Of a DNA stretch of 39,012 nt, positions 1 through 39,012 are shown in pieces (the first letter of the stretch is position 1; the number at the start of each line of letters is the position of its first letter). The translations under genes and the position numbers were made by a program. Source of the stretch: a virus; IMG/VR virus record IMGVR_UViG_3300043331_001631, positions 1 to 39,012 of that record. One strand, written 5' to 3'. The notes beneath the pieces are model-generated. The model did not search any database. It saw nothing but the letters and a program-made list of their open reading frames with translations, and was not told where the DNA came from.

Positions 1-1
1 C

Positions 2-295
2 GATCGCAGCTTCTCGGCGAAGACGGGCGAGGGACGTGTGGGGATTCGGCGGGGCCTGAAGGTCCCGCTGCCGCCGCGCGCGGACGGGAAGCCGCAGCGA
101 AAGACGGCCACGGCCGTGCCGTCGCGGTACGGGCACCTGGTTGAGTTCGGCCACGGCGGGCCGCAGCCGGCGCCGGCGCACCCGTTCATGGTGCCGAGCG
201 CCGAGGCGGAGCGCGAGGCCTACCTCGCGGCCTGCCGCGACGCCGGCAAGGCGATTGAGCGCGACATGAGCCACGTCGGCTCGAGGACCCTCTGA
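2..295 (+). CDS. HK97 gp10-like head-tail / tail-completion protein (5' partial)
   Basis: The frame is open from the left edge, so the start lies outside the window; an internal GTG at 38 is probably not the real start. The visible part reads SFSAKTGEGRVGIRRGLKV and later YGHLVEFG and PAHPFM. This layout (SF.AKTG, then a Y.....EFG turn, then a P.HPF motif near the end) is typical of the HK97 gp10 family, which acts at the head-tail or tail-terminator interface of siphoviruses. The stop overlaps the next start (TGATG). It is the first gene of the tail-morphogenesis run, as expected for gp10. The family call is from motif memory, not a search. Confidence 0.75.
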   Translation, partial: DRSFSAKTGEGRVGIRRGLKVPLPPRADGKPQRKTATAVPSRYGHLVEFGHGGPQPAPAHPFMVPSAEAEREAYLAACRDAGKAIERDMSHVGSRTL

Positions 296-720
296 TGCCG
301 GCCTCGATGCTGCCCGTGCTGTGGCCGGCGCTCTACAGCGCCCTGAACGTCGCGGCGATCACCCAGACGCTCGGCTGCGCGGTCTACGACCACCTGCCGC
401 AGCCGCCGCCGGCGGGGCCGTACCTGGTCCTGCAGTCGCCGACCGAGGGCCCGAACCGGACGATGGGGACGCTGGGGTCGAACACGACCTTCCAGATCCA
501 CATCTTCACGTCGTCGGACCACTACGAGGGGTCTGGCCTGGCGCAGCGAATCCTGAGCGCCGCGGTCGGACTGCTGGAAGGCGCCACGCTGACGCTCAGC
601 GGGTTCAGCCTCGATGGCGTGCTCTACGAGAACGGATTCGAAGCGGGCGTCGAGGACGTCAACGGCGTGACCTACCGGCACTACGTCGGAATGTTCCGCG
701 CGATTGCGGGTGACGCATGA
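295..720 (+). CDS. Tail completion / DUF3168-like protein
   Basis: This 141-residue protein starts at an ATG that shares bases with the upstream stop. It has the DUF3168 pattern: an N-terminal helix (LWPALYSAL), a VYDHLPQ segment, a strand ending in YLVLQSPTEG, then FQIHIFTS, LAQRILSAAVGLLEG and a closing YRHYVGMFRA strand. DUF3168 proteins (lambda gpU / SPP1 gp17-like) cap or terminate the tail tube and join it to the head. Position directly after gp10 and before the tube genes agrees. The stop overlaps the next ATG (ATGA). Confidence 0.7.
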   Translation: MPASMLPVLWPALYSALNVAAITQTLGCAVYDHLPQPPPAGPYLVLQSPTEGPNRTMGTLGSNTTFQIHIFTSSDHYEGSGLAQRILSAAVGLLEGATLTLSGFSLDGVLYENGFEAGVEDVNGVTYRHYVGMFRAIAGDA

Positions 721-947
721 GGTGTGAGCGCTGCGGCGAGTACCACGCGTCGGCGTATGACCGGATCGCCTGCGCGCTCGAGCGCATCGCCGATGCCCTT
801 GAGCTCGCGTGCACGCCTGAGGACGAGCCGGAGCCGGAGGGCTGCCCGCACCCGGAGGACAAGCGCCGGGCGCTCAACGGCTGGAACGGCTACGAGTGCG
901 GGGTGTGTGAGGCACGGATCGGCGCCCCGATCGTGAGGACCCGATGA
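717..947 (+). CDS. Small zinc-ribbon-like protein, unknown function
   Basis: 76 residues starting at an ATGA overlap with the tail-completion gene. It has an N-terminal CERCGEYH knuckle, a helix with two similar heptads (IACALERIADALELAC), an acidic proline stretch, and a C-terminal CGVCEAR knuckle. The two CxxC pairs suggest one bound zinc. Its own stop overlaps the next start at 944, so it is translated with the tail genes. I do not recognise a function. It is one of about fifteen tiny Cys-rich proteins in this genome. Confidence 0.65.
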   Translation: MRCERCGEYHASAYDRIACALERIADALELACTPEDEPEPEGCPHPEDKRRALNGWNGYECGVCEARIGAPIVRTR

Positions 948-1675
948 TTTTGCGCAACGTCAAGATCTACTTCGCCGAGCACCACCTCAGCGGCTCGTTC
1001 AACCAGGTGGCCCTCACGTCGGAGTGTGAACCCAAGCCGAACACGACGTTCGGGACGACCACCAAGACGTCGGAGGCCGGGCTGTTCGCCAACGCCATCA
1101 GCGGCCAGGTGCTCTACGACGGCGGCGCCGTGCTCGACGGCATCTTCGACGCGAAGCTCGCGCTCGCCGGCCAGCCGATCACCGTCTCGCCCGACGGCGC
1201 CGACGCCGGCGACATCGCCTACTTCATGGCGGCGCGCCAGGGCAGCTACACGCCGTTCAGCGCGCCCGTCGGCGAGCTGCACGGGGGGTCGTTCGCCGCG
1301 GAGGGCGACAGCGGGTATCGCCTCGTCCGCGGCAGGGTCTTCGTGGGGTCCGGCAATCGCGACGCGACCTTCTCGTCCGGCGTGATCGAGCTGGGCCCCA
1401 CGACGGCGGATCAGCGGATCGTCGCCGTCATCCACGTCCTGGCCGCCGCGGCCGACGCGGACCCGACCCTCGCGGCCGTCGTCAAGTCGGCCCCGGCGTC
1501 CGACTTCGCGGCGCCGAGCGACCGCATCACGTTCGCCGTCGCGACCGACACGACGTCGGAGCTGAAGACCGTCGTCGGGCCCGTCACCGACGAGTTCTTC
1601 CGCGTGGACGTGAGCATCGGCGGCACCAATCCCGCGTTCAACGTCGTCATCGCCGTCGGCATCGTCGGCAAGTAA
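944..1675 (+). CDS. Phage tail tube-like protein, long paralogue
   Basis: 243 residues, beginning MILRNVKIYF. Residues about 15-60 align by eye with the next gene: LSGSFNQVAL...TTFGTTTKTSE here against LSAFVKQITL...TRMGMTTKASE there. The rest is beta-rich with alternating polar and hydrophobic strands, as in tube or decorated tube proteins. The G.TTK.SE motif occurs in the tail tube proteins of many siphoviruses. It is longer than its neighbour and could be the main tube subunit, a tube variant, or a tube-tip adaptor. No signal peptide or catalytic motif is seen. Confidence 0.55.
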   Translation: MILRNVKIYFAEHHLSGSFNQVALTSECEPKPNTTFGTTTKTSEAGLFANAISGQVLYDGGAVLDGIFDAKLALAGQPITVSPDGADAGDIAYFMAARQGSYTPFSAPVGELHGGSFAAEGDSGYRLVRGRVFVGSGNRDATFSSGVIELGPTTADQRIVAVIHVLAAAADADPTLAAVVKSAPASDFAAPSDRITFAVATDTTSELKTVVGPVTDEFFRVDVSIGGTNPAFNVVIAVGIVGK

Positions 1676-1689
1676 ACCGGAGAGACCAC

Positions 1690-2091
1690 ATGATTCTGAA
1701 AGATGTGACCTTGGGCGGGGCGCTGAGTGGGCTCTCCGCGTTCGTGAAGCAGATCACCCTCAACGTCGGCGCCGAGGTGATCGCCGACACCCGCATGGGC
1801 ATGACGACGAAGGCCAGCGAGGGCGGCATGAAGGAGTGGACGGGGTCGATCACCTTCAAGCAGGACTTCGCCGACAACTCGGTGGACGAGACGATCTGGA
1901 ACCTGATCGGCACGATCGGCACCTTCGCCGCGAAGCCGACGTCGGACGCGATCAGCACGGGCAACCCGGAGTACACCGGCTCGGCCCTGTTCACCGGCTT
2001 CGGGCCGATCACCGGGGCCGTCGGCGCCCAGGCGGAGACGACGGTGAACTTCGTGTCCGCCGGCGACCTGACGCGCGACGTCACCGCGTAA
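1690..2091 (+). CDS. Phage tail tube-like protein, short paralogue
   Basis: 133 residues, preceded by GGAGAG eight bases before the ATG. It begins MILKDVTLGG and shares the G.TTK.SE motif with the upstream gene. It is beta-rich, and the W in EWTGSITF and the FTGFGPITG turn fit a tube fold. It lies just before the chaperone pair and tape measure gene, where the major tail protein is normally encoded. A gap with two hairpins follows, as is common after highly expressed tube genes. Confidence 0.6.
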   Translation: MILKDVTLGGALSGLSAFVKQITLNVGAEVIADTRMGMTTKASEGGMKEWTGSITFKQDFADNSVDETIWNLIGTIGTFAAKPTSDAISTGNPEYTGSALFTGFGPITGAVGAQAETTVNFVSAGDLTRDVTA

Positions 2092-2094
2092 CGG

Positions 2095-2174
2095 CGGCGA
2101 CCCATCGCCGGGCGGCGGCTGGCCTCACGTCCGCGCCTCGACCGCTGGCAGACCGGGGCGAAATCGTCTGCCGG
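2095..2174 (+). terminator. Two small hairpins between tube and chaperone genes
   Basis: In the 102-base gap there is GGCGA/TCGCC (2096-2100 with 2105-2109, loop CCCA) and a longer stem, GGCAGAC/GTCTGCC (2147-2153 with 2166-2172), extended by a G-U and a C-G pair. No U-run follows, so full termination is unlikely. Partial attenuation, which would give more tube protein than chaperone, is an inference. Confidence 0.4.
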
Positions 2175-2193
2175 GTTCACCTGGGAGGATTGC

Positions 2194-2598
2194 ATGTTCG
2201 TGACCGCGGACCGGCTGCAGGCGCTCGCTGCCCGGCCCTACGAGGACGTGCCGGTGCCCGAGCTGGGCGCCGGCGAGACCATCCGGGTCGTCTGTCTCTC
2301 GGCCCTCGCCAAGGACCGGTGGGACATCGGGTTCTGGACGCCTGGGGAGGACGGCAAGCCGCTCTACAGCGCCGAGGGCTCGCGCGGCCGGCTGCTGGCG
2401 TTGACCTGTTGTCTCGAGGACTTCACCCCGATCTTCCCGGACTACGCCGCCGGCGTCGCGTTTTTCAACGGCCTGCGGTCCGACGTCGCCGACCGGCTCT
2501 ACGAGGTGGCCGAGCGGATCAGCGGCCTGAAGGCCGACCTGGAGTCACTAAAAAAGGCCTTCGGCGCCGTCCTGGCCGGCGCTTCCTCCACCAGCTAG
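2194..2598 (+). CDS. Tail assembly chaperone, short form (gpG-like)
   Basis: 134 residues with a strong ribosome site (GGGAGGA) ahead of the ATG. It lies between the tube and tape measure genes, where lambda encodes gpG. Near its end the codons CTA AAA AAG form a slippery heptamer, so this is the zero-frame product. In lambda and relatives the short form coats the tape measure during tail assembly and is absent from the virion. The C-terminal 13 residues after the slip site (A-rich, ending ASSTS) look like filler. Confidence 0.8.
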   Translation: MFVTADRLQALAARPYEDVPVPELGAGETIRVVCLSALAKDRWDIGFWTPGEDGKPLYSAEGSRGRLLALTCCLEDFTPIFPDYAAGVAFFNGLRSDVADRLYEVAERISGLKADLESLKKAFGAVLAGASSTS

Positions 2599-2771
2599 CG
2601 GAGAAGCTCGGGTACGCCAGCATCGCGCGGATGCTGGCCGAAATGAGCAGCCCGGAACTGAACGACTGGATCGCGTTCTACGCGCTCGAGTCGGACGCGC
2701 GCAAGCTGATCGCACAAGGGATGGACGAGACCCTCGCCTACGAGGGCGTGTGGAAAACACCTGAGGACTGA
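2194..2771 (+). CDS. Tail assembly chaperone, frameshifted long form (gpGT-like)
   Basis: A -1 slip at 2550-2556 joins the first 121 codons to the frame that runs to the TGA at 2769-2771, giving about 192 residues. The added part contains LAEKLGYASIARMLAEMSS followed by ELNDWIAFYALE. The pattern MSS.EL..W.A.Y.LE is characteristic of the T-domain of tail assembly chaperones, which binds the tube subunit. There is no good start codon or ribosome site for this segment alone, so frameshifting is the best explanation. The stop overlaps the tape measure start (TGATG). Confidence 0.85.
2550..2556 (+). promoter_or_regulatory. -1 ribosomal frameshift site (A AAA AAG)
   Basis: The zero frame reads CTA AAA AAG GCC, which places the heptamer A AAA AAG in the X XXY YYZ register. 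It is the only A-run in a very GC-rich gene and lies 42 bases before the zero-frame stop. Downstream GC-rich sequence could form a stimulatory stem. Shifting by -1 at this site opens the frame that carries the conserved T-domain motif. Confidence 0.85.
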
Positions 2772-4417
2772 TGGCCACCATCGCAGCGCTCGTCGTGCGG
2801 GTCCAGGCGGACACGGCCGACGTCATGACGAACCTGCCCAAGGCGGAGGCGGAGTTCAACAAGACCGCCGCGGCCATGACGCGCGCCTCGGATGCCGCGA
2901 AGGGCCGGGCCACGCCGGCGTTCGGCGCCCTGTCGGGCGGGCTGCGTGAAGTCGACAAGACCTTCGCCGCCTTCGGCTTCTCGCTCGAGCGGCACGTCGG
3001 GATGCTCGACGAGCTCGGCCAGCTGTCGGGGAAGACCGCGTCGCAGCTCGGCACGCTCGGCACAGCGACCAGCGTGGCCGCGGCCGCGTTCGCCGGCTGG
3101 AATATCGGCCGCTGGATTGCCGACCTGACTGGCGCCGACGCGCAGGTCGCGAACTTCACCGCCCGGCTCTTCAATCTCGGTGACGTCGCCGCGGAAACAG
3201 CCGGCGCGAAGATGGACACCATCCGCCTCGCGATCCAGCGCGGCGCCGACGCGACCATCTCCTACACCGACGCCATCAAATTCAATATCGACTGGGCGAA
3301 GAAGCACGCCGAGTCGTTCGACACCGTCGCCAATCGCGTCGCGAAGTGGAACGCCGAGATCAACAAGATCGCGGCGGAGGGGAAGCTCGAGCAGCTCCGC
3401 GGCGACATCGAGGAGCAGCGCGGCACCCTGGCGGAGCTCGCCAAGGAATACGGCGTCTCCGAGCGCGCGCTCCAGGACTTCGTCCGCGAGGAGCGCGAGG
3501 CCGCCAAGGCGATCGAGGAGCTGACCGCCGCGAAGAAGCGGGCCGCGGCCGAGACCGAGAAGCTCCGGAAGAAGGAAGTCGAGCTCGCCGAGTACATGAA
3601 GACGGAGTCGGTGAAGGCCATCCAGGCGGTGACCCACGAGCTCACCGTGGCCCAGGGGCAGCGGATCGGCGACGCCATGGGCAGCCTGCTCCAGATGCAC
3701 GCCGACGCCGGCCGGCGCGCCGCGGAGCTGTTCGGCACGGCCCAGATTTCGGAGCTCGACGCGCAGCTCTCCGCGATGAAGGCCAAGTACGAAGCGGACA
3801 TGCAGAAGGCGGACTGGTACGCCATGAACATGCCGATGCTGAACGGCATGCAGCGCACCGCGCAGGAGGTTCGCGACCTGCTCACCGCCGAGTTCGACCG
3901 GTCGTGGAACGACATCGTCGCCGGCGCGAACACGCTGCCGACCGACGTCAAGCCGCCGATGGACGGCGTGGCCCAGGTGGCCCAGCAGACCGGCCAGGCG
4001 ATCGTGCTGCCCTTCAGCACCGGGTTCTCGCGCATCCTCAGCGAGGCCTCCACCTGGTCGCACAACCTGGCGCAGATGATCCTCGAGCGCCGCCGCGAGC
4101 TCGACGCGATCGAGCAGGCCTACAAGAACGCCGGAATCTTCGTCGGCCCGGGCCCGTTCGGCGCGGCGATCAATCCCCCGACCATCCGCCCCTTCGCCAC
4201 CGGCGGGATCGTGACCAGGCCGACCATCGGACTGGTGGGGGAGGCCGGGCCCGAGGCCGTGATCCCGCTCGACCGGGCGCGTGGCGTCGGGTCGACCACC
4301 ATCATCAACGTCACCGTCAAGGGCGGCATCGACGGCCCCGGCTCGGCCGCGCGTCGCGGCCGCGAGGTGGCCGACGCCCTGGCGGCGCGGCACCGGCAGA
4401 TGGGCAGGTCGTTCTGA
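2771..4417 (+). CDS. Tail length tape measure protein
   Basis: 548 residues, the second-longest gene of the left-hand tail block. The N-terminus has short helices, residues 190-285 form a long charged coiled coil (repeats of EL, AAKK, EKLRKKEVEL), and a membrane-like Ala-rich segment lies near residue 100 (VAAAAFAGWNIG). The C-terminus has the familiar tape measure ending: FATGGIVTRPTIGLVGEAGP, then EAVIPL and a TTIINVTV strand. At the accepted 0.15 nm per residue the tail would be roughly 80 nm. The start overlaps the gpGT stop. Confidence 0.9.
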   Translation: MATIAALVVRVQADTADVMTNLPKAEAEFNKTAAAMTRASDAAKGRATPAFGALSGGLREVDKTFAAFGFSLERHVGMLDELGQLSGKTASQLGTLGTATSVAAAAFAGWNIGRWIADLTGADAQVANFTARLFNLGDVAAETAGAKMDTIRLAIQRGADATISYTDAIKFNIDWAKKHAESFDTVANRVAKWNAEINKIAAEGKLEQLRGDIEEQRGTLAELAKEYGVSERALQDFVREEREAAKAIEELTAAKKRAAAETEKLRKKEVELAEYMKTESVKAIQAVTHELTVAQGQRIGDAMGSLLQMHADAGRRAAELFGTAQISELDAQLSAMKAKYEADMQKADWYAMNMPMLNGMQRTAQEVRDLLTAEFDRSWNDIVAGANTLPTDVKPPMDGVAQVAQQTGQAIVLPFSTGFSRILSEASTWSHNLAQMILERRRELDAIEQAYKNAGIFVGPGPFGAAINPPTIRPFATGGIVTRPTIGLVGEAGPEAVIPLDRARGVGSTTIINVTVKGGIDGPGSAARRGREVADALAARHRQMGRSF

Positions 4418-6432
4418 TGGCCGCGCCCGTCGCGCGCCTCGGCGTGATGCGGCTCGGCGCCTCCCGGCTGAACACGTATCAGCCGTGGGTCAAGGTGCTG
4501 ATCGACGGCGTCGATCGTACCGCCAGCAACCAGGTCCTCAACACGAGCGAGGCGCAGATCACGGTCACCCTGGCGCAGGGACAGGAGCCCAGCGTCGCGA
4601 CCTTCCGGGTCAAGGGCTTCGCGCCGGCGATGTGGCAGCAGGTCCTGATCTACGTCGGCGACACGGACGCCGCGCACTGTCTCTTCCGCGGCCAGGTTCT
4701 CGCGGTGGACGCCGTCGTCGACGGGGCGCCGACGAGTGTCAGCTACGACGTGAGCTGCATCGACCGCACGCCCCTGCTGGACCGACGGCGGGTGCTCCGG
4801 CAGTACGGCACCCAGTCGGCGACCGCGATCGTGCTCGACATCATGTCGCGGTACACGACCGGTTTCACAACCGACCACGTCGACGTCGCCCTGCCAGACA
4901 TTGATGAGATCACGTTCAAGAACGACCACGTCAGCGACGCGTTGACGCGGGTCGCCGAACGGATCGGAGCGTACTGGTGGATCGACGCGGGGGACGACCT
5001 GCACTTCACAACGTCTCAGGAGGAGACCGCCGGGACCATCACGAGCGGCTCGCTCGAGGGCGTCCGCACCGCGCGCGACCTGGCGAAGAGCGAGGACTAC
5101 AGCCAGGTGGTGACGCGCGTATGGTCGCGTGGCGGGGGGGCGACCGCGGTTGAGGAGGTGTCGCCGGGCAGCGCGATCATCAAGGTCGAGGATGTCAGCT
5201 GGTACGCCGCCTCTGGCGGGCTCGTGGAATCCGGGCCCCAGCGCCTCACCTACACCGGTTTTGGCCAGCCGGCCGCGCCCGTCGCGGCACCCTCCGGCAC
5301 ACCCGGCGTCGTGGCGGGGAATCTCCGCGGGGGCTACGTCTACGCCGTGACCTACGCGCGTGAGGGCGGCGAGACTACCCCCGGACCCGAATCCAGCGTC
5401 ATCACTGCCGGCGCGACAGGCCCGAGTGCGGCCGGTCTGGCGATGGTCATGGGCTCGGGGGGCGCGATTCCGACGGGGACGGTCGTGCGGTACAAAGTGG
5501 CATTCGTCACGGGGAGCGGCCTCGGATCGGTGGGCCTCGCGTCTGGGCCCTTCACGGTCTCTGGCGGAGGCAACTCCATCGGCGTCGGGGGCGTCTCAGG
5601 TCCGATTCCCACTGGCCCGGCCGGCACTACCGCACGGTATCTGTATCGGTCCGACAACAACAGCCCGTACGGACTTATCCAGGTGATCCCGGACAACACC
5701 ACCACCGGGGCCGTCGACGGGAACAACGTGCTTGGCCAGCCGCCGATCGAAACGGGCACGCCGGTCACCGTGACCAGCATTCCCACGGGCCCGGCCGGCA
5801 CCACCGCGCGCGGCCTCTATCGTCGCTCGACGACCGCCACGCTCTCCAAGCGCGTCGTGCAACTCAACGACAACGTCACAACAACCTACGTCGATGACGT
5901 GGCCGACGAGCACCTTGGCGACGAAGCGCCGCGCGTGAACACCGTGCCGCCGTACCTGGCTGGCATCCCGGCCTCGGGCGATGGCGCCGTGCGCTACACG
6001 ATCAAGCAGGGCGACCAGGTCAACGTGCTGGAAATGGCCGAGGACGAAGACGCGCAACTGGCCATGGCGGCGCTCGTTGGAAGCGTCGATCCAGAAGACG
6101 GAGTGATCGAGGAGTTCATCTCGGACGGCCGGCTGAGCGCCACCGAGGCGCTCAACCGCGCGCAAGCGGTGCTCGCCGAGCGCAAGGACGGGGTGACTAC
6201 CGTCACGTTTGCTACGCGCGACCAGACCTGCACGCCCGGGCGACTCGTCTCGGTCGAGACGGACTATCCCGCGGTCAGCGGGTCGTATCGGATTCAGCGC
6301 GTGACGGTCACCGAGATCGGCATCGACGGCGGCGCGGCGACCTCACGGGTCTTCCCGCTGCGCGCCGTCGAGGCCTCCAGTAGGCGTTACTCCTTCGAGG
6401 ACTTGCTGCGAAGGATTCGGGGGAATCAGTAG
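4417..6432 (+). CDS. Tail hub / distal tail protein with inserted fibronectin-like repeats
   Basis: 671 residues starting at an ATG that overlaps the tape measure stop. Residues 1-250 and 520-671 look like a split baseplate-hub protein: FRGQVLAVDAVVDG, DRTPLLDRR, FKNDHVSDALTRVAERIGA and a closing strand with PGRLVSVETDYP, as in the Mu gpP / gp44 or Siphovirus tail-hub fold. Between them are two or three beta-sandwich modules: YAVTYAREGGETTPGPES, YKVAFVTGSGLGSVGLASGP, and a repeated IPTGPAGTTAR..LYR element. The modules probably decorate the tail tip and bind the cell surface. Neighbours support the role; the hub family is inferred. Confidence 0.7.
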   Translation: MAAPVARLGVMRLGASRLNTYQPWVKVLIDGVDRTASNQVLNTSEAQITVTLAQGQEPSVATFRVKGFAPAMWQQVLIYVGDTDAAHCLFRGQVLAVDAVVDGAPTSVSYDVSCIDRTPLLDRRRVLRQYGTQSATAIVLDIMSRYTTGFTTDHVDVALPDIDEITFKNDHVSDALTRVAERIGAYWWIDAGDDLHFTTSQEETAGTITSGSLEGVRTARDLAKSEDYSQVVTRVWSRGGGATAVEEVSPGSAIIKVEDVSWYAASGGLVESGPQRLTYTGFGQPAAPVAAPSGTPGVVAGNLRGGYVYAVTYAREGGETTPGPESSVITAGATGPSAAGLAMVMGSGGAIPTGTVVRYKVAFVTGSGLGSVGLASGPFTVSGGGNSIGVGGVSGPIPTGPAGTTARYLYRSDNNSPYGLIQVIPDNTTTGAVDGNNVLGQPPIETGTPVTVTSIPTGPAGTTARGLYRRSTTATLSKRVVQLNDNVTTTYVDDVADEHLGDEAPRVNTVPPYLAGIPASGDGAVRYTIKQGDQVNVLEMAEDEDAQLAMAALVGSVDPEDGVIEEFISDGRLSATEALNRAQAVLAERKDGVTTVTFATRDQTCTPGRLVSVETDYPAVSGSYRIQRVTVTEIGIDGGAATSRVFPLRAVEASSRRYSFEDLLRRIRGNQ

Positions 6433-7086
6433 ATGGCACTCGACAGGGAATGGGTCGACGGCCTGGTGGACGACAGCGGCTCAGGCGCTGACGGCACAGT
6501 GGTCCACAAGGCCGATTTTGTCCAGGTGTACGACGACGTCGATGCCGAGCTCGCGCGGCTCGACAGCGACGTCGCCGATGCCGTGGCCGGGACGGTGGGG
6601 ATCACCTCGAACGGTACCAAGGTCACCGCGGTCGCCTTTCCTGCGACACAGGCGCCGTCGGCCGACGCGAACACGCTCGACGACTACGAGGAAGGCTCGT
6701 GGACGCCCGTGATCGGGGGATCGACCAGCGAAAGCGGGCAGACCTACACGACACAGGTCGGGCGCTACACCAAGATCGGCCGGCGCGTCTTCGGTCAGTG
6801 CTACGTGGCGCTGTCCGCCGTGGGCACCGTGACCGGCACCGTGCTGATCAAAGGCCTGCCATTTCCGACGCGGAATACGGCGAATCAGTGGGCGGCGGCG
6901 TCGGTCGGGTTCTGGGCGAATATCGGCTCCGTCTACGTGGTCACTGCCCACATCGCCCCGAACACGAGCGCGATCATCCTGAACGTGGTGGTCGCCGCCG
7001 CCGGCTCGGTCACGGCGATGGCAGCCGGCGCGCTCACCAACACCTCGGCGTTCATTGTCAACTTCGACTACGAGACGGACAACTGA
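6433..7086 (+). CDS. Tail fibre / receptor-binding structural protein
   Basis: 217 residues directly after the hub gene. It contains ADANTLDDYEEGSWTPVIGG, a motif found in many phage fibres and appendages, followed by YTTQVGRYTKIGRRVFGQC and a Ser/Thr/Val-rich beta domain. It probably makes a short trimeric tip fibre. An acidic helix (DVDAELARLDSDVADAV) at residues 35-52 could trimerise. It is the last tail gene, and a large hairpin follows. Confidence 0.7.
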   Translation: MALDREWVDGLVDDSGSGADGTVVHKADFVQVYDDVDAELARLDSDVADAVAGTVGITSNGTKVTAVAFPATQAPSADANTLDDYEEGSWTPVIGGSTSESGQTYTTQVGRYTKIGRRVFGQCYVALSAVGTVTGTVLIKGLPFPTRNTANQWAAASVGFWANIGSVYVVTAHIAPNTSAIILNVVVAAAGSVTAMAAGALTNTSAFIVNFDYETDN

Positions 7087-7122
7087 GGCGCATGACGCAG
7101 AGCTAATCGACCTTCGGCTAGG

Positions 7123-7260
7123 CCGCGGCTGATCACCGCGGACCGACAAAGGTGACGGATGGCCTCCACACCCTGCCGATGCACTCACGGGGGCCGCGCG
7201 AACAGAGGCCGTTCGTGCTCGACGTGGACGAGATCCACGCGGAGTACGAGCGGCCTTTGT
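7123..7260 (+). terminator. Large hairpin at the end of the tail operon
   Basis: The 200 bases between the fibre and lysis genes hold no convincing gene. They contain CCGCGG/CCGCGG (7123-7128 with 7136-7141) and a very long stem, 7202-7228 paired with 7234-7260 around the loop CGAGA. That stem has 27 positions: 22 Watson-Crick pairs, three G-U pairs and one 2x2 internal mismatch. The right arm ends in GGCCTTTGT, a short U-run. I read it as a terminator or RNA-processing hairpin that separates tail from lysis transcripts. Confidence 0.6.
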
Positions 7261-7287
7261 CGTGCGGCCTCACGGCAGGACCGAACC

Positions 7288-7683
7288 ATGGGCGAACACA
7301 TCGACATCACCGACCTGGCGACGAAGGAGGACCTCCGCTTCGCGCAGACCACCCTGCTGAAGCAGATCGAGACCGGCTTCGCGGGCATCAATACCCGGCT
7401 CGATCAGATCAACGGACGCGTGGTGAAGCGCGAGGTCGAGGCCGGGCAGCACGACGTGCGCCTCGGCGCGCTCGAGCGGAACTGCCCGCTCCACCGCCGC
7501 GGCGACCCGAGCGGCGCCGATTTCCGCGACCGGCGCGCGACCCGCGAGGACTCCCGGCGCATCAGCGAGCGCGACGTCAAGATCGCCGCGATCGCGATCG
7601 GCACCGCGTTCACCGTCGTGGCGTTCCTCTGGAAAGCCCTGCCGGTGGTCGTCGCCGCGGTCTCGCAGGGTGCGCGGCCATGA
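7288..7683 (+). CDS. Membrane-anchored coiled-coil protein, holin-like
   Basis: 131 residues from the ATG at 7288, which has AGGA seven bases upstream. An earlier in-frame ATG at 7159 would place the long hairpin inside the gene and is less likely. The order is a short N-terminus (ITDLATKEDLRF), an amphipathic helix (LKQIETGFAGINTRLDQING), a charged linker and one C-terminal membrane segment (IAAIAIGTAFTVVAFLW). This resembles XhlA-type or small lysis membrane proteins. The endolysin gene follows by an ATGA overlap, so a holin or accessory holin role is likely. Confidence 0.6.
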   Translation: MGEHIDITDLATKEDLRFAQTTLLKQIETGFAGINTRLDQINGRVVKREVEAGQHDVRLGALERNCPLHRRGDPSGADFRDRRATREDSRRISERDVKIAAIAIGTAFTVVAFLWKALPVVVAAVSQGARP

Positions 7684-8192
7684 CCCGCACCCTCCTGTAC
7701 GTCCTCGACCACGTCGTGCCCGTCGCCGAGGCGCTGCTGCCGCCGGCGATGCGCACCCCGGCCGCCCGCGCGATGCTGCTGGCGATCGGCCTCCAGGAGT
7801 CCAGCTTCGAGGCCCGGCGCCAGCTCCCAACCGGACCCGCCCGCGGGTTCTGGCAATTCGAACGGGGCGGCGTCGCCGGCGTCCTCGGTCATCCGGCAAG
7901 TCGTCCGCACCTCGAGCGGGTCCTCCGGACCCTCGGCTACCCGGCCGACCCCTGGGCCGTGCACCAGGCGCTCGAGCACCACGACGTGCTGGCCTGCGTC
8001 TGCGCGCGCCTGCTGCTCTGGACCCATCCCGCCGCGCTGCCGAGCGAGCACCTCTACGACGTGGCCTGGTCGCAGTACCTCGCCACCTGGCGGCCCGGCA
8101 AGCCGCGGCCGGCGACCTGGCGCGGGTACTACGGCGTCGCCTGGGACCTGGTGACCGTTGACCACAAGGAGCTCGAACCGTGCGAAGACTGA
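7680..8192 (+). CDS. Endolysin, lysozyme/transglycosylase-like
   Basis: 170 residues from an ATG overlapping the upstream stop. The catalytic region reads AIGLQESSFEARRQ and then GPARGFWQFERGG; Glu40 in QES is the likely acid, and the G.ARGFWQFE..G motif is known from phage endolysins with a soluble transglycosylase-like fold. A Trp-rich C-terminal part (WSQYLATWRP, TWRGYYGVAWDLV) completes the domain. There is no signal peptide, so release would need the upstream holin candidate. It would cut cell-wall glycan strands. Confidence 0.75.
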   Translation: MTRTLLYVLDHVVPVAEALLPPAMRTPAARAMLLAIGLQESSFEARRQLPTGPARGFWQFERGGVAGVLGHPASRPHLERVLRTLGYPADPWAVHQALEHHDVLACVCARLLLWTHPAALPSEHLYDVAWSQYLATWRPGKPRPATWRGYYGVAWDLVTVDHKELEPCED

Positions 8193-8818
8193 CCCGCGCT
8201 GTCCCCCTGGTCGTCCTGACCCTCCTGATCGCGACACCGGCGCACGCCCAGGACGAGGCGCCGCGGCTGCCCGCCCGGGCCGTCGCCATCGTCCAGGCGC
8301 TCTACGGCCAGCGCCAGGACCTCGCCCGCGGCACGGACGACCAGCGCCGCCAGCTCACGCGGATGATCTGCGAGCAGCTCCGCTGGGAGCTCGGGCCCGC
8401 GTGGGGGCACAAGAGCGCCGACCCGACCAGGCCGCCCTCGAAGGACGCGATCGCCTACCGCTCGCCGGCGGGCCTGCTGTGGGGCTGGGACTGGCAGTCC
8501 GGGTCCAGCCGCGAGCCCATGGTGGTCGAGGGCCAGGAGGCCGAGAGCATCCTCGGGCAGCACTTCCTCGACGTCTCGCCGGGGCAGAACCACCTGTCAG
8601 CGCCGGCGCAGCCGCCGGCGCCGGCGTGCGCCGCCGAGCGCGCGCGGATCGCCGAGCTCGAGGCGGACATCTACGCCCTGCACACCGGGCTCGGCCAGAT
8701 GGGGCAGGAGCGCGACGAGGCGAGGGCCGAGCTCGAGGCCCTGAAGGCCCGGCCGGCGCCGACGTGTCGCGCGAAGCTGTGGGGGTTCATCCCGGTGCCC
8801 TGCAAGGTGACGCCGTGA
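8180..8818 (+). CDS. Exported coiled-coil protein of the lysis cassette
   Basis: 212 residues from a GTG at 8180 with GGAG upstream; it overlaps the endolysin by 13 bases. A signal peptide is clear (RRLTRAVPLVVLTLLIATPA, then cleavage near AHAQ). The middle holds WGHKSADPTRPPSKDAIAYR and LLWGWDWQSG, a conserved-looking block I cannot assign. A C-terminal coiled coil (AAERARIAELEADIY to ELEALKA) and paired Cys residues follow. Possible roles are spanin-like or a periplasmic partner of lysis; neither is shown. Confidence 0.6.
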   Translation: MRRLTRAVPLVVLTLLIATPAHAQDEAPRLPARAVAIVQALYGQRQDLARGTDDQRRQLTRMICEQLRWELGPAWGHKSADPTRPPSKDAIAYRSPAGLLWGWDWQSGSSREPMVVEGQEAESILGQHFLDVSPGQNHLSAPAQPPAPACAAERARIAELEADIYALHTGLGQMGQERDEARAELEALKARPAPTCRAKLWGFIPVPCKVTP

Positions 8819-9474
8819 GGCTGACGGGCGACGGCCAATCCCCCCGGACGATCACGCTGGTGGACGGGACGCACGGCGGCGCGTGGGCGCGGCCGGGGTC
8901 CGCGTTCCGGCGATTCCTCGCCGCCCGCGGGTTCGACGTGGCGCCGCGCACGGACTGGTGGTCGCTCGACGCGGCAGGCATCCCGTCGCTGAGCGCGTCG
9001 CGGAAGCACTCCGACTGGGAGATCGGCGGCGAGTTCCTGGCGTCCGGCCTGGAGCGCGTGCCGTACGAGCAGCGCCTCGTCCTCGCCTGGAGCCACGGAG
9101 GCCAGGTCGTCGCCTACGCGGCGCGCCGCGTGCGGATCGCCCGCGTGATCACGGTGTGCACCCCGCCGCGCGCCGACATGGAGCCGGTCTGGGATGCGGC
9201 GAAGCCGAACCTCGGCTTCTGGTCCGCGATCCATGCGGATGGCGGGGACTGGTGGGTGCGATTCGGCCAGGCGTTCGACGGCCGCTGGGGGTGGCGGGAC
9301 GACGGCCTGGTGCATCCCCGCGCGGACGTCAACATCTCGCTCCCCGGCATCGGCCACGGGGGGCTCCTGCACGACGAGCGCAAGTTCCACTGGTGGGATG
9401 CGGAGTGCCTGCTGCACCCCCTGGCCATGACGGATGCGGAGCTCGGCCTCGAGCACCAGACGGTGCCGGCATGA
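8815..9474 (+). CDS. Alpha/beta hydrolase in lysis cassette (esterase-like)
   Basis: 219 residues from a GTG in a GTGA overlap. It has alpha/beta-hydrolase features: an early strand and oxyanion loop (TLVDGTHGGAW, residues 14-24), a nucleophile elbow with Ser93 (LAWSHGGQVVAYAA), and a C-terminal GIGHGGLLHD that could give the catalytic His. The elbow is A-W-S-H-G, a variant of G-x-S-x-G. There is no signal peptide. Position after endolysin recalls LysB esterases of mycobacteriophages, which detach outer lipids, but the similarity is positional and not shown by sequence. Confidence 0.65.
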   Translation: MRLTGDGQSPRTITLVDGTHGGAWARPGSAFRRFLAARGFDVAPRTDWWSLDAAGIPSLSASRKHSDWEIGGEFLASGLERVPYEQRLVLAWSHGGQVVAYAARRVRIARVITVCTPPRADMEPVWDAAKPNLGFWSAIHADGGDWWVRFGQAFDGRWGWRDDGLVHPRADVNISLPGIGHGGLLHDERKFHWWDAECLLHPLAMTDAELGLEHQTVPA

Positions 9475-9833
9475 GACGGTCTGCGCTGGCGCTGGCCGCC
9501 GCCCTGGTCGCGATCGCCGCCGCGCCGCCGCCGTGCCGGGTCGTGACGTTGCCGCGGATCGCCTACGCGCCCAGCGACGTGCGCGCGACCGTCACGATCG
9601 AGCGGCACGCCGACAACCGGCTGGCGCGCCTCGCCGCGAGCTCGGTGGAGTACCAGCGCGTCTCGTGGCTGCCGCTCGAGGGCGCGGAGGCCGCCCGGGT
9701 GCAGCAGATCTGGTGGCGCGCACTGCCGGCCGGCGACTACGAAGTCAGGCTCACCGTCTACGGGCCGGGCCACGTCGTCCGCGCGAGCGCCACCGAGCGT
9801 CTCGAGCTGATCGACCCCCACCGAGGCCCCTGA
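9471..9833 (+). CDS. Small exported beta-rich protein
   Basis: 120 residues from an ATGA overlap. The N-terminus is a signal-like segment (RRSALALAAALVAIAAAP). The mature part alternates strands: ATVTIERHADNR, SVEYQRVSWLPL, WWRALPAGDYEVRLTVYG, an immunoglobulin-like pattern. It ends the rightward lysis group and converges with the lipoprotein gene three bases away. The function is unknown; it may act in the periplasm or at the cell surface. Confidence 0.55.
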   Translation: MRRSALALAAALVAIAAAPPPCRVVTLPRIAYAPSDVRATVTIERHADNRLARLAASSVEYQRVSWLPLEGAEAARVQQIWWRALPAGDYEVRLTVYGPGHVVRASATERLELIDPHRGP

Positions 9834-9836
9834 CCC

Positions 9837-11078
9837 CTACGGCGTCACCGTGACGTTCAACGTCCTGGTGACCGTGCGCCCGGTGTCCGTCGTCACCGTG
9901 ACCGACACCGCATAGAAGGCACTCGCCGTGTACGTCCGGCTCGCGACCGGCACCACCGTGGCGATGTCGTCGGTGACCCCTGGCTCGAAATCCCATTCGT
10001 ACGCCACGATCGCGTCGCCGTCGAGATTGGTCACATCCACCCGGAAATCCACCGGGACGTTGACGCGCGCCGGCAGCGCCGACGTAACCACCAGCGTCGC
10101 GCCGAGCGTCGGCCGCACGGCGGTGATCGTCGCTTGCGCTGACGCCGTCCGCCCATCGGCCGTGGTCACCGTCACGCTCACCGGCGTCGCCCCCTCCGGG
10201 AACCGCTGGACGGGCATGGCCACGGTGGTCGAGGTCACGCCGGTCCAGACGTAGCCGGTGATCGCCGGCGGCGCCGAGTTGTCGCTGTGCCTCAGCGTGA
10301 CGCTGAGCGACACGTTGTCCGCCGTCGTCGGCGCGGCCGGCGTCGCGGTGATGGACGCCGTCAGCGTCGGGCGCTCGACGCCGATGCTGCTCGAGGCCGT
10401 CACCGTCTTTCCGTTGGCTGTCGTGACGGTCACGCTCACGGGATAGGTGCCGGGCGTCGCGAAGGTCACGACCGGCGCCGCGGCCGTGCTCGTGCCAGCC
10501 GCGCCGAAATCCCAGGCATACGTTGAGATCGCCGGCGGTGTGGACGCGTCGCTGTAGCGGAGCGTGGCGGAGAAGGTGACCGGCGTGGTCGTCAGCGGGG
10601 CCGTGGGCGTCGCGGCGATCGTCGCCGTCAGCGTCGGTTCCGGAGTCGGGGCCGGCGGGCGCGGCGTGGACGGCGGCGGCGGCAGCTGGGGCACCGCGAT
10701 CTTGACCGTGCTGGTCCCGACGACCTCGCCGGCGCGCGCCGTGATCGTCGCGTCGCTCGTGCCCGTCCAGTTCACCCTGGCGTGGCCGGTCTGGTCGGTC
10801 GTGACCTCGCCCGCGTCGAGCTCGCCTCCGCTCGCCGTCAGCGTGACCCGGGCGTTCGGCGCCACCTGGCTCGTGCCGACGACCGTCTCGATCCGGACGA
10901 TCGCCGTGCCGCCCCCGACCGGGAGCTCGGCCGGCGAGACGACCAGGTTGATGCGGGTCGGCACCGCCGGCACGGCCGCCGTCGGGGCGAGCGGCGAGGC
11001 CGGGTTCGGCATCGGCCCGTCGCAGGCCGCCGCCATCAGGCACACGAATATCGACCACGACGAAAAGGCCTGTCGCAT
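9837..11078 (-). CDS. Surface lipoprotein with Big-1-like and three PKD domains
   Basis: 413 residues on the minus strand with ribosome site GAGGAGA. The lipobox LMAAAC gives lipidated Cys19. A Big-1-like domain (about 43-131: INLVVSPAELPVGGG, ARVTLTASGGEL) is followed by a proline-rich hinge and three PKD-type repeats, each starting with a LTA.I.ATPAAPTT-like strand and two carrying a Y.WDF turn (YAWDFGAAG, YEWDFEPGV). Such proteins bind surfaces or act as adhesins. It is convergent with the lysis genes and not needed for a virion, so lysogenic conversion or superinfection exclusion is the likely role. Confidence 0.75.
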   Translation of the reverse strand: MRQAFSSWSIFVCLMAAACDGPMPNPASPLAPTAAVPAVPTRINLVVSPAELPVGGGTAIVRIETVVGTSQVAPNARVTLTASGGELDAGEVTTDQTGHARVNWTGTSDATITARAGEVVGTSTVKIAVPQLPPPPSTPRPPAPTPEPTLTATIAATPTAPLTTTPVTFSATLRYSDASTPPAISTYAWDFGAAGTSTAAAPVVTFATPGTYPVSVTVTTANGKTVTASSSIGVERPTLTASITATPAAPTTADNVSLSVTLRHSDNSAPPAITGYVWTGVTSTTVAMPVQRFPEGATPVSVTVTTADGRTASAQATITAVRPTLGATLVVTSALPARVNVPVDFRVDVTNLDGDAIVAYEWDFEPGVTDDIATVVPVASRTYTASAFYAVSVTVTTDTGRTVTRTLNVTVTP

Positions 11079-11117
11079 CGGATGTCTCCTCTGCTGGGGA
11101 GCAGGGTTATAAATGGG

Positions 11118-11354
11118 TTATACGACTTTCTTCCACCGCGCTTCGGCCGCCTTGCGAGCGATGTCGCTGCGCTCCTCGGCCGACAGGCGATCCGCGCGCG
11201 CTTCGCCGCCGGCGACGCCGGGCCGGCCGCTCTCTACATAGACCTCCAGCATGCGCCGCAGCACGGCATCGAGTGTCGTGCCTTCCTCGCGCGCACGGGC
11301 CTTGGCTCGCTGCACCAGGCCGGGCGGCAGGTCGCGGAGCATGTAGGACGGCAT
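11118..11354 (-). CDS. Ribbon-helix-helix (Arc/CopG-like) DNA-binding protein
   Basis: 78 residues. The first 45 fit a ribbon-helix-helix fold: MPSYMLRDLPPGLVQRAKAR, then EEGTTLDAVLRRMLEVYVE. The tail is Ala/Arg-rich (SDIARKAAEARW). These proteins bind palindromic operators as dimers, and two perfect palindromes lie upstream of this operon (12063-12076 and 12092-12107). It follows the zinc-binding gene with a TGAATG junction. No toxin-like partner is seen, so an operon regulator is more likely than an antitoxin. Confidence 0.7.
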   Translation of the reverse strand: MPSYMLRDLPPGLVQRAKARAREEGTTLDAVLRRMLEVYVESGRPGVAGGEARADRLSAEERSDIARKAAEARWKKVV

Positions 11355-11549
11355 TCAGCGGATCTCCTGGTCTCGGACCATCTGCCACGCCGTGCGCCGG
11401 CCCTGGCACAGCATCGGGCGTCCGTACTGGATCATCGGCCGGTAGGTGCCGTCGCCGACAGGCCGACGGCAGAGCGCGCCGCGGGGCGCGCCGCAGTCCG
11501 GGCACGCCACCGCGGCGATGACCTTCTGCTCGCGGTGCTTACTCGCCAT
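11355..11549 (-). CDS. Small zinc-knuckle protein
   Basis: 64 residues from the ATG at 11549, which overlaps the upstream gene by 11 bases. The motif CPDCGAPRGALCRRP is a compact zinc knuckle common in small phage proteins, followed by a short basic tail with YRPMIQYGRP. A longer frame to 11597 exists but would run deep into its neighbour. It belongs to the leftward accessory operon. Function unknown; nucleic-acid binding is a guess. Confidence 0.6.
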   Translation of the reverse strand: MASKHREQKVIAAVACPDCGAPRGALCRRPVGDGTYRPMIQYGRPMLCQGRRTAWQMVRDQEIR

Positions 11550-11988
11550 TGGCGGCGGCCGACGCGTCGTCGGTGGCCTGCCGCCAGATCGCGGCAACCT
11601 CTGCGACCGTCACGTCTGGATCATCGGCGAGGGCCTGCCTGACGACGACGCCGAGGGTGTCGTCGCTGGACTCGATACCGAGCACCGCGAGCTGGTCGAG
11701 CAGGGCGAGCGCGCGCGCTCTGGTGTCGTAGACCACATGGGGACCGTCGTACGCCGTGACCGCGTCCTCGGCCTGGGCCCAGTCCTCGAGGTCCACCCCC
11801 TCGCGGTGCGGCAGGGCAATCAGGTCGTGACGGGCCTGGCGCGCGATGGCGATGATGTCGGCCGCCTCGCGGGGGTCGAGGGTCTCGACCGCCTGCAGGA
11901 CGATGCCGGCGGCCTCGGCGCGCAGCTCCAGCGTGGGGTCGTCCGTGGTGGCAAGGGTGAGGAATCGGACGGGAGTCGTTGTGGTCAT
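11539..11988 (-). CDS. Acidic hypothetical protein, first gene of leftward operon
   Basis: 149 residues from the ATG at 11988, which has GGGAGAG well placed before it; an extension to 12204 would run through the promoter. The protein is mostly helical and acidic (EAADIIAIARQARHDLIAL, VAEVAAIWRQATDD). I recognise no family. It starts the operon driven from the promoter at 12046-12074, followed by the zinc-knuckle, RHH and lipoprotein genes. Confidence 0.6.
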   Translation of the reverse strand: MTTTTPVRFLTLATTDDPTLELRAEAAGIVLQAVETLDPREAADIIAIARQARHDLIALPHREGVDLEDWAQAEDAVTAYDGPHVVYDTRARALALLDQLAVLGIESSDDTLGVVVRQALADDPDVTVAEVAAIWRQATDDASAAANGE

Positions 11989-12045
11989 CTCTGCTCTCTC
12001 CCTGAATCTCAGGTGGCGTGAGTGCCGTCTGTGTGATGTGAATCC

Positions 12046-12074
12046 AGTATAGCCGGGCCTATGCTTGCGCGCAA
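12046..12074 (-). promoter_or_regulatory. Leftward promoter (TTGCGC - 17 - TATACT)
   Basis: On the minus strand TTGCGC (12074-12069) and TATACT (12051-12046) are separated by 17 bases. The -35 box lies inside the perfect palindrome at 12063-12076. The start site would fall near 12040, about 50 bases before the ATG at 11988. It should drive the accessory operon. Confidence 0.7.
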
Positions 12075-12107
12075 GCGAAAAGCGACAGAGCGGCGCCACG
12101 TGGCGCC
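12063..12107. promoter_or_regulatory. Two perfect palindromes, candidate operators
   Basis: GCTTGCGCGCAAGC (12063-12076) and GGCGCCACGTGGCGCC (12092-12107) are both perfect palindromes. The first covers the -35 box of the leftward promoter; the second lies just upstream. Such sites fit dimeric repressors, with the RHH protein of the same operon as the natural candidate. Confidence 0.6.
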
Positions 12108-12118
12108 AGATTCTGCTG

Positions 12119-12139
12119 CTTCGGGACTTGTTTCGGGAC
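12119..12139 (+). repeat. Candidate integrase arm sites, left pair
   Basis: CTTCGGGAC (12119-12127) and TTTCGGGAC (12131-12139) lie 12 bases apart, to the left of the tRNA core. The longer word TTGTTTCGGGACCC at 12128-12141 recurs exactly 200 bases away at 12328-12341 on the other side of the core. Paired direct repeats on both sides of a tyrosine-integrase core are usual for arm-type binding sites. Confidence 0.55.
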
Positions 12140-12253
12140 CCCTCATGACGATCGCCAGGTTCGGGCCGGATTTCTGCGATCGCGCCGTGTGCGCATTCGC
12201 ACACCAGGTGCCGGTAACTACCTGGTAGGGGACGAGATCCGCCCGCGCTCCGG

Positions 12254-12303
12254 GCAGGCTCTTAATCTGCGGGTTGTAGGTTCGATTCCTACGCGGCTCA
12301 CCA
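12254..12303 (+). other. attP core: 3' half of a tRNA-Lys(CTT) gene
   Basis: The sequence holds an anticodon arm (GCAGG-CTCTTAA-TCTGC, 12254-12270, anticodon CTT), a T-arm (GTAGG-TTCGATT-CCTAC, 12276-12292), the acceptor 3' strand GCGGCTC, discriminator A and CCA. No proper 5' acceptor partner or D-arm precedes it, so it is a tRNA fragment. A tRNA 3' half next to an integrase gene is the classic attachment site: integration restores the host tRNA. An inverted repeat ACCAGGT/ACCTGGT (12203-12226) lies just upstream. Confidence 0.8.
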
Positions 12304-12314
12304 TTTCAATCCAA

Positions 12315-13523
12315 TCACTTAGCGGAATTGTTTCGGGACCCGAATCTGCGTGTGCTTCGGGAGAGTGCAGATTTTCGCTGCCGCTTGGGCGGCGCGCCGA
12401 TGAGATCAGCGAGCGGCATTCGGGTCCCGAGCTGCTCGAGCGGCGCCACTTCGTCGGCCGCCACCAAATGGGTGTAGATCTGCGTCGTTTTCAGGTCGGC
12501 GTGGCCCATCAGGCGCGCACGGAGCGCCTCCGGCAGCTGCATCCTCGCGAGCTCGGTGGCCATCGTGTGCCGGAGGCTGTGGTAGGTCAGGCCGGCGCGG
12601 CCGAACGTCAGGCCGGCGGCTTCGACCGCGTGCTTCAGCCCGGTTTTGATGTCGGCGATCCGGCGCCCGTGATAGTGGACGACGTGGGCGCCGCGGCGGT
12701 GCGCCCAGGCGACGTCGAGCACGGCCTGCAGCTCTGAGCTCACCGGGACGACGAGCGGCAGGCCAGTCTCCCGGTCGGTCTTGTGGTCCGGCACGGTGAT
12801 CGCCGTGCGGTCGCGCGAGACGTGCTCCCCCCAGCGCAGCGCCAGCACGTTGGTCAGCCGCAGCTTCGGCGCCAGGCCGCCGATCGCCAGCGCAACGCGG
12901 ACATGCCAGGGCGCGGCCTCCACGACGGCACGGAGCTGCTCGCGCGTGAGCGTGCGGATCCGCTTCGGGACGCGGTCGCGGACGACGTGGGCGAAGGGAT
13001 TCTCGGCGACGCCGCTGCGCTTGCGGTTCGCCGGCAGCAGCGCGACGCGATACATCTGGCTGCACGCCGATCGATAGTGGTTCTTCCGAGGGCCGCTGAT
13101 CCCTCGCTCGTCCATCCATTGCTCGAACTGCTCGATCAGCATCGGATCGCGGATGGGATCGGCCAGCCGCAGGTTGTGGTACGGCGCATCCTCGAGCGGG
13201 TCCTTCGAGGGCCGCGCGCCCCAGAAGCCGAGAACCATCTTCAGGTTGATCGCGAACTGCTCCGGGCGCTTCAGCTTCTTGCGAGTGCGAGCGTAGGTGA
13301 GGGTGACCGCCGCCCAGTCGGAGAACCGCGGCGTCTCGGGGATGGGGAGCGTCTCGAGCGGCGGCAGGCCGGCCGCCTGGCGCCGGAGCTCGCGCATCTT
13401 CTGCCGCTCGACATCCTCGGCATCCTCCCGCGTGATCTGGCCTGTCGTCTTCCAGTGCCGCTTCCCGTCGAAGCGGAAGTCGTAATACCAGGTGCGGCAG
13501 CGCTTGGGGAGGTAGACGGTCAC
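12315..13523 (-). CDS. int: Tyrosine integrase
   Basis: 402 residues. The N-terminus (residues 1-60, WYYDFRFDGKRHWKTTG) resembles an AP2-like arm-binding domain; the SAM-like core-binding domain lies about 68-170; the catalytic domain follows. Catalytic residues seen are Arg222 (LRLTNVLALRW), Lys248 (DHKTD), His315 and Arg318 (HSLRH), His341 (MGHADLKTTQIYTH) and Tyr350. The usual Glu after the first Arg is Asn225. It ends 12 bases from the tRNA fragment, so this is the integrase for that site, catalysing integration and excision. Confidence 0.93.
   Translation of the reverse strand: MTVYLPKRCRTWYYDFRFDGKRHWKTTGQITREDAEDVERQKMRELRRQAAGLPPLETLPIPETPRFSDWAAVTLTYARTRKKLKRPEQFAINLKMVLGFWGARPSKDPLEDAPYHNLRLADPIRDPMLIEQFEQWMDERGISGPRKNHYRSACSQMYRVALLPANRKRSGVAENPFAHVVRDRVPKRIRTLTREQLRAVVEAAPWHVRVALAIGGLAPKLRLTNVLALRWGEHVSRDRTAITVPDHKTDRETGLPLVVPVSSELQAVLDVAWAHRRGAHVVHYHGRRIADIKTGLKHAVEAAGLTFGRAGLTYHSLRHTMATELARMQLPEALRARLMGHADLKTTQIYTHLVAADEVAPLEQLGTRMPLADLIGAPPKRQRKSALSRSTRRFGSRNNSAK
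12331..12363 (+). repeat. Candidate integrase arm sites, right pair
   Basis: TTTCGGGAC (12331-12339) and CTTCGGGAG (12355-12363) mirror the left pair. The first is part of the odd palindrome TTCGGGACCCGAA (12332-12344). They lie inside the 3' end of the integrase gene, and a further inverted copy (ATTCGGGTCCCGAG) is at 12418-12431. Coding constraint may explain some of the similarity. Confidence 0.5.
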
Positions 13524-13542
13524 GGCTGTGACCAGGCTGATT

Positions 13543-13755
13543 CTAGGACCAGGGTGTTGATGGCGAGTAAGACTGACCCGACGGCGGCTCCACCGCGGGT
13601 TTGTCCGCGTCTGGCAGGTTGTCTCTCAGCGCCCTGAACGCGTTCGCCATCCATATCCCGAGTTCTTTCCCGTTTTCCCACTTCGGGATCGACTGACCGC
13701 CGCCGCCGGCGAGATACGCCTTGAAGAGATCCTGGGCGAGAGCGTCTCTGGTCAT
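13543..13755 (-). CDS. Small hypothetical protein upstream of integrase
   Basis: 70 residues with AAAGGAG ten bases before the ATG. It has a compact helical start (DALAQDLFKAYLAGGG), a KWENGKELGIWMANAFRAL segment and a disordered Pro/Ser tail. It lies in the leftward lysogeny group between the repressor-like gene and integrase. I do not recognise it; an excisionase-like or regulatory role is possible from position only. Confidence 0.55.
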   Translation of the reverse strand: MTRDALAQDLFKAYLAGGGGQSIPKWENGKELGIWMANAFRALRDNLPDADKPAVEPPSGQSYSPSTPWS

Positions 13756-13761
13756 TGGTGA

Positions 13762-13920
13762 TTAGCTCCTTTGCTCTTCGATTGTCCCGACGACGTCCAT
13801 GCAGAGCCTGGGAATGCAGCGGCGGCGCTCGCGCCAGCAGGTGCAGGCGGCCCAGAACGGGCAGTAGTCAGCGAGAACGATGAGGTTTCCGGCCGGCCGG
13901 TCGACCACCACCCGCCGCAT
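13762..13920 (-). CDS. Small Cys-rich protein
   Basis: About 52 residues if the ATG at 13920 is used; the frame also has an ATG at 13992. The core YCPFWAACTCWRERRRCIP plus a further Cys suggests one zinc site. It overlaps the end of the repressor-like gene by about 50 bases, and its stop is six bases from the next start. The start is uncertain because only a distant GGA-rich site lies upstream. Confidence 0.45.
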   Translation of the reverse strand: MRRVVVDRPAGNLIVLADYCPFWAACTCWRERRRCIPRLCMDVVGTIEEQRS

Positions 13921-14200
13921 CGGGCTGCGGCGGCTTGTCCTTCTGTTCTCCCTCCTCCAGACCCTTATCCCCGTATGGCGCGGTCTCCTCACGCACCATG
14001 ACGGTGTCCCGCAGCTCGCGCCAGTAGCGCTCGAAGCCGTCCAGGTGATTGAGCGTGGCGGGGCCGCTGCCCTTCCGCTTGTGCAGCCACTTGCTGAAGG
14101 TGCTCGGGGGCATTCCCATCTTGCCGGCGATCACCTTATGGCCGACACCGATGTTTATTAGCTTCCACACTCGTTTCCGGAGACGGTCGTCCGTCTGCAT
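13868..14200 (-). CDS. HTH regulator, repressor-like
   Basis: 110 residues from the ATG at 14200, or 133 from one at 14269; neither has a strong ribosome site. A helix-turn-helix is visible at GHKVIAGKMGMPPSTFSKWL, followed by a basic stretch and a low-complexity C-terminus. It is divergent from the Cro-like gene at 14333 across a short control region, the usual position of the lysogeny repressor. It lacks a LexA/CI-type peptidase domain, so induction would not be by RecA-stimulated self-cleavage. Confidence 0.65.
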   Translation of the reverse strand: MQTDDRLRKRVWKLINIGVGHKVIAGKMGMPPSTFSKWLHKRKGSGPATLNHLDGFERYWRELRDTVMVREETAPYGDKGLEEGEQKDKPPQPDAAGGGRPAGRKPHRSR

Positions 14201-14285
14201 CCCAGGCAACGGTAACAGCCCAGTCAGCAGGTAGGGGCAGGCGCCAACAGGAATCCCCTGCGGGTACATATTGTGAAAAAAGATG

Positions 14286-14314
14286 TTGACTCAGGGTAAC
14301 ACAGAAACTATTGT
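14286..14314 (+). promoter_or_regulatory. Rightward early promoter (TTGACT - 17 - TATTGT)
   Basis: TTGACT (14286-14291) and TATTGT (14309-14314) have an ideal 17-base spacing. Transcription would begin about 14320, just ahead of the Cro-like ATG at 14333. On the other strand TTGGGG and TACCCT, also 17 apart, could make a weaker leftward promoter. Confidence 0.7.
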
Positions 14315-14329
14315 TCCCCAAAGGAACGA
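14311..14329. promoter_or_regulatory. Operator-like inverted repeat GTTCC-N5-GGAAC
   Basis: GTTCC (14313-14317) and GGAAC (14323-14327) are separated by CCAAA. The match extends one further position on each side after one mismatch (T..GTTCC / GGAAC..A). It overlaps the -10 box and start region of the early promoter, so a bound repressor or Cro would block it. Confidence 0.6.
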
Positions 14330-14332
14330 ACG

Positions 14333-14560
14333 ATGCCGTACAACATGGCCCTGAAGGTGGCGATCCTGCACAGCCGGATGACGCAGATTGCCCTCGCCAA
14401 GCGCACCCGCATCAACGAGGCGCGCCTCAGTCGCATCATCCACGGCCACGACACGCCCACCGCCCGGGAGATGTCGGCGATCGCGCGCGCGCTGCGGCGG
14501 CCGAAGGCAGCCCTGTTTCCCGAGACGGACGACGCCGCCCCGCAGGAGAAGACCGCGTGA
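14333..14560 (+). CDS. Cro-like HTH regulator
   Basis: 75 residues with AAAGGAACG before the ATG. The HTH reads MTQIALAKRTRINEARLSRI and continues IHGHDTPTAREMSAIARAL, a typical XRE/Cro fold of five helices. It is the first gene of the early operon, divergent from the repressor-like gene and directly behind an operator-like repeat. It should repress the lysogeny promoter or its own. Confidence 0.8.
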   Translation: MPYNMALKVAILHSRMTQIALAKRTRINEARLSRIIHGHDTPTAREMSAIARALRRPKAALFPETDDAAPQEKTA

Positions 14561-14781
14561 TGTCGCAGCCCGAGGTCCGGTGCGCCTGGTGCGGCCAGCT
14601 CCTGCGGGCCGGCATCCAGCCGCCGTCGCACGGGATCTGCCGGTCGTGCGCGGCGACCTGGGATGTCCCGCCGACCTGGTGGCGCCGGCAGGTCGATCGC
14701 GTCGAGCGATTCCTCGATCGGCTCGGCATTCCGCTGCGGCAGCGCAGCGTGATCCAGCGGAAGGTGCGGGCGTGGCGATGA
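14560..14781 (+). CDS. Small zinc-ribbon protein
   Basis: 73 residues starting at a TGATG overlap with cro. It holds CAWCGQLL and CRSCAATW, two CxxC knuckles 20 residues apart, then a basic helical C-terminus (RRQVDRVERFLDRLG). The layout suggests a nucleic-acid-binding ribbon. Function unknown. Confidence 0.6.
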   Translation: MSQPEVRCAWCGQLLRAGIQPPSHGICRSCAATWDVPPTWWRRQVDRVERFLDRLGIPLRQRSVIQRKVRAWR

Positions 14782-15047
14782 GGGACCGCGAGCTGATCTC
14801 GATCGCCGCCGCGGCACGCCGGCTCGGGTTCGGCGATTCGACGGTGAAGCGGATGGTGCTCGAGGGCGAGCTCCCGGGACTGAAGCTCGGACGGCGCTGG
14901 TACGTGCGGAACCTCACCGCCTTCCTCGACGAGCGGCAGCGCACGGTCGCGCCGCGGGTGGTGAGCGAGCAGGAGCGGATCGCGCGGCTCACGCGCGAGG
15001 AGGAGTGCCGGCGGCTGGGGATCCCCGTGGATCACCCATTCGCCTGA
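14778..15047 (+). CDS. Excisionase-family HTH protein
   Basis: 89 residues from an ATGA overlap. LISIAAAARRLGFGDSTVKR, then MVLEGELPGLKLGRRWYV, is the MerR-like winged-helix pattern (HTH_17) of excisionases and phage DNA-binding adaptors. A charged C-terminal helix follows (SEQERIARLTREEE). It could control integrase direction or early transcription; a second protein of this type lies at 25963. Confidence 0.7.
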   Translation: MRDRELISIAAAARRLGFGDSTVKRMVLEGELPGLKLGRRWYVRNLTAFLDERQRTVAPRVVSEQERIARLTREEECRRLGIPVDHPFA

Positions 15048-15306
15048 CGACTGGCCCGCGCCGATCTGAGCGGGCCATTGAACGCCGCCGCCTCATCGTG
15101 TGAGCGCGCGGCGGGGTAGGCGGGAGAAAGAGGGGCCAGCCGTCCCGCGCCTGATGCTGGCCAGTTCGTCCAGCCGGTACGTGGCCGGCCCACTCGAACC
15201 TGCCGGGCTGAGAGGTCCGGCATGCGGCCCGTACAGAGCAGCGCCCCGCCAACAGTAGCGGGGCGCCAGGTTCACCGCGTGTCGCTCCGTGGGGGCGGAG
15301 CCAACA
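15048..15306. other. Gene-free interval with three hairpins
   Basis: About 260 bases without a convincing gene. Hairpins are GGCCCGC/GCGGGCC (15053-15059 with 15070-15076), GCGCCCCGC/GCGGGGCGC (15241-15249 with 15258-15266, perfect nine pairs, loop of eight) and GCTCCG/CGGAGC (15284-15289 with 15296-15301). No U-runs follow. The interval splits the regulatory genes from the main early operon, so a terminator, anti-terminator target or small RNA is possible. Confidence 0.45.
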
Positions 15307-15546
15307 ATGCGCATTCTAGCATCGAACCACAGCCATTCCGATCGATCGCGGACCTCGCCCGCCACCGATTCCGCCAGCAGCCTGCTCCAGCGCGGCGTCA
15401 CCCGCCTCCTCGCGGCCTGCGAGCGTGGGGAGGTCGACCGCACCCTCAGCGAGCTGGTGATCATCCAGGCGGTCTGCGCCCGGCACGGCGAGCTCGACCT
15501 GGTGCAGGACCTCGAGCGCTACATCCGGGAGCACGTCCATGGGTAG
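15307..15546 (+). CDS. Small hypothetical early protein
   Basis: 79 residues from the ATG at 15307, just after the hairpin at 15284-15301. A disordered Ser-rich start precedes two helices (LLQRGVTRLLAACERGEVDR and ELDLVQDLERYIREHV). It overlaps the next gene by eight bases. I recognise no family; the helical part looks like a small dimerising unit. Confidence 0.5.
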   Translation: MRILASNHSHSDRSRTSPATDSASSLLQRGVTRLLAACERGEVDRTLSELVIIQAVCARHGELDLVQDLERYIREHVHG

Positions 15547-15814
15547 GACCGCCATCCTCCCGCAGCGGGTCATCGTCCGGACCCTGGTCGTGCCGGGCCC
15601 CGACCGGGTGGCCACCGCGCACTACGAGATCCACGTCGCCCCGCACGGGGTGGCGCCGCCGACGGTCCTGATTACCCGCCGGGTCGAGCTCTACGCGATC
15701 GCCGCGGCCGCGGAGGGCAGCTCGGCCCGGTTCGACGTCGAGTGGCACGTCGAGCAGTCGGCCGACGGCCGGCGCCGGCACGTGCTCGACGCCCTGGGGA
15801 CCGGCCATGGATAG
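15539..15814 (+). CDS. Small beta-rich hypothetical protein
   Basis: 91 residues, overlapping both neighbours. It is a strand-rich protein (VIVRTLVVPG, HYEIHVAPHG, PTVLITRRVELYA, RFDVEWHVEQS). High third-position GC and tight coupling support coding. Function unknown. Confidence 0.55.
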   Translation: MGRTAILPQRVIVRTLVVPGPDRVATAHYEIHVAPHGVAPPTVLITRRVELYAIAAAAEGSSARFDVEWHVEQSADGRRRHVLDALGTGHG

Positions 15815-16043
15815 GCGCGACCGACGGGACCGCTTCGCGATCGCGGCGCTGGCCACGAACGCTGTCATGCCCTGGGTCAGACCGCGCGTCAAGCGGCAGC
15901 GCTACTTCAGGGAGATCGCGGCAGCCGCCTACGAACTCGCCGACGCGATGTTGGAAGCGTCGGAGACCTTCGACCGGGCAATCACGCCCGGTCCAACCGC
16001 GCCAACCACGGCGCGTTCTTCCAGACGGGAGCGTAAATCATGA
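15807..16043 (+). CDS. Small basic hypothetical protein
   Basis: 78 residues, overlapping the previous gene by eight bases. The middle helix YFREIAAAAYELADAMLEA is familiar from small phage early proteins, but I know no function. N- and C-termini are basic. It is coupled by ATGA to the DGQHR gene. Confidence 0.5.
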   Translation: MDRRDRRDRFAIAALATNAVMPWVRPRVKRQRYFREIAAAAYELADAMLEASETFDRAITPGPTAPTTARSSRRERKS

Positions 16044-17023
16044 CGGAGAGTCCATCGAACAAACTGGCCACGACAGTCCGCACGCAGATTGCGGCGGTCG
16101 CCGCGAAGGCCACGCAGGAGGACCGCGATCTAGTTACGGAGATCTTGGCCGAAGCTCGCAAGGGTTCATACGGTGTGGTGCTGCGGGAACTGAGCCCGCC
16201 AGCCTCCGCTCTGTTCTTCCTCGAGCACAACCCCCACAACCGCGACTGGCGTCCGGCTTACTCGCAGGATCTGGCCAGGCAGATTCGCGATGACCAGTGG
16301 CAGCGCAACAACGCGACCATCGCCTTCTACACCGACGGAGATCTCGGCGACGGTCAGCATCGGTTGGGGGCCATGGCGCTCGCCGAGCACGTCTTCTCCG
16401 CGATCATCGTCTTCGGCCTCGTGCCCAGTGCGATCGTGACCGTCGACACCGGATCGCGTCGGACAGCCGGGGACGCCGGCAAGCTTGAAGGGATCGTCGA
16501 CTCCAAGCGCAAGCAGAGCATCGTGAAGACCGTGGCGAACTACCTCGTCAAGTCCGGACAGAAGGACGCAGTCCTGAAGTCCGAGACGGAAGTGCTCGCC
16601 CGCATCAAGCGCGACGATGCCGTGTTGGCGGAGGCGATCAAGGTCGGGGACCGCTCGGCGCAGAACATCGCGCAGCCGATGCTGAAGGACAGCCAGGCTG
16701 AGACCCTCGCGTACCTGTTCCTGCAGGGCGGATGGCCGACCGATTTGGTGCACATGAACCTGACGCTCTTCCAGTCGGGTCAGTCCACCGACGGGGAGCG
16801 GACGCCGTTCTTCGTCGCCGCGGAGTTGATCGTGGAAGCGCGCACCAGGCGTGAGCACGCGAAGCGGCTGTCGGCCCTGAAGGAGCTCGGCGTCGTCGTG
16901 GAGGCGATGCGGCTGCGGGTGAATGGCGTCACCGCGATCCAGAAGAAGCAACTGGAGAACGCGGTGAAGAAGGTCCTCCCGAGTCCGCAATATCCCTCTC
17001 AGGAAGAAGCCGGCGCAGCGTAG
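16040..17023 (+). CDS. DGQHR-motif, ParB-like phage protein
   Basis: 327 residues from an ATGA overlap. The key motif is DGDLGDGQHRLGAMALA at about residues 98-114, preceded by LARQIRDDQWQRNN and IAFY. This resembles the ParB/DGQHR fold in phage and mobile-element proteins, where the DGQHR loop can bind or hydrolyse nucleotides. The C-terminal 200 residues are helical and end with a Lys-rich helix. Base composition is slightly less GC-rich than in neighbours. A role in DNA maintenance or host takeover is inferred. Confidence 0.6.
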   Translation: MTESPSNKLATTVRTQIAAVAAKATQEDRDLVTEILAEARKGSYGVVLRELSPPASALFFLEHNPHNRDWRPAYSQDLARQIRDDQWQRNNATIAFYTDGDLGDGQHRLGAMALAEHVFSAIIVFGLVPSAIVTVDTGSRRTAGDAGKLEGIVDSKRKQSIVKTVANYLVKSGQKDAVLKSETEVLARIKRDDAVLAEAIKVGDRSAQNIAQPMLKDSQAETLAYLFLQGGWPTDLVHMNLTLFQSGQSTDGERTPFFVAAELIVEARTRREHAKRLSALKELGVVVEAMRLRVNGVTAIQKKQLENAVKKVLPSPQYPSQEEAGAA

Positions 17024-17035
17024 GCCCCGGCGGGA

Positions 17036-17066
17036 ACGGGGCGACGCCGCATCCGCGTTGCCCCGT
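17036..17066. other. 12-pair hairpin between early genes
   Basis: ACGGGGCGACGC (17036-17047) pairs with GCGTTGCCCCGT (17055-17066) around the loop CGCATCC, with one G-U pair. It lies in a 69-base gap with the ribosome-site region of the next gene just beyond. There is no U-run. It could be an RNA stabiliser, processing site or attenuator. Confidence 0.55.
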
Positions 17067-17092
17067 CCCCGCTCGCGGCGGAGCCATCACAG

Positions 17093-18319
17093 ATGTCGAA
17101 CCGTACCACAGTCCTTGTCACCATCGCGGAGCGGATCCGGAGCGCCTGGGCTCGTACCGAACACGGGCGCGAGGAGTGGATCGCCGGCACGCTCGACCTC
17201 ATCGACGCGCTCGCGGAAGGCCGCGCAGCGTTCCCGTCTGATACGAAGTTCGGCGTGTGGCTGGTCGAGCAGGAGCTCGACTTCGTGTCGCGACATGACC
17301 GCGAGGCGTTGCTTCAGATGGGCGCGCACCGCGAGCTCGCGCGCCAGGTGCTGCACGACACGAAGCGTTTCTCCTATCAGTTGATCTGGCGCGAAGAGAT
17401 GCTGCCCTGCATCCCTAACATTAGGGAAGCAGAGGATTCCCGAACCAACTTGCCGAATTCCGCAGATACCGACCTCACGGCCGGCATCTGCGACGATGTG
17501 GCTGCACACACGAGGTCCGCCGGCGCCGAGAACATCCCGCCGCCGGTCGCCCACCGTGAGCCACTAACCATCCGGCCACACGCCTTCGCCGACTGGCCGC
17601 GCGGTGACGATGTCTATCTCGCCTACGTGTCGTCAGCGACGAGGACGACGATCAAGGGGCTCCTTCGGGACTCGCGCGTGGGACGCGACGTCTGGAGGCT
17701 GATTCTCCAGAGCATCGACGCCGGATTCGTCACGGGGCACTGCTCCGTCGCGAAGCCCACGTTGCGGTTGTTGTTCCCGGGTGCGCCGGTCTCGTACTCG
17801 TGCGAGTTCGACCTGAGTAAGCCGGCGGATCGGCAGCGCGTCCGCGACGAAGTCTGGCCGGCAGCAATCGCGCGTCGGGAAGAAGTCCTGGCGAATCCGA
17901 GCGATCTGCCGATGATCGTGCGCCGTCACTGGCAGACGGTCAAGACCGAGGAGGACGCGAAGCGCGCCACTGCCCGGCGTGAGGCGGCACTGAAGGCGAT
18001 GCCGTCCGACGAGCAGGAGGTCGTCCTCTTCGGCGAGCGTCTGTGGCCGCGCAACGGGCACGCCCTGCCGTACACCTACGCCGAGATCTGCGCCGCGGCG
18101 TGGACGATTCGCGACTGGCGGGCCTGGCTCCGCGACGACTCGCCGCAGTCCCAGGCGATCTACATCCGGAAATCCACGCGCTGGCTGCAGGAGTACGCGC
18201 GTCGCCCGGACGCGGACCTGCCACGGGTGCTCATTCTCATCAGTCAGATCGCCACGTACCTGCAGACCAGGCCGGACGGTGACTGCAGGTTCCCGATCTC
18301 GCCAAAAGCTAATGAGTAG
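17093..18319 (+). CDS. Large early protein, unknown function
   Basis: 408 residues. The N-terminal 85 residues (REEWIAGTLDLIDALAEGRA, FGVWLVEQELDFVSRHDREA) match a layout I have seen at the start of other phage early proteins with different C-termini. A disordered linker (about 110-160) follows. The rest is helical and Trp-rich (YAEICAAAWTIRDWRAWL, YIRKSTRWLQEYAR), with no catalytic motif I can identify. The reach of the N-terminal module across phages suggests a shared adaptor, but this is inference. Confidence 0.55.
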   Translation: MSNRTTVLVTIAERIRSAWARTEHGREEWIAGTLDLIDALAEGRAAFPSDTKFGVWLVEQELDFVSRHDREALLQMGAHRELARQVLHDTKRFSYQLIWREEMLPCIPNIREAEDSRTNLPNSADTDLTAGICDDVAAHTRSAGAENIPPPVAHREPLTIRPHAFADWPRGDDVYLAYVSSATRTTIKGLLRDSRVGRDVWRLILQSIDAGFVTGHCSVAKPTLRLLFPGAPVSYSCEFDLSKPADRQRVRDEVWPAAIARREEVLANPSDLPMIVRRHWQTVKTEEDAKRATARREAALKAMPSDEQEVVLFGERLWPRNGHALPYTYAEICAAAWTIRDWRAWLRDDSPQSQAIYIRKSTRWLQEYARRPDADLPRVLILISQIATYLQTRPDGDCRFPISPKANE

Positions 18320-18524
18320 AACCGGACGATCCGAGACAGTCGCGCATCGGCGGCCGGGGGAGAAGAACCCGGACGTGAAGTGCGAGTGCGGGTGCGGAGC
18401 CTGGTTCAGGCGGTTCGATGCCGATGGCCGTCCGCGGCGATTCGTGTCGGGCCACAACCTGCGGCCGGGATTCAAGCAGCCCGCCCTCTTCGACGAGTCG
18501 AAAGGCCGGGACGATGCCGATTGA
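18312..18524 (+). CDS. Small CxCGCG zinc protein
   Basis: 70 residues from an ATG overlapping the upstream stop by eight bases. CECGCGAWFRRFD, then RRFVSGHN, is a small zinc fold with Cys and a His at GHN, often found beside phage HNH genes. It ends with an acidic tail and precedes an HNH protein. Function unknown. Confidence 0.6.
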   Translation: MSRTGRSETVAHRRPGEKNPDVKCECGCGAWFRRFDADGRPRRFVSGHNLRPGFKQPALFDESKGRDDAD

Positions 18525-18846
18525 TGCCGCCAGGAAGGCGCTCTATCCGTTGAACTGGTCGGAGCTCGCGCGGTCGATCAAGACGGAGGCTGGCTGGCAG
18601 TGTGAAGGCACCGCCGATTTTCCCCGATGTCGGGCCGTTCACGGCGAGGCGCATCCCGAGACCGGGTCCCGCGTTGTCCTGACCGTCGCGCACCTCGACC
18701 ACGACCCCACCCACAACGAGCGGCGCAACCTCCGCGTCCTCTGCCAGCGCTGTCACCTGACGTGGGACGCCAGGTTCCACGCGAGGAACGCGGCGCGCAC
18801 GCGGCGGATGCGGCTCGGCAATCTCGAGCTGTTCGAGGACCGATGA
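18514..18846 (+). CDS. HNH-family nuclease-like protein
   Basis: 110 residues from the ATG at 18514, which overlaps the upstream gene by 11 bases. The HNH core is visible: an early Cys pair (WQCEGTADFPRC), VAHLDHDPTHNERRNLRVLC and QRCHLTWDARFHARNA. His and Asp of AHLDHD, Asn of RRNLR and the final H align with HNH residues, and two CxxC-like pairs bind zinc. It could nick DNA in replication or recombination. Another HNH is at 32237. Confidence 0.7.
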   Translation: MPIDAARKALYPLNWSELARSIKTEAGWQCEGTADFPRCRAVHGEAHPETGSRVVLTVAHLDHDPTHNERRNLRVLCQRCHLTWDARFHARNAARTRRMRLGNLELFEDR

Positions 18847-19106
18847 CGACGGTCATGAGCTGGGGTAACTCGGAGGGCGAGAAGGGCCGCTGCGACGCGA
18901 AGTGCCACAACGCGACGACGCCGCACTGCGACTGCATGTGCGGCGGCCGCTATCACGGCAGCGGCGCCAATGGAACGTTCGAGGAAGTCCGGCGGGAGCA
19001 CGCCGCTGAGATCCTCGAGGCCGCGAAACGGCAGGCGGCGTCGCAGGGATTCAGCCTCGCGGCCGTGCTCGAGCAGCAGGACCTTTTCCGGGAGTCCTCG
19101 CGGTGA
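18843..19106 (+). CDS. Cys-rich small phage protein
   Basis: 87 residues from an ATGA overlap. GRCDAKCHNATTPHCDCMCG, then GRYHG, has six Cys and two His in about 25 residues, a motif I have seen in small proteins from many phages of GC-rich hosts. The C-terminal half is helical (EILEAAKRQAASQGFSLAAV). Metal binding is likely; function unknown. Confidence 0.6.
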   Translation: MTTVMSWGNSEGEKGRCDAKCHNATTPHCDCMCGGRYHGSGANGTFEEVRREHAAEILEAAKRQAASQGFSLAAVLEQQDLFRESSR

Positions 19107-19411
19107 CGATGGCCGACGACTGCCGCCGGCATTTGCGAATGCGCCTCGAGCAGAGCGGCGTGCCGGAGTCGCTCCACGAAGGCCTGGTCGAGTACCTCGT
19201 CGCACGCCGGCCGACGGGGTCATTCCTCGAAGCTGTTCTCAGGAACGACCTGAAGGATGCGTGCGCGCGGGTGGACGCGGTCAACCGCCCCTTTCTCTAT
19301 TACCTCGTGTTCTTTCTCTACAACTACGCCCCCGGCAACGCCTGGGGCTCACCCGCGGCGGTCGAGGCCTGGCTGACCGCGACCGACGACCCACCACTCG
19401 TCTTCGAGTGA
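19103..19411 (+). CDS. Conserved-looking early hypothetical protein
   Basis: 102 residues from a GTG in a GTGA overlap; an ATG lies two codons on. Motifs include VEYLVARRPTGSFLEAVLRN, DLKDACARVD and FFLYNYAPGNAWGSPAAVEA. I have seen similar GSFLEAVL and GSP.AV.AW elements in phage early operons. No catalytic pattern is evident. Confidence 0.55.
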   Translation: MTMADDCRRHLRMRLEQSGVPESLHEGLVEYLVARRPTGSFLEAVLRNDLKDACARVDAVNRPFLYYLVFFLYNYAPGNAWGSPAAVEAWLTATDDPPLVFE

Positions 19412-19447
19412 CGAGGCACCCTGCGAAAGAAGAGGAGGTCTTCCACT

Positions 19448-19666
19448 GTGAGAACGATCAGACTCACCGAACGTGCCGGCCGCTGCCGATGGTGTGGCTG
19501 CACGTACCACGAACCGTGCGCCGCCGGATGCGGCTGGGCCAACCGACAGCAGACCCTGTGCACCGAGTGCGTGCCAATCGACCGGGCAATGCAGACGGCG
19601 TCCGGCCGCCGCGAGCTCGCCGAGTTCACACAGGAGCACGGGTTCCTCCAGGCGGTGACGCGATGA
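19448..19666 (+). CDS. Cys-rich protein, first of a paralogous pair
   Basis: 72 residues from a GTG with GAGGAGGT upstream. CRWCGCTYHEPCAAGCGWAN, then QQTLCTECVPID, gives seven Cys and a likely two-zinc fold. A paralogue with the same scaffold (CRLCGCT...GCSWANQQQTLC) is at 24090. It overlaps the DnaA-like/RepA gene by ATGA, so it is translated with the replication protein. Confidence 0.65.
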   Translation: MRTIRLTERAGRCRWCGCTYHEPCAAGCGWANRQQTLCTECVPIDRAMQTASGRRELAEFTQEHGFLQAVTR

Positions 19667-21009
19667 GTGACATCTGGACGGAGGTCCTGTCCCATGTGGA
19701 GAACCTCGTCGAGCGTCGCGTCTACCACGAGTACTTCGCGCAGTCGGCCCTGGTGTCGGACAACGGCGCGTTGGTGGTTCATGTGCCGTCGCCCCACGTG
19801 GGCACGTGGATCGCGAAGCACTACCGCAAGGAGATCAAAGCGGCGCTGGCCCGCGTCGGACGCCAGGGCGGGAAGGTCCGGTTCGTCGTGGGGACCGTCA
19901 ACCGCCCAACTCAGCCGACACCCCCGGTCGCACCTGAGGAGGCCAGCAACGGGGGCGTCCCGCTCGTCAAGCGCCCCAACCTGCAGCGCCTGTCCGACAT
20001 TCGGGCCGAGGCCACGAAATATCTGTGGAAGCCGCGGTTCGCGGTCGGCAAGGTGAACCTGATCATCGGGGACCCAGGCCTGGGCAAGAGCTTCATCGCG
20101 CTCGACGTCGCGGCACGCGTCACCGCCGGCAAGCCGTGGCCGGACGGCTCGCCCGGTCCGGAGCCCGGCGAGGTCATCGCGCTCTGTGGCGAGGACTCCT
20201 ACGCCGACACAGTGCGGCCGCGCATCGACAAGCTCGGAGGCGACGCGCACTTCTTCAGGCCCTTGCGGACCGTCGGCGCCGGCACGCGCTCGCGCGGCAT
20301 CCAACTCGCCGACATCGAGGCCCTGGCGATCGCGATCAGGGAGTCGCGGCCGCGGATGCTGATCATCGACCCGATCAGCGCCTATCTCGGCACCGTGGAC
20401 TCGCACCGCGACTCGGAGGTCCGAGGCCTGCTGGCACCAATCGCCCAACTCGCCGAAGAGCACGCGATCGCCGTCGTCGGCGTCATGCACCTGTCGAAGA
20501 ACACACAGCGCCAGGCGATCTACCGGGCCAGCGGCTCGATCGCCTTCACCGCCGCCGCGCGCATCGTGCACGCCGTCGCGCCGGACGATGCCGTCCATGG
20601 CCGCCGGGTCTTCATGACGGTGAAGTCGAACGTGTCGGCGCTGCCGCCTTCGCTCGCGTTCACGCTGAAGGACGGCCGCCTGGCCTGGGAGACCGAGCCG
20701 ATCAAGAGCATCGACTGCGAGTCGCTTCTCGCCGGCGCTGAGGAGAGTCGGGCCGAACGCAGCGACGCCGATCGGTTGCTCAAGGTACTCCTGAAGGACG
20801 CGTCGCAGATCGACGCGAAGGTGATGAAGGAGGCGGGAGAGGCCGCGGTGATCAGCCCGCGGACAATGCGGCGCGCCGCGGTTCGGTTGGGCCTGACTCC
20901 GAAGCGAGTGGGCGGGGCCGGAGCTGATGGGCGGTGGGTCTGGGTGCGGTCGAGGGCGACGACGAAGGCTATGTGGACACCCCCGCGGAGGGCCCCTAGG
21001 AGCAATTAA
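19663..21009 (+). CDS. RepA-type replicative ATPase with DnaA domain I-like N-terminus
   Basis: 448 residues. Residues 1-80 (IWTEVLSHVENLVERRVYHE, LVVHVPSPHVGTWIAKHYRK, KVRFVVG) follow the DnaA N-terminal domain pattern of W..VL..., then a strand, VP......W....Y...I..AL and a closing VRFVV strand. A linker (85-110) leads to a RecA-like AAA domain with Walker A GDPGLGKS (Lys142) and Walker B LIIDP (Asp236), as in RepA/AAA_25 helicases. The end (SPRTMRRAAVRLGLTPKRVG and a W-rich wing) is a winged helix. It probably loads or acts as the helicase at the adjacent repeat array. DnaA domain I itself recruits DnaB and does not bind DNA. Confidence 0.8.
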   Translation: MSDIWTEVLSHVENLVERRVYHEYFAQSALVSDNGALVVHVPSPHVGTWIAKHYRKEIKAALARVGRQGGKVRFVVGTVNRPTQPTPPVAPEEASNGGVPLVKRPNLQRLSDIRAEATKYLWKPRFAVGKVNLIIGDPGLGKSFIALDVAARVTAGKPWPDGSPGPEPGEVIALCGEDSYADTVRPRIDKLGGDAHFFRPLRTVGAGTRSRGIQLADIEALAIAIRESRPRMLIIDPISAYLGTVDSHRDSEVRGLLAPIAQLAEEHAIAVVGVMHLSKNTQRQAIYRASGSIAFTAAARIVHAVAPDDAVHGRRVFMTVKSNVSALPPSLAFTLKDGRLAWETEPIKSIDCESLLAGAEESRAERSDADRLLKVLLKDASQIDAKVMKEAGEAAVISPRTMRRAAVRLGLTPKRVGGAGADGRWVWVRSRATTKAMWTPPRRAPRSN

Positions 21010-21082
21010 CTGTCCACATAGTCCACATAGCAAATCTGGAGCAATTTTGCGCGTTTTTGGCGCTATGTGGACATGTGGACAG
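20969..21082. other. Candidate replication origin: DnaA-box-like repeat array
   Basis: Copies of TGTGGACA or its complement TGTCCACA lie at 20969-20979, 21011-21021, 21063-21073 and 21072-21082, with a related AGTCCACATAG at 21020-21030. The pairs at 21011-21030 and 21063-21082 form an inverted repeat around an AT-richer core (21031-21062: AAAT, AATTTT, GTTTTT). Each TGTCCACA box is one base from TTGTCCACA, the DnaA box of GC-rich bacteria. It follows the replication ATPase gene directly. I see nothing else in this gap. Confidence 0.65.
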
Positions 21083-21113
21083 TGGTCCCTTGCCTTAAGG
21101 AGGGAGATTTTCA

Positions 21114-21497
21114 GTGAACGGCCGAGGCCTCAGCCTCTCACGCACCGAAGCGCGACATCTCGCCGAGCACCTGCGCGCCGGCCATTTCGGCTGGTGTCCC
21201 GCGTGCGAGCAGATCGCGCGGCTTCTGGACAAGGCTGCGGCCGAGCACGCGCGGCCTGTCCGGAAATCCGAGGCGGAGTTGCTGCTATTGGAGCTTCTCG
21301 GAGATGCGAGGTCGATCCCCGCGATCAGGGCCTATGAGGCCGCGGCCTCCCGCCAGATCAGCCCGAAGACTATGTTCCGCGCGGCCGTTCGACTGCACAT
21401 GCGATCGCAGCGCGTGGGTGGCTCGACGGGGTACTGGGAATGGCGTCGCACGCCGGGTACCCCGCGACCGGAGCCGATGGAGAAGACGGCTCAGTAG
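21114..21497 (+). CDS. Small protein carrying a second copy of the RepA C-terminal winged helix
   Basis: 127 residues from a GTG with AAGGAGGGAG upstream. The start has a CPAC knuckle in a helical context (RAGHFGWCPACEQIARLLDK). The C-terminus reads SPKTMFRAAVRLHMRSQRVG, then YWEWRR, matching the upstream ATPase end SPRTMRRAAVRLGLTPKRVG, then RWVWVRS. It sits directly behind the repeat array, so an accessory origin-binding factor is the best guess. Confidence 0.6.
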   Translation: MNGRGLSLSRTEARHLAEHLRAGHFGWCPACEQIARLLDKAAAEHARPVRKSEAELLLLELLGDARSIPAIRAYEAAASRQISPKTMFRAAVRLHMRSQRVGGSTGYWEWRRTPGTPRPEPMEKTAQ

Positions 21498-21543
21498 ACG
21501 CGCTCTCGATTCGCGAACCGATCGCGTATGGGGGTACGACGAT

Positions 21544-21578
<35 letters not shown>

Positions 21579-21645
21579 ATGACCGCCACCGGCCAAGGGA
21601 TCGTCCGCGCGAATCGCGCTGACGCCGGCCTGGCTCTACCTGCCG

Positions 21646-21891
21646 ATGGTCCGCGCGACCGGCGAGGTCCGGGAGTACATGGCTCACGCGAAGCATCGCA
21701 TCGTCGGCAACATCAACATCACAGAGGAGGAGCGGCGCCGCGTGCTCTCGGCCTCGGAGCGCGCCTGGTATGCGGGCGTCCAGTCGTACTGTCGGCGCTG
21801 GGCGTGGGCGCATCGGGACGGGCAGACCGACACCTGGACGTCGGACGCGCGGAAGCGCGCGACGGTGAACGGGGACGGCGTCTGGCAATAG
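21646..21891 (+). CDS. Small hypothetical protein after the microsatellite
   Basis: 81 residues from the ATG at 21646; the frame stays open back to 21583 and reads ALTPAWLYLPMV before that ATG, so an unusual upstream start is possible. No clear ribosome site is seen. The sequence VREYMAHAKHRIVGNINITE, then ERAWYAGVQSYCRRWAWAHR, looks folded and coding. Function unknown. Confidence 0.5.
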   Translation: MVRATGEVREYMAHAKHRIVGNINITEEERRRVLSASERAWYAGVQSYCRRWAWAHRDGQTDTWTSDARKRATVNGDGVWQ

Positions 21892-21905
21892 CGAGAGGAG
21901 GACCC

Positions 21906-22280
21906 ATGACCGACAAGGATAGGACTCCGGGCTATCCGGACCGCTTCGAGCGGCAGCTCGGCCTGCTGCACGGACTGCCCGACGTCGTCGAAACGAAGCC
22001 CACGACGATCCGCTACATCGAGCCGCTGCTCGGCACCTCGCAGACGTTCATCCTGCAGACCGTGCGGCAGCGGGAGGTGGGCGATCACTTGTTCCTCGAA
22101 TACGTCGATGCCGAGGGCAGTCAGCGGCTGGTGATTCCGCCCAAGGTGGTCGAGGTGATCGCCCGGCAGCGAGAGGCGCTGACGAAGAGCGCGCAGCGCA
22201 AGCATGGGAGGCGCGTCGCCGCCGAGCGGAAGGCGCGCGGCGAGTCGCCCGGGTTTCTGCGACGGGCCAGCGGCGAATGA
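21906..22280 (+). CDS. Conserved-looking phage protein before HerA-like gene
   Basis: 124 residues with AGGAGG before the ATG. TIRYIEPLLGTSQTFILQTV, then RQREVGDHLFLEYVDAEGSQ and RLVIPPKV, is a pattern I have seen in phages of GC-rich hosts next to ATPase genes. It ends in a basic tail. It overlaps the HerA-like gene by ATGA, so the two are likely partners. Confidence 0.6.
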   Translation: MTDKDRTPGYPDRFERQLGLLHGLPDVVETKPTTIRYIEPLLGTSQTFILQTVRQREVGDHLFLEYVDAEGSQRLVIPPKVVEVIARQREALTKSAQRKHGRRVAAERKARGESPGFLRRASGE

Positions 22281-24079
22281 AGCTCCAGATCGGTGAGGAC
22301 CTCGCGCTCCCCGCGGCGGCCGTCACGGAGGTCATAGGCTTTCTTGGCCGCCGCGGCCAGGGGAAGTCGTACGCCGCGCAGCGGCTCGCCGAACTGCTCT
22401 ACGAGGCCAAGGCGCCGTTCGTCGTGCTCGACCCGGTGGGCAACTGGTGGGGTCTGCGCCTGGCGGCCAACGGGAAGGCGCCCGGCATCGAGATCCCGGT
22501 GTTCGGAGGCCTGCACGGGGACGTCCCGCTCGAGCCGACAGCGGGCAAGCTGATCGCCGACGTCATCGTCGACCGCGGGATCTCGGCCGTTCTCGACGTG
22601 AGCCAGTTCGAGTCCGACGCCGATCGCGCGCGGTTCGCGCACGACTTCGGCGCGCGCTTCTACTACCGCCGCAAGCTGGCGCCGGCGGCCGTGCACGTCT
22701 TCCTCGAGGAGGCCCAGGAGTTCGTCCCGCAGAACCCGATGGGCGAGGAAAAGCGGGTGCTCCATGTCTTTCAGCGCCTCGCGAAGCTCGGACGGAACTA
22801 CGGCATCGGCGTGTCGCTCATCAGCCAACGGCCGCAGGAGGTGAACAAGAAGGTCCTGAACCTCACGGAGCTGCTCTTCGTGTTCCAGCTCACGGGGCCG
22901 CACGAGCGCAAGGCGGTCGAGGGCTGGATTGCGGAGAAGGGCATCGACGAGGACATCAACGCGGAGCTCCCGAAGCTCCAGCGCGGCAAGCCGCACGCCT
23001 GGTCGCCGGCCTGGCTGAACATCTCGCGCGTCGTCAGCATCACGGCGAAGGGGACGTTCGACGCGTCCAGCACGCCGAAGGTGGGTGCGGCCGCGAAGGC
23101 CAAGGAGCTCGCGCCGATCGACCTCGAGCAGCTCGCCAAGGACATGGCCGCGACGATCGAGCGCGCCAAGGCCGAGGATCCGCGCGAGCTGCGGAAGGAG
23201 ATCGCCCGGCTGAAGGGAGAGCTCGCCGCGCGCAACCGCACGCTCGACCAGGTCGACAAGCAAACGAAGCGCATCGAGTCCAAGCTCGCGAAGGCGCCGC
23301 CGCGCGTCGTTGAGAAGCCAGTCCTGAAGGACGGACAGCTCAAACGGGCCGAACAACTCATCGACCGGATCAACAAGCTGCACGACGGCTTCCGTCTGCA
23401 GGTGGAGGCGCTCGTCTATGCCGGCAAAGAACTCGAAGCGGCCATCGGTCGGACGCGCGTCGATGACGCGCGAGGACTACATGATCGAGGCGCACTGGCT
23501 GGAGGAGTCAGCGAAGTTCGTCACGCGAACGGAACCGGGGTCCGAACGCAAAGCCGCGTGGTATCGGAAGCTCGCCAGGCTGCTGGTGTACGCCGACGCG
23601 AACCTGCCGCCCGGGCTGCCGCGCTCGGAAAGGGCGAGCGCATCATCCTCCGGGCGGTCGCGCAGTACCCGGAGGGCGCGTCGCGCGAGCAGCTCACGGT
23701 CCTGACCGGTTACAAGCGTTCGAGCCGGGATGCCTATCTGCAACGGCTCCAATCCGCCGGGCTCGTCGAGCAGAACGGAACCGGCCTGCACGCCACCGAC
23801 GCGGGCCTCGCGCTCCTGGGGGATGACTTCGAGCCGTTGCCGACCGGCGCGGCGCTCCTGGCCTATTGGCTCGATCGGCTGAGCGGCGGTGAGCGCGTGA
23901 TCCTCGAGGCGCTGACTGCCGGCCGAACCGCGCCGGCGTGGGTCTCGCGCGACGAGGTCAGCGCTCAGAGCAGCTACGCGCGGTCGTCACGCGACGCGTA
24001 CATCCAGCGACTGCAGGCGCGCCGGCTCGTCGTCGCGGACCGCGGCCAGGTGCGCGCGGCCGACGCGCTGTTTGATTGA
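22277..24079 (+). CDS. HerA/FtsK-like ATPase with tandem winged helices
   Basis: 600 residues. Walker A is GRRGQGKSY (Lys30, Ser31), Walker B-like FLEEAQEF lies near residue 145, and SLISQRPQEV is the HerA-type sensor motif. A coiled coil (about 290-375) follows. The end holds two similar winged-helix units (REQLTVLTGYKRSSRDAYLQ and SAQSSYARSSRDAYIQRLQ). Residues about 395-455 have poor third-position GC and a shadow-like sequence, because another gene seems to use that DNA (23418). Such phage HerA-like proteins are thought to pump or process DNA. Confidence 0.75.
   Translation: MKLQIGEDLALPAAAVTEVIGFLGRRGQGKSYAAQRLAELLYEAKAPFVVLDPVGNWWGLRLAANGKAPGIEIPVFGGLHGDVPLEPTAGKLIADVIVDRGISAVLDVSQFESDADRARFAHDFGARFYYRRKLAPAAVHVFLEEAQEFVPQNPMGEEKRVLHVFQRLAKLGRNYGIGVSLISQRPQEVNKKVLNLTELLFVFQLTGPHERKAVEGWIAEKGIDEDINAELPKLQRGKPHAWSPAWLNISRVVSITAKGTFDASSTPKVGAAAKAKELAPIDLEQLAKDMAATIERAKAEDPRELRKEIARLKGELAARNRTLDQVDKQTKRIESKLAKAPPRVVEKPVLKDGQLKRAEQLIDRINKLHDGFRLQVEALVYAGKELEAAIGRTRVDDARGLHDRGALAGGVSEVRHANGTGVRTQSRVVSEARQAAGVRRREPAARAAALGKGERIILRAVAQYPEGASREQLTVLTGYKRSSRDAYLQRLQSAGLVEQNGTGLHATDAGLALLGDDFEPLPTGAALLAYWLDRLSGGERVILEALTAGRTAPAWVSRDEVSAQSSYARSSRDAYIQRLQARRLVVADRGQVRAADALFD
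23418..23705 (+). CDS. Gene nested out of frame inside the HerA-like gene
   Basis: 95 residues, fully contained in the HerA-like gene in another frame. The start has GGAGG nine bases upstream. In the first 70 residues third positions are mostly G/C, while the host frame's are not, which suggests this frame is the selected one here (MTREDYMIEAHWLEESAKFV, then AAWYRKLARLLVYADANLP). Past about 23630 the pattern swaps back. Either a real overlapping gene or the trace of two compensating frameshifts in the HerA-like gene. Confidence 0.5.
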   Translation: MPAKNSKRPSVGRASMTREDYMIEAHWLEESAKFVTRTEPGSERKAAWYRKLARLLVYADANLPPGLPRSERASASSSGRSRSTRRARRASSSRS

Positions 24080-24089
24080 GAGAGGGACG

Positions 24090-24320
24090 ATGCTGACGAT
24101 TCGAATCAAGGAAGAAGGCGGCCGCTGCCGTCTCTGTGGCTGCACGGACGAGTACGCGTGCCCTGGGGGCTGCAGTTGGGCCAATCAGCAGCAGACCCTG
24201 TGCTCGGCGTGCGTGCCACTCGATCGCGCGCTCCGCACGGTGGCGGGGCGACGTCTGCTGGCTGATTTCGTCCAGGAGCACGAATTCGCGCCGTTCCCAC
24301 AGATGGGAAATCGCCGGTGA
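24090..24320 (+). CDS. Cys-rich protein, second of a paralogous pair
   Basis: 76 residues from the ATG at 24090, with GAGAGGG before it. CRLCGCTDEYACPGGCSWAN, then QQQTLCSACVPLD, repeats the scaffold of the protein at 19448. The shared block differs in linkers but keeps all Cys. It is followed by a GTGA overlap with the next zinc protein. Function unknown. Confidence 0.65.
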   Translation: MLTIRIKEEGGRCRLCGCTDEYACPGGCSWANQQQTLCSACVPLDRALRTVAGRRLLADFVQEHEFAPFPQMGNRR

Positions 24321-24562
24321 GGCTCCTCTGCACGGAGTGCGGCCGGTCGGTCTCGAGCGAGATCCCCGAGGACACCGTCGTGCGAGCCGTGCTGGTCTGC
24401 CCGGAATGCGTGCCACTGGTCTGGAGGCAGGACGAACCCGCCACGGCTGCGGCGGTCGCGAAGCTGGCGCGTCGCCCGCACCACTGGCGCTTCTACGCGA
24501 ACGGCACGTTCTGCCTGTGGTGCGGGGCGGCCATCGGGTCCCTGGGCGAGTGCAAGCCCTGA
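24317..24562 (+). CDS. Zinc-ribbon protein
   Basis: 81 residues from a GTG in a GTGA overlap. Three CxxC pairs are seen: CTECGRSV, CPECVPLV and CLWCGAAI, with a helix between the second and third. It looks like a ribbon plus a half-site knuckle. Function unknown. Confidence 0.6.
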   Translation: MRLLCTECGRSVSSEIPEDTVVRAVLVCPECVPLVWRQDEPATAAAVAKLARRPHHWRFYANGTFCLWCGAAIGSLGECKP

Positions 24563-24564
24563 CG

Positions 24565-24822
24565 ATGCGCGAGTGGCACCGGGCTTTGTTTCGGATGACC
24601 TGCGGTGCCGACGGCTCCTGCTGGATCGCCAGGGGCCAGGCCTACGTCGTGATCAGCGGCGTGTCGGGCTGGAAGCTCCGACGCTGCGAGCGGCACGCCG
24701 GCGAGGCCGCGCCCGACGAGCTCCCGGAGGACGTCGCGCCGGCGCCGCCTACCACACGGGCGCATGCCGAGTCTGTTCCCGCGGTGTTAGCTCCGCCCAC
24801 GGGCGCGGCGAACAAGGAGTGA
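24565..24822 (+). CDS. Small hypothetical protein
   Basis: 85 residues, starting two bases after the preceding stop. It has a short beta core with Cys residues (LFRMTCGADGSCWIARGQAY, SGWKLRRCERHAGE) and a disordered Pro/Ala tail. The three Cys and two His might bind one metal. No family recognised. Confidence 0.5.
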   Translation: MREWHRALFRMTCGADGSCWIARGQAYVVISGVSGWKLRRCERHAGEAAPDELPEDVAPAPPTTRAHAESVPAVLAPPTGAANKE

Positions 24823-24836
24823 ACAGGAGGAGGAAG

Positions 24837-25121
24837 ATGGGGCCGATCGCTGTCGACTGGGGGATGTTCCTGCTGCCGGCGGGCACCTGCGAGGTCGTCT
24901 ACGCGGAAGACCAGCCGCAGTACCACCCGCTGCCGTCGCTTCGGACGCCCGACGGCCGTGTGGTCAGCCAGTGGCTGCCGACCGCCGAGGAGCTCGACGC
25001 TCTGATGCGCGGCCAGCCGCTGACGCTCGTCATCCACACGTTCAACGAGCCGCTGCAGCCGATTCAGCTGGGTGTCGGGGGGATGGACCTGCGGATTCCG
25101 CGGGAGGCCGCGGACTCGTGA
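24837..25121 (+). CDS. Small hypothetical protein
   Basis: 94 residues with AGGAGGAGGAA before the ATG, one of the strongest ribosome sites in the window. Segments include WGMFLLPAGTCEVVYAED, VSQWLPTAEELDALMRGQPL and a strand-rich end (TLVIHTFNEPLQPIQLGVGG). Function unknown; the ribosome site suggests high expression. Confidence 0.55.
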   Translation: MGPIAVDWGMFLLPAGTCEVVYAEDQPQYHPLPSLRTPDGRVVSQWLPTAEELDALMRGQPLTLVIHTFNEPLQPIQLGVGGMDLRIPREAADS

Positions 25122-25140
25122 CCTCCCCTGTCACGAGGAT

Positions 25141-25251
25141 ATGCCTCCGCTCCGACCCTCCGCCGTCGACGCCGCCATCCTCGCGGCCATCCTGCTGATC
25201 GGCCTGCCGCTGGTGGTCGCCGGGCTGGTCTGCCTGCTCGGCCTGCACTGA
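25141..25251 (+). CDS. 36-residue single-span membrane protein
   Basis: A short frame after GAGGAT. It encodes a short start (PPLRPSAVDAAI) followed by a strongly hydrophobic stretch (LLIGLPLVVAGLVCLLGL). The stop lies 12 bases before a terminator hairpin, so it is the last gene of the early operon. Similar micro-proteins in phages may alter host membranes. Small size limits confidence. Confidence 0.5.
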   Translation: MPPLRPSAVDAAILAAILLIGLPLVVAGLVCLLGLH

Positions 25252-25262
25252 CCCCGAGCGGC

Positions 25263-25298
25263 GCGGACCGGCCCCCGCCTCGTCCGGGACCGGTCCGC
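25263..25298. terminator. Bidirectional terminator hairpin
   Basis: GCGGACCGG (25263-25271) pairs perfectly with CCGGTCCGC (25290-25298), with further inner C/G pairing. It sits between convergent genes, the only clear place in the window where two transcription units meet with room for a terminator. U-runs are weak on both sides. Confidence 0.6.
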
Positions 25299-25305
25299 CT
25301 TCGGC

Positions 25306-25470
25306 CTACCGCTCGGAGCCGACCAGCGCGTCGCCGTCGTCCTCGGTCCGGAGCCGCGGGCGCTCCGGGGTGTCCGAGTCCTCGCGCGCCCTGGCGGGCT
25401 CACGCTCGCCGGCGTCCTGCTCGGGCTCCGGCGTCTCGAGATTCCTGATGCGGTCGTTGCGCTCGGTCAT
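25306..25470 (-). CDS. Small acidic hypothetical protein
   Basis: 54 residues from the ATG at 25470, with GAGG nine bases upstream; a longer frame starts at 25515. Composition is almost all charged and Pro (PEPEQDAGEREPARAREDSD), so it is probably disordered. It may be an accessory protein of the short leftward unit. Confidence 0.45.
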   Translation of the reverse strand: MTERNDRIRNLETPEPEQDAGEREPARAREDSDTPERPRLRTEDDGDALVGSER

Positions 25471-25599
25471 GGTGATGAACCTCGCGGGGTAGTCCGGGGC
25501 CAGTGTGCTGCGCATGCGCGGATTGTACCGGCGTCGGCTCGACCCGATGCCGCCGGAGCACGCGCCCGCGGCGGTCGTCGGGAGGCCGGGCCCCGGCCA

Positions 25600-25872
25600 T
25601 CACCAGTTCTTCAAATACGGGCCGACGTGCTGGTTGAACGCCTGGCTCGGCGTGATTCCGTTGGCGATGGCGAAGCCGTAGACCAGGCCGCGCACGGTCG
25701 CGCCGAGCTGCGGCACGTCGCCCGGCAGCATCTTGTCGCCGCCGACCATCCCGCCGTTGCCGATGCCGGTCGCGGTCCCGCTCCGCAGCCCCGTGCGGGC
25801 GCCCACGGTCCGCCGCCGGCGCGTCCGCCGCCGCGTGGTGCCCCCCTCGGTCCCGAGATTTGCTGTTGCCAT
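25600..25872 (-). CDS. Small basic hypothetical protein
   Basis: 90 residues with an excellent AGGAGGTGA before the ATG. The N-terminus is Arg-rich (TTRRRTRRRRTVGARTGLRS), then a Gly-rich hinge and a folded end (VPQLGATVRGLVYGFAIANG, AFNQHVGPYLKNW). A DNA- or RNA-binding tail is possible. It is divergent from the excisionase-like gene. Confidence 0.55.
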   Translation of the reverse strand: MATANLGTEGGTTRRRTRRRRTVGARTGLRSGTATGIGNGGMVGGDKMLPGDVPQLGATVRGLVYGFAIANGITPSQAFNQHVGPYLKNW

Positions 25873-25923
25873 GTGTCACCTCCTGGAGTGATGAACGGGC
25901 ATGCTACCCCAGGGTGGATACGT

Positions 25924-25931
25924 TGTATACA
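25924..25931. promoter_or_regulatory. TGTATACA palindrome between divergent genes
   Basis: A perfect 8-base palindrome in the 90-base divergent gap at 25873-25962. It could be a -10 element (TATACA) for either strand or an operator for the adjacent excisionase-like protein. No matching -35 box is evident, so this is tentative. Confidence 0.3.
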
Positions 25932-25962
25932 CTGGAGAGGTGACGCGAGCGACGGAGTCCTG

Positions 25963-26256
25963 ATGCCCACCCCGCCGAAACCCGCCCCGGCGAGTCGGGA
26001 TCGGCGTCACCCCGATCGGCAGCGGCCGCAGCTCCACGGCCGACGCGCCACCGACCCCACCTTGACCACCCGGGACATCGCCGACCGCCTCGGCGTCTCC
26101 ACCGGTTTCATCGTCGGGGAGATCCGGGACGGCCGCCTGGCCGCGCTCCAGCTGCGCCGGACCGGGAAGCGCACGGTCTACCGGGTGAGCGAGGCCGACT
26201 TCGACGCTTACGTCGCCCGCCACTGGATGCCCGCCTCCGACCGCCCCTCGGCGTAG
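25963..26256 (+). CDS. Excisionase-like HTH protein
   Basis: 97 residues. A disordered basic start is followed by LTTRDIADRLGVSTGFIVGE, then IRDGRLAALQLRRTGKRTVY and RVSEADFDAYVARHW, the HTH_17/excisionase pattern. It heads the second block of small genes after a divergent gap, and may switch the following genes or assist excision. Confidence 0.7.
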   Translation: MPTPPKPAPASRDRRHPDRQRPQLHGRRATDPTLTTRDIADRLGVSTGFIVGEIRDGRLAALQLRRTGKRTVYRVSEADFDAYVARHWMPASDRPSA

Positions 26257-26258
26257 CC

Positions 26259-26312
26259 CACCGAACGCACAGAACGCTCCGAGCGCACCGAGCGTACCGA
26301 GCGCACCGACGA
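26259..26312 (+). repeat. Six tandem 9-bp repeats (CACCGAGCG-like)
   Basis: Units in order: CACCGAACG, CACAGAACG, CTCCGAGCG, CACCGAGCG, TACCGAGCG, CACCGACGA. They start two bases after the excisionase-like stop and end in a small hairpin (CCGAC-GAAC-GTCGG, 26306-26319). They may be iterons or operators for the HTH protein, or expanded slippage repeats. Confidence 0.6.
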
Positions 26313-26408
26313 ACGTCGGGCTCCCCCGCGCGTGGCCGACCCGCTACGCTGGATCCCTCCCCCTTTTTCTCGACCGGTTCTGTCGCGCGTGTTCATTCGG
26401 AGGACGCT

Positions 26409-26597
26409 GTGCGGGTCGCGTGTGAGCGCTGCGGTGCGCATCGAGACGATCGTGCCTGGCCGGGCCCCTGCCTGGTCTGCGGCGCGATGGACGTCGTGCC
26501 CGTCGAGCCGTCCGTGTCTGACCTGGACCCCGGGCCCCCCCGCCTCCCGGCGGACACGCCGCGCGCGACGTGCCCGCTCGTGGATTTCCCCGTATGA
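26409..26597 (+). CDS. Small zinc-ribbon protein
   Basis: 62 residues from a GTG with GGAGG five bases ahead. CERCGAHR and CLVCGAMD knuckles are 14 residues apart, followed by a Pro-rich acidic tail. Its stop overlaps the next start (ATGA). Function unknown. Confidence 0.55.
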   Translation: MRVACERCGAHRDDRAWPGPCLVCGAMDVVPVEPSVSDLDPGPPRLPADTPRATCPLVDFPV

Positions 26598-26704
26598 CGC
26601 CCCAGGACCTGGACCGCGCGCAGCTCTGGGGCGTCCTCATCGGCTTCGTCCTGGCCGTCGCGCTCTTCTGCGCCGGCTACGCGGCCGTGGAGCTGGCGCT
26701 GTGA
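26594..26704 (+). CDS. 36-residue single-span membrane protein
   Basis: A short frame from an ATGA overlap. A polar start (TPQDLDRAQLW) precedes one membrane helix (GVLIGFVLAVALFCAGYAAV). Its stop overlaps the next GTG start, so three genes are linked. It resembles the micro-protein at 25141 only in design. Confidence 0.5.
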   Translation: MTPQDLDRAQLWGVLIGFVLAVALFCAGYAAVELAL

Positions 26705-26961
26705 CCTCCGCCTTGGTCCTCTGCGCCGTCGAGACGGTGATGTTCTTCGTCATCACCCTGAATTACCGCTACGCCGCCAAGGGCCACCTCGTGCCCACGG
26801 TGCTCACCGACGTGGTCATCGCGATCATCGGGTTCACGCTGATCAAGCTGGTCGCCGACGCGACGACGGTCCTCGAGATGGCCGGCTACGTGCTGGGCGG
26901 GGCCATCGGATCGGCCGCGGGCATGCTGCTGACGCGGCGGCTGCAGGAGCGCGAGCCGTGA
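26701..26961 (+). CDS. Small polytopic membrane protein
   Basis: 86 residues from a GTG in a GTGA overlap. Three hydrophobic segments are visible: ALVLCAVETVMFFVITL, LTDVVIAIIGFTLIKLVA and MAGYVLGGAIGSAAGMLL, with a charged C-terminus. Function unknown. Holin-like topology is possible, but it is far from the lysis genes. Confidence 0.6.
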   Translation: MTSALVLCAVETVMFFVITLNYRYAAKGHLVPTVLTDVVIAIIGFTLIKLVADATTVLEMAGYVLGGAIGSAAGMLLTRRLQEREP

Positions 26962-27356
26962 CGCCGGTGCCACAGCGCGCGAAGGGGGACTGCGGGACCG
27001 CGGCGCTGGGCGCTGTGCTGGGGCAGCCCTACGAGGACGTCTACGTCGAGGCCGCCCGGATCGACCCCAAGCACCGCGGGAAGGGCGGCCTCTACAACCG
27101 GGAGCTCGTCGCCGTGGCCCGACGGCTCGGGATCCTGTTGCAGCCGACGCGCCGGCGGTTCGACGCGTCGTGCGTCCGCGGCGTGCTGCGCGTGCGGCCG
27201 ATGAGCCGACGGTCCCCGTTCTTTCCCGAGGGTCACTTCGTGGCGCTCTCCGACGGCCAGGTGTACTGCCCGCTCTACGACGTGCGCATGCCGCTCGAGG
27301 AGTACTTGTCGGCCTATCACGCGCGCGCCTGCACGCTGCTCGAGGTGATCGCATGA
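26958..27356 (+). CDS. C39-like cysteine peptidase-fold protein
   Basis: 132 residues from a GTG in a GTGA overlap. The pattern VPQRAKGDCGTAALGAVLG puts Cys12 in a papain/C39-type active site with Gln6 as oxyanion residue; EGHFVALSDG gives His93, and Asp108 or Asp99 could complete the triad. Full-length C39 domains are about this size. There is no signal peptide or transporter nearby, so an intracellular protease or amidase-like role, perhaps against host factors, is inferred. Confidence 0.65.
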   Translation: MTPVPQRAKGDCGTAALGAVLGQPYEDVYVEAARIDPKHRGKGGLYNRELVAVARRLGILLQPTRRRFDASCVRGVLRVRPMSRRSPFFPEGHFVALSDGQVYCPLYDVRMPLEEYLSAYHARACTLLEVIA

Positions 27357-27544
27357 GGCCGATCGACTGCCCCTCGTGCTACCGGGCGGCCGATCGCAAC
27401 GCGCAGCTCGTCGTCGCCCTCCGGCGGGCCGCGGCGCTCCTGCATCACGCGCTGAACCACCGGCCGATCGCGTGGTTCGTGTGCCCGGAGCCGGAATGCC
27501 GCGCCAGCGCCGCGGCGGTGGAGGGCCATGTCGGACTGGCCTGA
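27353..27544 (+). CDS. Small zinc-ribbon protein
   Basis: 63 residues from an ATGA overlap with the peptidase gene. CPSCYRA and CPEPEC give a two-knuckle site with a helix between (VVALRRAAALLHHALNH). It overlaps the next gene by 17 bases. Function unknown. Confidence 0.5.
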   Translation: MRPIDCPSCYRAADRNAQLVVALRRAAALLHHALNHRPIAWFVCPEPECRASAAAVEGHVGLA

Positions 27545-27728
27545 CGACCCGCGGGCGACGAAGCGCTGCCGCGAGTGCGGGACGCTGACCCCGGTCGAGG
27601 AGTTGCTCGACGACCCGACCGGGCCGTCGTGCGCGGCCTGCGTCGAGCAGCGCGTGCGCCGGCAGCCGTGGACGCTGAGCGACACGGACCGGCGGCTGCT
27701 GCGCTCGCTGCGGATTACCCAGGACTGA
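27528..27728 (+). CDS. Small zinc-ribbon protein (DksA-like knuckle)
   Basis: 66 residues. CRECGTLTPVEEL and CAACVEQRVR are separated by 20 residues, as in short zinc ribbons, followed by a basic helical tail. It overlaps its neighbour. Function unknown; RNA polymerase or nucleic-acid binding would be guesses. Confidence 0.55.
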   Translation: MSDWPDDPRATKRCRECGTLTPVEELLDDPTGPSCAACVEQRVRRQPWTLSDTDRRLLRSLRITQD

Positions 27729-27732
27729 CCGT

Positions 27733-27813
27733 ATGACGACCCCCACCACGGCCCCGCGGCTGCCCAGTCACTGCGACGTCGGGAGCGACATCCCCGGCGG
27801 CGGCGCCTGCTGA
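27733..27813 (+). CDS. Possible 26-residue micro-protein
   Basis: A short frame starting four bases after the previous stop, ending two bases before the next gene. It is Thr/Pro-rich with two Cys and a Gly run at the end. It may only be a spacer that couples translation. Confidence 0.3.
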   Translation: MTTPTTAPRLPSHCDVGSDIPGGGAC

Positions 27814-27814
27814 T

Positions 27815-28519
27815 ATGGCGAATCTCGCCTGGCGCGGCGGCTATTCGCACAGCGACCAGACCTTCGGGGCCAGCTCGCTGAACGTCTCGGCCGGGACCCT
27901 CTGGAACACGGCCCCGCAGGCCGGCGACGTCGCCCAGGGGCTGTTCATGGCGGGGGTGATCGCGCCGAGCGCGGCACCGACCATCGGCCTGCCGCCCGAC
28001 TGGCTGTCGATCAACACCGCCACGCAGAGCATCGCCGGCGGCGCGTTCAACATGCGGATGACGCTCGCGCGCAAGGTGCTCACGGGGTCCGACTCGTTCA
28101 CGTTCACGTCGAGCGTCAACGCGGCGCTGCAGGCGCTCATCGGCGCCTGGGACAACCCGAAGGCGGGCGACCCGTTCCACACCTCGACCCGGGCGACGTT
28201 CAGTGGAACGGCGAACGGCGCCGCCACCAGCATCACGACCGTCGAGGCGAACCAGCTCGCCGTCTACACCGCCTTCACCGACGGCAGCACGCGCACCTGG
28301 ACGCCGCCGTCCGGCATGGTGGAGCGGATCGACGCGTTCGGCATGACCCTCGCCGACGCGATCCAGGTGTCAGCCGGGGCCACGGGCACGAAGACCGGGA
28401 CGGCGAGCGCTGCGGGCACCGGGTCCGCCTACCTCGCGACCTACTACTCGGAGGCGGCCGCGGCCGCCGTCGCGTCGGCGCACTTCTACCGGCGCCTGCT
28501 CGGGGGATCGGGATGCTGA
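27815..28519 (+). CDS. Virion structural protein, fibre or decoration type
   Basis: 234 residues, rich in Ser, Thr, Ala and Gly, with alternating strands (SDSFTFTSSVNAALQALIGA, TTVEANQLAVYTAFTDGSTR, WTPPSGMVERIDA). A closing YYSEAAAAAVASAHFYR resembles the jelly-roll-like tail and fibre proteins of dsDNA phages. It starts the second structural module, upstream of terminase. There is no signal peptide or catalytic motif. Confidence 0.55.
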   Translation: MANLAWRGGYSHSDQTFGASSLNVSAGTLWNTAPQAGDVAQGLFMAGVIAPSAAPTIGLPPDWLSINTATQSIAGGAFNMRMTLARKVLTGSDSFTFTSSVNAALQALIGAWDNPKAGDPFHTSTRATFSGTANGAATSITTVEANQLAVYTAFTDGSTRTWTPPSGMVERIDAFGMTLADAIQVSAGATGTKTGTASAAGTGSAYLATYYSEAAAAAVASAHFYRRLLGGSGC

Positions 28520-29997
28520 GGAAGAACACCGCCGGCCAGAAGTGGATCGTGTTCGCGTTCAACAGGACGACCAACGCGCCGCAGACCGGCGACGCGGCGA
28601 ACATCACCGCGAACCTCCGCCTCGACGGCGGCGCCGCCAACGCGGTGGACGATACGAATCCCACCGAGCTCGAGGACGGCTACTACGCCTTCGACCTCTC
28701 CCAGGCGGAGGCCAACGGCGACTCGATCGTCATCTGCCCGGCGAGCACGACGGCCGACATCCAGGTGATCGGCGTCCCCGGGGCCGTATGGACGACGACC
28801 GTGCCGGGAACCGTGGCCGCGATCGAGACCGACACGCAGGACCTGCAGGCGCGGCTGCCGGCGGCGCTCGTCGGCGGCCGGATGGACGCGAGCGTCGGGG
28901 CCATGGCCGCGGGCGTCGTGACCGCCTCGGCCGTCGCCACCGGCGCGATCGACGCCGACGCCCTGGCGGCCGACGCCGGCACGGAGATCGGCACGGCGGT
29001 GTGGGCCTCGGCGACCAGGTCGTTGACCGACAAGGCCGGGTTCGCGCTGTCCGCGGCCGGCATCCAGGCGATCTGGGACGCGCTCACGTCGGCGCTGACG
29101 ACGGTCGGGAGCATCGGCAAGCTGCTCGTGGACTACCTCGACATCGCGGTCAGTTCCCGGTTCGACGGGTCGCTGTATCAGGCCCCGCTCGACGCCGACG
29201 CCGTCCGGCTCGCCGTCGGCCTGGCCGCCCCGAGTCTCGACTCGCAGCTCGGCGCCCTCCCGTCTGCCGCCGACGTGGCCACGGCGGTCCGCGGCGAGCT
29301 CGCGCCGGAGCTCGTGGCGCTCGACGCGCCGGTCAGCACGCGCGCGACGGGCCTCCAGGTCGATGCGATTCCGGGTCAGGTCTGGGACGTCGACGCGAGC
29401 CTGCACACGACCAGCGGCAGTACCGGCGAGGCGCTCCTCGCGGGCGCCGGCGGCGGGCCTGGCCTCGATCCGCTCCTGAATGTCGTGCCTGGCGACTACC
29501 CGCCGGGGTCGGCCGGGTATGTGCTCGGCACGCACCTGGACTCCCCGGTGAGCGACTGCCTGCAGGCCGCGAGCTATACGGCGCCGGCCAATGCGGACAT
29601 CACGGCGATCAAGGCGAAGACCGACCTGATCCCGGCCGCGCCGGCCGCGACCGGGGACATCCCGACCGCGGCGGCGATCGCCAGCCAGGTCCGCACGGAG
29701 CTCGCCACCGAGCTCGGGCGCGTGGACGCGTCGGTCAGCTCGCGACTGGCGGCGGCCAGCTACACGGCGGCGCCGACGGCCGACGAGAACGCCGCCGCGC
29801 TGCTCGACCTGGCCGACGCGATCGAGCCCGGGCTGACGCCGCGCGGCGCCCTCCGGCTGACCACAGCGGCCGCCGCCGGCGAGGTCGAGCCCGGCGCGAC
29901 GACGACGGTCAGCAATGTGGGGGCGACGAAGACGCGCATCACGGCAACGACCGACGAGAGCGGCCAGCGCACGGCCGTCGTCGTGGACGTGAGCTAG
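28513..29997 (+). CDS. Long tail fibre with VSSRL-type repeats
   Basis: 494 residues from an ATG overlapping the upstream stop. The N-terminus (KWIVFAFNRTTNAPQTGDAA, LEDGYYAFDLSQAEANGD) looks like an attachment domain. The long middle repeats motifs such as VDASVSSRLAAASYTA and ITAIKAKTDLIP, well known from phage fibres, and forms a thin trimeric shaft. The C-terminus is a small beta domain (TTVSNVGATKTRITATTDES). It is Ala-rich with few aromatics, as expected of shafts. Confidence 0.7.
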   Translation: MLRKNTAGQKWIVFAFNRTTNAPQTGDAANITANLRLDGGAANAVDDTNPTELEDGYYAFDLSQAEANGDSIVICPASTTADIQVIGVPGAVWTTTVPGTVAAIETDTQDLQARLPAALVGGRMDASVGAMAAGVVTASAVATGAIDADALAADAGTEIGTAVWASATRSLTDKAGFALSAAGIQAIWDALTSALTTVGSIGKLLVDYLDIAVSSRFDGSLYQAPLDADAVRLAVGLAAPSLDSQLGALPSAADVATAVRGELAPELVALDAPVSTRATGLQVDAIPGQVWDVDASLHTTSGSTGEALLAGAGGGPGLDPLLNVVPGDYPPGSAGYVLGTHLDSPVSDCLQAASYTAPANADITAIKAKTDLIPAAPAATGDIPTAAAIASQVRTELATELGRVDASVSSRLAAASYTAAPTADENAAALLDLADAIEPGLTPRGALRLTTAAAAGEVEPGATTTVSNVGATKTRITATTDESGQRTAVVVDVS

Positions 29998-30001
29998 GGC
30001 C

Positions 30002-30178
30002 GTGTGGGCGGGACGCTACTGGGCGCCGGCGTACTGGGCCGCGCGGTTCTGGTCGAAAGCCGGCGCCGACGTCGTCCTCGAGCCGACCGTCGTGACGCTG
30101 GCAGGCGCGGCCGTGACGAGCGTGACGCTGACGGCGTCGGCGACGAGCTCCGTGACGCTCGCGGCCTCAGGAGACTGA
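30002..30178 (+). CDS. Small fibre-associated protein with VTLTAS repeats
   Basis: 58 residues from a GTG. The start GRYWAPAYWAARFWSKAGA has the aromatic GRYWAPRYW look of a small structural phage protein. The rest repeats a hexapeptide-like strand (VTLAGA, VTSVTLTASATSSVTLAAS), shared with the next gene. It may form a beta stack in the virion. Confidence 0.5.
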   Translation: MWAGRYWAPAYWAARFWSKAGADVVLEPTVVTLAGAAVTSVTLTASATSSVTLAASGD

Positions 30179-30179
30179 C

Positions 30180-30284
30180 ATGAAGACCGTGACCCTGATA
30201 GCCTCGTGCGTGCGGAGCGTGACGCTGACCGCGTCGATCGCGCCCGCCGTGCAGCTGCAGGCCTCGACGAAGCGAGACGAATAG
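30180..30284 (+). CDS. Tiny VTLTAS-repeat protein
   Basis: 34 residues. It repeats the strand motif of the preceding gene (KTVTLIASCVRSVTLTASIA). The stop is adjacent to the SGNH gene start (TAG then ATG). It could be a partial duplicate of the 30002 gene rather than a separate function. Confidence 0.45.
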   Translation: MKTVTLIASCVRSVTLTASIAPAVQLQASTKRDE

Positions 30285-32237
30285 ATGGCACGCGAAGCGA
30301 ACATCACGAAGGACCACGACTTCTTCACCGGGACGGATTATACGATCAAGTTCCCGGTGACGCAGGCCGACGGCGTCACGCCGGAGGACGTCTCGAGCTG
30401 GGCGCTGTCCTGGGTGCTGAAGAAGCGGAAGACGGACGCCGACGCGGACGCGAAGGTGTCGCGTGTGACGGGCGGCGGCGGCATCGTGATCAGCGGGGTC
30501 TACAACGTCGACCCCGACGTCAATACGCAGCTCGTCGAGGTGCTCGTCGCCGACTCGCACACGTTCGACCTGCCGGCTGGCTCGTACTACCACGAGCTGA
30601 AGCGGACGGACGAAGGGTCAGAGACCGTGCTCGCGTACGGGACCGTCGCGCTGCAGAAGTCGGCGCACGGGGACGGCGGGTTCCCCCTGGATCCGGTGGA
30701 CATCCCGCCCGGGGGCGATCACCTGCGCCTCGTCCAGCGCGACCACACCGTGCCTGGCGGCCTCTCGTACACCGATGCGCCGACGGTCAAGGGCACGAAC
30801 CTTAGCGAAGTTCCGACATCGGCGCTCACGGGCACGCTGCCGGATGCCGTGTTCCCGGCGACGTTGCCGGAGGCGAGCGCGGCCAATCTCACGAACGTCC
30901 CAGCAGCACAACTCACCGGTGCCCTCCCGACGCTCTCCGGCATCGCACTGACGGGTCTGCGTGACGCGATCGGCAGCCGCGCGTGTGCGCCGCTGACGGC
31001 GGCACTCGACGCGGGACAGTCGACGGCGTTCACGGTGCTCGGCGACAGCACGGGAAACGATGTCACTGACTGGGTGTACGTGCTGGCGCAGTCCCTCGCG
31101 GCGCGATACCCCAATCACACGGTGCGGCATCGTCTGTGGACCGATGCCACACAAGCCTATGCGGCTCCGACGGTGCTCCAAACAGGGCCGGCCGGCGAGC
31201 GTTACGTGAATTCGGCTGGCGCGACGGTCATCCTGGCACCAGAGGACGTCGGCAGCCTTCCCGGCGATGCTGATATTCGACTGCGGGTACTCCCTGACGA
31301 TTGGACGCCTAGCGCGAACGCGAACTTCCTGTCGCGGTGGGCCACAGGCAAACTGAGCCGGCGGCTGATGCTGCTGACAAACGCGAAGTTGCACTACCAA
31401 ATTTCTCGCGACGGTACGACGGCAGATACCGCGGCCCAGTCCAGCGTGGCCGTCTCAGACCCTGGTGCCGGCGTCCCTCTGTGGGTCCGCGTCACCCACA
31501 ACACGACCACTGGGGCGGTGAACTTCTACACGTCATCCGACGGCGTGACGTACAGTGCGCTCGGCACCCAGCAGACGATCACGGCGGGCGTGCCCTTCGA
31601 CCCCGACGACGATGCGTACGACCCGGTGGTGAGTTCGGTGACCGATCAGTGGGTCCTCGGTGCATCGTTTTCGGGTCGGATCTACGAGGCTGAGATCCGG
31701 AACGGGATCGATGGGCCATGCGTCAACCCTCGGCCGATTGACGCGTGGGAGGCCCTCGCAGACGGAGTCTTCGCTGGAGCCCCTGTGTTGGATGTCGTCA
31801 ACGCGTCCCACCCGGGTGCGACCCTCGCGTACTTTCTCGATGCGACCCGTCAACCGAAGGTGTTGCAGAACTTCCGCCAAGCGCTGACGCTCGTGAACAT
31901 CGGACACAATCAGGCAGGCCTGCGAGGGCAGGGATTTGCGGAGTACTACGGCTCCCTTCTTGCGGCTGTCCAGGCTCGTCTCCCGATGACCAACGTCGTC
32001 GTGGTGACCCAGAACCCGAAGGTCGCGCCGGCGACGCACATCCTGGCGCACTCGCTCCGACTGCAGCAGATTCACAGCTACGCGCAGGCCCACGGTTATG
32101 ACGTGATTGACGTGTATCGCCACTTCGCTGCGCACGAGGACTTGGCGTCTCTCATGTCGGCTGACGGCATCCATCCCAACGCGACCGGCGGTGCGTTCTG
32201 GGCCAATGTGGTGGGGAACGTGCTGGAGAAGAGCTGA
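30285..32237 (+). CDS. SGNH-hydrolase tail fibre / depolymerase with inserted LamG-like domain
   Basis: 650 residues. Residues 1-125 look like a BppU-type attachment domain (FFTGTDYTIKFPVTQADG). A linker with TNVPAAQLTGALPTL motifs follows. The catalytic part has SGNH blocks: FTVLGDSTGND (Ser255), NIGHNQAG (Asn/His) and DGIHPNATG (Asp627, His630). Between them a lectin-like insert is seen (FLSRWATGKLSRRLMLLTN, WVRVTHNTTTGAVNFYTSSD, SGRIYEAEIRNGIDG). SGNH enzymes remove acyl groups from surface glycans, so this is probably a receptor-modifying fibre tip. Confidence 0.8.
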   Translation: MAREANITKDHDFFTGTDYTIKFPVTQADGVTPEDVSSWALSWVLKKRKTDADADAKVSRVTGGGGIVISGVYNVDPDVNTQLVEVLVADSHTFDLPAGSYYHELKRTDEGSETVLAYGTVALQKSAHGDGGFPLDPVDIPPGGDHLRLVQRDHTVPGGLSYTDAPTVKGTNLSEVPTSALTGTLPDAVFPATLPEASAANLTNVPAAQLTGALPTLSGIALTGLRDAIGSRACAPLTAALDAGQSTAFTVLGDSTGNDVTDWVYVLAQSLAARYPNHTVRHRLWTDATQAYAAPTVLQTGPAGERYVNSAGATVILAPEDVGSLPGDADIRLRVLPDDWTPSANANFLSRWATGKLSRRLMLLTNAKLHYQISRDGTTADTAAQSSVAVSDPGAGVPLWVRVTHNTTTGAVNFYTSSDGVTYSALGTQQTITAGVPFDPDDDAYDPVVSSVTDQWVLGASFSGRIYEAEIRNGIDGPCVNPRPIDAWEALADGVFAGAPVLDVVNASHPGATLAYFLDATRQPKVLQNFRQALTLVNIGHNQAGLRGQGFAEYYGSLLAAVQARLPMTNVVVVTQNPKVAPATHILAHSLRLQQIHSYAQAHGYDVIDVYRHFAAHEDLASLMSADGIHPNATGGAFWANVVGNVLEKS

Positions 32238-32983
32238 TGCGCCCCTGCCTCTTCCCCGGTTGCACCGAGCTTGTCGAGCGCAGCTACTGCGCCGCGCACG
32301 GACGTCCGTCCGCCGCCAAGCGTGGCTATGACCGTCGCTGGCAGGCCTATCGCCGTCAGTGGCTGAAACAGCATCCGCTCTGCGGCGATCGCCTCAACGG
32401 CGCGAACGCCGAGCACAGCGTCTGCGCGCAGCAGCGTCGCGCGGTCGTCGGCAGCCACGTCGATCACATCGTGCCGATCAAGGGTCCAGACGATCCGCTG
32501 TTCTACGACCCCGCGAATCACCAAACGCTCTGCCCCGATTGCCACGCCAGGAAGACCGCGATCGAGAACCAGACGTCCGCCGGCGACGGCCGCATCACCA
32601 TCGTCTGCGGGGAACCAGGCGCGGGCAAGACGATGTTCGTCGCGCGCACGCGGAAGCGCGGCGATCTCGTGTGGGACTTCGATGCGATCGCCGACGTGAT
32701 CGCGCAGTGCCCGACGTATCCACGTCCCGCGCACGTGGCGACGGTGCTGGCGGCGATGCGCGACACGTTCGTGAAGCTGGCGGTGCGCGTGCCGGCTCGC
32801 GTGTTCATCATCGTCGGCGACGAGTTCGCGGCGGCTCGAGTGCACGCGACGATACCGAGTGCGCGGCTGGTCCGGCTGACACGGGCCGGTCGCACCCACG
32901 ACCAGGCGGCGAGCGAGAGCAGCGCCGCGAGCGACGCGGCGATCGCGCGAGCGCGGAAGTCCGCGAGCTCCGCGATCGCCTGA
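32237..32983 (+). CDS. HNH endonuclease fused to a P-loop kinase-like domain
   Basis: 248 residues from an ATG that overlaps the fibre stop by one base. The N-terminal half is HNH (CLFPGCTE, SYCAAHG, VDHIVPIKG, ANHQTLCPDCHARKT) with zinc Cys pairs. The C-terminal half has Walker A GEPGAGKT and DLVWDFDAIA, as in small polynucleotide-kinase or zeta-toxin-like P-loops. In HK97 an HNH beside terminase (gp74) is needed for cos cutting. Here the HNH is linked to a P-loop domain, perhaps to process DNA ends. Confidence 0.75.
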   Translation: MRPCLFPGCTELVERSYCAAHGRPSAAKRGYDRRWQAYRRQWLKQHPLCGDRLNGANAEHSVCAQQRRAVVGSHVDHIVPIKGPDDPLFYDPANHQTLCPDCHARKTAIENQTSAGDGRITIVCGEPGAGKTMFVARTRKRGDLVWDFDAIADVIAQCPTYPRPAHVATVLAAMRDTFVKLAVRVPARVFIIVGDEFAAARVHATIPSARLVRLTRAGRTHDQAASESSAASDAAIARARKSASSAIA

Positions 32984-33026
32984 AGTCCGGCGACCCCCGA
33001 ACTCCGAGCGCTGGGCTGAGCTCGGC

Positions 33027-33090
33027 GGGGGAGGGGGGGGCCGAAATCTCTGGCGCGCGCGGGGCGCGTAGACCGCGCCGGTCTCCGGCG
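33027..33090 (+). other. Candidate cos site
   Basis: Between the HNH gene and small terminase lies a G-run (GGGGGAGGGGGGGG), then CCGAAATCTCTGG, a GC repeat and GTAGACCGCGCCGGTCTCCGG. A similar order (G-run, AAATCTCT, then GACCG) is familiar to me near terminase genes of HNH-bearing phages. The location is right for cos. The exact cut site cannot be read from sequence. Confidence 0.45.
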
Positions 33091-33131
33091 TGCGCGGGCG
33101 ATTTCAAAAGTTCCAGGAGGAATCAAAAGTC

Positions 33132-33677
33132 ATGGGGGGGATCGGCAGCGGGGGGGCGCGAGTCGGGGCTGGCAGGAAGCCGAAGTCCGCGCGGGAGAAG
33201 GTGTTACACGGCACTGCGACGGATGCGGACCGCAAAGCGGCGGTCGCGCCGGCCAATGCGCTCGTGGCCGTCGATCCGCCCGCCGACCTCACCCCAGAGC
33301 AGCGCGTCGTCTGGGACCAGCTCGCCCCCCAGGCCCTGGCCGAGCGAACCCTGGTCGTGGCGACGGCGGCGGCCTTCCGCGACCTCTGCATGGCGATCGT
33401 CTGGCGGGACAAGCTCGGCGCCCAGATCGAGCAGGACGGCCTGACGCTCGGCGGGACCCCGCCGGAAGCGATGTGCCCCAACTGCGAGACGGCCCTGGTG
33501 TTCCCGGCGACCGAGCTCAAGCCGCACCCCCTGCTCCCGGCCCACCGCGGCTGGCAGCAGCGCGTCGAGGCCGGCCTCGCCCGGTTCAAGCTGGCGCCGT
33601 TCGGGAAGCCGCTGATCGCGGACGAGAAGCCTACGGACGACGGGTTCGGCGAATTCGACGGGGTGAAGGTGAACTGA
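33132..33677 (+). CDS. terS: Small terminase subunit
   Basis: 181 residues from the ATG at 33132 with AGGAGG 11 bases upstream. It begins with the terminase-type basic start GGARVGAGRKPKSAREKVL, followed by a helical domain (LTPEQRVVWDQLAPQALAER). A CPNC zinc-like motif (residues about 113-116) and a C-terminal FKLAPFGKPL suggest the P27 family or a relative. The small subunit binds the packaging site, probably the adjacent cos candidate, and loads the large subunit. Confidence 0.7.
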   Translation: MGGIGSGGARVGAGRKPKSAREKVLHGTATDADRKAAVAPANALVAVDPPADLTPEQRVVWDQLAPQALAERTLVVATAAAFRDLCMAIVWRDKLGAQIEQDGLTLGGTPPEAMCPNCETALVFPATELKPHPLLPAHRGWQQRVEAGLARFKLAPFGKPLIADEKPTDDGFGEFDGVKVN

Positions 33678-35389
33678 TGACGGGCGAGCACGCAGCGGTC
33701 GGCGGCAACCCGGTGGACGCGTACGCGCACGCCGTGGTCTCCGGCCGCCTGCTCGCCGGCAAATACCACCGGCTGGCCTGCGAGCGGCACATCCGCGATC
33801 GCGCCCGCGAGAACACGCCCGGGTTCCCCTACCGGTTCGACCTCGAGCAGGCCGAGCGGTTCTTCCGGTTCTCGGCGAAGTTGAAGCACTACAAGGGCCG
33901 CCAGTTCGCCGGGCAGCCCGTCGTGCTGTCGCCGGTGCAGCGGTTCCGACTCGGCTCAGTCTTCGGCTGGCGGCACGTCGAGACCGGCCTGCGTCGATTC
34001 ACGACGGCGTACAACGAGCTTCCCAGGAAGAGCGGCAAGAGCCTCGAGGCGGCGATCGTCGCCGTGTACGTGACGTTCTTCGAGCGCGAGGCGGGCGCCG
34101 AGGGCTACTGCATCGCGACGAAGCGCAAGCAGGCCGAGATCGTCTTCGGCGACGCGAAGCGGCTGGTGAAGGCCTCCGGGCTGAAGAGCCGCATCACGGT
34201 CAACGCCAAGAGCCTGTATCACGAGAAGAGCGCCAGCAAGCTCGAGGCGCTCGGCGCCGACGCCGAGACGACCGACGGCCTCAACCCGTTCCTCATCATC
34301 ACCGACGAGATGCACGCGATGAAGTCGCGCGACCTGATCGACGTGATGGAGAGCGCGACCGGCGCCCGCGTGTCGTTCCTCCACTTTCAGATCACGACCG
34401 CCGGCAGCGACCCGGTCAGCGTCTGCGGCGATCAGCACGACTACGCGACGAAGATCCTCGACGGCGTCCTCGAGGAGGACGAATCCACGGTCGCCTTCTT
34501 CGCGTTCATCGCCCACGCGGACGAGGGCGACGACTGGTGGGACGAGCGGACCTGGCAGAAGGCGAACCCGCACTGGGGCATCAGCGTCAACCCTGAGGAC
34601 CTCCGGAAGCTGGCCGCGAAGGCGAAGAACATGCCGTCCGCGGCCGCGGAGTTCGCCCAGAAGCGGCTGAACGTCTGGGTCAACACCGACCAGCCCTGGC
34701 TGTCGATCGACGGGTGGAAGAAGGGCCAGGTGCCCGACGACCGCGAGCGGTGGCTCGAGTCGCTCGAGCGGCGGCAGTGCTTCATCGGCATCGACCTCAG
34801 CTCGAAGATCGACTTGGCCGCGATCGCCGCGCTCTTCCCCCTCGAGGCGCGCCGCTGGGCGCTCGTCGTCGAGGCCTTCACGCCGGCCGACACGCTCAAG
34901 GAGCGCGCGCACCGCGACCGGGCGCCGTATCAGCGCTGGGTCGATGAGGGCTGGCTGCGCACGATCCCGGGCAATCGCGTCGACTACGACGTGATCCTGG
35001 AAGCCCTGAAGGCGCTGGCCAAGCGGTACGAGGTCCTCGGCATGGGCATCGACCCGTGGAACGCCGGCAATCTGATCAGCGACGCCGAGAAGGAAGGCCT
35101 CGACGTGCCGATCGTCGAGGTGCCCTACACCTTCGCGCACATGTCGGCGCCGTCGAAGGAATGGGAAGCCGACGTCCTCGACGGCCTGGTGGACGCGAAC
35201 GGGAACCCGCTGATGACCTGGTGCACCAGCAACGCGGTGACCCAGAAGGACGGCAAGGACAACATCCTGCCGATCAAGAAGCGCTCGCGCGGCCGCATCG
35301 ATCCGGTCGTGGCGGCGATCATCGCGCGGAAGCTGGCCGGCGTGCCGGAGCCCGAGAAGCAGGACGAGACCGTGGAGGTATGGGCGTGA
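33677..35389 (+). CDS. terL: Large terminase subunit
   Basis: 570 residues, starting at a TGATG overlap. Walker A is LPRKSGKS (Lys121), Walker B FLIITDEMHA (Asp210, Glu211), and the nuclease part has IGIDLSSKIDLAA, MGIDPWNA and RIDPVVA acids. This is the HK97-like Terminase_1 layout: an ATPase that drives DNA into the prohead and a nuclease that cuts it. Length is standard. Confidence 0.92.
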   Translation: MTGEHAAVGGNPVDAYAHAVVSGRLLAGKYHRLACERHIRDRARENTPGFPYRFDLEQAERFFRFSAKLKHYKGRQFAGQPVVLSPVQRFRLGSVFGWRHVETGLRRFTTAYNELPRKSGKSLEAAIVAVYVTFFEREAGAEGYCIATKRKQAEIVFGDAKRLVKASGLKSRITVNAKSLYHEKSASKLEALGADAETTDGLNPFLIITDEMHAMKSRDLIDVMESATGARVSFLHFQITTAGSDPVSVCGDQHDYATKILDGVLEEDESTVAFFAFIAHADEGDDWWDERTWQKANPHWGISVNPEDLRKLAAKAKNMPSAAAEFAQKRLNVWVNTDQPWLSIDGWKKGQVPDDRERWLESLERRQCFIGIDLSSKIDLAAIAALFPLEARRWALVVEAFTPADTLKERAHRDRAPYQRWVDEGWLRTIPGNRVDYDVILEALKALAKRYEVLGMGIDPWNAGNLISDAEKEGLDVPIVEVPYTFAHMSAPSKEWEADVLDGLVDANGNPLMTWCTSNAVTQKDGKDNILPIKKRSRGRIDPVVAAIIARKLAGVPEPEKQDETVEVWA

Positions 35390-35577
35390 TTGGACAGATG
35401 TGGCGCCGCTGGCGCGTGAAACGTGATCTCCGGACGCTCGCCGGCGAGCTCTCGCAGTTCGAGCAGGCCTGCGTCCTCATCCGCGTGATCGAGCAGGACA
35501 AGGATCTCCGCCAGGCGCTCCGGCGCGCCCTGGGCATCAGCGTGGCGGGGACGCCGCGCAAGGGGGCGCGGACGTGA
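35386..35577 (+). CDS. Small head-region protein
   Basis: 63 residues from the GTG at 35386, which overlaps the TerL stop (GTGA) and has GGAGG seven bases upstream; an ATG at 35380 is too close to that site. It is helical and basic (QMWRRWRVKRDLRTLAGELS, FEQACVLIRVIEQDKDLRQA). Small proteins of this kind often lie between terminase and portal; function unknown. Confidence 0.55.
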   Translation: MIGQMWRRWRVKRDLRTLAGELSQFEQACVLIRVIEQDKDLRQALRRALGISVAGTPRKGART

Positions 35578-35756
35578 TCAGCAAGGCCTTGGCGAAGGTG
35601 GCGCTGAGCGACCTCCTGGCGATCGGCGGGATCTCGTCCGTTGTCTACGGCCTGGCGATCCTGCATCCGGCGGCCGCCTGGATCGGCGCCGGCGTGCTCG
35701 CCGGATGGCTCTCGATCGAGCTGGGGCGGCGGGAAGCCGGCCGGCGACAGGAGTAA
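35574..35756 (+). CDS. Small membrane protein between terminase and portal
   Basis: 60 residues from a GTG in a GTGA overlap. Two hydrophobic segments are visible (LLAIGGISSVVYGLAIL and AAAWIGAGVLAGWLSIEL), then a basic end. Small two-span proteins in this position are known in phages of GC-rich hosts. Function unknown. Confidence 0.6.
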   Translation: MISKALAKVALSDLLAIGGISSVVYGLAILHPAAAWIGAGVLAGWLSIELGRREAGRRQE

Positions 35757-35759
35757 GCG

Positions 35760-37070
35760 ATGGGCATTCTCAGGGATTTCTTCGAGCGGCGTTTCGAGCA
35801 GGGCCCCGACTACACCATCAGCGAGGACCCGACCGGACGGTTGCTGTCGTTCGGCCCGCCCTCGGCCGCTGGCGTCCCGGTGAGCGAGGCGCGCGCCGAA
35901 GGCCTGGCCGCGGTGTACGGTTGCACGGGCGTCCTCGCCGACATCGAGGGGTGGGTGCCCCTCAAGCTGCAGCGCGAGCTCGAGGGCGGCGGCAGCGAGG
36001 ACGCGGTGGATCACCCCTTGTACTACCTGCTCCACGACCAGCCGAACCACCTCATGACGGCGTTCGACCTCAAGAACGTGCTGTCGCGGTGGAAGAACCT
36101 GTGGGGCACCGCGTACGCGGAGATCGAATACAACCGCCGCGGCGAACCCGCCGCGCTGTGGCCCCTGCGCACCGACCGGATGGCGCCGCCGACGACGAAC
36201 CACGAGAACCGGCTGACGTGGACCTACCGCCTCCAGAACGGGGGCACGAAGACCTACGTGTGGGACCCGTTCCGTCCGCCGCTCTTCCGCCTGATGATCA
36301 ACTCGCTCGACGGCATCACGGGGCGCTCGCCGGTCCGCGTCGTGATGGACGCGCTCGGCTCGGCGCTGGCCACGCGCGATTTCGGTGCGGCGCTCTTCAA
36401 GAACCAGGCGGCGCCGCGCGGCGTGCTCAAGTTCAAGAGCACCCCGAAGGACCCGGCCACGCGCAAGCGCAACGAGGAGAACTGGAACAAGGTGATGGCC
36501 GGCCCGGCCAACGCCGGCCGCACGGCGGTGCTGCACGGCGACGTGGACTACACGCCGATCGGCATTCCCCCAGCCGAGGCGCAGTTCGTCGAGCTCCTGG
36601 CGGCGCAGCGGCTCGACATCCGCGGCTACATCTACCGGGTGCCGGGCTTCTTGGTCGGCGATACCGAGAAGAGCACGACCTGGGGGACCGGCATCGAGCA
36701 ACAGTTCCGCGGGTTCCTCAACGTCACGATGATGCCGCACTTCACCGCCTGGTCGCAGGCAGTCAAGCGCGACCTGCTGAGCGCGAAGGGCGCCGCGCGG
36801 CACAAGGCCGTGTGGATCACCGACGCGTTCGTGCAGGCGGATCTGCTGCAGCGCGTGCAGGCGCAGAAGCTGCAGATCGAGGCCGGCATCCTCACGCCGA
36901 ACCAGGCGCGCGCGCAGAACGAGCTCGGCCCGCGGCAGTTGCCCGACGGCGGGCGCGATCCCGAGGGCGACGCCTACGTGCGGCCGCTCAACATGACCAC
37001 GACGGCCGAACCGGCGCCGCAGCCGGAGTCGAAGCCCCAGCCCAAGAAGGATGACGACGATGAAAATTGA
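35760..37070 (+). CDS. Portal protein, HK97 family
   Basis: 436 residues. It shows the portal order: VYGCTGVLADIEGWVPLKLQ, WKNLWGTAYAEIEYNRRGE, LWPLRTDRM, SPVRVVMDALGSALATRDFG, and FVELLAAQRLDIRGYIYRVP, then GFLVGD. The tail is Pro/Lys/Asp-rich. The portal forms the dodecameric DNA gate at one head vertex. It overlaps the protease gene by 20 bases. Confidence 0.9.
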   Translation: MGILRDFFERRFEQGPDYTISEDPTGRLLSFGPPSAAGVPVSEARAEGLAAVYGCTGVLADIEGWVPLKLQRELEGGGSEDAVDHPLYYLLHDQPNHLMTAFDLKNVLSRWKNLWGTAYAEIEYNRRGEPAALWPLRTDRMAPPTTNHENRLTWTYRLQNGGTKTYVWDPFRPPLFRLMINSLDGITGRSPVRVVMDALGSALATRDFGAALFKNQAAPRGVLKFKSTPKDPATRKRNEENWNKVMAGPANAGRTAVLHGDVDYTPIGIPPAEAQFVELLAAQRLDIRGYIYRVPGFLVGDTEKSTTWGTGIEQQFRGFLNVTMMPHFTAWSQAVKRDLLSAKGAARHKAVWITDAFVQADLLQRVQAQKLQIEAGILTPNQARAQNELGPRQLPDGGRDPEGDAYVRPLNMTTTAEPAPQPESKPQPKKDDDDEN

Positions 37071-37662
37071 AGCCCGCATGGTTCACGAGCCCGTCAGTGT
37101 GCGGGCGGACGAGGACGGCAGCAAGAAGCTGGACGGCTACGCCGCCGTCTTCAACAAGGAGACGGTCATCGGCGACTTCTTCCGCGAGGTGATCGAGCCT
37201 GGCGCGTTCAAGGGCGCGCTGAAGGACGGCGACGTCCGCGGCCTGTTCAATCACGATCCGAACCAGGTGCTCGGTCGCACGTCGAGCAAGACCATGAAGC
37301 TGGTCGAGGACGACAAGGGGCTGCGCTACGTCATCACCATGCCGGACACGAGCGTCGGGCGCGACGTCCTGGCGCTGGTGGACCGTGGCGATGTGACCGG
37401 CAGCTCGTTCGGCTTCACCGTGAAGCGTGACAGCTGGACCCGGCCGACCGGACCGGGGGATCTCCCGCTGCGCACGATTCACGAGGTCGAGTGGCTGCGC
37501 GACGTCGGGCCCGTCACGTTCCCCGCCTACGAGGAGACCAGCGTCCAGGCGCGGGACGCGGCCGTGGCGGCGATCGTGGCCGCCGAGGCGGCGACCGCGG
37601 CGCCGGGCCTGCACCCGTCGATCGCGGCGGCCTACGTGGACATTGCGGAGGCCGAGTGCTGA
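37051..37662 (+). CDS. Prohead protease, HK97 family (S78)
   Basis: 203 residues from the ATG at 37051 (a second ATG at 37060). The layout is right: LDGYAAVFNKETVIGDFFRE, IEPGAFKGAL, LFNHDPNQVLGRT (His68), GLRYVITMPDTSVGRDVLAL, then GSSFGF (Ser119) and VTFPAYEETSV. The enzyme cuts the capsid scaffold and itself during head maturation. A Glu or Asp as third catalytic residue is not certain by eye. Confidence 0.88.
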   Translation: MTTMKIEARMVHEPVSVRADEDGSKKLDGYAAVFNKETVIGDFFREVIEPGAFKGALKDGDVRGLFNHDPNQVLGRTSSKTMKLVEDDKGLRYVITMPDTSVGRDVLALVDRGDVTGSSFGFTVKRDSWTRPTGPGDLPLRTIHEVEWLRDVGPVTFPAYEETSVQARDAAVAAIVAAEAATAAPGLHPSIAAAYVDIAEAEC

Positions 37663-37931
37663 CCCCGGATTCGGTCAGCGAGCGGCGGAGCGGTCAAGAG
37701 CGGCGGCAGGCCGAGCAGCCCGTCGCCGCGGACCGCCGGGCGCGGCCGCGGCGCACCGAGGACGCCGGCGTGCAGGCCGAGTGGGAGGACGTCCGCTGCC
37801 GCCACTGCAAGCGGCTCCTAGCCAAGATCACCCGCGACGCCCTGACAGCACGGGCGATGGCGGAGCTAAAATGCGGGTCGTGCAACACGCTGAACTACTT
37901 GGTCGGGCACGTGGACGAGGCGACGACATGA
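37656..37931 (+). CDS. Com-like zinc-finger protein
   Basis: 91 residues from a GTG inside the protease end. A disordered Arg/Gln-rich start leads to VRCRHCKRLLAK and ELKCGSCNTLNYL, the four-Cys pattern of Mu Com and its relatives. Com binds RNA to stimulate mom translation in Mu; here, next to head genes, the target is unknown. The last 14 residues coincide with the 42-bp repeat at 37890-37931. Confidence 0.7.
   Translation: MLTPDSVSERRSGQERRQAEQPVAADRRARPRRTEDAGVQAEWEDVRCRHCKRLLAKITRDALTARAMAELKCGSCNTLNYLVGHVDEATT
37890..37931 (+). repeat. 42-bp direct repeat, first copy
   Basis: It encodes the end of the Com-like protein and the ATGA junction. The copy at 38284-38325 matches 39 of 42 bases, with the last 24 identical. 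The two copies bracket the accessory gene at 37928. Confidence 0.9.
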
Positions 37932-38263
37932 ATCGACGCGAGCTGCTCAAGGTGCCCGGCATGATCGGCGCGGCCGCCGTGGCCGCCGCGTGGATACCGT
38001 CATCACGGCGCTATGGTCACGTCACAGTCGAAAGTCACTTGATTCACTACCGGAGGACGGGTGAATTCCTGCATGTCCACCTCGATGGCGTAGACGTCAC
38101 GGTGATCTGCGCCGAGGCCGACGATATAGCCGGCGTGGTTCGACTAATTCCACGCGACGACGCCGATTACCGGTTCTGGGAAAAGCGAGGTGTGATCGTG
38201 GGTGCCAGCGAGATCAAAGTACGTGGGCTCGTCCTGATTGCCCCAGGGGCACCGTTGCGCTAA
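37928..38263 (+). CDS. Accessory protein with twin-arginine signal
   Basis: 111 residues from an ATGA overlap. The start NRRELLKVPGMIGAAAVAAA has twin Arg, a hydrophobic stretch and Ala residues, as in Tat signals. The mature part is a beta-rich domain (VTVESHLIHYRRTGEFLHVH, VICAEADDIAGVVRLIPRDD). Base use is more AT-rich than neighbours, and the gene is bracketed by direct repeats. It is probably an acquired cargo gene. Function unknown. Confidence 0.6.
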   Translation: MNRRELLKVPGMIGAAAVAAAWIPSSRRYGHVTVESHLIHYRRTGEFLHVHLDGVDVTVICAEADDIAGVVRLIPRDDADYRFWEKRGVIVGASEIKVRGLVLIAPGAPLR

Positions 38264-38285
38264 CCCGTCCATCCGTTAATACACT
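38255..38285 (+). promoter_or_regulatory. Promoter-like element after the accessory gene
   Basis: TTGCGC (38255-38260) is followed by TAACCCGTCCATCCGT and then TAATAC or TACACT (38277-38285). The same words occur at 38747-38776 (TTGAAC, TAGCCCGACCATCCGT, TATACT), so this looks like an older copy of the capsid promoter. Its -10 spacing is less regular. Confidence 0.5.
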
Positions 38286-38325
38286 CAACTACCTGGTCGG
38301 CCACGTGGACGAGGCGACGACATGA
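38284..38325 (+). repeat. 42-bp direct repeat, second copy
   Basis: It repeats the Com-like 3' end without a coding role; its ATGA is the start of the next gene. Three mismatches are seen against the first copy, at repeat positions 3, 10 and 18. Confidence 0.9.
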
Positions 38326-38570
38326 GCGATCTAGCAAGGCTGACGCGCGAGCTCGAGCTGTTCAAGAGCCAAACGTTCAAGTTCAACGCTGAAGCCGACA
38401 AATATCTCGCACAACGCGACGAGCTACTCGTCGCCGTGCGGGCTATTCTCGCCAACCCACACGGCTGCCCGATGTGTGATTCCGGGGTCCTTCGGAACCC
38501 GACTAAAGAGCATTGGGCGGCGTGTGGCTTCGCGATGGCAGTGGCCGCTGTCGCTCGCGTGGAACAGTGA
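38322..38570 (+). CDS. Small coiled-coil and zinc-knuckle protein
   Basis: 82 residues from an ATG in the second repeat copy. A helix (LARLTRELELFKSQTFKFNA) leads to a CPMC knuckle and a closing Ala-rich helix. Before the accessory gene arrived it would have followed the Com-like gene directly. Function unknown. Confidence 0.55.
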   Translation: MSDLARLTRELELFKSQTFKFNAEADKYLAQRDELLVAVRAILANPHGCPMCDSGVLRNPTKEHWAACGFAMAVAAVARVEQ

Positions 38571-38755
38571 CGCAGCACTTGTGTCAGCGGTGCTCGTGTG
38601 CCTGCGATTGTGGTCGCTCCGACGACTGCGCCTGGTGCGCGGCGTGTTGGCGATCCAAGGACTTTCGGCGCGACCTATTCAAACGACTGCAGGCGGCGCA
38701 TTCGTCGATGAGGCGCGCCATTCTGGAAATGAAAAGCAAGGAGCCATTGAACTAG
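38567..38755 (+). CDS. Very Cys-rich small protein
   Basis: 62 residues from a GTG in a GTGA overlap. The first 30 residues (HLCQRCSCACDCGRSDDCAW, then CAAC) contain nine Cys, followed by a basic helix (FRRDLFKRLQAAHSSMRRAI). The spacing suggests two or more zinc ions. It is the densest Cys cluster in the window. The capsid promoter begins inside its end. Confidence 0.6.
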   Translation: MTQHLCQRCSCACDCGRSDDCAWCAACWRSKDFRRDLFKRLQAAHSSMRRAILEMKSKEPLN

Positions 38756-38776
38756 CCCGACCATCCGTCGTATACT
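38747..38776 (+). promoter_or_regulatory. Capsid promoter (TTGAAC - 18 - TATACT)
   Basis: TTGAAC (38747-38752) and TATACT (38771-38776) are 18 bases apart. The transcript would have a leader of about 140 bases before the capsid ATG at 38925. A separate promoter for the most abundant virion protein is reasonable. Confidence 0.65.
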
Positions 38777-38785
38777 GATGACTCC

Positions 38786-38887
38786 AACGCGGCACGGCGC
38801 CGCGTTCCACAACTGAAACAGGCTCTTCGAAGCCGACCTGAGGCCAGAGCGTGGTGAGGCCCCGAACTCACGCGATGCTGGCCTTTT
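38786..38887 (+). ncRNA. Structured leader before the capsid gene
   Basis: Three stems are visible: AACGCGGC/GCCGCGTT (38786-38793 with 38799-38806), GGCT/AGCC (38821-38824 with 38831-38834) and a compound stem built from AGGCC/GGCCT (38841-38845 with 38880-38884), AGC/GCT and GTGAG/CTCAC (38854-38858 with 38867-38871). TTTT follows the last stem, so it looks like an intrinsic terminator or attenuator 37 bases before the capsid start. No riboswitch class fits by eye. Confidence 0.55.
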
Positions 38888-38924
38888 GTGCGTACAGCGC
38901 ACGGCGGGCCGAGGAGCACGTTTC

Positions 38925-39012
38925 ATGGATCCCAAGGCCCTTCGCGAGCAGCGGGCGAAACTGATCGCCGACGCGCGCGCCATCGCCGAGAAAGCCGCCG
39001 CCGAGACGCGCG
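38925..39012 (+). CDS. Major capsid protein, HK97 family (3' partial)
   Basis: Only the first 29 codons are present. The start has GAGGAG eight bases before it. MDPKALREQRAKLIADARAI continues as a charged helix, the typical scaffold-like start of HK97-type capsid proteins. It follows the prohead protease by 1.3 kb of small genes. The right edge cuts it. Confidence 0.75.
   Translation, partial: MDPKALREQRAKLIADARAIAEKAAAETR

Follow-up and report, generated by a model that had tools for sequence, protein, structure and literature searches.

A DnaA domain I fused to a RepA-type helicase beside a candidate iteron origin in a metagenomic virus contig

Introduction

Fusions of a primase, a RepA-type helicase and a winged helix are known in mobile genetic elements, in the PrimPol-PV1 supergroup (PMC5862659). 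In plasmid pRN1, an essential stem-loop element of the origin is located just behind orf904, the gene for a winged-helix replication protein (PMC4234260). Domain I of the bacterial initiator DnaA is a protein hub, with DnaB, DiaA, SirA, HobA and others among its partners, and it dimerises in E. coli and in Actinomycetes (PMC5448010, PMC13270200). The route by which domain I leads from origin binding to helicase recruitment is unsettled, and its partners vary between phyla.

Here we show that a gene in the metagenomic virus contig IMGVR_UViG_3300043331_001631, analysed as a single stretch of 39,012 nt (the window), encodes a DnaA domain I in front of a RepA-type helicase. The fusion is real and apparently rare, and the encoded protein, which is predicted to unwind DNA, is a new variant among RepA-type initiator-helicases. 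With domain I covalently attached to a helicase, the protein is a natural construct, so that the recruitment question becomes directly testable.

Results

Genomic setting

Domain scans of the window identified an integrase, a terminase, a portal, a prohead protease and tail genes, and the window therefore most likely represents a temperate tailed phage. It has no nucleotide-level match to phage records and no Rfam match anywhere along its length. No primase domain was found among the scanned phage genes, so that host priming is probably required.

Several other features of the window were recorded. A tail-fibre-like protein (30285-32237) has a GDSL lipase/esterase domain at its C-terminal end, and the opposite strand encodes a protein with PKD domains (9837-11078, minus strand). 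Two clusters of repeats were detected, tandem GGCAGGCA at 21545-21578 and four spaced copies of CGTGACGCT at 30091-30226. A HerA/FtsK-like ATPase with a winged-helix C-terminus (22277-24079; weak matches to DUF87 and an IclR-like HTH) has 16 relatives in viral contigs, in records without the helicase described below. No match to that helicase was found in the records that share the HerA-like gene (L180-L195 except L189) or in the five terminase-sharing records tested out of L004-L012.

Organization of the fusion gene

The gene consists of the following parts, listed with the evidence for each.

19663..21009, plus strand: whole gene, encoding DnaA domain I, linker, RepA-type motor and winged helix, 448 aa (open reading frame, Pfam, structure model)
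19663..19896, plus strand: DnaA domain I, residues 1-78 (PF11638, held-out DnaA profile, fold)
19897..19974, plus strand: proline-rich, low-confidence linker, residues 79-104 (pLDDT 43-54 in the model; sequence)
19975..20697, plus strand: RepA-type RecA-fold motor, residues 105-345 (PF13481; fold compared with RSF1010 RepA, 1olo)
20068..20091, plus strand: Walker A motif GDPGLGKS, residues 136-143 (sequence; conserved among relatives)
20356..20373, plus strand: Walker B motif including Asp236 (sequence; Asp236 invariant)
20710..20952, plus strand: C-terminal winged helix, residues 350-430 (secondary structure of the model; helix-turn-helix alignment with relatives)

The linker is placed like domain II of DnaA. 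The ATG start codon of the gene shares the sequence ATGA with the stop codon of the upstream ORF. This overlap resembles that in a coupled operon and speaks against a chimeric start. Third-position GC is alike in the three parts of the fusion gene (0.87, 0.92 and 0.84). Window positions 19448-19666 encode a small cysteine-rich protein with several CxxC motifs that is translationally coupled to the helicase and for which no family match was found.

The N-terminal domain is a DnaA domain I

A first-pass annotation of this DNA, made from the sequence alone, had proposed a RepA-type ATPase whose N-terminus follows the pattern of DnaA domain I, and both profile comparisons and the modelled fold bear this out. 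Residues 3-63 match PF11638 (DnaA_N) with a score of 34.6 bits (E 1.6e-8); the curated cut-off is 24.6, and host DnaAs, found in 13 of the 16 genomes searched, span 22-69 bits. Our own profile, built from 13 bacterial DnaAs with the window sequence excluded, scores the window protein at 44-45 bits, compared with 24-33 bits for four DnaAs from viral contigs. The full-length DnaA model TIGR00362 (NCBIfam) gives 25.2 bits, far below its cut-off of 343.9, and the AAA+ domain III and DNA-binding domain IV of a full DnaA initiator are absent from the window protein.

The modelled domain has the topology helix-helix-strand-strand-helix-strand of a KH-like fold, and its closest solved structure is domain I of B. 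subtilis DnaA (4tps; Foldseek E 4.9e-4; Z 13.2, rmsd 1.7 over 77 residues). Domain I of H. pylori DnaA (2wp0) and that of E. coli DnaA (2e0g) align with Z 10.6 and Z 8.8, respectively. The next fold relatives include DciA (Z 7.5 and 6.9), with unrelated KH-like folds in the same range. The confidence of the model is moderate (mean pLDDT 67), and since four DnaA domain I sequences were present in its alignment, its support is not entirely separate from the sequence evidence. The structural check suggested in the first-pass annotation thus returned the DnaA domain I fold, together with a significant DnaA_N match, and no different fold.

Against phage and plasmid records, the N-terminal domain has weak matches only, the best of these being a bacterial dnaA gene in a phage-labelled record. 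The record MT839132.1 (L003), labelled Bacteriophage sp., contains a bacterial dnaA-dnaN region and is likely mislabelled. Some viral contigs (L198, L199, L200 and L209) encode a DnaA with a recognisable domain I; in others (L197 and L201-L208), the DnaA core is present and domain I is absent.

An intact RepA-type motor with an exchangeable front end

Residues 114-281 match AAA_25 (PF13481) with 107.9 bits. The Walker A and B motifs are intact, as annotated previously, with GDPGLGKS and Asp236 retained; Glu177, His276, Arg300 and Lys321 are also present and, like Asp236, are invariant or nearly so among the relatives. The best fold match of the motor is RSF1010 RepA (Z 22.3, rmsd 3.3 over 219 residues), with the remaining RecA-fold helicases at Z 20-21. 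By its sequence and its model, this is an intact RecA-fold motor of the RepA/RSF1010 type, predicted to form a hexamer and to unwind DNA in an ATP-dependent manner.

Searches of phage and plasmid sequences, viral contigs and genomes, covering 1,980 genomes or records, yielded 168 helicase ORFs at 165 loci. DnaA_N was detected in none of these 168 other ORFs, in line with the earlier remark that the fusion is not a standard family, and the highest score of the DnaA profile anywhere in the loci was 7.5 bits. Peptide-pattern searches of viral and genome contigs retrieved no close relatives. Within the 71 proteins (including that of the window) in which the N-terminal slot was assigned with Pfam, it is occupied by DnaB_N in 8, RepB_primase in 8, Toprim_3 in 7 and Prim-Pol in 3, and by DnaA_N in the window protein only. 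The N-terminal region is shorter than 40 aa, that is, without an N-terminal domain, in 26 of the 168 relatives. Fusions to the DnaB N-terminal domain (PF00772), the best or near-best ones, are found at L027:4476-5978, L099:3506-5203 and L035:4344-5954. By these sequence comparisons, the RepA-type motor is modular, with an exchangeable front end that is often a primase and sometimes a replisome-docking domain. Within the searches made, DnaA domain I is a new occupant of this slot. The DnaA_N-AAA_25 fusion is unreported in the open-access literature searched, absence there being no proof.

A candidate origin of five iterons at the end of the gene

Three features go beyond the first-pass annotation, namely, the C-terminal winged helix, the origin-like repeats at the 3' gene end, and a stand-alone winged-helix paralogue adjoining them. 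The elements in and behind the end of the gene are as follows.

20968..21082, both orientations: iteron array and candidate origin, five GCTATGTGGACA / TGTCCACATAGC-type repeats (repeats, clustering against simulation, family-wide position)
21032..21061, no strand assigned: AT-rich stretch, candidate unwinding element (sequence; low GC)
21114..21497, plus strand: stand-alone winged-helix paralogue with a ribosome-binding site, aaggaggg (46% identity over 80 aa, E 1e-11)

The array is made up of five TGTCCACATAG-type repeats (20968-20979, 21010-21021, 21021-21031, 21062-21073 and 21073-21082) that flank the AT-rich stretch. The repeat units are TGTCCACA or AGTCCACA, and four of the five are contained within GTCCACATAG. 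All four copies of TGTCCACA in the 39 kb fall in the array, and four copies within 130 bp were seen in 0 of 1000 simulated sequences. The 60-mer starting at 20997 has the second lowest GC content in the window (0.417 vs 0.69). The locus thus has the layout of an iteron-type replicon, with repeats adjoining the initiator gene and an AT-rich stretch, and the array is likely the origin of phage replication, to which the helicase would bind.

The paralogue begins directly after the array, and its second half copies the winged helix of the helicase; in the recognition-helix region, it has ISPRTMRRAAVRL against ISPKTMFRAAVRL in the helicase. This protein may also bind these repeats and have a regulatory role, either in replication or on its own gene; it is a possible co-initiator, too.

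Arrays and winged helices across the helicase family

A search for clustered 8-mers showed that relatives of the helicase carry arrays of unrelated sequence at the equivalent place. Varied iteron arrays lie in the last 200 nt of the AAA_25 helicase gene or in the next 200 nt (L023-L130, L144-L173 and L216-L246). Within 200 bp downstream of the helicase gene, at least four repeats were counted at 18 of the 124 loci, compared with 6 of 3577 control stretches (Fisher 9e-23), and at least three repeats at 28 of the 124 loci, compared with 53 of 3577 controls; the control stretches are mostly coding, which limits this test. The region upstream of the helicase ORF is the fairer control, and there, at least four repeats were found at none of the 124 loci and at least three at 4. 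Some in-gene arrays (L121 and L152) look like coding-tail repeats rather than iterons. Restricting the test to the 200 bp downstream avoids these.

A shared family iteron pattern approximates AAGRTKGCCA, and AG...G.CA is found at 15 of 124 loci, compared with 2 of 1200 stretches. Iteron similarity correlates with winged-helix similarity when motor identity is partialled out (Mantel r 0.28, p 0.0004), also when the comparison is limited to arrays of at least four repeats (r 0.28, p 0.006), whereas motor identity is no predictor of iteron similarity (r 0.06). The winged helix closest to that of the window protein belongs to L237 (52% over 25 compared residues), and the L237 iteron, CATAGGTGGCCA, is among the closest to GCTATGTGGACA of the window. 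This co-variation, which is indirect evidence, is most simply explained by binding of the winged helix to the array; the arrays of the family are probably the replication origins of their elements.

More broadly, for many RepA-type helicases encoded by phages, plasmids or integrated elements, the origin appears to lie at the 3' end of the helicase gene itself, in the form of an iteron array. Such an array and the winged helix co-varying with it provide a simple route to origin prediction in uncultured elements.

Discussion

A model of helicase docking

The fusion suggests that the phage plugs its helicase into the host machinery for starting replication. In the model that we favour, with a probability of roughly 0.5, the protein is an initiator-helicase that binds the iterons at the end of its gene as the origin, unwinds DNA with its motor, and docks onto host initiation proteins through domain I. 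The C-terminal winged helix would bring the protein to the iteron array, where the RepA-type motor would then unwind the DNA. Domain I would dock the helicase to host initiation proteins, most likely to host DnaA by a domain I-domain I contact or to another domain I partner; Trp5, the counterpart of Trp6 in the E. coli dimer face, is kept. The host replisome would assemble at the phage origin, with host priming and synthesis to follow.

A docking role is the most economical one because the N-terminal slot of the relatives holds a primase or the DnaB N-terminal domain. The proposal of the first-pass annotation that a borrowed domain docks the helicase to the host is retained in this general form, by analogy with the relatives; a connection to DnaB by way of the E. 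coli contacts is not favoured, as detailed below. Two observations weigh against the docking model: the fusion is known from a single instance, and many relatives function without an N-terminal domain. Also against it, domain I may do no more than aid assembly of the ring. Because the fusion is seen once only, conservation does not show which face of domain I is in use.

Alternatives

It is possible, albeit doubtful, that domain I recruits host DnaB or acts in the manner of the loader DciA; the phage protein would then be an origin-specific initiator and loader, with the RepA motor opening or remodelling the origin. E. coli domain I does bind DnaB, with Glu21 and Phe46 as contacts (PMC5448010); DciA is among the fold relatives of the modelled domain, although other KH-like folds score alike; and a phage primase was not found among the scanned genes. 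In the window protein, however, the two contact positions are occupied by Val20 and His45, and direct DnaB docking is accordingly not favoured, which is a lean, not proof. The argument is weak because Phe46 is missing in H. pylori too (PMC5448010), such that these contacts are not universal. The presence of an intact hexameric-type motor in the protein itself also speaks against this reading.

A different question is whether the repeats are DnaA boxes. The actinobacterial DnaA box is TT(G/C)TCCACA (PMC4285127), and all five copies in the window match TTNTCCACA at 8 of 9 positions. None of the five is a perfect box. The positions conserved between the copies include the TAG(C) flank and leave out position 1 of the box, and the unit agrees with the family iteron pattern as well (7/10, P 0.05). 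Among the 43 arrays of relatives, none has two TTNTCCACA-like copies at 8/9, and a scan of 101 relative loci for clusters of DnaA boxes gave one weak case (L033), about as many as expected by chance. The view that the repeats are simply DnaA boxes was demoted because unrelated iterons occupy the equivalent position in the relatives.

Two versions of an involvement of host DnaA at the array can be considered. In the first, which we put forward only tentatively, the origin iterons double as DnaA boxes, and host DnaA bound there loads the helicase through a domain I-domain I contact. If true, this would be loader-free recruitment of a hexameric helicase through the self-association domain of the initiator. 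In the second, which is unlikely, host DnaA binds the array (20968-21082) as a DnaA-box cluster and recruits the helicase via domain I, and the winged helix is not the main binder of the origin. The uniform 8/9 matches, unparalleled in the relatives, are in its favour, as is the fact that the sole box-like array belongs to the sole helicase with DnaA_N, but this link was noticed post hoc. The absence of a perfect box, the conservation outside the box, the fit to the family pattern and the unrelated iterons at the equivalent position in relatives that have no DnaA_N speak against it.

Domain I might alternatively be an aid to self-association or a passive relic, with no host partner. Trp5, which aligns with Trp6 of the dimer face in E. 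coli, is kept, and 26 of the 168 relatives manage with fewer than 40 aa in front of the motor. We consider this reading improbable: in the relatives, the slot is usually occupied by a domain that acts as a functional partner, and a relic is unexpected because domain I still scores well inside the range of true DnaAs. Even less probable is a decoy that occupies DnaA or its partners and blocks host initiation. Overexpressed DnaA domain I does block initiation in vivo (PMC13270200), and YfdR, a prophage protein, binds E. coli domain I (PMC5448010), but a decoy has no need of fusion to a replicative motor, and both the architecture and the gene position are those of a replication protein. Finally, an artefactual fusion, caused by chance similarity or by mis-assembly of the contig, is extremely unlikely despite the single known instance and the metagenomic origin of the record, given the independent lines of sequence and fold evidence (with the reservation on the model alignment made above), the ATGA overlap, the uninterrupted frame and the similar third-position GC of the three parts.

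Comparison with known systems

Several described replication proteins each share a part of the architecture of the window protein. RSF1010 RepA (PDB 1g8y, 1nlf and 1olo) and the AAA_25 ATPases of phages and plasmids have the motor fold, the Walker motifs and the catalytic residues in common with it. RSF1010 RepA, however, is a helicase alone, with the primase RepB' and the initiator RepC as separate proteins, whereas in the window, domain I and the winged helix are fused to the motor.

The PrimPol-PV1 fusions share the order of modules, with an N-terminal module followed by a RepA-type motor and by a winged helix that is thought to recognise the origin (PMC5862659). Their N-terminal module is a primase, in place of the DnaA domain I found here, and DnaA is absent from the text of that report (PMC5862659). 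In the fusions of the DnaB N-terminal domain with AAA_25 (L027 and L099), the slot is likewise occupied by a replisome-docking domain, but one derived from DnaB, not from DnaA.

The orf904 protein of pRN1 is similar in being a winged-helix replication protein with an origin element directly downstream of its own gene; it differs in that it combines an archaeo-eukaryotic primase with an SF3 helicase and in that its origin is a stem-loop without iterons. With bacterial DnaA, finally, the window protein shares domain I and a flexible linker, which lead in DnaA to the AAA+ domain III and domain IV and in the window protein to a RecA-fold RepA motor and a winged helix.
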